Below, piece after piece: positions 1-47,707 of a stretch of DNA of 47,707 bases. Source of the stretch: Planctomycetota bacterium. GTDB taxonomy: Bacteria > Planctomycetota > Planctomycetia > Planctomycetales > Planctomycetaceae. The stretch spans positions 1 to 47,707 of the forward strand of contig QWQG01000082.1 of NCBI GenBank assembly GCA_003670925.1, read 5' to 3'. A program made the position numbers and the translations under genes. Numbering within the stretch: the stretch's first letter is position 1; every line of letters starts with the position of its first letter. Below the pieces are notes generated by a model, which was not told the origin of the DNA, did not search any database, and saw nothing but the letters and a program-made list of their open reading frames with translations.

Positions 1-201
1 GACCGCAAGCTCGAACAAGCTCGGGAACTCCGAGCCAAAACTCGTGCCGCTAAATCTTCCGGGAAGTCCAAAGATTCCCTCAGCAATCAGGAACCAACAG
101 CGTATCTTAATTCTGTCGTCGCGGAAGACAGGGCTCTGCCGGGATGCCTCCCGAGCGCCGCTACCATGCCGTTGACGGAAGCCTGCGCTGGTCGCATCTG
201 A
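1..201 (+). CDS. Possible 3' end of an upstream gene (partial)
   Basis: Frame 1 is open from the window edge to a TGA at 199-201. The first ~30 residues are rich in Lys, Arg, Ala and Ser (starting DRKLEQARELRAKTRAAKSS), like a basic C-terminal tail. No family is recognisable. The stop codon sits inside a perfect 13-bp hairpin at 181-212, which would fit a gene ending at its terminator. A second frame is open to about 180, so the choice of frame is a judgement. The sequence left of the window would settle it. Confidence 0.35.
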   Translation, partial: DRKLEQARELRAKTRAAKSSGKSKDSLSNQEPTAYLNSVVAEDRALPGCLPSAATMPLTEACAGRI

Positions 202-212
202 CCAGCGCAGGC
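181..212 (+). terminator. Strong hairpin, likely terminator
   Basis: A perfect 13-bp inverted repeat, GCCTGCGCTGGTC at 181-193 and its complement at 200-212, encloses a 6-nt loop. It is followed by a pyrimidine-rich stretch (TCCTTCC) rather than a clean T-run. It probably terminates the upstream + strand transcript, or acts in both directions. A second, smaller hairpin (TTGGGGG-CTGG-CCCCCAA) follows at 264-281. Confidence 0.55.
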
Positions 213-421
213 TCCTTCCAAATCAAATTCCGTTAATGGCCCTATGCGACAAATCCCGGGGGGTTGGGGGCTGGCCCCCAAGCACCGGCCAAACCAACGT
301 CCAATGTTGTCTGTCCTCTTCACTTCTCTGCTATTCGCTTCACCCGTTTACACGACTTACGCTGAACCAATACAGTCCACAACATCGCTCATGCCTTCAA
401 GGTTAACCTCCTGCGGCACAC

Positions 422-1387
422 CTAAGGAAACGCCTTTCGGATGACATCCAGATCGACTTCCAGAGACTGCGGGAATGGCATTTCGGTGAGGAACCATTCC
501 TCAGTAAAGCTGGCCTGTCCGTGAGGCTGAAGGCGTTCACGGGGGCCGATGGGTTCCAATTCAATCATCGCGTTGTCGGGATACCAGATAGAAATGGTGA
601 GTCCTGCGGCCTCGTTATAGACGCGGTCAGGGTAGGTTTTAAAGCGTTTCACAAACAACAGGTTCTGGGGTGACAGATAGGCAATCAGACCGGCGTAACT
701 GTCCATGCCGAGTTTTGGTTTTCGCGGTGTGCCGAGAATCTCAAGGAAACCATCACGCACGCGGATGTTCGGATCTTCCGGGTTCATGTTGATTAGCGAT
801 CCCTCTTCGTACATCACGTAACTCTTCGGAAATCGGCTGGGGGTCGTTAGTGGAATAAGACAGATCCCGCGTCCGACCGCAAACGTGCGACTCCAGTGAC
901 ACCATTCGACAGGCTTTTCGGAAATGTTGTGAATTGTCTGAGTGCAGCTAAGTTGCGTCGTATTTTTGTCGAGCACGAAATCCCGAACTAAGCGGACACC
1001 GGTCGATGGATCGTCGGGACTTGTGAGTCGTGCGTGGCGGTCGGCGATGATCTCTGTCGTCCAAGCTTCGTCCCACAGCACTGGACGTGGCGGAATAATG
1101 AGTTCCGGGCCAATGTCAAAACGCCCAGCGGAAGATTCGGGGCGATCGCCGGGTTTCCACTTTTTCTCGCCATCAGACAGATAAAGGGCGTTGTTGCCGT
1201 TGAGGGCATATTCCAACACGCGACCGCCTACCTCAGGACACAGTACTGCGGTAACATTGCCGTTCGTTAAATGCACGGTCTTTTCATAACCCAGATACGG
1301 CGCGACTCTGACGCCGCTGAATTCAGCGCTGACTGCGGTCGCATGCAGCAAGCTAGCAAGCAGCCATGTCAGAAGTAAACGATGCAT
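422..1387 (-). CDS. Secreted DUF4380 / aldose-epimerase-like protein
   Basis: A 321-residue protein. The start at 1387 is preferred over a longer in-frame extension because it begins a clear signal peptide (MHRLLLTWLLASLLHATAVSA) and has AGGAG about 8 nt upstream. The mature part has features of the DUF4380 / galactose-mutarotase-like beta-sandwich: an early 'LTNGNVTAVLCPEVGGRVLEY' stretch (cut in two here: LTNGNVTAVLCP, EVGGRVLEY), a middle 'CTQTIHNISEKPVEWCHWSRT' type strand, and a C-terminal 'EPIGPRERLQPHGQASFTEEW' type strand. Family members are mostly uncharacterised; carbohydrate recognition or epimerisation is inferred only from the fold. It lies 67 bp downstream of tatD on the same strand and may be co-transcribed. 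Confidence 0.7.
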   Translation of the reverse strand: MHRLLLTWLLASLLHATAVSAEFSGVRVAPYLGYEKTVHLTNGNVTAVLCPEVGGRVLEYALNGNNALYLSDGEKKWKPGDRPESSAGRFDIGPELIIPPRPVLWDEAWTTEIIADRHARLTSPDDPSTGVRLVRDFVLDKNTTQLSCTQTIHNISEKPVEWCHWSRTFAVGRGICLIPLTTPSRFPKSYVMYEEGSLINMNPEDPNIRVRDGFLEILGTPRKPKLGMDSYAGLIAYLSPQNLLFVKRFKTYPDRVYNEAAGLTISIWYPDNAMIELEPIGPRERLQPHGQASFTEEWFLTEMPFPQSLEVDLDVIRKAFP

Positions 1388-1454
1388 AAATTTCTCCTGC
1401 GAAGTCGTTATTTTTTGGACTGTTGATCCCGTAACTTGCGATGTACCGAAAAAC

Positions 1455-2246
1455 TTATGGATGCCGCTCGCCGGGAGTGTGGCCAAGGCCGAACAGTTTT
1501 CGGGCATTGGACGTTGTTTGTTCGTCCATGGCTTCAGGTGTCAGAGTGTGCACGGTGGCGAGACATTCACAGGTGAGTCGGACCCACGCGGGTTCATTGC
1601 GTTTGCCGCGATTCGGATGTGGTGCGAGATACGGAGCGTCGGTTTCGACAAGCAGTCGATCAAGCGGCACAGTCGCGGCGACCGAACGCAGACTTTCGTT
1701 CTTACGAAAGGTGAGCATCCCGGCGAAGGACAAGTACATACCCAGTTGCAGACATTCCGCGGCCATCTGTGCATCGCCGGAAAAAGCGTGCATCACTCCC
1801 CTGAACGGTCCACGTTGCGCTTCTGTTTTCAGCACTTCCAGAACCTCAACGTCAGCTTCGCGACAATGCACGACGAACGGTTTGTTAAGCCGCTTCGACA
1901 ATTCAATGTGCCGAACAAAGTAGTCTTGCTGTTGATTCAGCGGTGTGTGGTCCCAGTATTTATCGAGTCCAGTTTCACCAACGGCGACCACAGAGGGATG
2001 TGCCGCCAGTTCTTCGATTTTTTCCCAGTCCCCGGGATTCGCGGCCTGCACATAGTTGGGATGAATGCCCACGATAGCCCGCACAAACTGATAGCGATTC
2101 GCAAGGACAATGGCTGCTTCGCTCGACTCTAGCGTTGTTCCGACAGTCAGGATGGATTGCACACCAGCAGCCGTCGCGCGCTGCAATACCACGTCAATTT
2201 CTTGGTGAAATGCTTCTGCATCCAGATGGCAGTGAGTATCAATCAT
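1455..2246 (-). CDS. tatD: TatD family metal-dependent hydrolase (DNase)
   Basis: A 263-residue TIM-barrel amidohydrolase of the TatD/YcfH family, normally ~260 residues. Visible metal-site motifs are the HxH pair in MIDTHCHLD (His5, His7), Glu91 in VGETGLD, His127 in VVHCREAD, His153 in MHAFSG and Asp203 in ETDAPYLAP. Family members are cytoplasmic Mg/Zn-dependent 3'-5' exonucleases linked to DNA repair and quality control. The ATG at 2246 lies one base after the stop of the upstream YdjY-domain gene (TGAGATG), so translation is probably coupled. Longer in-frame starts exist inside that gene, but homologues begin at MIDTH. Confidence 0.93.
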   Translation of the reverse strand: MIDTHCHLDAEAFHQEIDVVLQRATAAGVQSILTVGTTLESSEAAIVLANRYQFVRAIVGIHPNYVQAANPGDWEKIEELAAHPSVVAVGETGLDKYWDHTPLNQQQDYFVRHIELSKRLNKPFVVHCREADVEVLEVLKTEAQRGPFRGVMHAFSGDAQMAAECLQLGMYLSFAGMLTFRKNESLRSVAATVPLDRLLVETDAPYLAPHPNRGKRNEPAWVRLTCECLATVHTLTPEAMDEQTTSNARKLFGLGHTPGERHP

Positions 2247-2247
2247 C

Positions 2248-3297
2248 TCAAGGAACTTTCGGAGGCTTTTCTGTTGGTGTTTTGGAACCTTCTTTGTGTT
2301 TTGGATTTGCGGTCTGATTTCCCGCATCCTTACGCGGAGTCAGCACGAGCAGCACCGTTGTGCCGACCTGCGGAATCTTTTCCGTCCAAGCCTCATACGT
2401 CTGGCCGCCATCACTGGCAGAGCTCTCTTCACGAACATCCAATAACGCATCCGGGAAGTTGGACGTACAGATCAAATGCCCACCTTCGGCTTGGTAAAAT
2501 TCTTCGCCAGTCGTATCGTCTTTGTACAGACTGCTGCCAGCAAAGACAAAGGACGCCTGCATGGGACGTGACTTACCTTCCTCGAAAAATTTCTCAATTG
2601 CTTTCTGGTATTCGTCCTTCTTCCATTTAGAAAGCAAATCGGTATGTTCTTCTTCAGTCATCGGGCCGTACCACAGAATCTCGTTATTGAACTTGTCCCA
2701 ACGAAGATTCTTATACGGCAGTTGTAATCCCGGCGGTGGCCCTGACAACGGCGCAGCATAGTAGCGATGCACGTTGTGTCGAATCCAGTTGCAAGCATCC
2801 GTACGTTGCATTATGCCCTTCTCGTCCAGCCACACCAATTCGAGGGCAATTTCCGGCCCGGAAGGCGCAACGAACTCTGGCGAAAACGCGGCCGGCTTCC
2901 CAGGCTCCAGCCCCAGCGCTAACAGAGCGGAGTGAATGACGAAGGCCTTGGAGCGAATACGCAGAATTGTTTCATGTTCGCGATTTCCTTCGGGTACCAG
3001 AAACATTTCCAAAATACAGTTCCGACAGGCGACTTCCGTCCGCAGCACAACACGCTTGCCCTTTAAGTCGATTAGCACGGTGCCATCGACATTCAGGGGC
3101 GTCGCGCCAGCAATTTCGCTGTTGAGTTCCAGCGGCAGCGCTGCGAGCGGCTTGAGACCAGATTGCGAATCGCTTTCAGGCTTTGGCAATTCTTGCGACA
3201 CGGCGGACGTGGTTTGAGACATTCCTGATGCGGCAAACAAAGTCGATGCCACGATGGCCATGATTCTCAACGTCGCAGCGATCCTTTGCTGTCGCAT
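2248..3297 (-). CDS. Secreted YdjY-domain protein
   Basis: A 349-residue protein with an N-terminal signal peptide (hydrophobic residues ~8-26, MAIVASTLFAASGMSQ). Residues ~75-140 resemble the YdjY domain: CRNCILEMFLVPEGNREHE followed by 'RSKAFVIHSALLALGLEPGKPA'. A middle segment is rich in charged residues, and the Lys/Pro-rich tail ends KTPTEKPPKVP. YdjY of E. coli is an uncharacterised protein encoded with redox-type partners; in planctomycetes the domain is common in exported proteins. GGAG precedes the ATG. It is translationally coupled to tatD, but no functional link is known. Confidence 0.7.
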   Translation of the reverse strand: MRQQRIAATLRIMAIVASTLFAASGMSQTTSAVSQELPKPESDSQSGLKPLAALPLELNSEIAGATPLNVDGTVLIDLKGKRVVLRTEVACRNCILEMFLVPEGNREHETILRIRSKAFVIHSALLALGLEPGKPAAFSPEFVAPSGPEIALELVWLDEKGIMQRTDACNWIRHNVHRYYAAPLSGPPPGLQLPYKNLRWDKFNNEILWYGPMTEEEHTDLLSKWKKDEYQKAIEKFFEEGKSRPMQASFVFAGSSLYKDDTTGEEFYQAEGGHLICTSNFPDALLDVREESSASDGGQTYEAWTEKIPQVGTTVLLVLTPRKDAGNQTANPKHKEGSKTPTEKPPKVP

Positions 3298-3427
3298 TTC
3301 AGACTCCAGATTGAGGGGCGAGGGGAAGACACTTCAACCTTCAATTGCCGTGGTATTCTACCGTTTGCGCATCGGGAATCGAGCGGATCGAACTTGAAAG
3401 ATGCAGAGCCAAGTCCGAAAACGCAAA

Positions 3428-3461
3428 ATGGCCTGCGGAAGTTTACACCTCCGCAGGCCAT
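3428..3461 (-). terminator. Rho-independent terminator of csrA
   Basis: A perfect 12-bp inverted repeat, ATGGCCTGCGGA at 3428-3439 and its complement at 3450-3461, has a 10-nt loop. Read on the minus strand the stem is followed by TTTTGCGTTTTC. It starts about 34 bp past the csrA stop, so csrA appears to be monocistronic. Confidence 0.8.
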
Positions 3462-3494
3462 GCTGCGTTGTTTTCAGTAAATTATTCCGCCACT

Positions 3495-3683
3495 TCAGTT
3501 TGGCTGGGCTGCTTTTTCTGCGTCGCGGCGAATCGCATCGTAGATCTCCTGACGATGAACCGCCACATCTCGTGGGGCATCAATTCCAATGCGAACCTTA
3601 TCACCCCTTACCTCAACGATCGTGATGCGAATATTGTCACCAATGATGATCGTTTCGTCGCTCTGCCGTGAAAGTACAAGCAT
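3495..3683 (-). CDS. csrA: Carbon storage regulator CsrA
   Basis: A 62-residue CsrA/RsmA homologue of normal length. CsrA is a homodimeric RNA-binding protein that recognises GGA motifs in mRNA leaders and controls translation and stability, typically of motility, attachment and carbon-storage genes. Conserved positions are visible: Leu4 and Arg6 (MLVLSR) in the first strand, and Val42 and Arg44 (VAVHRQEIY) at the RNA-binding face. The C-terminal helix is followed by a short Ala/Asp-rich tail. It has its own strong Shine-Dalgarno and its own terminator. No flagellar genes lie nearby in the window. Confidence 0.96.
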
Positions 3684-3700
3684 AAAATCCTCCTTAGGAG
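3684..3700 (-). promoter_or_regulatory. Palindromic Shine-Dalgarno leader of csrA
   Basis: The csrA ribosome-binding site reads AAGGAGGA, 5 nt before the ATG. It lies in the palindrome CTCCTAAGGAG (3690-3700 on the minus strand), so CTCC could pair with the GGAG of the Shine-Dalgarno around a TAA loop. It also contains two overlapping GGA triplets, the core of CsrA sites. This would suit autoregulation, as known for csrA in E. coli, but no test can be done from sequence alone. Confidence 0.45.
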
Positions 3701-4127
3701 CATGAATCGACTTCGCAGACTCAGAAATTCAAAAGATTGAACAGTGCTTGCACAGACCGGGATTTCGAATCGAACGCTAGCGTTGCCACCTGATGCGCAT
3801 TCCTCACATCTAGGCGCAATCGGACCTGCAATTCGCGATTCTAGGATTGCGCCATGAACTGAACTGACCCTAAATATGCCTTACAAACCGGCTCATTGAT
3901 GGACCAATCGTTACGATTCGCTCTAGAAACAAGTTTTTGAGTCAAACTGGACGGAGCTGCAGAATCCAACTCATCCGACAATCGCTGACGTATGTTGGAT
4001 CTAGATATTTGGGGAAATGTCGAATTACCATCCCGGTCTCTTCCCTAATATTGCGGATCGGCGGTGTTGCGTGGTAACGTCTCCGGGAACCACTGATTGA
4101 CATCTTTTGATCCTGTGAGCGTGCTGC
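3701..4127. other. Divergent intergenic region csrA / ExbB-type gene
   Basis: About 430 bp between two divergent genes. It must hold both promoters, but I see no convincing -35/-10 pair. A TTGACA near 4096 lacks a -10 at the right spacing. No RNA gene or repeat is visible. One minus-strand open frame (3942-4148) has no coding character. Confidence 0.4.
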
Positions 4128-4817
4128 ATGTCCTTCCACATTCCACAATCAGGCAACGTTGGCGAATGGCTTCAGTTTTTCTCCAGTTTGTCGACCCCCG
4201 TGATTGCCATCGTTGCAATCCTACACCTGTTTTATTTTTGGTTTCTCCGCAACTGGTGTGCGCGTGACCTGCGGGTAATCGCAGAGACTCTGGATGACTA
4301 TACGCGTGGACTCAAGCACCGCAGTGTCCTAGAACGCGGCGTGGCCCTGACCACTCAGGTCGATGCCTTTGTACAGGATGTCAACGACGTGCTCTCGGAC
4401 AGTAGTCGCAGTGAAGATCGATCCGAATGCCTGCAGCGAATGCAGATTCTGGATGAAAAACGCCGCTATTTAGAATCTCTGTCCTTTGAAACCGCCACTC
4501 ACGTCGCTCGAACCATGATCGAAGCGTATCCCCTGAGCGGCGTGCTTGGAACGGTACTGGCAATCGGGTCGGCGTTGCAGACTGACGCATCCGGACAATC
4601 AGCTTCCACGGTGAATGTGGTGATGGAACGCTTCGGTGATTCTATCTGGTCAACATTCGCAGGTTTATTTGCTGCGATCGTCCTGATGTTTATCAACAGT
4701 ATTTTGGAAGTCCGTTTTAATCGACTGACCGACAGTCGTAGGCATGTGCGAGAGATGGTCGCCCGTGCTAAACGCGAACTTGGTCTGGCAGCTCAGCGGT
4801 CGGAGGGATCGTCCTGA
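4128..4817 (+). CDS. MotA/TolQ/ExbB-type proton channel protein
   Basis: A 229-residue inner-membrane protein with helices at about 22-41, 135-152 and 168-192, the three-helix layout of TolQ/ExbB. Family signatures are recognisable though diverged: 'YPLSGVLGTVLAIGSAL' matches the GLLGTV-type helix, and 'FGDSIWSTFAGLFAAIVLMF' matches the conserved third helix with Thr/Ala-Gly. A charged cytoplasmic segment (42-130) lies between helices 1 and 2. Such proteins form pentamers round a dimeric ExbD/TolR-type partner and use proton flow for mechanical work. The stop overlaps the next start (TGATG), so the two are translated together. No TonB, TolA or OmpA-type partner is encoded nearby. Confidence 0.8.
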   Translation: MSFHIPQSGNVGEWLQFFSSLSTPVIAIVAILHLFYFWFLRNWCARDLRVIAETLDDYTRGLKHRSVLERGVALTTQVDAFVQDVNDVLSDSSRSEDRSECLQRMQILDEKRRYLESLSFETATHVARTMIEAYPLSGVLGTVLAIGSALQTDASGQSASTVNVVMERFGDSIWSTFAGLFAAIVLMFINSILEVRFNRLTDSRRHVREMVARAKRELGLAAQRSEGSS

Positions 4818-5635
4818 TGTTGCCAAATCGTCGTCTCGCCCTGCAACTCACACCGCTTTTAGATTTACTACTCATCGTGATGTTCTCACAGTATATTGAG
4901 AATCGTGATCGTTCCGTTGCCGCGCAAGAGAGGCTCGTAACCCAAGAAAAACTGTGGGACACGCGGCTCGCTGGAGCAGAGGCCGCGATCGAACAACGCA
5001 GGCTGGAACTGGAAAAAAATGTCGCCGAACAGAAAGCTTTGTTAGCGGAACTGAACAAGACTTACGATGACAAATACAAAAGTATTATTAATCAACATCA
5101 TCAGATTGGTTCAATTCTCGCGGAATCACTCAACCTTCCCGCCAACGTTATAGCCGAAGTCCTTAAATTGCAGACAACAGGCTCGTCCGACGATGCTGGG
5201 CGACTCCAAGATGCCGCGGAACGACTGCAAAACCTTATGCAAGCCCGCGGTGCAGAAGTTTTTCGCTTCATGCTGCAAGTTGATGAAATGCAGAAACATG
5301 TAACCATCTGGGAAATCCACGTTCAGGAAAACGGTCAGGCATTGATCACCGACAGCCAACAGTCGTTTGTGACCGATTTTTCCAGTGACGCGGACCTCGC
5401 AACGCGACTCTTTGAATCCAGTAAATCGTTTACTGAGCCGAAAACACTGATCGTGGTCCTGCTAACGTGGAGCGACGCCCAAGCTGTCGCTCGCCGCCGG
5501 GCTGCTGATGCGATGCCATTGCTAATGGAACAACTTCGCAGAGACGCTAGCGGCACACGTTGGTATGATTTTTCAATCATTGGTTATCGCGCTCAAGGTT
5601 CACTGTTTAACTCAGCGAAACCAACAACGCCTTAA
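4817..5635 (+). CDS. ExbD-like stator protein with coiled coil
   Basis: A 272-residue protein starting with one transmembrane helix, 'LALQLTPLLDLLLIVMFSQYI' (cut: LALQLTPLLDLL, LIVMFSQYI). It resembles the ExbD/TolR N-terminus (TPLxD...), and Asp16 takes the place of the proton-carrying Asp. Residues ~33-90 are heptad-like and Glu/Gln/Lys rich, a predicted coiled coil. The rest (~95-272) is a periplasmic domain ending in SIIGYRAQGSLFNS, and I do not recognise an OmpA peptidoglycan-binding motif. Overlap with the upstream channel gene by one base supports a stoichiometric complex. It is longer than classical ExbD (~140 residues), so the force-transmitting part differs. Confidence 0.7.
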   Translation: MLPNRRLALQLTPLLDLLLIVMFSQYIENRDRSVAAQERLVTQEKLWDTRLAGAEAAIEQRRLELEKNVAEQKALLAELNKTYDDKYKSIINQHHQIGSILAESLNLPANVIAEVLKLQTTGSSDDAGRLQDAAERLQNLMQARGAEVFRFMLQVDEMQKHVTIWEIHVQENGQALITDSQQSFVTDFSSDADLATRLFESSKSFTEPKTLIVVLLTWSDAQAVARRRAADAMPLLMEQLRRDASGTRWYDFSIIGYRAQGSLFNSAKPTTP

Positions 5636-5671
5636 ACCCTTGTCCTGATAAGACAATCTTTTGCGGGGTCA

Positions 5672-6235
5672 ATGATGTCTAAACAAAATCAAAACATGCC
5701 ACTGCCAGTACGACTTGTGCGTGGAACATCACGCGCTGGAATCGGAGGCGGTGCGCTGCTGATCGGCCTCGCACTGTTCTTGTTGTTTCGCGGCTTCGGT
5801 CCAGGTGGTACGGGTTCAAGCGGTTCCGGTACCGGAGAGGACTCGAAGTCACCCAGCACTGCCAAGGCATCAGTGTCCGGGGACGAAACAAGCGAGACCA
5901 ATGACTCGAGCTTGGCCGCTCCTGACCCAATCATCGGCGGCCTTACAGAAGATGAACGCAAAGCGCTCTCCGGCAACATTCTCACCGTGCTGATTGATGA
6001 TTACCAGTACCTGATCGAATTGCCAGGCACTCCCGTCACTATCCTTCGCCCTGCTGAACTTTCGCGTATCGTCAAATTAGCGTCGCTGGCCAAAGGTGAC
6101 TCAAACGGGATCAAAGTCCGCGTCCTCATCCGCGAGAGCGCTCGGGCATCTGCCGAAAAACAACTTCAAGCCGACCTCGAACACAGCGGCATTCACCGCG
6201 ATGCGATCATGATCACCAGTGAGTTTGTGCCTTAG
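5672..6235 (+). CDS. Single-pass protein with ExbD/TolR-like C-terminal domain
   Basis: A 187-residue protein with a cytoplasmic N-terminus, a helix at ~23-42 (GIGGGALLIGLALFLLF), a Gly/Ser/Thr/Glu linker (~45-85) and a folded C-terminal domain (~95-187). That domain contains 'LTVLIDDYQYLIE' and 'VRVLIRESARASAEKQLQADLEHSGI', which resembles the beta-alpha-beta of ExbD/TolR periplasmic domains (...residue-pair strand, then a helix ending in a 'Gi' turn). Unlike ExbD its helix has no Asp. It lies 36 bp after the ExbD-like gene and probably is the third subunit of the same complex. ATGs at 5672 and 5675 are both possible. The assignment to the ExbD fold is inference. Confidence 0.6.
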   Translation: MMSKQNQNMPLPVRLVRGTSRAGIGGGALLIGLALFLLFRGFGPGGTGSSGSGTGEDSKSPSTAKASVSGDETSETNDSSLAAPDPIIGGLTEDERKALSGNILTVLIDDYQYLIELPGTPVTILRPAELSRIVKLASLAKGDSNGIKVRVLIRESARASAEKQLQADLEHSGIHRDAIMITSEFVP

Positions 6236-6361
6236 GGCAACCGGTATCTCGTTTTTGTACCGGCCAGCTGACGCAGGCCGCTCGCCAATTCGCGTACGCA
6301 TGACCGCGAGGGGTATATACCGCGCGAAGTTGAGGATGGCACATTCGTCTAACCGCTGGGG

Positions 6362-6378
6362 CAACGCCCCTCGCGTTG
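6362..6378 (+). terminator. Candidate terminator of the ExbB/ExbD-like operon
   Basis: CAACGC-CCCTC-GCGTTG is a perfect 6-bp GC-rich stem with a 5-nt loop, followed by TATTTC. It lies about 125 bp past the last stop of the three-gene module and just before the heptamer repeat. Confidence 0.4.
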
Positions 6379-6383
6379 TATTT

Positions 6384-6450
6384 CAAATCTCAAATCTCAA
6401 ATCTCAAATCTCAAATACGAAATACGAAATACGAAATACGAAATTTCAAA
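6384..6450. repeat. Two-block heptanucleotide tandem repeat
   Basis: Four copies of CAAATCT (6384-6411) pass directly into four copies of AAATACG (6413-6440) and end in AAATTTCAAAT. Both blocks have period 7 and share the AAAT core. The array is AT-rich in an otherwise ~53% GC neighbourhood. It lies between two convergent transcription units, and period 7 argues against coding use. It is not a CRISPR: there are no spacers. Confidence 0.9.
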
Positions 6451-6471
6451 TAAAACAATCGCGGCCCGGTG

Positions 6472-6508
6472 GGCACGCGGTTAAACGTGCCAACGCCAAC
6501 CGCGTGCC
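6472..6508 (-). terminator. Terminator of the TlpA-type gene
   Basis: GGCACGCGGTT at 6472-6482 and AACCGCGTGCC at 6498-6508 form a perfect 11-bp stem with a 15-nt loop. On the minus strand the downstream sequence is T-rich (GATTGTTTTATTT). It starts 36 bp past the stop of the lipoprotein gene. Confidence 0.6.
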
Positions 6509-6543
6509 GGGTCGCAACATCTCTTTCGACTTTGACAGCCCCC

Positions 6544-7995
6544 TCAATTGGCATCGCCTTCAGCTGGCTTGGCTTCACCTTCAGCTGGCTTGGCTTCACC
6601 TTCAGCTGGCTTGGCTTCGCCTTCAGCTGGCTTGGCTTCGCCTTCAGCTGGCTTGGCTTCGCCTTCAGCTGGCTTGGCTTCACCTTCAGCTGGCTTGGCT
6701 TCACCTTCAGCTGGCTTGAGGGCAGCTTCGTATTCCTGCAGAGCTGCTTCTAGTTGTTCTTTCATTTGCGGATCTGCAATTTCAATAGCTTTTTTCTGAT
6801 TTGCAATTGCCTCTTCAATATTGCCCTTCCTGAAATGAACGCGGCTGAGAGTATCTAAAATCGAAGCATCTTTCGATTCAGTGAGCTCTTCAGCACGTTT
6901 TGCCGAGGCTAGTGCGATGTCAAGATCTGGACCGGGACCTGAAACTGCGGTGGCCAGCACCCAAGCCAACTGGTTCAATTCAAGCGCGTTGTCATTTGAT
7001 TCCTGCACCATAATTTCAGCCGCTTTGTTCGCTTCGTCAAACATTTCACCTTTCAGTAGAAATTGAAAACGAGCCTGTTTCAATTGTGCATCCTCTGGAG
7101 ATTTCTCGATTAACTGATCAAGGAACACCAAGGCCGCTTTGAAGTCACCATTTTGGAGTGCCGCATTAATCTTCGGGCCAACCTCCTGCATTAATTCTTC
7201 GACTTCATGTGCCGCTAGAAATGTGGCTCGCGCCTTGGCCAGATCCCACGTACCATCGACAACTTCTTGGAGTGGTTTGTCGATCGAGGCGGGATGGCCG
7301 ATCCACTCCACCTTGCGGCTCTTTCCAACAATGAACGCGCAGGGGATTCCGTTTTGACCGGCAGCCTGCATGTACGCCTTATTCGTTTGGCCATTCTGGT
7401 CCAGAGCGATTGAGTATGTCAGAACTTCTGACCACAATTTGCCATCGCGGGAACTCTGTCCCATGAACTCGGACACGACTTCTTCTTCTTCCGCAGTCAC
7501 TCCGATGAACCTGACTTTGTCCCCGTACTCCGTCTGAAGGGCGGCAATGTGCGGCATACCTGCGAGACACGGGCCGCACCAAGTCGCCCAGAATTCAACA
7601 ACGTAAACCTTTTCGCCCGTGAATCCTTCGACTGCGTCTGCGTTAACCCACTTCGCAATAGAAATCGGGGGAGCGTCATCTCCAATTGTTAGTTCTGCCA
7701 CTGGACTCGGTTCATCGACAGGTGCTGGCTCAACAACAACTGCTGGCTCAAAGGGTGCTGGCTCAACAACAACTGCTGGCTCAACAACAGGTGCTGGCTC
7801 AACAACGACTGTTGGCTCAACAACGACTGTTGGCTCAACGAGATCCATGTCTGGGGGGATATCCGGTGTGACATTTGTCTCAGGAGCTGACTTTTCGGTA
7901 ATATTCACAGGAGGAGACGGCGTATTACCTTCGCCGCACCCGACCATAACACTGGACATTCCTGCCACTACAAAGGCAATCCGTAAATTACGCAT
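6544..7995 (-). CDS. TlpA-type thioredoxin lipoprotein with two repeat regions
   Basis: A 483-residue predicted lipoprotein. The signal ends in the lipobox VMVGC (Cys20). Residues ~54-96 are a Pro/Val repeat (VVVEPxxVVEPA...), probably an extended stalk. Residues ~104-250 are a redoxin/TlpA domain with the active site WCGPC at 139-143 (FWATWCGPCLAGMP). Residues ~270-425 are helical and TPR-like (for example KRAEELTESKDASILDTLS). The tail (~427-483) is eight copies of KPAEGEA. Family members reduce or isomerise disulfides outside the cytoplasm. The active-site pair is intact. Wall-spanning by the repeats is inference. It is flanked by its own terminator and by a 263-bp spacer (7996-8258) with nothing recognisable in it. 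Confidence 0.85.
   Translation of the reverse strand: MRNLRIAFVVAGMSSVMVGCGEGNTPSPPVNITEKSAPETNVTPDIPPDMDLVEPTVVVEPTVVVEPAPVVEPAVVVEPAPFEPAVVVEPAPVDEPSPVAELTIGDDAPPISIAKWVNADAVEGFTGEKVYVVEFWATWCGPCLAGMPHIAALQTEYGDKVRFIGVTAEEEEVVSEFMGQSSRDGKLWSEVLTYSIALDQNGQTNKAYMQAAGQNGIPCAFIVGKSRKVEWIGHPASIDKPLQEVVDGTWDLAKARATFLAAHEVEELMQEVGPKINAALQNGDFKAALVFLDQLIEKSPEDAQLKQARFQFLLKGEMFDEANKAAEIMVQESNDNALELNQLAWVLATAVSGPGPDLDIALASAKRAEELTESKDASILDTLSRVHFRKGNIEEAIANQKKAIEIADPQMKEQLEAALQEYEAALKPAEGEAKPAEGEAKPAEGEAKPAEGEAKPAEGEAKPAEGEAKPAEGEAKPAEGDAN
6550..6717 (-). repeat. Eight 21-bp tandem repeats (KPAEGEA)
   Basis: Exactly 8 x 21 bp encode the KPAEGEA heptapeptide at the C-terminus of the TlpA-type lipoprotein. 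Units are nearly identical at DNA level; the only variation among inner copies is a C/T transition in one codon (GCC versus ACC on the + strand), in the block pattern ACC-ACC-GCC-GCC-GCC-ACC-ACC. That suggests recent expansion by slippage. The period is divisible by three and free of stops, so every frame is open here and spurious reading frames appear on both strands. Confidence 0.93.
7708..7836 (-). repeat. Imperfect Pro-Val repeat region
   Basis: Degenerate 15-18 bp units (GGCTCAACAACGACTGTT and variants, + strand) encode the VVVEP/APVVEP stretch behind the lipid anchor of the TlpA-type protein. Unit length varies by whole codons and the frame is kept. Confidence 0.8.
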
Positions 7996-8258
7996 TGAAT
8001 TGTTTCCACGTTAAAACATAATCTTACGCATGCGGGAAACAGCCCCCTTGCGCCACCGAAACATTTCAGCGGCATGCGCGTTCCCAGATGATAGCGCAAC
8101 ACACCCCGGAATCCTATCCAAACCGAAAAGAAACCACAGTCGGGTCCGCAGCACAAACGCTTACCTGGTTTTATGGCTCTCGGCCGCGGCCTGAGCAAGC
8201 AATCAACTGGCGTAAAAAAACCACACAGTCACAGCACCCGTCAATCTTTGCGACAGGT

Positions 8259-8486
8259 CTACCGAGATAGATACAGTCGCTGGATATCTTCCAAGGTTAC
8301 CGTAATAGACCGCGTAAACCCGCTGTGGCTCCGCTCATATGAGATTTGCGATGCTAATCGCGGTTGACCATGAATCGACTTTGCAACCCAGTTCCGGTCT
8401 TCGTCGGAAAGATCTCCCACGGACGAATCCCAGTGTGTTCTGGTTTCCATCACAAGGGCATCGATTCGAGCATCAAACTTGTTCAT
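8259..8486 (-). CDS. Small unknown protein at the end of the atp operon
   Basis: A 75-residue acidic-to-neutral protein (MNKFDARIDALVMETR..., ending EDIQRLYLSR). It begins 18 bp after the atpC stop, with AAGGA about 10 nt before the ATG, so it is probably read from the atp transcript. No transmembrane segment, signal or known motif is visible. Codon use looks similar to its neighbours. It may be lineage-specific; a chance frame cannot be excluded. Confidence 0.5.
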   Translation of the reverse strand: MNKFDARIDALVMETRTHWDSSVGDLSDEDRNWVAKSIHGQPRLASQISYERSHSGFTRSITVTLEDIQRLYLSR

Positions 8487-8504
8487 GGCCGAGTCCTTGA
8501 GTAC

Positions 8505-8903
8505 CTAATCCTTGCTCGCCAACGCCAGCATCTTTCGAGCTTTCTCAAGCCGACGTGAAGACGCTACGTATTCGATGTCCGTTTTTGCGAGTTCAGCTTT
8601 GGCCTCTTGAAGCTTTGCGCCAGCTGACTTGCGGCTGATTTCTGAACTCAGCATCGCTGCGTTTGTGAGCACCGAAACAACTGTTCCCTTCACTTGCACG
8701 AATCCGCCGTCAATGAAGTACGATTCCACCGTCCCTGAGACTTCAGTCAGCCGCAGTTCACCAATCCCCAATCGCCCCACAAGCGGTGCACGACCCGGGT
8801 AAAACCCCGCTGAACCGTCGAACAATGGGACGCGGATGGAAGCAACTTGGCGATCGAACAACGTTCGTTCGGGAGTAACAAGTACCAGACTGAGTTCGGC
8901 CAT
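8505..8903 (-). CDS. atpC: F-type ATP synthase epsilon subunit
   Basis: A 132-residue epsilon subunit of normal length. The N-terminal beta-sandwich starts 'LSLVLVTPERTLFDRQVASIRVP' (family pattern VTPE...), with the conserved GRAPLVGRLGIGEL turn and FIDGGFVQV. The C-terminal helical hairpin (~88-130) is present. The subunit sits on the rotor with gamma, couples rotation to catalysis and usually inhibits ATP hydrolysis. It lies 57 bp after atpD. Confidence 0.95.
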   Translation of the reverse strand: MAELSLVLVTPERTLFDRQVASIRVPLFDGSAGFYPGRAPLVGRLGIGELRLTEVSGTVESYFIDGGFVQVKGTVVSVLTNAAMLSSEISRKSAGAKLQEAKAELAKTDIEYVASSRRLEKARKMLALASKD

Positions 8904-8960
8904 GATGATTTTCCCAGACGCTAGGATCGATGTGGTGGCCTATCCTACGGCAACAACGGA

Positions 8961-10406
<1,446 letters not shown>

Positions 10407-10445
10407 TCATTTGCCCCGTGACTGCTGTTTCAAAGACTAAAATAA

Positions 10446-11321
10446 TTAACCAAGTGCTGCCGCACCACCGATGATTTCTGCTAGCTCGGATGTGATCCCC
10501 GCCTGTCGAGCACGGTTGTACTGTTGTTTCAGGCTGCCTGCCATCTCGTCTGCATTCTCTGTTGCTCCCTTCATCGCCACCATGCGTGCAATCTGCTCGC
10601 TGACTGACGCATCTAAGAAGCACTTAAAAAGTTTTGCCCGGAAAGCAGCCGGCACGATCTCAGCGAGTATCTCTTGCGCAGATGGCAGAAACTCGTAATC
10701 CACGCCAGCCTCTGACTTTGTCTCAATACCCCCACCTAAACCCGCGATCGGCAACAGCGTTTCGATCACAGCAAATTGCTTAGATGACGTTACAAATTTC
10801 GTGTAAGCCACGTCTAATCGGTCAATTCGTCCCGCCATGAAATCTTCAGCGTAGCGGGTGCCCAATTCATCCACCGCAGCGAAAGAAGGCTGATCGTCAA
10901 ACGTCGTATACTGCGCATGAATGGGGACTTTTTGGTAGTTTAAAAATTTGATCCCACGTTTACCAGAAACCTCCAACTGCAACTCAATACTCTTTTCGTT
11001 GAGGCCACGAATATGAGCTAATGACTGCCGCAGAATGCTGGCGTTGTAGCCTCCGCACAGACCACGATTCGCGGTCAGCACTAACAGCACGCTCCGCTTT
11101 TCTTCAGCGCGACGTTCAAGCAGTGGATGTGAGAACTTTAGATTGGCCCGCCCTAGATCAGCCACAATTTCCGAAATCTTGCGGGTGTACTCGGCTGCTT
11201 CAGTCGCGCGATCCATCGCCTTTTTAAAGCGACTGGTGGCGATCAGCTCCATCGTGCGCGTAATCTTGCGGATGTTGCGCACCGCTTTGAGCCGTTTGAC
11301 GAGTAAGCGTCTGTTAGCCAT
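10446..11321 (-). CDS. atpG: F-type ATP synthase gamma subunit
   Basis: A 291-residue gamma subunit, the central shaft. The long N-terminal helix reads 'RLKAVRNIRKITRTMELIA' with TSRFKKAM, the family signature. 'LTANRGLCGGYNASI' marks the Rossmann-like core, and the C-terminal helix carries MKGATENADEM and the typical end RQAGITSELAEIIGGAAAL. It lies 94 bp after atpA and 42 bp before atpD. Confidence 0.97.
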   Translation of the reverse strand: MANRRLLVKRLKAVRNIRKITRTMELIATSRFKKAMDRATEAAEYTRKISEIVADLGRANLKFSHPLLERRAEEKRSVLLVLTANRGLCGGYNASILRQSLAHIRGLNEKSIELQLEVSGKRGIKFLNYQKVPIHAQYTTFDDQPSFAAVDELGTRYAEDFMAGRIDRLDVAYTKFVTSSKQFAVIETLLPIAGLGGGIETKSEAGVDYEFLPSAQEILAEIVPAAFRAKLFKCFLDASVSEQIARMVAMKGATENADEMAGSLKQQYNRARQAGITSELAEIIGGAAALG

Positions 11322-11415
11322 GAATTAACCACACCAAGAATTCGTAGAATGGGTCTCCGGACCCAACCTGTTGATCATGCGGACAGAGGAATCCAGCCAC
11401 GAGTTACAAAAGTCA

Positions 11416-13522
<2,107 letters not shown>

Positions 13523-13668
13523 AACCACCCTTGAACAAAAGGAGCTCAATAGCCGCGAGGCCAACTCCATCAAATCTGTCAACCTTCGGAACGCCAAGAA
13601 TTTAGATCAAGCCCTGATCAACATCCTGTCACCGACCACGCTGCAGAGAACCAAGCATCTCTTGAAGC

Positions 13669-14340
13669 TCAGCGTGACACTTCCGCTAGCGCTTCCCCAA
13701 CTAAGCGATCTTGATCAAGATCTTGCAAGACCCGGCCCAAAACATGTTCTGTCGCCCGCACGACTTGAACATTCATCTGGGTAAAAACTTCAGCCAATGC
13801 CGTGTCCTTGGCCTGCCGAATATCGTCTTTCGCACGATCCCGCACGGCCTCAACTTCCCGTTTAGCTCCTGCAATCATATCCTGTTTAGTCCGCTCAGCG
13901 TCGCGCTCAGCTTCAGCCACCATGGCCTGCACCGTTTGTTCGGCAAGTTTCAGTTTCTGCTCGTACTCCGCCAATAGTGCTTGGGATTTCCTACGAGCTT
14001 CCTCCGCATCACTGATGGCTTTACGAATGCCCGCCTCGCGTTTATCCAAGCCCTCGATCATAGGAAGCCATGCAAGCTTCTTCAGAACGCAGAGAAACAA
14101 AACGAACACGACAAGCGACCAAAGAGCTAGATCGCCAGTGAACGACATTGGCGGTCCGTTCTCAGCGTGCTGCTCACCCGCAGAATTCGCTTCATGGTGT
14201 TGTACGCCTGCCATCGCAGGATCAACAGCTTCCGCTTCAACATGCGCGGCCTTCTCATCCGCACGCGCAACAGACACGTAAAGCCCAGCTGTGAGCATAA
14301 ACCCCAGCATGAAAAGCCATGAAAAAATTGATTTACGCAT
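13669..14340 (-). CDS. atpF: F-type ATP synthase b subunit with leader-like N-terminus
   Basis: A 223-residue b subunit. Residues 1-27 look like a signal peptide (MRKSIFSWLFMLGFMLTAGL...ARA), followed by a His/Ala/Glu-rich linker (28-68). The usual single membrane helix is at ~71-87 (LALWSLVVFVLFLCVLK), then LDKREAGIRKAISDAEEARR and the long amphipathic stalk helix, family-typical. Classical b subunits (~160 residues) begin at the membrane helix, so the first ~65 residues are extra. The ATG at 14340 is chosen over a TTG five codons upstream. Confidence 0.93.
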   Translation of the reverse strand: MRKSIFSWLFMLGFMLTAGLYVSVARADEKAAHVEAEAVDPAMAGVQHHEANSAGEQHAENGPPMSFTGDLALWSLVVFVLFLCVLKKLAWLPMIEGLDKREAGIRKAISDAEEARRKSQALLAEYEQKLKLAEQTVQAMVAEAERDAERTKQDMIAGAKREVEAVRDRAKDDIRQAKDTALAEVFTQMNVQVVRATEHVLGRVLQDLDQDRLVGEALAEVSR

Positions 14341-14406
14341 CGGAGCACCGCACAATAGTAAGAACGCTTAACGCCAAACCACAGCTGTCACGCATCCAAA
14401 ATTAAC

Positions 14407-14706
14407 TTACTTGGACTGAGCGACCAAACACACGATCAAGGCAAAGAACGTGGCGCCTTCGATCAGGGCGGCAGCGACAATCATCGCACCGCGGATGTCA
14501 CCCGCAACTTCCGGCTGACGAGCCATGCTCTCCACAGCGGCAGCACCTATTTTTGCAATTCCAAAACCGGCCCCCAACAACACTAATCCAGCACCGAATG
14601 AGCCAGAAAAGCTAATCGATGTGCCCCCATCCTGTGCCATCGCCGGAACGGACATTGCCACAAATGCAGCCATCACCAAAAATGCCAAGCGAACAAATCG
14701 ACTCAC
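14407..14706 (-). CDS. atpE: F-type ATP synthase c subunit with leader
   Basis: A 99-residue c-ring subunit. Residues 1-24 form a signal-like leader (MSRFVRLAFLVMAAFVAMSV, PAMA-Q) ahead of the usual two-helix hairpin. The polar loop is ARQPE (62-66), and the ion-binding carboxylate is Glu83 in ALIEGATFFAL. The sodium-type residues (Gln in helix 1, Ser/Thr after the Glu) are absent: helix 1 has GFGIAKIG and Glu83 is followed by Gly. Proton coupling is therefore the better reading. Leader-bearing c subunits are known in some bacteria, but cleavage here is inference. Confidence 0.95.
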   Translation of the reverse strand: MSRFVRLAFLVMAAFVAMSVPAMAQDGGTSISFSGSFGAGLVLLGAGFGIAKIGAAAVESMARQPEVAGDIRGAMIVAAALIEGATFFALIVCLVAQSK

Positions 14707-14812
14707 GTTAAACTCCTCTCAGGACAGTAGCTTTGCAGACCAGAAAAAGTGCCAATTAGACAGGTTTTCTGAGTCGTGCATCCAAAAGACAAACCGAAAA
14801 AACCAAATTCAA

Positions 14813-15733
14813 TCAGTGCTTGTGCACCGCCCCTGCAATAAAAATAGTCGCTAAGAAAGCGAACACATAAGCTTGCAGAAACGCGACAAACAATTCGAGA
14901 CATCCAATAAAGATCTGGCCGACTACACTGCCAAACGTCACAAGACCCCAAATGACGATGCCTTCGTGCGAAGCCTGAGCAATAAAACCCAAGATCACCG
15001 CGATCACGGTATGCCCGCCCATAATGTTGGCAAACAAACGCACGGCAAGCACGGAATGCTTAATAAAAAAACCAAAAATCTCGATCGCGAAAATGCCGAG
15101 TGTCAGAACTGAACCAAACGCTCCCGGCAACCCCGTGTCTGGCATCATATTATGGAAGAAGCCACTAGGCCCCATTGCCCGAAACCCAAAAAATACAGTC
15201 GCCACAAAAGCTGAGCCAGCGAGAACGGCCGTGACATTGAGATTACCAGTAGCTGAGCCCAACCACGGAACAGCACCAAGCAAATTACAAATCAAGATAT
15301 AAAAAAAACAACTCCAAATAAACGGGAGATACTGATCCGCTGGATGTGAAGTCACCACGCTTGGATGCCCATGGGAATTAGTACCGCCGTGATTATCCCC
15401 AAAGTGTTCAGGCTCATGATCTCCGATTGTTGGACGCACGACCTCATCACGGATAAATAGGGCAATCGCTTCCCAAAAATTCCAGAAACGACCAGCCACC
15501 GGCTGACCCGACTGAATTCGCCGAGCCAACCCGCGAAACACAATCAGCACAAACACAGCCGCCACAAGCTGCAACACCATGAACTTTGTCAGCTGGAAGC
15601 CGAAGACATTGGGGAGCGAAAAGTCCAGCACACCATGCCCGTGAGAATCCACGTGACCACGGGGCAGATCGAATCCGATCGCGTCCCGCACATGATGAAA
15701 AACATCTTCCTCGTGCTCGTTGACTGAAAGCAT
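14813..15733 (-). CDS. atpB: F-type ATP synthase a subunit with His-rich insert
   Basis: A 306-residue a subunit, forming the two proton half-channels. The essential Arg is Arg232 in HSVLAVRLFANIMGGH, the family's most conserved segment. The last helices (FVAFLQAYVFAFLATIFI) are typical. Residues ~102-133, between helices 1 and 2, form a His/Gly/Asn-rich insert (HEPEHFGDNHGGTNSHGHP); the N-terminal region also has several His (HVDSHGHG). These insertions make it longer than the usual 240-280. The ATG at 15733 is preferred to an upstream TTG. Confidence 0.96.
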   Translation of the reverse strand: MLSVNEHEEDVFHHVRDAIGFDLPRGHVDSHGHGVLDFSLPNVFGFQLTKFMVLQLVAAVFVLIVFRGLARRIQSGQPVAGRFWNFWEAIALFIRDEVVRPTIGDHEPEHFGDNHGGTNSHGHPSVVTSHPADQYLPFIWSCFFYILICNLLGAVPWLGSATGNLNVTAVLAGSAFVATVFFGFRAMGPSGFFHNMMPDTGLPGAFGSVLTLGIFAIEIFGFFIKHSVLAVRLFANIMGGHTVIAVILGFIAQASHEGIVIWGLVTFGSVVGQIFIGCLELFVAFLQAYVFAFLATIFIAGAVHKH

Positions 15734-15790
15734 GATTTCCAAATATGCCTAGTAAGTCTTTTACGAAACCGTGAAATGAACACCACGACT

Positions 15791-16183
15791 TTACCGAGGA
15801 ACCCCACGAGGTGGGCCATTAAGAACCGTCTCGGTCATCAACGCCAGTAAATAGAAACCTATCAGCCAGCCGTAAAACTTGGACACACCAATTTCGGGAC
15901 GCTGCAACACGACAAACAGTGCGACCGACCCCACAAAACCAAGCCGCAACAACGTCTGAAGCACCATTGCCAGCAAGTCGTTGCGGAAGATAGCGAGCCG
16001 ACAAAGAAAAACACAGACCCAACCCGGCACTAAGCAACAAGACGCAGCAAGTGTCATCCACGAGACACCAGTTTGCCCATGTAGCAATCTAGCCGGCCAA
16101 AAACATATGGCCCAGCCGACTGCCATCACAAACGTCAACCTAACGACCAACTTCAATGGACCAGTTTGAGGAGTCGAATTCAC
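15791..16183 (-). CDS. AtpI-like membrane protein
   Basis: A 130-residue protein with four predicted helices (~15-32, 42-62, 70-92, 100-118) in the position of atpI. Bacterial AtpI helps assemble the c ring and may import magnesium. Sequence similarity to classical AtpI is low, so the assignment rests on size, topology and place between the AtpZ-like gene and atpB. It starts with GTG and overlaps the upstream stop in GTGA, which indicates coupling. Confidence 0.65.
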   Translation of the reverse strand: MNSTPQTGPLKLVVRLTFVMAVGWAICFWPARLLHGQTGVSWMTLAASCCLVPGWVCVFLCRLAIFRNDLLAMVLQTLLRLGFVGSVALFVVLQRPEIGVSKFYGWLIGFYLLALMTETVLNGPPRGVPR

Positions 16184-16476
16184 TCGAATTGAGACTCCTC
16201 AAAACCGGACTTTCGTTTTTTTTCTTTTGACTCTTGATCTAGGCGTCGCAGGAGAACCCGCAACGAGACTCCGGCGACAACAAAACCAAGACATGCACCA
16301 CAAACGGTCAATGCCGGCGTCCAGCCCAACTTAAGGTCTAACCAGTATCCCGCGGCCGCAAGTAACCCGAGTGCAATCGCCGGAGACAAAATTTCGTGTG
16401 CCGTCCGATACCCCTGAGCAATTTCCGAAGCCTGTGACCTGCGACCTTTGTTTGATCTGGACTTTCCATTCAACAT
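16180..16476 (-). CDS. AtpZ/AtpI family protein
   Basis: A 98-residue protein, first gene of the atp operon. The basic N-terminus (GKSRSNKGRRSQ) is followed by two helices, ~30-46 and ~54-77, with the family-like GYWLDLKLGWTPALTVCGACLG (cut: GYWLDLKLGW, TPALTVCGACLG; the 'G..lD...g..p' pattern). The C-terminus is strongly charged. AtpZ works with AtpI in c-ring assembly or cation transport. AAGGGG lies 10 nt before the ATG. Confidence 0.75.
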   Translation of the reverse strand: MLNGKSRSNKGRRSQASEIAQGYRTAHEILSPAIALGLLAAAGYWLDLKLGWTPALTVCGACLGFVVAGVSLRVLLRRLDQESKEKKRKSGFEESQFE

Positions 16477-16548
16477 TCAGCCAACGCCCCTTTTTTTAGG
16501 TCGTTCTCCTCCGCCTTTTGGATGAGTCTCCGCCGCGGGGTGGGGATG

Positions 16549-16577
16549 AGTTTAGAAGCGTTGCAAATTTCAGTCAA
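16549..16577 (-). promoter_or_regulatory. Sigma70-like promoter of the atp operon
   Basis: On the minus strand TTGACT (16572-16577) and TAAACT (16549-16554) are separated by 17 bp. They match the housekeeping consensus at 5/6 and 4/6 positions and are correctly spaced. The -10 lies ~73 bp before the first atp start codon, giving a leader of about 65 nt. It is the best promoter candidate in the window. Confidence 0.5.
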
Positions 16578-16871
16578 AGTTGCGAGACCCGGGCAACATT
16601 GTTTCCTAGGATCGGGATGAAACACCGCTCAAATGGGAACCACGGGAAGGCATCGAACTGGTTGGTTGAGGGGCGACGAGGCCAGCGGCAAGCGTGTGCC
16701 TGCTGTGAATTGCCCTAGCTGTGGTCCGCGTCGAGCTGGGCATCAGGGGGAACCTGTGTCGGCATGCCACTGAAGCAGAACGCGGCGGGCACGCGGGAAG
16801 ATTATCCGACGTATTATTCTGGCCATATGACCCTCAGATTGTCGCTCGAGGACAAGTCTGTGGGGGCGACA
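16578..16871. other. Intergenic region between atp operon and HDOD gene
   Basis: About 290 bp upstream of the atp promoter and downstream of the HDOD stop. GC-rich, with short open frames on both strands that lack ribosome sites and recognisable products. No terminator with a T-run is visible for the HDOD gene. Confidence 0.35.
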
Positions 16872-17822
16872 TTAAATCTCGCTAAGTTGCATCGTCCGCT
16901 GCGTATGTATCAAAAGTTGAGTCAGGTGATTTGGGATTTCGTAGCCTTCTGCCATTTTCATCTGTTCGGCATCCACCGTCTTGCAAACATCCTTCAGATC
17001 GAATGCGCGGCAGTGCTTCGCAACTTTGATCAGTGCCTGAAATCCCGTGGGAGACTGATGCAACTGATCAGGCAGCAATGCAGCCAAGGCTATCGGAAAC
17101 ATTTTAAAAAATTCAGGATGCGTCCCCTGAAGTGTCGCTTCTAGAGAATGATGAAAGCTGATTGCACACAACAAGTCCGGCGGAAAATGCCATTGAGCAG
17201 CAAACAGCGTTCCTGCCGATGCGTGATCAAATCCAAATGTCTCGCGTTCCCAGACAGTCAGTTCTTTACCTTGGCCCAACGGCACTTCAAGAAACTGCAT
17301 GTAATGCTTGTCGTATGTATTGGTCAGCACCGGCAACAGGTAATCCTGAAGTAGACCGCCTAGAAATGCCAAGCCGGGATCCAGTTTCATCCGTTTGGCG
17401 ATTTCCCGGGCAAACAATGCTTTTTGGAGTGACTCATTCCAAAAATTACGTTGGTTGAGCAACTTCGTCTGCATAGCGCGGCTGGCAGCCTTCATGCCAA
17501 CAGCCAGCAGATGCAGTCGTGCCGCGTTGATGCCGATATGCACAATGGCATCGCGAACGGAGCGAATTGGATTCCGCATTGCGTATAAGGCGGAGTTCAC
17601 ATGCTTAAGCAGTTCAACCGTCAACGCGGCATCTTTTTCCACGATTGCAGAAAGCACATCAATATCGAAACCGGGATCGGCAGCCTTCTGCACAAATTCC
17701 GTGACTGCGTGCGGCAGCGCCGGCAATTCGATAGACGCCGGAAGCAGATCCGCTTTAACCGACGCAATCGAAATGACACTCAGTGCCTTCCAATCAAATT
17801 GTGCAGGGACCGCAGTTGACAC
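16872..17822 (-). CDS. HDOD domain protein
   Basis: A ~316-residue cytoplasmic protein. The HDOD domain spans most of it: 'LPALPHAVTEFVQKAADPGF', 'LSAIVEKDAALTVELLKHVNS' and 'PIRSVRDAIVHIGINAARLH' are the usual opening motifs (P..p....l..l..dp; D..LtarlL..aNS; i.si..Ai..lG). The domain is a catalytically dead relative of HD phosphohydrolases that acts in signalling, often with c-di-GMP or kinases. The start is uncertain: the frame is open to 18038 from a TTG, but the first ~70 residues look non-coding. GTG at 17822 with GAAGG nearby is my choice. Confidence 0.85.
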   Translation of the reverse strand: MSTAVPAQFDWKALSVISIASVKADLLPASIELPALPHAVTEFVQKAADPGFDIDVLSAIVEKDAALTVELLKHVNSALYAMRNPIRSVRDAIVHIGINAARLHLLAVGMKAASRAMQTKLLNQRNFWNESLQKALFAREIAKRMKLDPGLAFLGGLLQDYLLPVLTNTYDKHYMQFLEVPLGQGKELTVWERETFGFDHASAGTLFAAQWHFPPDLLCAISFHHSLEATLQGTHPEFFKMFPIALAALLPDQLHQSPTGFQALIKVAKHCRAFDLKDVCKTVDAEQMKMAEGYEIPNHLTQLLIHTQRTMQLSEI

Positions 17823-18157
17823 TGGCCTTCGCGTTTCATTTTCAGGGGTACAAAACGTGTCACCGGCACGCAAGTGAAATCGACACCCACGCCCGAACTT
17901 GCAGCTTATCGCACCATCGCTTCTGGACTTGCTCGTCTTAGCACGCAAACAGGGGTGTCCGGGGTGATCCCCTGTGATCAATCCAAATCTAACACATGTC
18001 CGGGTTGCACGAATTCTATGGGCGGTGACATGGTTCAACTGTTGACCAGCTGGTGGAAGTCCTCGCTTCAGCCGTCTGCCCCTTCAGTCTTCGTCCGCTG
18101 CAAGTCGAAGATCACATCCAGAGAATCATGATTCTGAGTTTCCGAAGAGGCAAGTTG
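17823..18157. other. Divergent intergenic region HDOD / small protein gene
   Basis: About 335 bp between divergently read genes. Open frames extend from both neighbours, but composition is not gene-like. No clear promoter, repeat or RNA gene is recognised. Confidence 0.3.
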
Positions 18158-18433
18158 ATGTCCAGCAATTCCATGAAAGACATGCGAAGAATCTTTGCCG
18201 AGTGGCCGGTGAGTATTCCGAAAGCCGGCCTCGTGGTAACTATTTTCGGGGAATCAATTCCATTCAGCAGTTTTATGCTGTCAGGTGATCTCTTGCTGCT
18301 GGAGCGAAAAACTCCGGATGCATTGGGAGCTCGGCGGGTTTTAATTTGCTTCGATGCAATTCATGCGATCAAGATTCTAGAGTCCATCGAAATGGCGAGG
18401 TTTACCGCGATGGGATTCCAGAGCGTGTCGTGA
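18158..18433 (+). CDS. Small conserved-looking protein
   Basis: A 91-residue soluble protein with AGAGG about 9 nt before the ATG at 18158. It contains 'GLVVTIFGESIPFSSFMLSG', 'DLLLLERKTPDALGARRVLI' and a beta-rich, compact layout, suggesting a small barrel or PRC/Sm-like fold. I do not recognise a named family. The stop overlaps a possible GTG start of the following release-factor-like gene (GTGA), so the two are likely one transcript. The frame is open upstream to 18053, but without a ribosome site. Confidence 0.65.
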   Translation: MSSNSMKDMRRIFAEWPVSIPKAGLVVTIFGESIPFSSFMLSGDLLLLERKTPDALGARRVLICFDAIHAIKILESIEMARFTAMGFQSVS

Positions 18434-18450
18434 CATGCCACAATGCGCGA

Positions 18451-18993
18451 ATGCCGAATCACCTTCAGAATCCAGTCCGCATTTCTGGAAAGCACCCCGT
18501 CACGTTATCCCCGAACGCGTTGCTCATGCAATGCAATATCCGTCGGACACGGCACAGCGGCCCGGGGGGACAGCATCGCAACAAAGTCGAAACGGCAATT
18601 GAAATCACGCATCAGCCAACAGGGATCATTTCGTTCGCAGCCGAACGCCGGAGCCAAGAACAAAACAGGCAAGTGGCCATTGCACGGTTGAGACTGCTGC
18701 TGGCAGTTCGAGTTCGCGGCGCGGGACCGGCGGGAGCTGCTCCTTCCGCGTTGTGGCAATCTCGTTGCCGAAACCAAAAGATAGCCTGCAGCGAACACCA
18801 CGTTGATTTTCCCGTGATGATCGCAGAAGCATTGGATGCCATCGACGTTCACGAGTTCGACGTTAAGCTAGCGTCCAACGACCTTTGTTGCTCCTTGTCA
18901 CAACTCGTCCGCTTTATTGCCAACGTGCCTGAAGCACTGGCGATCGTCAACACACAGCGATCAGCCCGCAACCTCCACAGGCTACTCCCCTAA
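18451..18993 (+). CDS. Short GGQ peptide-chain-release-factor-like protein
   Basis: A 180-residue protein with the RF-1 domain catalytic loop 'SGPGGQHRNKVETAIEI' at ~41-57. GGQ is the tripeptide that reaches the peptidyl-transferase centre and hydrolyses peptidyl-tRNA. There is no codon-recognition domain (PxT/SPF), which full release factors have. Its size resembles ribosome-rescue factors (ArfB/YaeJ, ICT1) but the C-terminus (~110-180) is a separate helical region ending SARNLHRLLP, not the short Lys/Arg tail of ArfB. The start is either ATG 18451 or GTG 18430, the latter overlapping the upstream stop. Confidence 0.85.
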   Translation: MPNHLQNPVRISGKHPVTLSPNALLMQCNIRRTRHSGPGGQHRNKVETAIEITHQPTGIISFAAERRSQEQNRQVAIARLRLLLAVRVRGAGPAGAAPSALWQSRCRNQKIACSEHHVDFPVMIAEALDAIDVHEFDVKLASNDLCCSLSQLVRFIANVPEALAIVNTQRSARNLHRLLP

Positions 18994-19103
18994 AAGTTAG
19001 CATGAAGCGACCATCGTTCGCGATATCATCTTTCCCAAAAGCTCGACAGTTAACTGCGACTAGGACAACACCAATGCCATCGGGACTAGGGGAAGAGGTT
19101 AGG

Positions 19104-20555
19104 ATGAGTCGCTTTCCAATGAATCCCGACCTCCTGCCCTGTGCCGCGCTGCTTTCGCGACGTGATGTGCTCCGCGTCGGCCCCCTCAGCCTCGGGGCGT
19201 CTCTGCTGCCATCCGCATGGGCGCGGGCCATGGAGACATCCGGAAATGCGAAAGCCGCCCCGCATGCGAAAGCGGACTCCGTAATATTTTTGTGGATGGG
19301 CGGTGGCGTGACGCACATTGACTCGTTTGACCCCAAGCCGCATGCGCCGGAAGAGATTCGCGGAACACTGGCCACCATTTCGACCTCATTGCCGGGGGTT
19401 CATTTTGGTGAGCCAATGTCACAACTGGCAAGAATTGCTGATGAATTGTGTCTGGTCCGCAGCTTTTCACATGACAGCAATGATCATTTATTGAGCCAAG
19501 CGTACACGCTTTCCGGCAAGAAAGTCACTCTGGCTCAATTGTATGCGGAGCCAAATCTTGGTTCCGTGGTGTCGCGCCTCAATGGTCCGCGGAACGGCTT
19601 GCCTAGTTATATCGCAGTTCCGGGAATCACTCGTCCAGGTCCACCGCCATACAATTTGTTTGTGAGCGGTTGGCTGGGAAATGGATACGCACCGTTTTGT
19701 GTCGGTGGAGTTCCAGAACAGCCAGACTTCTCGGTCAGCACAAAATTGCTGAACCCTAGCCCGGAGGCTCACGAAGATTTATCACCTAAAGATCTCATGC
19801 CGCTGGAAGGACTGTCGGCCACGCGTTTAAACTCTAGGATTTCGTTGCGGCAGCAGCTGGATGATGCCCGACGACAACTTGACCAGACAATGCAGTCGAT
19901 TGCCCAACAGCGACAATACGAAGGTGCCGCACACTTGTTGACATCGCCAGCAGTGCGCGCTGCCTTTGACTTGTCGCAAGAATCTCCCAAATTGATTGCC
20001 GACTATGGTCAGACAAAAATCGGTCAGCGATGTCTTCTGGCTCGACGACTGGTAGAATCGGGCGCTCGGTTTGTGATGGTGGATTACGGCTATGATGCGG
20101 ATTACGGAAACCTCTGGGACAATCATAACGCTGCTGGTCAGAACTTTCCCCATATCTCAGACATGTGTCGTCGCGGCTATCACCTCGCAGGTACTGACCG
20201 AGCCTGTGCTGCTCTGATTCGAGACTTGAAGGACCGCCGTTTACTTGAACGAACTCTGGTTGTATTCCTGACAGAATTCGGTCGAACTCCGAAAATCAAT
20301 GCTACGGGTGGCCGCGATCATTGGGGCATGTGCGGATCCATTTTCTTCGCGGGCGGAGGCACCAAGGCGGGTCACGTCATCGGTGGGTCGGACGAACAAG
20401 GGGCATGGCCAACAAGTCAACCATGGGGACCTGCCGACATTGCTGCGACGGTCTATGAAGCGTTGGGAATCCCGCATGACCTACGTCTTCCCGACCAGTT
20501 TGGCCGACCGTTGCCCATCCTTGAACATGGCCAGACGATCACGGGCGTGTTTTAG
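19104..20555 (+). CDS. DUF1501 protein with Tat signal
   Basis: A 483-residue protein of the DUF1501 family (alkaline-phosphatase-like fold), abundant in planctomycetes and usually exported. A twin-arginine signal begins at Arg19-Arg20 (LSRRDVLRVGPLSLGASLLPSAWA). Family motifs follow: 'VIFLWMGGGVTHIDSFDPKP', SFSHDSNDHLLSQAYTLSG, 'ESGARFVMVDYGYDADYGNLW DNH' region and 'VVFLTEFGRTPKINATGGRDHWG'. Members often sit beside a DUF1553/DUF1549 cytochrome gene, which is missing here, so this copy is solitary. The start at 19104 is chosen for the GGTTAGG upstream; longer in-frame starts exist. Confidence 0.92.
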   Translation: MSRFPMNPDLLPCAALLSRRDVLRVGPLSLGASLLPSAWARAMETSGNAKAAPHAKADSVIFLWMGGGVTHIDSFDPKPHAPEEIRGTLATISTSLPGVHFGEPMSQLARIADELCLVRSFSHDSNDHLLSQAYTLSGKKVTLAQLYAEPNLGSVVSRLNGPRNGLPSYIAVPGITRPGPPPYNLFVSGWLGNGYAPFCVGGVPEQPDFSVSTKLLNPSPEAHEDLSPKDLMPLEGLSATRLNSRISLRQQLDDARRQLDQTMQSIAQQRQYEGAAHLLTSPAVRAAFDLSQESPKLIADYGQTKIGQRCLLARRLVESGARFVMVDYGYDADYGNLWDNHNAAGQNFPHISDMCRRGYHLAGTDRACAALIRDLKDRRLLERTLVVFLTEFGRTPKINATGGRDHWGMCGSIFFAGGGTKAGHVIGGSDEQGAWPTSQPWGPADIAATVYEALGIPHDLRLPDQFGRPLPILEHGQTITGVF

Positions 20556-20636
20556 GCAAGCAGTGCAGCTTCAGGCAATTCAGAATCTAGCTGACCTAAC
20601 TGCAGTGGTGTGAGACATCCGTCGCCATCAGGTCGA

Positions 20637-20650
20637 GTCCGAATTCGGAC
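20637..20650 (+). terminator. Palindrome between convergent genes, possible terminator
   Basis: GTCCGAATTCGGAC is a perfect 14-bp palindrome followed by GAATTTT. It lies between the convergent DUF1501 and ABC exporter genes, where a terminator is expected. The stem is short, and the same TCCGAATTC core occurs in the dispersed repeat near 37761. Confidence 0.35.
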
Positions 20651-20691
20651 GAATTTTGATGCAAAAATCGGAGTTCAATTTTTCACCTTGC

Positions 20692-22500
20692 TTAATGCTG
20701 CGAGAAGCGTTCGTACAGCCCGGCGTAGATTCCGTCGTGAGAGATCAATTCGTGGTGAGTTCCGTGTTCGACGATTCTCCCATGGTCGAGCACGATGACC
20801 TGATCGGCGTTGCGGATGGTACTGAGGCGATGAGCAACGACGAACGCCGTGCGGCCATGGAGCAGTACTTTCAGCGCGTTCTGCAGTCGCGATTCGGTGG
20901 CACTGTCGATGCTACTCGTCGCTTCGTCCAGAACTAGAATTGCGGGGTCCGCTAGCATGGCACGTGCAAAACAGATGAGTTGTCTTTGCCCGGAACTGAC
21001 GGCAGCTCCGCCTTCACCGACGCGCGTCTGGAGACCTTCTGGCAACGCCGTCAGCAGATCTTCGCAATCTAGTTTTCGCAGCACGTCAATGAGTTCGACG
21101 TCGGAAGCCTCTGGTCGTGCGAAACGGATATTTTCAGCAACCGTGCCACTGAACAAAAAATTCTGCTGCTGCACAATCCCCATGCGGCGATGCAGAGCAT
21201 GACCGGCGATGTTGGTAATCTCATGGCCATCGATCAGCACGTGCCCAGCATCGGCGCGATAGAATCGACACACGAGGTTGATGATCGACGATTTACCGCT
21301 CCCAGTATGTCCCACCAATGCGATCATTTCACCGGGTTTTGCCTTGAACGAAATCTGCTGCAGCACTGGACGAGCGGCATCGTACCCAAACGTGACATTG
21401 CGGAATTCCACATGCCCTTGAATGGTGTTCAACTGCAAGGCATCCGGCGGATCAGTCCAATCAGGCTCCGTATCCAGCAAGCGGTACAGTCGTTCAGCTC
21501 CCGCCATCGCAGTCATGGCTTGGTTGTATTGGTTACCCAGAATTGAGATCGGAGAAAAGAAGAGGTTGGCCATGAAAAAGAAACCGACCAGATCACCAAT
21601 TTCTGTCGTATTTCCGGGGGTCAGAACACGATAGCCGCCCACCAGTAGCAGCACGGCCATAAAGATTTGACTGTTGAGTTCCAGCAGCGGCAGAAACTTG
21701 CCGTGCGTCTTCAGCACCTTGCTGTTATAGCGTGAATGATCCAGCGAAAGTTCGGCAAAAATGCGGCCGTTTTCCTGCTGCCGAACGAAACCCTGCGTGA
21801 CGCGAATGCCCATGACAGATTCGACAAGCGTGGCGGTGACGCGACTGAATGACTCACGCATATCCCGCAGCGCGTTGCTTAAGCGGCGGTGAAAATGTCT
21901 GTTGATCACCCAGATCACAGGTGCCAAGCCTATTACGATTAAAAACAGCGACCAGTCGTACCAGATCATCGCGGCAGCGGCGATGCCCATTTGAATGAAC
22001 TGCACCAGTGTGACATAAAAGACTTCCTGCACACCGATGCGGATGTCCTCCACATCGGAAGTCATCCGACTGATGACGCGCCCAATGCGATTCGTATGAA
22101 ACCACCGCATGGGCATGCGTTGCATATGTCGAAACAATTGATTCCGCAGATCAGTGACAACAGACTCACCCAGTTCTAACGCCAGTCGCTGTCGGTAGTG
22201 CATCACGAACTGTGTCGAGCACGCTAAGCACGCGAAACCGATTGCCCCCTGCATGACGCCGGCAGAATCCTGGTGGGCAATGGGCCCTCGAATTAAAGCA
22301 GCAATGAACCATGTCAGGGCTGGCAACTGAACCGCTCGAATCACAACTGACACCAGCAGCCACGAACGTTTGCTGCCGGAGGCACGCGTCGCATCCATCA
22401 ACCGCGCGATGAGTCTGAAGTCGAGTGGTTTTTGCCGCGGTTCGTCTTCACGTTCAATATGGCGTGTAATGGATTGTCGGAATGTGGCAACGCGGGACAT
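20692..22500 (-). CDS. ABC half-exporter with catalytic Glu (heterodimer subunit)
   Basis: A 602-residue fusion of a six-helix membrane domain (~45-325) and an ATPase domain (~363-600), the MsbA/TM288 type. Walker A is GHTGSGKS (397-404), Walker B ILVLDE with catalytic Glu526, H-loop His557 (VAHRLST). The signature is VSSGQ (501-505), weaker than LSGGQ. The gene starts 28 bp after the stop of the second half-exporter, whose motifs are defective in the complementary way. Substrate unknown; lipid or drug export is typical. Confidence 0.93.
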   Translation of the reverse strand: MSRVATFRQSITRHIEREDEPRQKPLDFRLIARLMDATRASGSKRSWLLVSVVIRAVQLPALTWFIAALIRGPIAHQDSAGVMQGAIGFACLACSTQFVMHYRQRLALELGESVVTDLRNQLFRHMQRMPMRWFHTNRIGRVISRMTSDVEDIRIGVQEVFYVTLVQFIQMGIAAAAMIWYDWSLFLIVIGLAPVIWVINRHFHRRLSNALRDMRESFSRVTATLVESVMGIRVTQGFVRQQENGRIFAELSLDHSRYNSKVLKTHGKFLPLLELNSQIFMAVLLLVGGYRVLTPGNTTEIGDLVGFFFMANLFFSPISILGNQYNQAMTAMAGAERLYRLLDTEPDWTDPPDALQLNTIQGHVEFRNVTFGYDAARPVLQQISFKAKPGEMIALVGHTGSGKSSIINLVCRFYRADAGHVLIDGHEITNIAGHALHRRMGIVQQQNFLFSGTVAENIRFARPEASDVELIDVLRKLDCEDLLTALPEGLQTRVGEGGAAVSSGQRQLICFARAMLADPAILVLDEATSSIDSATESRLQNALKVLLHGRTAFVVAHRLSTIRNADQVIVLDHGRIVEHGTHHELISHDGIYAGLYERFSQH

Positions 22501-22528
22501 GGTTTGACTGAACTTTTTATAAGTTGAA

Positions 22529-24442
22529 CTAGTGCTTCTTCATGGTTTCGTGTTTACCGAAATTAACGACCGCTCGGGAAACTCGTCTAGCTGAAAGACC
22601 TTGGAGTTCCGCGAGTTCCCGATACCAGTCGCAGGCTTCCAGCAACTCTTCGTGCGTTCCGACGGCGCTGATTGTTCCGTCCTGCAGGACCACAATCCGA
22701 TCGGTTTGGCTGAGTGTGCTCAGGCGGTTTGAGACCACAATCGTGGTTCGATCGTGCATGGCTGCAACAATTGCTTCGCGGATTTCGTATTCGGTTTCAG
22801 GATCGACGGACGCTGTGGCATCGTCGAGCAGCAGAATCGAGGGATTTGTCACAATCGCCCGCGCAAGCGCCAATCGTTGTCGCTGACCACCTGACAGATT
22901 CGCCCCATGTTCGCCGACCATCGATTCATATTGATCCGGCAACTCGTGAATGAACTCTTCTGCGGCTGCTATTTTGGCTGCAGCTGTAATTTGCCCCAAC
23001 GTGGCGTCAGGGACACCAAACGAAATGTTCGCCGCAATGGTGTTGCTGAACAAAAAACTGTCCTGAAACACAATGCCAATCGCACGCCTGACATCATCCA
23101 GATTCAGTTTCCGCAAATCAACACCATCAAGGCGAATGTTGCCGGAACGCACATCGTAGAATCGCTTCAGCAGACTCAACAATGTTGTCTTGCCCGATCC
23201 TGTGGGTCCAGTGATTCCAAGGCACTCACCCGCTTGAATTCTGAGCGAAACATCATGCAGTACCATGCGATCGGGATGATATCCAAATGAGACTTGGTCC
23301 AGTTCAATGGAGTGAGAGACGCGCTCGACGCGTAAGGCGTTCGCCGCCGTGGCAATCTGAATTGGTTCGTCTAGGACCTCGAAGACTCTTTGCGCGCTGG
23401 CCAGACTGGTCTGGATACTGTTCGCAATGTTTGTGATTTGGGAAACCTGATTGGCAAATTCGTGCAGCAGATTTGCGAACACAAACAAGCCGGTCCCCAG
23501 TGCCAAGTCACCGCGAATCACGAGCATTCCGCCGTAACCGATCAGCACGACCATATTGATCTGTGTCAGTAGTCCCATACTAGGCTGAAACGTTGAAATG
23601 CGAAAGAAAATTGTTTCCTTCAAATCTCGAATGTTGTGGTTGGCTTCCTCGAATTTTGCAGCCTGTTCGGATTCACGGGCGAACCCTTTGACAACTTGAA
23701 TTCCCTGTAAATTTTCGACTAGGGTGCGGATCATCACGTCGCTCAGTTCACTGGCCTGCCGGTAGGCTGGTTGGACGAGTTTTGAAAACACGATTGCTCC
23801 GACCCACAACAACGGCGTACTCGCCAGACAAGCCACCGTTAGCCCGACATGCATTTTTAGCATATACAGCAAATAGACAGTCAGGGTCAGGCAGACGGTC
23901 AGCACTTTGATGATGACGCCATCGACAAAACTGCGAACGTTGCTGGCGTCGCCGGCCGCTCGATTAATAATGGAACTGCTCTCGCCAGCGTCGTAAAAAT
24001 TGAAGCTCAGTTGTTGAAGTTTTGAATACACGTCGGTGCGAATTTGAACGAGCACTTCCTGTGAGAGCGCGCTCGATGCGATAGCCGCTAGATATTTTAA
24101 CACTGCAGTGAGCATCGCCACGATCAGGATGAGTCCAGACATCGCCGTGATCACCTGGAAGGGGCTCCATGTGACAGGTGGATGCAGTCCTAGGGGCCAT
24201 CGAAGAGGTTCCGCATTTTTAAGTACCTGTGACGACAGGTAATCGATTCCCAGTCCCGTGATTCCCAGCGTCGAAAGACTCAGTACGACTAACGTGATCT
24301 GCAGGAGCACGACAACTGTGCACGGACCGCGATACTCCAGTGCCAGCCTTAGCAACCGGCGCAGGAGTTTTTTTGAGGACAGCTTGCGGCGTGCCTGTGG
24401 GCGGGATTGACTTCCCGGTGATACCTCTGAGACCCCGGACAA
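22529..24442 (-). CDS. ABC half-exporter with degenerate ATP site (heterodimer subunit)
   Basis: A 637-residue half-exporter with membrane domain ~40-345 and ATPase domain ~375-615. Walker A GPTGSGKT (412-419) and signature LSGGQ (516-520) are canonical. The Walker B ends LLLDD: Asp541 replaces the catalytic Glu, and the H-loop has Asn572 instead of His (VSNRLST). This is the pattern of the degenerate-site subunit in TM287/288 and TAP1. There is no ATG near the N-terminus; the TTG at 24442 has AAGG 8 nt upstream. Confidence 0.92.
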   Translation of the reverse strand: MSGVSEVSPGSQSRPQARRKLSSKKLLRRLLRLALEYRGPCTVVVLLQITLVVLSLSTLGITGLGIDYLSSQVLKNAEPLRWPLGLHPPVTWSPFQVITAMSGLILIVAMLTAVLKYLAAIASSALSQEVLVQIRTDVYSKLQQLSFNFYDAGESSSIINRAAGDASNVRSFVDGVIIKVLTVCLTLTVYLLYMLKMHVGLTVACLASTPLLWVGAIVFSKLVQPAYRQASELSDVMIRTLVENLQGIQVVKGFARESEQAAKFEEANHNIRDLKETIFFRISTFQPSMGLLTQINMVVLIGYGGMLVIRGDLALGTGLFVFANLLHEFANQVSQITNIANSIQTSLASAQRVFEVLDEPIQIATAANALRVERVSHSIELDQVSFGYHPDRMVLHDVSLRIQAGECLGITGPTGSGKTTLLSLLKRFYDVRSGNIRLDGVDLRKLNLDDVRRAIGIVFQDSFLFSNTIAANISFGVPDATLGQITAAAKIAAAEEFIHELPDQYESMVGEHGANLSGGQRQRLALARAIVTNPSILLLDDATASVDPETEYEIREAIVAAMHDRTTIVVSNRLSTLSQTDRIVVLQDGTISAVGTHEELLEACDWYRELAELQGLSARRVSRAVVNFGKHETMKKH

Positions 24443-24934
24443 CTTGGTAACCTTGCTTCACTGTGCAGACGCGGCGATCGATGACAGCTGCAGTGTTATG
24501 CATGAGCAGCGTTTGGGAACAGATGAAAATTCTTACTATGAATCATTTTCCGAAGCCTGTGAACGAGAAAATTCCCTGAAAAATGAACGTTTTTAAAACT
24601 GTCCCCGCATTTTGAGAGAAATTCACGTACGCAACTCAATCTGCGAGTCGTGCAGAAAACTGGGAGGTCATTCCGCGAAGCGCGACAGTCCAAGAATTAT
24701 CGGGGTGGCGGGTTATCCTGCACGCAGGATTGCTCGAGATGTTTTGTTTTAGCGGGATTCGATAGAATTCGGCGGTGAAGAATTTGTACCTTAAATTTTT
24801 TGGGAATCCGGCTACACCACTTGAAGACGCGCGGGGTGAAACGACTTTGGAGCCCGTGGTGTGGTGGCTCTGACTGCACGGACCCAAATTCGATGCTGTG
24901 CCATTCAATGCTGACGAAAGGTTCGACGAGATCT
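24443..24934. other. Divergent intergenic region with dispersed repeat
   Basis: About 490 bp between the ABC exporter operon and the large membrane protein. It contains an imperfect palindrome ATCCTGC-AC-GCAGGAT (24715-24730) and the repeat copy at 24764-24817. Open frames on both strands, including a 150-codon one on the minus strand (24697-25149), look like shadows. The promoters are not identifiable. Confidence 0.4.
24764..24817. repeat. Dispersed intergenic repeat, copy A
   Basis: The 54-bp segment starts AGAATTCGGCGGTGAA and ends GAATCCGGCTACAC. A 55-bp segment at 37731-37785 starts AGAATTCGGCCGTGAAT and ends GAATCCGCCTACAC. The ends match closely in the same order and spacing; the middle has diverged. 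Both are intergenic. Confidence 0.55.
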
Positions 24935-27298
24935 ATGACGAGGATGGCGGTGGCCTGCGCAATTGCCTGTTTTGCGTGGATTGGCATCTGTGACGAGACG
25001 AAGGGGCAGACTCTTTCCACGGAAGCGAAGCCGATCGGCAGTGCCGTGAATGTTTCGCTGCTTCGCCTCGGACTTGGCGGGCAGGGACGTGTGGGTTGCT
25101 GGATTCCAATCCGGCTTGAAGCTGGGGGATTGACAGCCGGATCGGACATTAAGGTCGTGGTGGTTGCAAGTGATGCACGCGGTGATCAGTGTGCGGATAA
25201 TGTGGTGACGACCACTGCCGATAGTTCGGGAAAGATCGCGATCAACGCCGCCTTTATGACAGGACGCCTCGACGGCACCATCATCGTGCGTTTGCTGGAT
25301 AGCGGCGCGAATGTCTTGTGGGAATCCAGCATCCCATGTCGCAGCATCGGCGCGTCCCCAATCCTCGAAAAGTCCCCCGAGCTTGGCGCCATCCCATCAG
25401 GGCTGACGTTGATGACATATCGCCCGCTCACGCTGGCCACGATTGGCGTGCCGGATGCCCTAAATTTAATGGCAAATGAGCTTGGCGCTAGCGCCGCCAC
25501 GAAAGACACGCTGGCAGTCATGTCACTGGACTCTCTTGACGATTTGCCCACTTCACGTCGCGGCCTTGACAGCGTCGATTATCTGTTGCTGGTTGGGACC
25601 TACGATGTCTCGAAATTGCAGCAACTGTCAATTGAGCAATGGGTGACATCTGGGGGCCACTTGGTTGTCAGTTGTGGCGTCAAACTGCCACAGTTGCTGC
25701 AATCCTCTTTGGGAAACTGGCTGCAGCCAATTTTTCAAATTGAAGCTACCCCTCTGTTCATTCAAGATCTGTCGGCGTTGCAGAATTTTGTGTCAGGTTC
25801 CAGTCAACTTCAGACGTATCGTAAGCCGGTGGCGATGATGAAGCTGGGATCGACTCAGGCATGGTCGCTTGTCGATTCAATTAATGGGCCGCTGATCCAG
25901 CGTGTAAGTTATGGCGCAGGAATGATCACAGTCGTGGCGGTCGACTTGGATGACAAGCCTCTGAACCAATGGCTGTCACTTCCGCAATTGTATGAAATGC
26001 TCATCTCTGATCGGCTGCTCAACGACGCTGAAAACCGAGTCTTCAGCGGCGGGCGAATCTCCAGTTCAGGAGTTTCCGATTTAGCAACGCAATTGGCCGC
26101 AGTGTCGGATGCCGTTCCGGCTGCGGATCGCTGGTCATCTTGGAGTGTCATGCTCCTGATCCTGCTTTTCCTGATCCTGATCGGCCCCGTGGACTACCTG
26201 CTAGTCGTGCGTCTGTTCAAGAAACCGCAGTTGACGTGGCTTACTTTTCCGCTTCTGATCGTCGCCACCTGCACGTTGGCAGTCTCATGGGTCGGCACAC
26301 GCGATGCGGCGGTAATCGTGCGGCAAGTTCAACTACTCGATGTCGCTCAGCCAAATTTCCGGCAAACGATCCGTGTGCGTTCATGGGACAGTCTCTCCGC
26401 AGCTGATTCGGGCTATATTTCCGTAACCGCAAAACCGTTACCGATCGCGACATCGGCGGGGGCAGAGGCAATTGCCGATTCGCGGATGACACTGTCTTGG
26501 CATGGACGACCGGAAGACGTTTACGGCGGATTGTATCGTGAAGGCGGCGTCACGGTGCGACGCCAGTTGAGTCACCGCAGCGACCAACTCAATGGTCAAA
26601 GTTCCGAATTTTCATCAGTCCCGATGCTGACCGATGGGTCGGCAGCGTTCCTTGCCGAAACATTTGTGGATGTTTCGGAATCAATGGTCGTGGAATCACA
26701 TCTGCGCGTGTCGCCAAGTGGTCTGCTAGAGGGCGAGTTTACGCATCATCTTTCGTCACCGATTCGCGACTGGGCAGTGGTATTTGGAAACCGAGTGTAT
26801 CGCGCTTCCTTAAAGGCAAATGCGACGGGGCAAATCATTGCTCCAGGCAAACCGTGGTCGCGCGAAAACAACGCAGTAGATGTTTCTGACCTGCGTGAAT
26901 TTCTGAAGGGAGTCCGCATGCCGGGACCTTCCGCGGCAACGAAATCCGTCGCGGGGGTGAATCATATTCAGTTTAAGTCTTTTTACGACACTCAAGGGAC
27001 GAATCCATTGGATATTCTGACCATGGTTTCGTTGTTCGAGGTTCCCGGCGGCGAAACTTTTGTAAAACTGCAGAACAACGGATTGCGACACGATGACGTG
27101 AGCGACGTGATTCACCTGAATACAGTCCTTGTGCTCGGAACACTCGATGTACAACTGTCTGCAATGATTGTTAACGGAACGACTTTAAAACCAAAGGCAT
27201 CGCAGACGGTTGTCCGCCTGCTGCTGCCCGTTATGCGCGTCGGTAGTGTTGTGGAAACTCCTATGGCCGAACCGCTGGCATCCGTCCAATTGAATTGA
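24935..27298 (+). CDS. Large membrane protein partnered with an ABC ATPase
   Basis: A ~787-residue protein of unknown function. An N-terminal hydrophobic stretch (MAVACAIACFAWIGIC) acts as signal. Residues ~40-400 form an extracytoplasmic region with VDYLLLVGTYDVSKL and WVTSGGHLVVSCG, which resembles the glutamine-amidotransferase-like domains of ABC-2/gliding-type auxiliary proteins. Two membrane helices follow (~404-424, 'VMLLILLFLILIGPVDYLLV'; ~432-452, LTFPLLIVATCTLAVSW), then a second external region (~455-787). It ends 9 bp before an ABC-2-type ATPase gene, so the two are one operon. The start is ambiguous (24800, 24908, 24935). Confidence 0.7.
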   Translation: MTRMAVACAIACFAWIGICDETKGQTLSTEAKPIGSAVNVSLLRLGLGGQGRVGCWIPIRLEAGGLTAGSDIKVVVVASDARGDQCADNVVTTTADSSGKIAINAAFMTGRLDGTIIVRLLDSGANVLWESSIPCRSIGASPILEKSPELGAIPSGLTLMTYRPLTLATIGVPDALNLMANELGASAATKDTLAVMSLDSLDDLPTSRRGLDSVDYLLLVGTYDVSKLQQLSIEQWVTSGGHLVVSCGVKLPQLLQSSLGNWLQPIFQIEATPLFIQDLSALQNFVSGSSQLQTYRKPVAMMKLGSTQAWSLVDSINGPLIQRVSYGAGMITVVAVDLDDKPLNQWLSLPQLYEMLISDRLLNDAENRVFSGGRISSSGVSDLATQLAAVSDAVPAADRWSSWSVMLLILLFLILIGPVDYLLVVRLFKKPQLTWLTFPLLIVATCTLAVSWVGTRDAAVIVRQVQLLDVAQPNFRQTIRVRSWDSLSAADSGYISVTAKPLPIATSAGAEAIADSRMTLSWHGRPEDVYGGLYREGGVTVRRQLSHRSDQLNGQSSEFSSVPMLTDGSAAFLAETFVDVSESMVVESHLRVSPSGLLEGEFTHHLSSPIRDWAVVFGNRVYRASLKANATGQIIAPGKPWSRENNAVDVSDLREFLKGVRMPGPSAATKSVAGVNHIQFKSFYDTQGTNPLDILTMVSLFEVPGGETFVKLQNNGLRHDDVSDVIHLNTVLVLGTLDVQLSAMIVNGTTLKPKASQTVVRLLLPVMRVGSVVETPMAEPLASVQLN

Positions 27299-27307
27299 AA
27301 ACCATCT

Positions 27308-28237
27308 ATGATTGAAACTCGAAACCTCACTAAAAACTACGGTAATCTGATCGCAGCTAACGACATTACGCTCAAACTGGAAGAGGGTGATGTGTTCGGT
27401 TTTATCGGGCCGAACGGTTCCGGAAAAACCACGACCATGCGGATGATTGCAACGCTTCTGAATCCCGACCACGGTGAAGCATACGTGTGTGGAAAATCGA
27501 TCTATACGGATCAAGAAGAAATTCGTCGTCTTGTCGGGTTCATGCCCGACTTTTTCGGTGTTTACGACGACATGACCGTGGTTGAATATCTCGAATTCTT
27601 TGCCGCCGCCTATCGCATTAAAGGGCCGGCCCGCCGCAAGGTATGTGAAGAGAAACTCGAACTGGTGGACATGTCGTTTAAACGTGACGCAATGGTGAAC
27701 GAGCTTTCACGTGGTCAGACACAACGCATCGGCCTCGCCCGCACGCTGCTCCATGATCCACAGGTGCTGCTCTTAGACGAACCTGCGAGCGGGCTTGATC
27801 CACGGGCACGGATTGAGATCCGAAATTTGCTCAAACGCCTTGGCGAAATGAAAAAGACAATCATCGTCAGCAGTCATATTTTACCCGAACTTGCGGATGT
27901 ATGTACGCGGGTAGGCATGATCGAAAAGGGGCACATGATCGTCGATGGCAACGTGGCGGAAGTCATGCGCAAGGCTCGACAAAGGATTCTGCTGAATATC
28001 CGAGTCAAAGAAGGCCACGAAGCTGCCGCAAAGTTGCTGGAACAGCTGGACTGCACAGAGCTGGTGACGATCAAGAAGGACAACATGCTTGAACTGACGC
28101 TGAAGCCCACGGTGGAGGACTACAGTGTGATCCCAACAGAACTTGTCAACGCTCAATTTTCGATCACGTTGTTTCGTGAAGAAGAAGTCAACCTTGAGAC
28201 CGCGTTTTTGCAACTGACCAAGGGTCTGGTTCAGTAA
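27308..28237 (+). CDS. ABC-2-type transporter ATPase
   Basis: A 309-residue ATPase of the CcmA/NatA-like ABC-2 group. Walker A GPNGSGKT (34-41), Walker B LLLDEP (154-159) and H-loop VSSHILPEL are intact; the signature is LSRGQ (133-137), a usual variant in this group. Residues ~225-309 are the extra C-terminal domain common in the group. It follows the large membrane protein by 9 bp, but no classical ABC-2 permease with six helices is encoded next to it. Substrate unknown; gliding-type or export functions are candidates. Confidence 0.9.
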   Translation: MIETRNLTKNYGNLIAANDITLKLEEGDVFGFIGPNGSGKTTTMRMIATLLNPDHGEAYVCGKSIYTDQEEIRRLVGFMPDFFGVYDDMTVVEYLEFFAAAYRIKGPARRKVCEEKLELVDMSFKRDAMVNELSRGQTQRIGLARTLLHDPQVLLLDEPASGLDPRARIEIRNLLKRLGEMKKTIIVSSHILPELADVCTRVGMIEKGHMIVDGNVAEVMRKARQRILLNIRVKEGHEAAAKLLEQLDCTELVTIKKDNMLELTLKPTVEDYSVIPTELVNAQFSITLFREEEVNLETAFLQLTKGLVQ

Positions 28238-28278
28238 TCCGACAGACCCAACTCGAAACGACTTGCGGCGGAAGAACT

Positions 28279-28785
28279 TTAAAACATTTCGTCGTAGTGC
28301 ATGAGATCCTCTTCGCTGATCAATTCGTACTGCCGTTCTTTTAAGACACGCAGTGCTTCGTGAGTCTCACTGACAAAAATGGCAACAGCACCGCGGCCCT
28401 TCTTGCGGTACATGAGCGGGTAAACGTACTGGACGTTGAGTTCGGCCGACATCAGGCATCCTAGGACTGCAGTATGCGGCTGGTCGGCATCGGGCAACAA
28501 GACTCCGATGACATCGGTTTCGAACATCGTAAAATTAGCAAACGTCAAAAGTTCATGCGCACGTTCGTAGTGATTGACAATGACACGCGCAACGGCGCAG
28601 TCGGCAGAATCCAGAATACTAAGTGCCATAATCTGGAGGTCGTCGCGTTCGATGACCCGGAGCAGCTCATGCAGCGAACCCACTCGATTTTCAAGGAATA
28701 CGATAAACTGCCGCAGACATGGCCAATCGCGACCCCGAGCGGTCACGGGGTGGATCAGGGAATCATCTCCAAATCCTGAACTCAT
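28279..28785 (-). CDS. Tandem ACT-domain protein
   Basis: A 168-residue protein with two ACT-like units. The first (~24-80) begins 'CLRQFIVFLENRVGSLHELL', the typical ACT start (.f.vfleNrpG.L..l...l), and the second (~92-150) has FETDVIGVLLPDADQPHTAV followed by LNVQYVYPLMY. ACT domains bind amino acids or other small ligands and regulate enzymes. There is no attached catalytic domain, so it is a free-standing regulator or sensor. GGAG precedes the ATG. It is the last gene of the lepB-lepB-lptB run, 54 bp after lptB. Confidence 0.82.
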   Translation of the reverse strand: MSSGFGDDSLIHPVTARGRDWPCLRQFIVFLENRVGSLHELLRVIERDDLQIMALSILDSADCAVARVIVNHYERAHELLTFANFTMFETDVIGVLLPDADQPHTAVLGCLMSAELNVQYVYPLMYRKKGRGAVAIFVSETHEALRVLKERQYELISEEDLMHYDEMF

Positions 28786-28839
28786 TGTGGGAAAACTCCG
28801 TTGGAACGTAGCACAAATTTTCCTTGTCCCGAAAGTGTA

Positions 28840-29604
28840 TCAGGCACTTTTGCGAAACGATGCGCGGCCGTCAATGATCGAACTGGCATCAAATCGTTTG
28901 CCAAAATATCTTGAAATGGCAAGTGGATCGCTGAGCACCTTTTCGGCACTTCCAGAGACGAGCACCTGTCCATCACAGATGATGTAACTGCGATCTGTAA
29001 TTGTCAAGGTTTCACGTTCACGATGGTCGGTGAGCAGAATCGAAATACCGCGATCCTTGAGGCCTTTAATGATGTCTTGGATGCTGTGAATCGTCACCGG
29101 ATCGATACCGGTAAACGGTTCGTCCAGCAAAATGATCTGAGGGTCGCTGGCGAGAGCACGAGCAATTTCTAAGCGGCGGCGTTCGCCTCCGGACAATGAT
29201 CCCGAACGCTGCGCCCGCTTTTCCCACAGACCAAATTCTGTCAAAAGCTGCTCAATCCTAGCATTGCACTGTTTGCGGTTGAGTTGCCGATATTCCAAAA
29301 TGGCCAAGATGTTTTCGGCAACAGAAAGCTTGGCAAAAATGCTCGTGTCCTGCGGCAGATAGCCTAGGCCATTCTGAGCCCTGCGATACATCGGCCACCG
29401 CGTGACATCCTCGCCGCGAAGCATCACCCGCCCTTCCGTAGGGGCTATCAGGCCACAGGCCATCCGGAAACTTGTACTCTTGCCAGCACCGTTAGGTCCC
29501 AGCAATCCCACAATTTCGCCTTCGTTGACGTAAAAGCTCACGCCATCAACCGCCCGCTTGCCGGGATAATCTTTTACAAGTCCATCACATGACAGCAATG
29601 CCAT
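28840..29604 (-). CDS. lptB: LptB-type lipopolysaccharide export ATPase
   Basis: A 254-residue ABC ATPase of the LptB branch. Walker A GPNGAGKS (36-43), Q-loop LPQDTSIF, signature LSGGE (137-141) followed by RRRLEIARAL, Walker B ILLDEP with 'FTGIDP', and the typical 'LLTDHRERETLTITDRSYII' segment that marks LptB. It powers LPS transfer from the inner membrane with LptFG, which are not in this window. Planctomycetes have an LPS-bearing outer membrane. The ATG at 29604 has AAGGA 8 nt upstream. Confidence 0.93.
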   Translation of the reverse strand: MALLSCDGLVKDYPGKRAVDGVSFYVNEGEIVGLLGPNGAGKSTSFRMACGLIAPTEGRVMLRGEDVTRWPMYRRAQNGLGYLPQDTSIFAKLSVAENILAILEYRQLNRKQCNARIEQLLTEFGLWEKRAQRSGSLSGGERRRLEIARALASDPQIILLDEPFTGIDPVTIHSIQDIIKGLKDRGISILLTDHRERETLTITDRSYIICDGQVLVSGSAEKVLSDPLAISRYFGKRFDASSIIDGRASFRKSA

Positions 29605-29655
29605 CGGAGAATCCTTCTCGCACGTCTGCAAACGAATACCGCTTCGCCCCGCATG

Positions 29656-31572
29656 CTACCGAATTTTCTTCATCCTGAATATATTGGGATAAAAGGGTGC
29701 TTGGTAAAGTGAGTAGTCTGCATCGGACTGCAGATCGCTATTCTTTTGACCAGAGTGACGTCGGTAATTCGATTCAGAAACGGAATGCCCTTTTACGGAA
29801 AATCCTTTCCCGTCATTCAGAAATGGCACGCCATGCGGCCAGAAAATGAACATAGCCTTTCCAATGAGATCAATCTCACGAACGGCATAGCGATGACTGC
29901 GGATCCCTCGCATGGGGCGACTCCAGTAATCGAACAGGCGACTATCCTTGCTCGCCGGTGAGTTATCGCCGCACATCAGGTATTCACCGGCGGCGAGTTG
30001 CAAGTCGAACAAGCCTTTGTAGCGAGATCGCTGCGCCTTTACGAGGTCGGCGTAGAGTAGTCCATAGCTCACCGGGTTTTTCAGGGTAGCGGCGAGTTTG
30101 GTAAATTCTTGGCTATCCACTTCACAGGCACGGGCTGTACTCATTGACGGATCTGCGCTCCGCCCCATGTCCTCCCAGTACTCGAGTACGTCGGCACGAT
30201 AATAGATATCTCGCCGAATTCGCAACGTGGATGCCGTGACATCGGTGCCTTGAGCAGCAATGCCAGCGGGAGCAAGATCCTGATCGCCTGGCAAATTGAA
30301 ACCCTCCGTAACGAAGGTGGCTTCTTTATCAAAAGTCACGACCGCACCATTGATCCACAGAAGCGCTCGATCATCCACATTGGCAAACGAGAAAACATAC
30401 TTTCCATCACCCGATGTACTGGATTCTGCCGTCGCAACAATGTCGCCTTCAGAATACGTACCGTTAGGCTCGCGATCGCGACGCACAATTTCCACTTTGC
30501 CGGACGCCGGGTGAAAGCGGGCCTGCACCGCACGCACACCTTCAACCAGTTCGAGCACGATGACCGCCTCGAGAGTTGAATTTTGAATGTCAAGCGTGGC
30601 ATCCAGCGTCAAGTCGTTGACCCAGTACAGATCGCCATCATCTAGCGGATCATTCCGCATGCCACGAAAATCGACAGAATTGAAGCCACAAAAATCGGTA
30701 ACGAGCATTGGTTCCAAGGCACGTGGCGATAATGGTGCATCCTTTGTGACATGATCCCATTGCGCGGGACCTGGCACCAAATGACGATAACGCAACCACT
30801 GCAGTTCATTGCCCGAATTTGTCACACGATGAGTTCTATCGGTCGGATTGGATTTCCAGCCGCCCTCGCGCATTGGCCAGCACCCCGTTGTCTTGTCAGA
30901 CGACGAATAAACCGAAGGTACCCAACGTTCTTCCGTGCCATTTGCCAGCAGTTGCTGCGGTGGGTGAGCATCGTCATATACGAGAAGTTGAGTGTCCTGT
31001 TGGGTCGCAAGGTCGGCTTTGCGGCGAATGGTTGCTTCCGATTCACTTTCCGGTTTGACGTAAACGTCTCCTTGGCGAAACTGAATTGTCTCAGACGGCA
31101 ATCCCACCAACCGCTTGATATAGTTGACGTACGGTTCTTCAGGATTCTTGAACACGACGACATCAAAGCGTTTGAATTCACGCACCTGCTTGTTGACGAC
31201 GATCCGATCCCCATTGAACACCGGATCATTTTCAACTTTGTTTGGAAAGCGGCAGTTGGGGCACGTCGAACCCAAGATGCGACCTGCAGGATTAATGACT
31301 CCTGAATCCTGAGAAACTTCCTGACTTGCCCCGATCGTGTACAGCATGTTGCATCCCGTACAGGTGACCTCTTTGTGCCGACCGTAAAGCGTCGGCGCCA
31401 TCGATCCCGTGGGGATCACAAACGCTTCAGCTTCGAAAGTCTTAAACACGAATGCTAGAATGAAGGCAATCGCCACCGCTTCGATCGTTTCACGCATGCC
31501 TTCCTGACGCTTGGGCTTGGCTTTGCCCACAACGACGAGTTCAGAAATTTTGGCGGCTCGACTGATATTCAT
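29656..31572 (-). CDS. lepB: Signal peptidase I with Cys pairs and long insert (downstream copy)
   Basis: A 638-residue signal peptidase I; ordinary ones have 180-330 residues. One membrane helix (~30-47) precedes the nucleophile Ser57 (IPTGSMAPTLYG), and Lys153 (YVNYIKRLVGLP) is the general base. Between them CTGC (71-74) and CPNC (104-107) look like a zinc ribbon. From ~165 to ~530 lies a large beta-rich insert with 'GKYVFSFANVDDRALLWING', resembling a concanavalin/LamG-type sandwich. The C-terminal box GDNSPASKDSR (~534-544) is conserved. All catalytic parts are present, so it should cleave Sec/Tat signal peptides. No strong Shine-Dalgarno is seen. It is 51 bp before lptB. Confidence 0.92.
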   Translation of the reverse strand: MNISRAAKISELVVVGKAKPKRQEGMRETIEAVAIAFILAFVFKTFEAEAFVIPTGSMAPTLYGRHKEVTCTGCNMLYTIGASQEVSQDSGVINPAGRILGSTCPNCRFPNKVENDPVFNGDRIVVNKQVREFKRFDVVVFKNPEEPYVNYIKRLVGLPSETIQFRQGDVYVKPESESEATIRRKADLATQQDTQLLVYDDAHPPQQLLANGTEERWVPSVYSSSDKTTGCWPMREGGWKSNPTDRTHRVTNSGNELQWLRYRHLVPGPAQWDHVTKDAPLSPRALEPMLVTDFCGFNSVDFRGMRNDPLDDGDLYWVNDLTLDATLDIQNSTLEAVIVLELVEGVRAVQARFHPASGKVEIVRRDREPNGTYSEGDIVATAESSTSGDGKYVFSFANVDDRALLWINGAVVTFDKEATFVTEGFNLPGDQDLAPAGIAAQGTDVTASTLRIRRDIYYRADVLEYWEDMGRSADPSMSTARACEVDSQEFTKLAATLKNPVSYGLLYADLVKAQRSRYKGLFDLQLAAGEYLMCGDNSPASKDSRLFDYWSRPMRGIRSHRYAVREIDLIGKAMFIFWPHGVPFLNDGKGFSVKGHSVSESNYRRHSGQKNSDLQSDADYSLYQAPFYPNIFRMKKIR

Positions 31573-31735
31573 AAGTCATTATTTTTGCGTAAAAGACCCC
31601 AGCCTTCCGGCGGGATTTTGAGTAAGTGACAGTTCACGTCCGAAAACTTTGTGACTCGAGCCCCCGCCAAAGCAGCAGGCCTGCTCCTCACTGTTCGGTT
31701 TGATCATGCGGCAACCCCAACACCGCGGTTCCCCG

Positions 31736-33511
31736 CTAACGAATGTAACGTATTCGCGACCACTCGGGTACTCGAATCATTCGCCGAGCCCCGCCAAACT
31801 CAAGAACCGCGGGTCGCGACGGCAAATGCACGAGGAAGGGGCGTCCCACCAGTAATCGATGTGGCACACACGGATCGGACCAATTTCGGCTGTCAGAGGA
31901 AACTGGACTATTGTCTCCCTGCACAAAGTAACATCCTTCCGGCACTGTAAATTCGGATTCCACCGCATGCCGACGACGGCCCGGAGTGTAGAACACGTCG
32001 CGAAACATTTCGAGGTCGTTAATTCGCACGCTGCCGCCCTGCACGCCCAGTGCCCAGCGACGCTGCTGTTCCACTTTAATGGCAATCTGAACAGCTTTCT
32101 CGGCATCCAGCTTATTTCCCGGCCGGGCAGCCACGGGGGCTTCCAACGCATCCGTGGCAGAATCAATATCGTGTATTTCAAAAGCATCAAAACAGGGTTG
32201 TCCGTTAATCGCGACAATGATCTGCTGATCAAAATTCGATACTTCCAGGAGCAATTCACCACGATCGGCATCACGCTGCGACTGCAATGCCGCGTTCAGC
32301 ACAAAGCGTCCCGAGCGAACCACGGTGCGTTCATCAATATCAATCAGTTCCACCTGCGTCGTCTGTGGATTGATCACAACGCCAAAGATTTGATTGCCCA
32401 CAGGGACTTGGGCTTGAATGGTGTCCGGCTGCGACGTCCATGCAATTGTGCTGCGCAGCATCAGATCGCTGACAAGATATTCCGGAGATTCAACCATCGC
32501 GTTGTAGCCATAGCGATCGGTGACCGGCGACAAATGCGACAACGCTGCCAGTCGATTAATTGACGACTTAAAGGACGCACTTGTCGCCTGCCGCAGTAAG
32601 TCTCGCTGCAGATCATCGGGCATGACACCTTCGCAGCGCAGCACTTGGCGTTCAACATCGAAATCCAAGCGACTGCTCCAAGTGATGGGCATCACATCAT
32701 AGCGTTCCTTCAACGCGGCCCAGTCAGTCAGGGACTCTTCGTCCGTCAGCGGCGTTTCGGCCAAATGATGACCGCCGAACCAACGCCAATTGCGAAAGCG
32801 GAGCCATTGTGTTTGCGCGTTTTGCGCCTGCGTCGGGTCTTTAAGAGCCGCTGCGGTCACCAAGAGGCCGCCGTCAGCTGACCATCCTTCACCAAGTTCC
32901 CACGGAAGCAACCAGTCTTCGTCATCCGCCAAATAGTGGACGTTACAAACGGGAATCCGCATCGCCAACTGTTGATGAAAATCTTTCCGTGCAAGCTCTC
33001 CGTTTATGAAAACATCGCCGTTGACAAGCTGAATTCGTTCACCAGGCAGCCCGGTAACCCGCTTGACATAAGCTTCGCCGGGTGATGCTGGATTTCGAAA
33101 AACAATGACTTCCCAACGTCGAGGTTGCCGAAAATCGTACACATGTTTCTGCACGAGTAATTGATCACCATGACTGTTCGGCACACCCGAAACATCGATA
33201 TTGATCTGACCGCAGTTCGGACATGTCGCATAGCGACGCGAACCTTCTGGTTCCGTCACAACCGGGGAACTGGCATCCACGGAATCATCAAAAGCGACGC
33301 CGAATGCAAAGTCATAATGACACGACGGACACGCGATTCGCCTGTGAAATCCTAGCAATCCCGGTGCCATTGAACCCGTCGAAATGAGATATCCTTCCAG
33401 AATGAAGGTTCGCAACAGGATCACAACAATCACAAAACCAATTGCCAAATCGATTGCACTTCGCAACCAACGCAGGTCAAATGAGTCGTCGTTTAGATAG
33501 CTGCGTGGCAT
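31736..33511 (-). CDS. lepB: Signal peptidase I with Cys pairs and long insert (upstream copy)
   Basis: A 591-residue paralogue of the next gene with the same plan: helix ~20-37, Ser47 (ISTGSMAPGLLG), CPSC (61-64) and CPNC (97-100), Lys150 (GEAYVKRVTGLPGERI), a beta-rich insert (~165-525) with 'GELLLEVSNFDQQIIVAING', then GDNSPVSSDSR (~530-540). Overall identity to its neighbour is low outside the catalytic boxes, so the duplication is old. A weak stem (GCC-TTCC-GGC near 31602) lies in the 163-bp gap between the two genes. The pair may divide substrates or act together. Confidence 0.92.
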   Translation of the reverse strand: MPRSYLNDDSFDLRWLRSAIDLAIGFVIVVILLRTFILEGYLISTGSMAPGLLGFHRRIACPSCHYDFAFGVAFDDSVDASSPVVTEPEGSRRYATCPNCGQINIDVSGVPNSHGDQLLVQKHVYDFRQPRRWEVIVFRNPASPGEAYVKRVTGLPGERIQLVNGDVFINGELARKDFHQQLAMRIPVCNVHYLADDEDWLLPWELGEGWSADGGLLVTAAALKDPTQAQNAQTQWLRFRNWRWFGGHHLAETPLTDEESLTDWAALKERYDVMPITWSSRLDFDVERQVLRCEGVMPDDLQRDLLRQATSASFKSSINRLAALSHLSPVTDRYGYNAMVESPEYLVSDLMLRSTIAWTSQPDTIQAQVPVGNQIFGVVINPQTTQVELIDIDERTVVRSGRFVLNAALQSQRDADRGELLLEVSNFDQQIIVAINGQPCFDAFEIHDIDSATDALEAPVAARPGNKLDAEKAVQIAIKVEQQRRWALGVQGGSVRINDLEMFRDVFYTPGRRRHAVESEFTVPEGCYFVQGDNSPVSSDSRNWSDPCVPHRLLVGRPFLVHLPSRPAVLEFGGARRMIRVPEWSRIRYIR

Positions 33512-33759
33512 AAAGCATGGGTCAGTCGACGAGCGACTGTGATTTTGAAAGACATGTTGGCCGCGTCAGTTCACGGCATCATTAATTTAGGCAGAATAAC
33601 GAATCGCCACCTTCGCGGAAATTCGCATTCTTGCAAGTTGCGCTTTCGGGAGTTCAGGGGTTACAGCTATCAACATTCATGAATACCCAAACTCGTCACC
33701 CACACCCCACATCCATGGCTCATTATTGCTCGTTCCTTTCCTAGGCTGAGATTTTCCAA

Positions 33760-34641
33760 ATGCAGACACTACGCACGAAAAATTCGAGATTCTATTTATG
33801 GATCGTCATGGCACTTGCGATGGCTCATTCGTTGCATGGCCCGGCGGACGCGACGGCACAAGATGCTGGGGCAAGCCCAACCCGAAACGACTTACTCAAA
33901 GACTTTGTCGACAACTGCGTTCTGATTGAACCGGGGACGGAGAAGTTTCCTCAGCAGTTTCAACTGGGACGGCATTTTGAAAGTCCGTTCGCGCTTCCCG
34001 AACGCACGGTCGCCATGACGCAGTCGTTTCGGATCAGCAAATTTGAGATGACTCAGGAACTGTACGCTGCGATTAACGGCGCAAACCCGAGTCGCTGGAA
34101 AGGTCCACGCAACTCGGTCGAATGCATGTCATTCTTAGATGCCGAAATGTTCTGCCAGAAATTTACAGCACAGTTGCACGCTGCCAAACTGATTGCTCCG
34201 AACGACGTTGTTCGCCTACCGACGGAAGCAGAGTGGGAATACTGCTGCCGCGCGGGCACAGATACGCTCTACAGTTTTGGAGACACGACGCGCACGCAAG
34301 CGGACGCAGCTACGGCTTCTTCGATCCTCAATGAATACGCGTGGCACACCGGTAACGCTGCTGGAAACGATCCGGCCGTCGGAGTCCTGAAACCGAATCC
34401 GTGGGGCCTGTTCGACATGCATGGATACTTGTGGGAATATGTCTCGGACACGTACGATGCCTCCCCGGCGAGCACCCCGCGTAAAGCAACGGCAGGCGCA
34501 AGCACACGCATCATCCGCAGCGGTTCATGGCGCGACCATGCCTCACACCTCACGTCTGGCGCCCGCCTTCCCATTCCCGATCATGTCTCGAGCGACGCCA
34601 TCGGTTTTCGCTGCGTAATCGCTGAGAAGCCACAACCGTAA
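33760..34641 (+). CDS. Secreted SUMF1/FGE-domain protein
   Basis: A 293-residue protein with a signal peptide (FYLWIVMALAMAHSLHGPADATA-Q region) and a formylglycine-generating-enzyme-like domain. Family motifs are 'FRISKFEMTQELYAAINGANPSRW' (cut: FRISKFEMTQELY, AINGANPSRW), VRLPTEAEWEYCCRAGT, 'NPWGLFDMHGYLWEYVSDTY', IIRSGSWRD and GFRCV. True FGE oxidises a sulfatase Cys to formylglycine using a Cys pair; I do not see that pair in the expected place, so this may be a non-catalytic SUMF1-fold protein, common in planctomycetes. No sulfatase gene is in the window. It is divergent from the upstream signal peptidase gene. Confidence 0.85.
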   Translation: MQTLRTKNSRFYLWIVMALAMAHSLHGPADATAQDAGASPTRNDLLKDFVDNCVLIEPGTEKFPQQFQLGRHFESPFALPERTVAMTQSFRISKFEMTQELYAAINGANPSRWKGPRNSVECMSFLDAEMFCQKFTAQLHAAKLIAPNDVVRLPTEAEWEYCCRAGTDTLYSFGDTTRTQADAATASSILNEYAWHTGNAAGNDPAVGVLKPNPWGLFDMHGYLWEYVSDTYDASPASTPRKATAGASTRIIRSGSWRDHASHLTSGARLPIPDHVSSDAIGFRCVIAEKPQP

Positions 34642-34870
34642 GACAGACAGCAACCTCTCTTGAGTATGGTCAGGGACCAATCGTACTGCTGAACGAGATC
34701 GCACGCCCTGATTTCAAGACCCGTGAATGCGGGCGAGTTGTGTTGATTGCCTCATGGCGACTACCATACCTGCGTTTGCTGAAACGCTATTCAACAGAGG
34801 CACTGGCGGGCAGATTGTCCGCGAGTTGCGGTCATCGTTGAACTTTATTTACTTTTCTTTCGGTTAAATC

Positions 34871-35299
34871 ATGGCCTCGTTTTTCAAAGCTACCCGCCGC
34901 GTCGAATTCTGTGAGACGGACATGGCAGGGATCGTGCATTTTTCAAATTTCTACAAGTGGATGGAGCAGTGCGAACACGAGTTCTTTCGTTCGTTGGGGC
35001 TGTCGATCGTGGAACATCAGGCGGATGGTTCAACCGTCGGTTGGCCGCGAGTTTCGTCTCAGTGCCGTTTTGAATCGCCGGCGCACTATGAAGATGTTCT
35101 TGAGATGCTGCTCACAGTACAACGAATTGGGGTGAAATCCCTGTCGTTCGATATTGCATTTACAAACAATGGCCGCAGTGTGGCTCGAGGAACCATGAAG
35201 ACCGTTTGCTGCATTCTGCGCCCCGGACAACCGCTAGAGTCATTGGAGATTCCGGATGCGTATCGATCAAAGATGGAAGAATATCAGGAGCCTGATTAA
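34871..35299 (+). CDS. Hotdog-fold acyl-CoA thioesterase (YbgC/4HBT type)
   Basis: A 142-residue protein of normal length for the family. The catalytic Asp17 is in 'VEFCETDMAGIVHFSNFYKW', the classic 4-hydroxybenzoyl-CoA thioesterase motif with the long hotdog helix following. The central strands include 'VTFD..' type KSLSFDIAFTNNG and ARGTMKTVCCI. It hydrolyses acyl-CoA or acyl-ACP thioesters; the substrate is not predictable. No tol-pal genes, the usual ybgC neighbours, are adjacent. The 229-bp region before it (34642-34870) holds nothing recognisable. Confidence 0.9.
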   Translation: MASFFKATRRVEFCETDMAGIVHFSNFYKWMEQCEHEFFRSLGLSIVEHQADGSTVGWPRVSSQCRFESPAHYEDVLEMLLTVQRIGVKSLSFDIAFTNNGRSVARGTMKTVCCILRPGQPLESLEIPDAYRSKMEEYQEPD

Positions 35300-35439
35300 C
35301 GATTGAAGACGGAAAATAGATACAGACACAGTCGTTGATGTTTCTGCCGCACATTTTTTCCGAATCCAAATGGCAGCATCTTGATGGCTTGCCTTTGGCA
35401 ACGGGTCGCACGATTTACAATTAGAGAACAGTTACCAAG

Positions 35440-36144
35440 ATGCCACTTGTACTCCACATGGATAATGTGAGTCGCTCCTTTGAAACGCCGCAGGGCACGT
35501 TGATGATTTTGCAAGACGTCAGCCTCCGGGTCATGTCAGGCACGGCAATCGCGATTCGCGGGCCATCCGGTTGCGGCAAGAGCACGCTGCTGTACTTAGC
35601 CGGCACATTGGATCAGCCTACGTCCGGCTTGATTGAGATCCTAGGCGAAAATCCTTGGCGTTTGGGTTCCGGACGGTTGGCCTCTTTTCGAAATCAACAT
35701 ATCGGTTTTATTTTTCAGGATCATCAGCTCTTGCCGCAGTGCAGCGTGCTCGAAAATGTATTATTGCCGTCACTAGCTGGCTTTGGCGCTGAGGGAGATG
35801 TACGGCAGCGGGCAAATTCACTCTTGGAACGAGTCGGCTTAAAGGATCGACTGCATCATCGCCCCGGCCGCTTGTCAGGCGGGGAGCGGCAGCGGGTTGC
35901 CGTGTGTCGCGCTTTGATTCATCAGCCGTCGCTGTTGCTGGCTGATGAACCGACGGGAAATCTCGATCCGGTCACCGCCGCAGAAATCGGAAATCTGCTC
36001 CTCGAAGTTGCGGCGGAAAACGACACAGCATTGTTGTGCGTCACACACAGCGATGTCCTCGCCGCTGGATTTCCACACACTATATCGCTCCATAACGGCA
36101 GCGCCACATTCAATGACAAAACTTTGGCGGGCCAGCAGCGTTGA
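35440..36144 (+). CDS. LolD/MacB-type ABC ATPase without adjacent permease
   Basis: A 234-residue ATPase of the LolD/MacB/FtsE branch. Walker A GPSGCGKST (41-49), signature LSGGE (145-149) followed by RQRVAVCRALIHQP, and Walker B LLLADEPTGNLD (165-176), the hallmark of the branch. H-loop is CVTHSDVLA. LolD acts with LolC/E to release lipoproteins from the inner membrane; MacB-type permeases share the fold. Here no permease gene is on either side, so the partner must be elsewhere. Confidence 0.9.
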   Translation: MPLVLHMDNVSRSFETPQGTLMILQDVSLRVMSGTAIAIRGPSGCGKSTLLYLAGTLDQPTSGLIEILGENPWRLGSGRLASFRNQHIGFIFQDHQLLPQCSVLENVLLPSLAGFGAEGDVRQRANSLLERVGLKDRLHHRPGRLSGGERQRVAVCRALIHQPSLLLADEPTGNLDPVTAAEIGNLLLEVAAENDTALLCVTHSDVLAAGFPHTISLHNGSATFNDKTLAGQQR

Positions 36145-36212
36145 CGTGAATGGTAATCGCGGAGCGACATCGGCGACGCGGCTCAAGCGTTTTGCGACCA
36201 TGTTTTCTAATT

Positions 36213-36482
36213 TCAATTTGATTCACGCAGCGCGGTGCCGATGCTGAAAAGGGTGATCCCTATCAAAAGCGAGATCGGCATCACTATCAAGCGAAAACCG
36301 TAAAACAGCTGGAACACGACGATCAGTGGCAGGACGCTTAACGTTGCCAACTGCAGAAACATACCAAGCAGATGTTTTACCTGTTTCACCGGTGAGCCCT
36401 TCGACGTGTGTGGCACGCCGTCAAACAAACGACTGTGATTGCCAGTATCACGCAGCAGCCAGCCTATCATCCTGACCAACAA
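36213..36482 (-). CDS. Small membrane protein of unknown function
   Basis: An 89-residue protein with two predicted helices (~39-61, 'LLGMFLQLATLSVLPLIVVF', and ~64-83, RLIVMPISLLIGITLFSIG), preceded by a polar segment. A TTG start at 36482 has GAGAGG 8 nt upstream; an ATG four codons later (MIGWLLRDTG) is the alternative. Convergent with the LolD-type gene (68 bp apart). I do not know a named family. Confidence 0.6.
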   Translation of the reverse strand: MLVRMIGWLLRDTGNHSRLFDGVPHTSKGSPVKQVKHLLGMFLQLATLSVLPLIVVFQLFYGFRLIVMPISLLIGITLFSIGTALRESN

Positions 36483-36579
36483 TTCGGCCTCTCAGCTGCA
36501 CTGAGTTCCGAGTCCTGAGTCCTTTTGGCAATTGCCAGACACCTGCCAGCACGACAGACAAAGTCGAGCTGACGCCGCA

Positions 36580-37590
36580 TTAACGCAGAAATTCGGGAAC
36601 AGCCAGCGGCACTGCCACGCCATCGACCGTGAGAATCTGGGAATTCGTCAGTGAGTCACCAAATCGATCGAAGTCCTTGAAAGACCAAACAACTTTCTTT
36701 TCGCGATTGACTTCAATCAGTTGAGGATTATCAGGACCCGCATGGCAGTTGTTGATCAGGATATTACCGCTCGGGAGAACCTGCAACGAAGTCACCCATG
36801 CCAGTTGCATTCCCGGCAAATCGTTTTGATGCAGACTCCATATAATTTGTCCTGCGGGTGTCACTTCCAAAATGCTGTGGCCATTGCCGGTACCGATGAG
36901 TGTGTTGCCGCTGGTCAGTCGGATCGCAGAAAAGCATTGATTGCCAAAAGCTTCTACACCGTGACCGCCCGCAGGTTTCCGATCGAACAAAGGCACGGCA
37001 TACTCCCAAACCACCTTGCCACTAGGAGCATATTCGCGAACCAAACCATCGCCCTCATGGCAAACCAAATAGTTTCCGGATTCAAGTTTGCGAACCAGTC
37101 GCGTGTCGCGATGAGCGTCCGGGTTGCGCACCTTCAACGCCATTGAATGCACAACTTTTTGATCTTGGTCGAGTTCAATGATGTTGCCAGGTCCAGATTC
37201 GGCCACCATCGTCCCGCCATTGGCGAGTCGCTGGAATGCGTGAATTTCTAGCGATTTTCCCGCGTTTTCTGGTCGTTTCAGGGCGTTGTATCGCCAAAGG
37301 ATGACGTCATCAGCCGGATTGATCTCCGCCACTTCGGTCCACGATGTCTGCATTAGCACGTTCCCGCTTGGTAGCACATGCAGATCATGCAGTGCCCCGA
37401 TCTTATGCTCCCATTCCGTCTTCCCAGTTTCGTCGATAATTGCCATCCGGCTCTTCGATGAATCGGCCGCAATAAATCGTCGCGTCGGCTCCGAGGCAGG
37501 TCCCGCATGATTCGCTCCGAATGCGAGCAATCCACCGAGCGTCAACGCCATGATTCGTGATCTACAGCAGATGAAGCATGCAAAAATCAT
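36580..37590 (-). CDS. Secreted PQQ-like beta-propeller protein
   Basis: A 336-residue protein. ATG 37590 has AAGGA 8 nt upstream and starts a signal-like N-terminus (MIFACFICCRSRIMALTLGG, LLAFGANHA). The rest is a repeat of propeller blades with 'LPSGNVLM', 'LANGGTMVAE', 'LESGNYLVC', 'LTSGNTLIGTG' and 'LPSGNILINN', each followed by 'G.vvWe/s' strands (KTEWEHKI, KVVWEYAV, QIIWSLHQ, KVVWSFKD). That is a five- to seven-bladed propeller of the PQQ/arylsulfotransferase-like kind. No catalytic residues are evident; ligand binding is likely. Longer in-frame start at 37668 is less likely. Confidence 0.78.
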   Translation of the reverse strand: MIFACFICCRSRIMALTLGGLLAFGANHAGPASEPTRRFIAADSSKSRMAIIDETGKTEWEHKIGALHDLHVLPSGNVLMQTSWTEVAEINPADDVILWRYNALKRPENAGKSLEIHAFQRLANGGTMVAESGPGNIIELDQDQKVVHSMALKVRNPDAHRDTRLVRKLESGNYLVCHEGDGLVREYAPSGKVVWEYAVPLFDRKPAGGHGVEAFGNQCFSAIRLTSGNTLIGTGNGHSILEVTPAGQIIWSLHQNDLPGMQLAWVTSLQVLPSGNILINNCHAGPDNPQLIEVNREKKVVWSFKDFDRFGDSLTNSQILTVDGVAVPLAVPEFLR

Positions 37591-38016
37591 GCACGTGTTC
37601 CTTTGAAATTTGCGCAACTCGAGAGCGGAACGCCGTCCTGTAAAAAGTATCCATGATTCCGCTAGCATTTGCCATTAAAACCGAAGCTCTGGCGATACTC
37701 TGCGCGGGTATTCTTGATTTTTTGGCTAGCAGAATTCGGCCGTGAATCAGCTCCCAACTCCGAATTCTGGCGAATCCGCCTACACGTCACAGTGGGGATA
37801 ATCCGGAAAATTTTAATTTCCCCCCGATTCAGCCCCGCAAGCGTGAGTTGGGCATTGACGACTCCGTGGACACTCAGGACGAATACTTCGTAGCTCAACA
37901 CAAAAAAATCCCGACGCCGAGAAGCGTGTGAGATAAACCCGTGGTTCCGCCAACGGGTTCGGTTTCAGTGTGTCAGATGAGACAGCAAAAATGCGGAGTC
38001 GAGTCTGCTTCAGGTC
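37591..38016. other. Intergenic region with dispersed repeat copy and hairpins
   Basis: About 430 bp upstream of the propeller gene and downstream of the PLA2-like gene. It holds repeat copy B (37731-37785), a hairpin AACCCGT/ACGGGTT (37936-37959) and ACGC-CGAGAA-GCGT (37914-37927), which on the minus strand is followed 5 nt later by a run of seven T. The last could terminate the PLA2-like gene, but its stem is weak. No gene is convincing here. Confidence 0.4.
37731..37785. repeat. Dispersed intergenic repeat, copy B
   Basis: The 55-bp counterpart of the segment at 24764-24817: shared ends AGAATTCGGC.GTGAA and GAATCCG.CTACAC in the same order and spacing. It also contains TCCGAATTC, the core of the palindrome at 20637-20650. 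Confidence 0.55.
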
Positions 38017-38370
38017 CTAGTAGTAAAGTCCGCCCAACACCCGTGTGGCGAGAAAATACTTGTAGGCCTTCATCCGGCAGAGAACAGGATGATTGGAATT
38101 CTCACATGCACAGTTCATGTTATCGAGAAATTGCTGATCACAATTCCATCGCGATCCACCTGAGCCCAAACAGGCATCATGTGCCGCACATGCTGGGCGA
38201 AAATCCGCACCGTAAAATCCTTGACCGATTAGCCGATTGCCCCCGAAGGAGTTACCAGGGCCACAGGGTCGCCATGGCGGACATCCACGAGGACCGTCCG
38301 CATGAGCTGAAGTGACAAGTGCTGCCGCGACAACGAAGACTACTAAAAACGCAAAACGAAGTGTTTTCAT
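38017..38370 (-). CDS. Small secreted phospholipase A2-like protein
   Basis: A 117-residue protein. ATG 38370 with AGAGGG upstream begins a signal peptide (MKTLRFAFLVVFVVAAALVT, SAHA-D). The mature ~93 residues hold 9 Cys and the PLA2 active-site pattern CAAHDAC (61-67: C-x-x-His64-Asp65-x-C), then NCDQQF (Cys77-Asp78) and CAC (87-89). That matches the secreted phospholipase A2 His/Asp site (C-x2-H-D-x-C followed by CD). The Ca-binding loop before it is less clear (GFYGADF). It probably hydrolyses phospholipids at sn-2, or is a non-catalytic relative. The first ~60 residues of the longer frame (to 38550) look non-coding. Confidence 0.7.
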   Translation of the reverse strand: MKTLRFAFLVVFVVAAALVTSAHADGPRGCPPWRPCGPGNSFGGNRLIGQGFYGADFRPACAAHDACLGSGGSRWNCDQQFLDNMNCACENSNHPVLCRMKAYKYFLATRVLGGLYY

Positions 38371-38791
38371 CACATGCCCTCTTTGAGAAACGACCGGGAA
38401 CGTCCTGCATGAATTGATTGATCCAACCCGCAACCAGCTTTCGATCACGGGAGGCTTAGTACTACGCCATATTGCCAAAATACCCCATTCGCCCTGTGCG
38501 GCATCCCTATTTGGCCGTATTTTGATTTCTGTTGAGGGCAGCAAAAACATGCAAGGTTTTTGGCGTCTTGCAAGTCCCTGATCCGTCAGCGTCTACATTT
38601 GGAAGCATTTTTTTCGCAAAAAGACGCTGATTTCGCGCCGAGGCAAGCTTACCACAGAATTGCGGACATGCGGCCACATTCCCAACCTGACCGCCCAGTT
38701 AGGCGAAGGTTGTGCATCAACAAACAGTTTAAGCCCGGGGTCATCGACTGCCGGGCTTAAATGGTTGTGCCTGCATTTTGCAAAGCAGGAA
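38371..38791. other. Intergenic region between PLA2-like and YTV genes
   Basis: About 420 bp upstream of the PLA2-like gene and downstream of the YTV gene. Apart from the terminator at 38728-38761 I see no gene, RNA or repeat. No promoter with good spacing is visible for the PLA2-like gene. Confidence 0.4.
38728..38761 (-). terminator. Terminator of the YTV gene
   Basis: TTTAAGCCCGG (38728-38738) and its complement (38751-38761) form a perfect 11-bp stem with a 12-nt loop, 30 bp past the YTV stop. The minus-strand tail is only moderately T-rich (CTGTTTGTTG). The A/T ends make it look usable in both directions. Confidence 0.6.
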
Positions 38792-40105
38792 TTATGGATT
38801 CAAGCTAGGGTCTGCGACTGGGTAAATCGGACGGGCGGCATCCACAGTAACGCCAGCGCAGTTTCCGTTGGCACAACCACCAGTCATGATTCCCTGAGCA
38901 GATGGAGCACAGGTGGCAGTGCAACACACGGTTTCCGGAATGAGCACGCTGCGCGTATACGGGACCTGCTTCATGACCTGACGAGCCACCATGCGTGAGC
39001 AGGTCTGCTGAACTTCACGTGGCACACGCTTACACACACGCTGCGTTGTTGTGTAGGCAACCTGTTTTGCAACACAATACGGAATCATGCGTGTTTTTTG
39101 TTCGGTGACCATCTTGCAAACGGTATGTGGAATCTGGCGGGTTCGTTGTTCGGTGACCATTTTGCAGACCTGATAAGGAATCTGCTGCTGCTTTGTTTCA
39201 CATTCCATCCGGCAGGTGCGATATGGAATCTGTTGCACAACCTCTTTGCAGACCATACGTGTCACCTGAATCGGCACAGTCTTGACGACGACTTCAGGCA
39301 CATAACGCGTCACCTGCACGGGGCACTGTTGGCGTACGACCTGTGGCACCATCACCGTGTAAGGAATCTGCTGCTGCACGACCTGCGGGCACCACACCCG
39401 ACGGCAAACCTCGCGCGGCGGGCATTGCGTCAGGCAAACTTGAGGCCCACACGGGCCACACACGACTCGCCGCACCATGGCACCAGGGATGGACTCGGTC
39501 CGTGTCGTCCATTGACCAGACATTCGCTGCACGCAGCGTGTTCGGGTTTCGGGCCGTTGAACTGTGTAACAACGCTCTTGCTGGATTGTTTCGGTCACGC
39601 ATTTCATCACCGTTGAGCGGCATTCCTGTTGGATCGTCTCACAGACGGGCTGTTGGATCGTATAGCGTTGTTCCCGAACTTTATCCTCCCAGACCGGACG
39701 CTGAACGGTGTAGTTGCATTGGCGATAAAGAGTTTCCGTCACTGGTCGCTGAACACAGTACTTTTCTTCACGCACGGCCGTTTCGGTCACAGGGCGACAA
39801 ACGGAATAACATTCTTCGCGGTATGCGGTTTCGTTCACTGTGCGATAGCAGGTTTGCGGCACATCTTCGTAACTATTTTCATATACTGTCCGGCACGACG
39901 TATATTCTTGGGGCTCATAAACCGTTTCACAAACTGTGCGATAGCAGGTCTCTGTCGAAACTCGGCAGGCCGTGTAACACGAAGCTGGGGCGCAGGCAAC
40001 AGTCGGACAGCAATTGTATGATGGAACTCCGCAGAGTCCCGCAAATGCTGAAACCGGCACACAGACAAACGAAGCTAAAGTCAGTAAAACAGAACGCATC
40101 CGCAT
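38792..40105 (-). CDS. YTV-repeat planctomycete cell-wall protein
   Basis: A 437-residue secreted protein with signal peptide (MRMRSVLLTLASFVCVPVSA-FA). It is made of ~10-15-residue repeats of the kind 'CYRTVCETVYEPQEY', 'REEKYCVQRPVTETLYRQ', 'CNYTVQRPVWEDK', 'QIPYTVMVPQVVRQ' and 'CKMVTEQRTRQIPH', rich in Cys, Tyr, Thr, Val, Arg and Gln. This is the YTV domain described from cell-wall fractions of Rhodopirellula, where disulfide-linked proteins form a stable wall layer. About 40 Cys support cross-linking. GGTGGAG precedes the ATG. It stands alone with its own terminator. Confidence 0.9.
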   Translation of the reverse strand: MRMRSVLLTLASFVCVPVSAFAGLCGVPSYNCCPTVACAPASCYTACRVSTETCYRTVCETVYEPQEYTSCRTVYENSYEDVPQTCYRTVNETAYREECYSVCRPVTETAVREEKYCVQRPVTETLYRQCNYTVQRPVWEDKVREQRYTIQQPVCETIQQECRSTVMKCVTETIQQERCYTVQRPETRTRCVQRMSGQWTTRTESIPGAMVRRVVCGPCGPQVCLTQCPPREVCRRVWCPQVVQQQIPYTVMVPQVVRQQCPVQVTRYVPEVVVKTVPIQVTRMVCKEVVQQIPYRTCRMECETKQQQIPYQVCKMVTEQRTRQIPHTVCKMVTEQKTRMIPYCVAKQVAYTTTQRVCKRVPREVQQTCSRMVARQVMKQVPYTRSVLIPETVCCTATCAPSAQGIMTGGCANGNCAGVTVDAARPIYPVADPSLNP

Positions 40106-40582
40106 TTATGAATCTCCACCATCATTCAGAAGCCTGAACATCCCTGCACAGACCTCTTACCAAGGAATTCTCGGCATCTTCCCGAGCCCTTAAGAGGGTA
40201 CCGACGCTGACCACGGCACTTCAAAGCTTTTTCTTGACAATTCAGCGTTTTTCAGCTCGAAAGCCACACGACTTCCGCCTAGTCAAGAAGGGTAACACGA
40301 GACACCTAGGGCGTTTGCAATAAATAACACCAACAATAGCAATTGGATGTGCAAAATATCCACATCGTGTTTCAACGCATATTCTCGATCAAATTGTGCC
40401 GAGAGAGCCTTCGCCGACAGTTGATCCCGGATGGATCAAATGTAGGATGGGATTCTGGCCGTAAAAAGGTCGGGACTGAGCAGAGCTAATTGGGAAGATT
40501 CAGTGCCAGAACCGGGAACATGTTTGGGGGCCGCGCTCCCCAGCATTGATCGCAAACATTTCGAAATCATGAAGAGTGCAAC
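40106..40582. other. Divergent intergenic region YTV / Rieske
   Basis: About 480 bp. Holds a possible hairpin GATGTG-(9)-CACATC at 40346-40366 and a TTGACA (40234-40239) without a matching -10. No small gene is convincing. Confidence 0.35.
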
Positions 40583-40921
40583 ATGACGGAGTTTCAGACG
40601 GTAGCGAGAGTCGGCGATATTCCTGAAGGGCAGGGACGCTCATTTGCCCTGCACGGCACGATGGTTGGCGTTTTTCTATCGCGGGGGAAGTATTTTGCGA
40701 TCAACGACTTTTGTCCTCACATGGGTGCGTCATTAGCTGAGGGGCATGTCGCCGACAATGCGGTGATGTGCCCGTGGCACGCATGGAGATTCAGTCTGAC
40801 GGATGGCACATGGCTGGATAATTCGAAAAGCAAAATCAAGTCTGCCTGCTATGAAGTTCAGATCGAAGGCGATCAGATTCAGGTGAGCGTACCACGTCCT
40901 GCAGAGACCGCGTCGTCATGA
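40583..40921 (+). CDS. Rieske [2Fe-2S] ferredoxin (NirD-like)
   Basis: A 112-residue soluble Rieske protein. Cluster ligands are Cys44 and His46 (FCPHMG), Cys63 and His66 (MCPWHAW), the C-x-H...C-x2-H pattern. The layout resembles the small subunit of nitrite reductase (NirD) and ferredoxins of ring-hydroxylating dioxygenases. No nitrite reductase or oxygenase gene is adjacent, so its redox partner is unknown. It is convergent with the kinase gene 16 bp downstream. Confidence 0.93.
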   Translation: MTEFQTVARVGDIPEGQGRSFALHGTMVGVFLSRGKYFAINDFCPHMGASLAEGHVADNAVMCPWHAWRFSLTDGTWLDNSKSKIKSACYEVQIEGDQIQVSVPRPAETASS

Positions 40922-40937
40922 TTCCGGGCGGTTCACA

Positions 40938-42164
40938 TTAAGCGTCTTCTGAGATCGCCTGACCATTGTCGTCGACTTGAACGGCAATCCGCGTTGTGCC
41001 ATCGGGCATGACATCCAATCTGTGATCCTCATCTTTTCGTGGCTTGGACTCCAATTCAGCGATCCAGCGGCGAAGTTCGAGGCCGTATTCATCGGCCATG
41101 TCGCTTTTCACCAATTCACGGAGAAACCCCGAAGCACCTTTTTCCGACAATTCTGCATCTTCGGCAGTGGTAAAACGTTGTCGCGGATCAGGGTGCAACA
41201 GGCCACGCAGCAAATGAATCAGCGATTCGCTGAACTGAAATTCTTCCAGTGGCAACAACGCCGGCAGACGGTCAAGGATCTTGAGTTTAGCTTGCAAAAT
41301 CTGGTTCAAATGCATGCCAGCGAACGGACGTGATCCGGACAACATTTCAAGGAGCATATACCCCAGACTGGCAAGGTCTGACTGAGGCGTCGCGCGTTGA
41401 CCTGCAAGAATTTCTGGGGCTGCATACTCAAGCGTACACGGCTGTGCTGCGGGCGGACGTCCGACCCAATACGCCGATCCGATATCAATAATTTTCACTT
41501 GTCCCGTGCGTTTCACCATGATATTCGACGGCTTCAGATCGCAGTGAATAATGCCGCCTCGATGCAATGCCGCAATACCCACCAAACACTCACGCAGAAT
41601 GGCCACCGCCATTCCGGGTTTGAGTCGGCAGTCGACTTCGCCCGAGGTGATCACGCGTTCGTTGATATTGGCAAACCGGGTTTCACTGACGGCTTCGTGC
41701 ACAATCGCCAGAGTTTCGCGACGCAGAATGTGGAGTAGATCGAACCCGTCGATCCATTCCATTTCCAACACGTAGATTCCGCTGTCGATCTGAAACGCAT
41801 GGACGGACACGAGGTGATCCACCTGAATCCGCGCGACAATAGCCGAGACTTCAGCCAAACGGTGCATTTCCTGCTCGTACTTCAGCGGCGAATCAAACGC
41901 CAACGGCGAAAAGAACTTGAGCGCCACAGGAATGCTAAACGCCGCCGCCCCTCGCCGTTCGGCAAGCATCACGCAACCCTGACCACCAGTCCCTAGACGT
42001 TTAATAAACGTACGCTGCGAGGTCCAATCGAGACCGCGCCGCAACAGGAGAGTCGTGTAGAACTCATGCAAGGCTTGGACTGCAGCGGAGTCGGGAGCAA
42101 CTTTTGGCGGGCGGCTTTGAGAAGTCACGGTTTCGAGGACTCTGGTGAGCAAGGGTAATGACAC
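40938..42164 (-). CDS. Ser/Thr protein kinase, non-RD type
   Basis: A 408-residue Hanks-type kinase with the domain at ~50-340. Gly loop LGTGGQGCVM (57-66), Lys83 (VALKFF), Glu99, catalytic loop HCDLKPSN (207-214: Cys in place of Arg before catalytic Asp209), DIG (227-229) in place of DFG, and YAAPE. All essential Lys, Asp, Asn and Asp residues are kept. Cys208 makes it a non-RD kinase, which usually does not rely on activation-loop phosphorylation. No membrane helix or sensor domain follows; ~60 C-terminal residues are acidic. It starts with GTG and a poor ribosome site. Confidence 0.9.
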   Translation of the reverse strand: MSLPLLTRVLETVTSQSRPPKVAPDSAAVQALHEFYTTLLLRRGLDWTSQRTFIKRLGTGGQGCVMLAERRGAAAFSIPVALKFFSPLAFDSPLKYEQEMHRLAEVSAIVARIQVDHLVSVHAFQIDSGIYVLEMEWIDGFDLLHILRRETLAIVHEAVSETRFANINERVITSGEVDCRLKPGMAVAILRECLVGIAALHRGGIIHCDLKPSNIMVKRTGQVKIIDIGSAYWVGRPPAAQPCTLEYAAPEILAGQRATPQSDLASLGYMLLEMLSGSRPFAGMHLNQILQAKLKILDRLPALLPLEEFQFSESLIHLLRGLLHPDPRQRFTTAEDAELSEKGASGFLRELVKSDMADEYGLELRRWIAELESKPRKDEDHRLDVMPDGTTRIAVQVDDNGQAISEDA

Positions 42165-42295
42165 CGGAGTGTACGATAAATCAAAGCATCCGTCCTCAAT
42201 TTCTTTTCGCCAAATATTGGCCTATCTTCCAAATCAATAAAAATCGCCTCACCATCGACGTTTTAGGAGGGAACCTAGGCTCAAAATATGGGAAA

Positions 42296-42315
42296 TTCTT
42301 GCAATACGGCAAGAA
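42296..42315. other. Hairpin in divergent leader region
   Basis: TTCTTGC-AATACG-GCAAGAA is a perfect 7-bp inverted repeat with a 6-nt loop in the 290-bp region between the kinase gene and the OB-fold protein gene. It has no T-run in either direction, so an operator or leader structure is as likely as a terminator. Confidence 0.4.
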
Positions 42316-42454
42316 ACTGCACGAGAAGTGTCCAATTTCTTCCTCTGTGTCTTCGCAAATTTCAATGGCAACCCGGATTCCACACTGGCAATTGTCAGTG
42401 CAAAGCTCCTAAACTCCGCATAACTGGCATTTTGTGGAACGGAAGACCTCAGCC

Positions 42455-44656
42455 ATGAATTTACATAATTACCTAACACCACCCCTCGGTCGGATACCGA
42501 ACGCGCGCCAACGAAGCGTGATTCTTGGGTCGTGGCTGGTGCTGATGCTGGTGCTAGAGGCGTTGGTATTTGTGAAGCCGGCGATTGCGGCGGACGAAAG
42601 CAATCCACGTTCAGAGTCTTCTTTGGACGAGTTGGAAGACTTCCCGGAATTCAAACTGGAACCGCTGCTTCCGAGTAAAAATTCAGCCGCAACCCCACTG
42701 CCACCGATTGACGAAGGTGACAGCGATGTAATCCCGGGGCGAAGCGGCAACTCCTTGGGGATTGACCAACGAGGCATTGAGCGACGCGATCGCCAGCCGG
42801 AGGACACAGAGCGGCCGGGATATCGTCCTCCGGGTTGGAACGATCGAACTGCATTGCCCGATGAACGGAGCCTACCGCTGCGTGATCCATTTACTCCCGC
42901 AGAGCCGCGTCGCAAAGATCACCGCACAGATTCAACATGGCCTGGCAAAGACGCTACGTCCGCCGACGGATTCGACTGGCGTCTTCAACCAGTGTCAATG
43001 GCGGATCTGGAGGTCGGCCATTCGTGGGCATTTGAGCACACAAAGCCGAATCTGTCCGAAACGGAAATGCAAGATTACATTCGCTTGATCCGTGCGGTCG
43101 ATGACCGCAAGGCATCGATCGGACTTAACTTGCCTGATGACATAAACGCTACGAGTGCATGGGAAGCTGCGTTTTACAGATTTGCGGAAGCTCGGCGTCA
43201 AGCGTGGCTGAACGGAACCCTGTTAATTCAGCAGGCTCAAAGCCAGTTGTCTAATCCGTTTGACGCAGCGGTGGTGTCGACGACCGATCATATTTTTGAA
43301 GCTGCGAACCTGAAGTCGTATTCACTGACCGCCGATATGCAATCACATCCGTCGGATTTCGTTGGACGCCCCGTCGTATTGTATGGGCTATTCACCCCGT
43401 CGGTCATGAACCAACTGCGAGCGACGCAGACGCTGGGAGACGAAAAAAGTGTTTACAAACTGCAACGCGGTTTCCTGAGGAACCTCTCGAATACGGAAAA
43501 TATCGCGATCGTCGATGCCGAGAGTTACGTTGATTACGATTCGCAAAACAAACCAATTGAAGCATGGCCAGGAGAGCAGCGGATCAGCTATCCAGTGCTG
43601 ATCAAGGGTTGGTTTGTGAAGCGAATGGGCGAGCAACCTTTGGTGTACTGCGATGTCGTGCGGGTGCTGACCCCGCGTCCGTACGACGCTTACATTCGTG
43701 ACAACGTTCAAAGCCGACGCCGAATTTCCGAAGACGAGAGTTGGCTGTACTACGAAACTCTGCGTCAGCTTCAGATTACCAGTGGCAAAATTCAAGCCGG
43801 TCTTGCGCTCGCCGATCAACAACTGCGGGTCGAAATGCTGATGCGTGAAGTTCATGAAAAAGACGCCGCCGACATTGCACTCCTCCAAAATGATCTGCGA
43901 AGTGGTACGCTGGGCGATCCTGATCCGCAAAATAACAGGACATTTCAGACGCGACTGTCACGGTTGGAAAGGCAGCTTGATCAACGATTGAATCGATATC
44001 GTCAATTTCAGCAGCAGCCCGCACAATTCCCAATGTTCGTGGACATTTTCCAGCATCCTGAGCGGTGGCAGGGCCATTTAGTGACGCTGCGTGGTTACGT
44101 CCGACGAGTTAGCTCTCATGAAGGCGATTCTGCACTGTTCAACGGCCAGCCGTTACATGAACTGTGGCTATTCACGGACGATTCACAGCACAATCCGACG
44201 GTGATTGTGACACCGTCGCTCCCCCATGAGTTTCCCTGCAATGCAGATGTCGTGGATTCAGTCACTGTGACCGGATGTCTGTTCAAAATGTACGTTTACA
44301 AATCGCAGAATGAGAACAGGATTGCTCCGTTGCTCTTGGCGGGGCGCATTGACTGGAATCCGACCAATGCTCAGATTCTGGCCTTAGGTGACGGGGGACA
44401 TTTTGTGCCGGGATCACCGTTACTTGCATCTGCCAAGGCGAATTCTGGCCGTGCTGTGAGTGATACGATGCTGCTCTTGTTTGGCTTCGTCACACTGTTG
44501 GCTACGATGACAGTTTGGGGCCGCGTGCAGCGGGATCGACGCGAACACCAGCGTCTGATGCGTCTGGTAGACGAACGGCCCGATTTTCGTCAGACTTCGC
44601 AGGACGTGTATTCCGGACCTTTCGCTGAATCCAGATTCGAGCCTACTCGCGGATGA
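42455..44656 (+). CDS. Large membrane protein with two OB-fold-like segments
   Basis: A 733-residue protein of unknown function. An N-terminal hydrophobic signal/anchor (~21-45, VILGSWLVLMLVLEALVFV) is followed by a Pro/Arg/Asp-rich disordered part (~47-180). Two similar segments, 'HPSDFVGRPVVLYGLFTPS' (~300) and 'HPERWQGHLVTLRGYVRRV' (~533), share the H-P-x-x-[FW]-x-G-x-x-V-x-L-x-G pattern typical of OB-fold-like strands. A C-terminal helix (~676-698, MLLLFGFVTLLATMTVW) precedes a basic tail. It overlaps purN by ATGA. ATG 42455 is chosen over the GTG 42434. Confidence 0.65.
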   Translation: MNLHNYLTPPLGRIPNARQRSVILGSWLVLMLVLEALVFVKPAIAADESNPRSESSLDELEDFPEFKLEPLLPSKNSAATPLPPIDEGDSDVIPGRSGNSLGIDQRGIERRDRQPEDTERPGYRPPGWNDRTALPDERSLPLRDPFTPAEPRRKDHRTDSTWPGKDATSADGFDWRLQPVSMADLEVGHSWAFEHTKPNLSETEMQDYIRLIRAVDDRKASIGLNLPDDINATSAWEAAFYRFAEARRQAWLNGTLLIQQAQSQLSNPFDAAVVSTTDHIFEAANLKSYSLTADMQSHPSDFVGRPVVLYGLFTPSVMNQLRATQTLGDEKSVYKLQRGFLRNLSNTENIAIVDAESYVDYDSQNKPIEAWPGEQRISYPVLIKGWFVKRMGEQPLVYCDVVRVLTPRPYDAYIRDNVQSRRRISEDESWLYYETLRQLQITSGKIQAGLALADQQLRVEMLMREVHEKDAADIALLQNDLRSGTLGDPDPQNNRTFQTRLSRLERQLDQRLNRYRQFQQQPAQFPMFVDIFQHPERWQGHLVTLRGYVRRVSSHEGDSALFNGQPLHELWLFTDDSQHNPTVIVTPSLPHEFPCNADVVDSVTVTGCLFKMYVYKSQNENRIAPLLLAGRIDWNPTNAQILALGDGGHFVPGSPLLASAKANSGRAVSDTMLLLFGFVTLLATMTVWGRVQRDRREHQRLMRLVDERPDFRQTSQDVYSGPFAESRFEPTRG

Positions 44657-45342
44657 CTCCTTCGGCTGTCGATTCCACTTGCAATCTCTTGCCTTTTTCG
44701 CCAATCACTAATCGCCCAATTCGGTTGGGTGTGTTGATCAGCGGCGGCGGCACAACGCTGCTCAATTTCCTTGATCAAATCCGTCGCGGCCATCTGGCGG
44801 CTGAAGTACCGCTGGTGATCGCCAGCCAGAAAAACTGCAATGGCATCGCTCGCGCGCGCGACGCCGGTCTGGAATGTATTGTGCTTCGACCTCGCGATTA
44901 TGCGAACGTGCAAGATTTCAGTCAGGCCGTGTTCCATGAATTACGCAACGCGCGAATTGATTTAGTGACACTCGCCGGCTTCTTAAGTTTACTCCACGTT
45001 CCGGATGATTTCCTGTGGCGGGTCATTAACATTCATCCATCGCTGATTCCAGCATTTTGCGGGCATGGATTTTATGGTGATCATGTGCATGAAGCGGCGA
45101 TCCAACGAGGCGTGAAGATCAGCGGTTGCACGGTGCATTTTGCTGATAACGAATACGATCATGGCGCTATCATTCTCCAGCAGACGGTGCATGTACCGGA
45201 CGGTTGCACTGCCGACAGCTTGTCGGCCCTCGTGTTTGAACAGGAGAAAACGGCTTACCCGGAAGCCGTCCGACAACTGGCAGCAGGACGCTTGACGATT
45301 CAGAATCGAAGGACAGTGCTGATGGATGGACGGCCAACATGA
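44653..45342 (+). CDS. purN: Phosphoribosylglycinamide formyltransferase
   Basis: A 229-residue GAR transformylase, purine-synthesis step 3, using 10-formyl-THF. The N-terminal Rossmann strand is 'RLGVLISGGGTTLLNFLDQI'. Catalytic residues are visible: Asn126 and His128 (INIHPSLIPAF) and Asp169 (YDHGAIIL). The substrate segment is GHGFYGDHVHEAAI. E. coli PurN has 212 residues; the extra ~20 are at the N-terminus. The start overlaps the upstream stop (ATGA), so it is translated with the large membrane protein, an odd partner for a purine enzyme. Confidence 0.94.
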   Translation: MTPSAVDSTCNLLPFSPITNRPIRLGVLISGGGTTLLNFLDQIRRGHLAAEVPLVIASQKNCNGIARARDAGLECIVLRPRDYANVQDFSQAVFHELRNARIDLVTLAGFLSLLHVPDDFLWRVINIHPSLIPAFCGHGFYGDHVHEAAIQRGVKISGCTVHFADNEYDHGAIILQQTVHVPDGCTADSLSALVFEQEKTAYPEAVRQLAAGRLTIQNRRTVLMDGRPT

Positions 45343-45469
45343 TTTTCGCTGAATCTGAGTCGCCCGCACAGCTGAGCGGCTTCAGTTAAGCCATCCAAAA
45401 AACGTATCTGACCACGGGAATTAAGCTATTCCAAAATCTTTGTTGGCTCAATATTCAAAGGCACGATTG

Positions 45470-46030
45470 ATGATAACTTTTGCTGAACACACTTCGCCAC
45501 GCGTCCTAGCGGGGCAGTCGTTTTTGTGTTTTGTCGGTGATGATTACGAAGATCTCGAACTCTGGTATCCCAAACATCGATTAATTGAAGCTGGGGCGAA
45601 GTTTGTGGTGGCTGGTCAGCAATCCGGCCACAAGTATGTGGGTAAGAACGGCTATCCATGCGTGTCAGAGATGGCGATTCAGGGAATTGACACGTCGAAC
45701 TTTCACGGGCTCATCTGCGCTGGAGGCTGGATGCCGGACAAAATCCGACGCGATTCGGAAGTGCTGCGGATCACGCAAGAATTCGCTGCCGCCGGCAAAC
45801 TGGTGGCCGCCATTTGTCATGGCGGCTGGATCCCGATTTCAGCCAAGGTTTACACAGGCGTTAAGGTCACCGGATCGCCCGGCATTAAGGACGATCTTCT
45901 CAATGCCGGAGCCTTGTTTGAAGATGCATCCGTGGTTGTAGATCGGCATTTCGTAAGCAGTCGCAAACCAGACGATCTGCCTGACTTTTGCCGCGGCATC
46001 ATTCATGTGTGTGCGCCCAGAACCTGCTGA
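45470..46030 (+). CDS. DJ-1/PfpI family protein
   Basis: A 186-residue protein of the DJ-1/PfpI superfamily (class I glutamine-amidotransferase-like). The nucleophile elbow is AAICHGGW with Cys116 and His117; the acidic residue is Glu27 in DDYEDLEL, the usual GDGFEDVE-type site. GLICAGGWMPDKIRRD is also family-typical. Members are proteases, chaperones or glyoxalase/deglycase-like; the activity here is open. AAAGG is 8 nt before ATG 45470. The 3' end overlaps the convergent aminotransferase gene by 28 bp. Confidence 0.9.
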   Translation: MITFAEHTSPRVLAGQSFLCFVGDDYEDLELWYPKHRLIEAGAKFVVAGQQSGHKYVGKNGYPCVSEMAIQGIDTSNFHGLICAGGWMPDKIRRDSEVLRITQEFAAAGKLVAAICHGGWIPISAKVYTGVKVTGSPGIKDDLLNAGALFEDASVVVDRHFVSSRKPDDLPDFCRGIIHVCAPRTC

Positions 46031-46917
46031 ACAATATCCATTCCCACAAGTTGACTCCAACTGGCAGCCATTTGTTTGAATAACGGGCCTGGAATTTCTT
46101 TACCAATTGGTTCACCGTTGACATGACTCACCGGTAACAGCGTGGCTGCGCTGGACGACAGAAAAGCTTCACTGGCATCTCGGAATTCGGCGAGCGGAAT
46201 TGGACGTCGTTCAAATGGAATTCCCCGCGTCTTGGCAATTTCTTCCACAAGCTGGCTACTGAGACTGTGCAGCACGCTTGAGTCGGGTGTGACGATGCGT
46301 CCGTGGCAGATGAGATGCACGGCAGAAGTGCTTGTTTCGGTAATCCCCCCAGCAGAGTCCACGAGCAACGCTTTGCTGCCCAATTCGAGCTGCGTAGCCT
46401 CCCGGTCCGCCAACCACCAATGCAAGCGATTGCGAACTTTCAAGCTGACGTCAAAGCAGTCGCGTGGGATCTGCCGTGTGTGAGGAGTTCGCAAATGCAC
46501 ACCGTTACGCAGTTGTGGGAGCCATGTTTCGAAAGGCAACTCAAACGTATGCACGGCGGTTGTCGCTGGAGTCCTCCGGGCAAGTTCGCTGCCAAGATAT
46601 GTCGCATTCGGACCAGCGGTGGAAAATATGACGATTCCAAGGTCTCGTTCCCCAGCAATCAGCGACAGGTTGTGAGCGAGGACGCCATGGATCGCCTCCA
46701 AAAGTTGCTGTCTACCGTAGGCTTCAGGGAAACCCATCTGATGAATCGCATTCAGCAGGCGATCGAGGTGCTGCGGAAGCCGAAAGGGCTTGTGAGCATA
46801 CGTGCGTGCCATTTCTGAAACGGACGCTCCGGCGACAACCCCTAGGTCCCAGACAGGGACAGCGGCCTGTGCGTATGGCATTAATTCTCCATTCATCCAT
46901 GCGATCGGAGCGGTCAT
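46003..46917 (-). CDS. Class IV PLP aminotransferase
   Basis: A 304-residue fold-type IV enzyme, related to branched-chain aminotransferase, D-amino-acid transaminase and aminodeoxychorismate lyase. The N-terminal motif is WDLGVVAGASVSEMARTY, the PLP-binding Lys is Lys160 in DVSLKVRNRL, and 'GITETSTSAVHL' (Glu194) matches the E-x-S/T-x-N-type cofactor loop, though the usual Asn is missing. Substrate cannot be told. ATG 46917 begins the family's usual N-terminus; the frame is open 62 codons further up without gene character. The stop overlaps the DJ-1 gene. Confidence 0.9.
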   Translation of the reverse strand: MTAPIAWMNGELMPYAQAAVPVWDLGVVAGASVSEMARTYAHKPFRLPQHLDRLLNAIHQMGFPEAYGRQQLLEAIHGVLAHNLSLIAGERDLGIVIFSTAGPNATYLGSELARRTPATTAVHTFELPFETWLPQLRNGVHLRTPHTRQIPRDCFDVSLKVRNRLHWWLADREATQLELGSKALLVDSAGGITETSTSAVHLICHGRIVTPDSSVLHSLSSQLVEEIAKTRGIPFERRPIPLAEFRDASEAFLSSSAATLLPVSHVNGEPIGKEIPGPLFKQMAASWSQLVGMDIVQQVLGAHT

Positions 46918-47130
46918 GCGGGTATGGCTTAGCAAGATGTTGTGGAGAAAAAGTGAGGGAATAAATTTTCTAGCGATTGCAGAACCTGGCGGGAAATCAT
47001 CGTTCGTGTCTTCTCGCAAGGAACCCGGTTGGGCTATCCTCCGGGAGCGTATTTCAGCTTGAAACCCCGTCCGACGCAAATCGCTCAGGCAAATGCCAGC
47101 CAAACCAGATCCTACAGTGGACTAATCTCG

Positions 47131-47707
47131 ATGAAACTCACGTCCTCAATTTTCATGTGTCTGCTCGCAGCGACTGCAGGTTTTTATGCGGCTCAGCCAA
47201 CACTCAGCGCGGTTGAAGATCAAACGGCGATCGACAGAACGCGGGAGGACTTCGAACTCATGCGACTCTTCGCTGAAGCTTACGAACAAATCGACTTAAG
47301 TTACGTCAACGATGTCGATCGACGCGATCTGGTGGAAGCCGCGATCCAAGGAATGGCGGCACATTTGGATCCATATTCCAGCTACATCGCTCCCGAAAAG
47401 GTGCGTCAGTTCGATCGATATATCGAGCAAGAATTCGGTGGCATCGGAATTCATGTCGACGCTTCTGTAGGCAAACTGCAAATCATCAGTGTGCTGCCCG
47501 GTTCCCCGGCCTTTCGCGGCGGATTAAAAGCCGGTGATGAAATTGTTGAAGCCGATGGAAAGTCCACAAAAGGATTGACTCAGGCCGCACTTACGGAGCG
47601 ACTGACAGGGCCGTCCGGTCGGCCAGTGGAACTCGGCATTCTGCGGGCAGATTCCCCAACAATCGAAAAGGTCACTGTGGTGCGTGAGATCATTCAGATC
47701 CCGACGA
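47131..47707 (+). CDS. S41 family C-terminal processing protease, 5' part
   Basis: The first 192 residues of a gene cut by the window edge, open throughout. A signal peptide (MKLTSSIFMCLLAATAGFYA-A) is followed by the family's N-terminal helices and 'AAIQGMAAHLDPYSSYIAPE', which is the S41/CtpA hallmark (a.. gm...LDpyS.y). A PDZ domain starts at ~95: FGGIGIHVDA, ISVLPGSPAFRGGLKAGDEIVEADGKS. The catalytic Ser-Lys part lies beyond the window. Such periplasmic proteases process lipoproteins, cell-wall enzymes and other envelope proteins. It is divergent from the aminotransferase gene (213-bp spacer). Confidence 0.93.
   Translation, partial: MKLTSSIFMCLLAATAGFYAAQPTLSAVEDQTAIDRTREDFELMRLFAEAYEQIDLSYVNDVDRRDLVEAAIQGMAAHLDPYSSYIAPEKVRQFDRYIEQEFGGIGIHVDASVGKLQIISVLPGSPAFRGGLKAGDEIVEADGKSTKGLTQAALTERLTGPSGRPVELGILRADSPTIEKVTVVREIIQIPT

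Follow-up and report, generated by a model that had tools for sequence, protein, structure and literature searches.

What kind of machine is encoded by a TolQ/ExbB-type channel gene whose neighbour supplies an ExbD-like Asp helix, while an ExbD/TolR-like domain resides on a third protein? In the usual description, such motors consist of a channel protein and a single further protein, on which the Asp helix and the periplasmic domain are both found. Three adjacent planctomycete genes, here named B, D and R, appear to depart from that description. They lie on the 47,707-nucleotide stretch of DNA analysed in the present study (the window), and we propose, with a probability of about one half, that they form a proton-driven motor with the 5:2 design of TolQR and ExbBD, in which R docks on D or on the envelope.

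The three genes follow each other closely on the plus strand (Table 1). A single base is common to the B stop codon TGA and the D start codon ATG, and 36 bp separate D from R. This arrangement of three adjacent genes, with a one-base overlap between B and D, had been given by a sequence-only reading of the window and is confirmed by the open reading frames and their coordinates. The same reading had placed the trio downstream of csrA. The identity of csrA (3495-3683) is confirmed, but the gene lies ~440 bp from the trio on the minus strand and points away from it; therefore, the trio does not lie downstream of csrA. In comparisons with the two nearest relatives, B has a dN/dS of 0.05-0.08, D one of 0.08-0.15 and R one of 0.06-0.12, and all three are thus real genes under purifying selection. 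Searches of Pfam, NCBIfam and PADLOC assign no family to D or R. Searching PDB sequences with profiles of the three proteins returns no useful relative, B alone giving a weak TolQ match, and promoter and terminator scans of the trio region are uninformative.

Table 1. Coordinates of the trio genes and of their principal features in the window.
Feature	Position	Strand	Evidence
Gene B: TolQ/ExbB-type channel protein, 229 aa	4128..4817	+	Pfam MotA_ExbB 44 bits (cut-off 22.9); weak NCBIfam tolQ match (1.3e-4)
B Thr142 codon, aligns with pore-ring TolQ Thr145	4551..4553	+	Alignment to 8odt; T in 26/26
B Asp171 codon, aligns with TolQ Glu173, proton entrance	4638..4640	+	Alignment; D/E in 24/26
B Thr176 codon, aligns with pore-ring TolQ Thr178	4653..4655	+	Alignment to 8odt; T in 26/26
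Gene D, 272 aa: ExbD-like helix with Asp, long helix and beta/alpha domain at the C terminus	4817..5635	+	
D residues 4-157: transmembrane helix that continues into long helices in the periplasm (predicted)	4826..5287	+	AlphaFold2, mean pLDDT 76
D Asp16 codon, equivalent of TolR/ExbD Asp23	4862..4864	+	Invariant, 31/31
D residues 162-257: C-terminal b-b-b-a-b-a-b domain, ~95 residues	5300..5587	+	AlphaFold2 prediction
Gene R: transmembrane helix, Gly/Ser-rich linker, ExbD/TolR-fold domain (predicted), 187 aa	5672..6235	+	
R residues 24-42: transmembrane helix, free of Asp and His	5741..5797	+	Homologues, hydrophobic segment: any D/E 4/28, His 2/28
R residues 104-186: predicted ExbD/TolR-fold domain	5981..6229	+	pLDDT about 90; VIA Z 8.4 to TolR 5by4 and 8.0 to ExbD 8vgc (a level that unrelated domains can approach); hhalign 91.5% to ExbD

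The channel protein is the most conventional member of the trio. B exceeds the curated Pfam cut-off for the MotA_ExbB domain and misses the NCBIfam tolQ equivalog cut-off (21.8 bits against 221). In an alignment to TolQ (8odt), which builds on a weak B-TolQ match, Thr142, Thr176 and Asp171 of B fall on TolQ Thr145, Thr178 and Glu173. In TolQ, the polar ring of Thr145 and Thr178 and the entrance residue Glu173 line the proposed proton path to TolR Asp23 (PMC12583513; PMC12215075). Both threonines are invariant among the 26 B sequences and also in a set that adds B from three further, very divergent loci, and the Asp171 position is acidic in all except two of the 26. Another residue of B, His33 (4224-4226), is located in the first membrane helix and is nearly invariant in the family. 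One locus (L002) that was first taken to hold a close B paralogue encodes an ordinary ExbB beside an ordinary ExbD.

The acceptor for protons passing along such a path would be located on D. Its N-terminal helix contains the sequence LTPLLD, and Asp16 is invariant in every D sequence compared. Whole-protein hhalign comparisons with ExbD are blurred by the long helix of D and the linker of R, and the results given here come from the separate domains. Against the ExbD helix, the D helix gives a 94% match and a score of 31.1, versus 8.3 +- 2.1 for column-shuffled profiles. These residues bear on the idea that the trio has lost proton conduction and is now a passive scaffold or sensor of the envelope, to which the lack of any known transducer or receptor linked to the trio would lend itself. 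Given that the whole set of proton-path residues is kept, with Thr142, Thr176 and Asp16 invariant and position 171 acidic in 24 of 26 sequences, we regard a non-conducting trio as highly improbable.

What follows the Asp helix in D? The sequence-only reading had expected a coiled coil and a periplasmic domain of ~180 residues. The AlphaFold2 model instead extends the helical part to residue ~157 and leaves a C-terminal domain of ~95 residues. For the D of the window, the heptad period of a coiled coil is weak, being matched by 18 of 300 shuffles; in long homologues it is very clear, with none of 300 shuffles attaining it, and a 3.5-residue period is sharp in the two longest D proteins. D ranges from 191 to 424 aa in length, and the variation lies mostly in the helical part. 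In the model, the helices and strands of the C-terminal domain succeed one another as in ExbD, and the hhalign match of the domain to ExbD is weak (5%; score 18.6 versus a null of 9.2 +- 1.9) and above all 60 shuffles. However, RNase H-like and ribosomal S11-like folds match this domain at least as well as TolR in structure searches, and an ExbD origin of the domain is therefore only faintly indicated. Pfam detects neither an ExbD nor an OmpA domain in D at E 10, and D is missing from the PF02472 list of its own genome. MotB/OmpA is not in the list of structural matches of D, an absence that carries no weight.

R combines a different membrane anchor with a more recognizable end domain. Its hydrophobic helix is Gly/Ala-rich and retains no TPxxD remnant, and neither an acidic residue nor a histidine is conserved there among the homologues. 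The linker that follows is disordered and Gly/Ser-rich, and it is short in some homologues. The periplasmic domain of R is confidently predicted and, by the model and the profiles, has the ExbD/TolR fold. The best six structural matches of the model are all TolR or ExbD, with VIA Z values from 8.4 to 6.4 compared with 6.1 for the next, unrelated match; unrelated domains can come close to a Z of about 8, although the top matches of R agree in family. Profile comparison with hhalign places 66 columns of the R domain in register with ExbD (score 36.4 versus a null of 9.1 +- 2.0), using an ExbD profile of 34 sequences from this and related genomes. On these structural and profile matches, therefore, R appears to be an ExbD-type domain on a different membrane anchor. 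A comparison of the D and R profiles reveals no similarity. The sequence-only reading had described B as a TolQ/ExbB-type channel, D as beginning with an ExbD-like TPLLD helix and R as an Asp-less helix with an ExbD/TolR-like C-terminal domain, and all three descriptions hold: the first by the MotA_ExbB match and both pore threonines, the second by the invariant Asp and the helix profile match and the third by the profile match and a structure prediction in which the resemblance to TolR and ExbD is evident.

Alternatively, R could be a force transducer that stands in for TolA or TonB, with its helix on the outside of the B pentamer, its linker crossing the periplasm and its end domain pulling an outer-membrane partner. 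B-D-R mirrors the order TolQ-TolR-TolA, R consists of the same three parts (helix, disordered linker and folded end domain), the whole genome (G000) is devoid of the TonB_C domain (PF03544), and published relatives include transducers with other end domains (PMC12204202). Against these points, the R helix lacks the Ser-His motif (SHLS), which is the site by which TolA and TonB bind the motor (PMC12215075), and a histidine of any kind is found in the helix of only two of 28 homologues. Furthermore, the end domain is ExbD-like rather than TonB-like by its predicted fold, Pfam finds no TolA/TonB C-terminal domain in R, and some homologues have a short linker. A transducer role of R is thus unlikely in our estimate.

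Are B, D and R a unit at all? Single-sequence searches detect D in 35 of 59 related genomes, among them 17 of the 18 that belong to the same genus, the exception being 61% complete. In a phylum-wide sample, D is present in 27 of 28 genomes of its own family and sporadic outside it, and the trio is kept in nearly every genome of that family; three family genera (G025, G026 and G035) are without both D and R. The relatives that carry a name are Planctomycetaceae and Planctomycetales MAGs. No D was found on plasmids. The B-D-R order extends well beyond this genome to six families of the phylum, including another family of the class (L061 and L062) and four other families (L147, L148, L149 and L150); the R profile identifies R in L061 and L148, R of the remaining four loci is assigned from its layout and position, and in the distant genomes G063 and G164, where the R profile matched nothing, R is called from layout and position only. 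The genes flanking the trio are not conserved in the family. A sugar nucleotidyltransferase gene and a gene for an EF-hand protein directly precede B in two genomes of another family (L062:4118-6803) and are missing elsewhere. Two entries titled Candidatus Kuenenia stuttgartiensis (L036 and L040) carry a trio highly similar to that of Planctomycetaceae MAGs, and their titles look like those of mislabelled MAGs.

D and R also occur together irrespective of their position. When 58 genomes were searched with two profiles, D and R were both present in the same 29 genomes and both absent from the other 29, and 11 further D-bearing genomes all have R. R is consequently found in 40 of 40 genomes with D and in 0 of 29 without D, so that the two agree in all 69 genomes compared, counts that are not independent, given the common ancestry of the genomes and the rows that about half of them contributed to the two profiles. 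R adjoins D in 22 of the 40 genomes and is located elsewhere in 18, and R therefore need not be co-transcribed with B and D. A loss of R from the genomes in which it does not stand beside D is ruled out, as R sits elsewhere in each of them. Detached R has no conserved neighbours in the eight cases read; in one genome (G372, L174), R is about 14 kb from B-D on the other strand. Although the independence of these counts is overstated, the shared losses and the repeated unlinking point to a functional tie between D and R, and since the two co-occur even where R has moved, we consider the trio to be one functional unit. The unlinked R of 18 genomes might be read as a sign that B, D and R are unrelated genes and neighbours by chance. 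Such a coincidence has a negligible probability and is already contradicted by the agreement of D and R in all 69 genomes and by the recurrence of the same order in several families whose other neighbours differ.

The obligatory co-occurrence would also fit an arrangement in which the D and R helices pair as a heterodimer inside the B pentamer, with an Asp on one of the two central helices. The ExbD-type end domain kept by R agrees with this arrangement, as do the two different TolR-like genes that have been described beside one TolQ in the same bacterial group (PMC12204202). However, the R helix is Gly/Ala-rich and without a TPxxD remnant, no sign of pairing is seen in the sequence, and the ordinary ExbD pairs of the same genome, as far as they were read, keep the Asp on both members. 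We therefore view a mixed D-R pore pair as quite improbable. The genome contains 11 MotA/ExbB domains and 10 ExbD domains, and eight of the latter belong to four paired loci. On contigs C257, C235, C85 and C186, two ExbD domains are close together, with a TPMID Asp motif on each where both were read. The trio differs from these paired loci by the missing Asp helix of one member and the long helix of the other.

The reading in which R docks on D or on the envelope shares a proton-driven B-D motor with both the transducer and the pore-pair alternatives and can be put as follows. Five B subunits would form the channel, and two D helices would stand inside it. Asp16 on each D helix would accept protons while facing the ring of Thr142 and Thr176, and, as protons flow, the D helices would rotate or be displaced relative to B. 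The long periplasmic helix of D would carry this motion from the membrane to the C-terminal domain of D. R would be an obligatory ExbD/TolR-related partner that has its own membrane helix and a flexible linker and that has kept the ExbD-fold domain without the proton-carrying helix. The R domain would most likely dock on the periplasmic part of D or on the envelope and provide the load-bearing contact, as the ExbD domain does in ordinary motors. The sequence-only reading had likewise suggested a proton-driven machine with stator functions split between two proteins; the channel residues, the Asp helix, the predicted fold of R and the conserved gene order support its parts, and a division of these functions between D and R inside one complex would be a further step.

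How does the trio compare with known proton-driven systems? It resembles Tol-Pal in its gene order, in the pore threonines and acidic entrance residue of B, in the Asp helix on the second protein and in a third protein made of a helix, a linker and an end domain. Unlike Tol-Pal, it has a long helix and a different end domain in D and a TolR fold in place of the TolA domain, without Ser-His, in R, and no TolB or Pal gene stands beside it. The Ton system of ExbB, ExbD and TonB shares the channel type, the Asp helix and the presence of an ExbD fold, whereas in the trio the fold and the Asp helix are on two proteins and TonB_C is lacking genome-wide. MotAB and ZorAB likewise place a periplasmic helix and an end domain after the Asp helix; however, D has no OmpA-type domain, and the ZorA and ZorB profiles of PADLOC match none of the trio proteins at E 10. 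The closest parallels come from planctomycetes and their relatives, in which TolQ occurs with two different TolR genes and with TPR and vWA genes (PMC12204202). Such loci, from the same bacterial group, likewise have a single TolQ-like protein and two TolR-related partners that differ from each other, but they include a TPR gene and a vWA transducer. In the trio, the Asp helix is missing from R and the helix of D is long, and across genomes neither a vWA nor a TPR gene is linked to the trio. TolQ with Asp-helix vWA (TPH-vWA) proteins, described in the same group (PMC12204202), resembles the trio by the fusion of an Asp helix to a non-ExbD periplasmic part and differs from it in that Pfam finds no vWA domain in D or R.

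The sequence-only reading had stated that no described system has such a layout. The layout itself was indeed not found, and no published system with this division of labour came to light in a literature short of most subscription papers; the main text of an essential-gene paper (PMC10632474) does not name the trio genes. However, the claim must be narrowed, because TolQ with two TolR genes is described (PMC12204202) and four paired-ExbD loci are present in the same genome. From these known relatives and the absence of a published match, we therefore place the trio as a variant of the TolQR/ExbBD kind. More tentatively, the trio could belong to a proton-motor class of its own, with the Asp helix and the ExbD-fold domain placed on two obligatory proteins and a long helical shaft added, that serves an envelope process peculiar to planctomycetes without a recognizable TonB.

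If the Asp helix and the domain are indeed separate yet obligatory together, the coupling steps of such motors could be studied one protein at a time. The trio also points to an envelope process in a group in which the standard transducers are missing or unrecognized; in the genome of the window, a known transducer seems missing or unrecognizable despite the many MotA/ExbB and ExbD domains. Beyond R, at 6544-7995 on the minus strand, the window contains a gene for a thioredoxin-like protein with TPR, with VVEPA-type repeats close to the beginning and an extended series of KPAEGEA repeats at the end.
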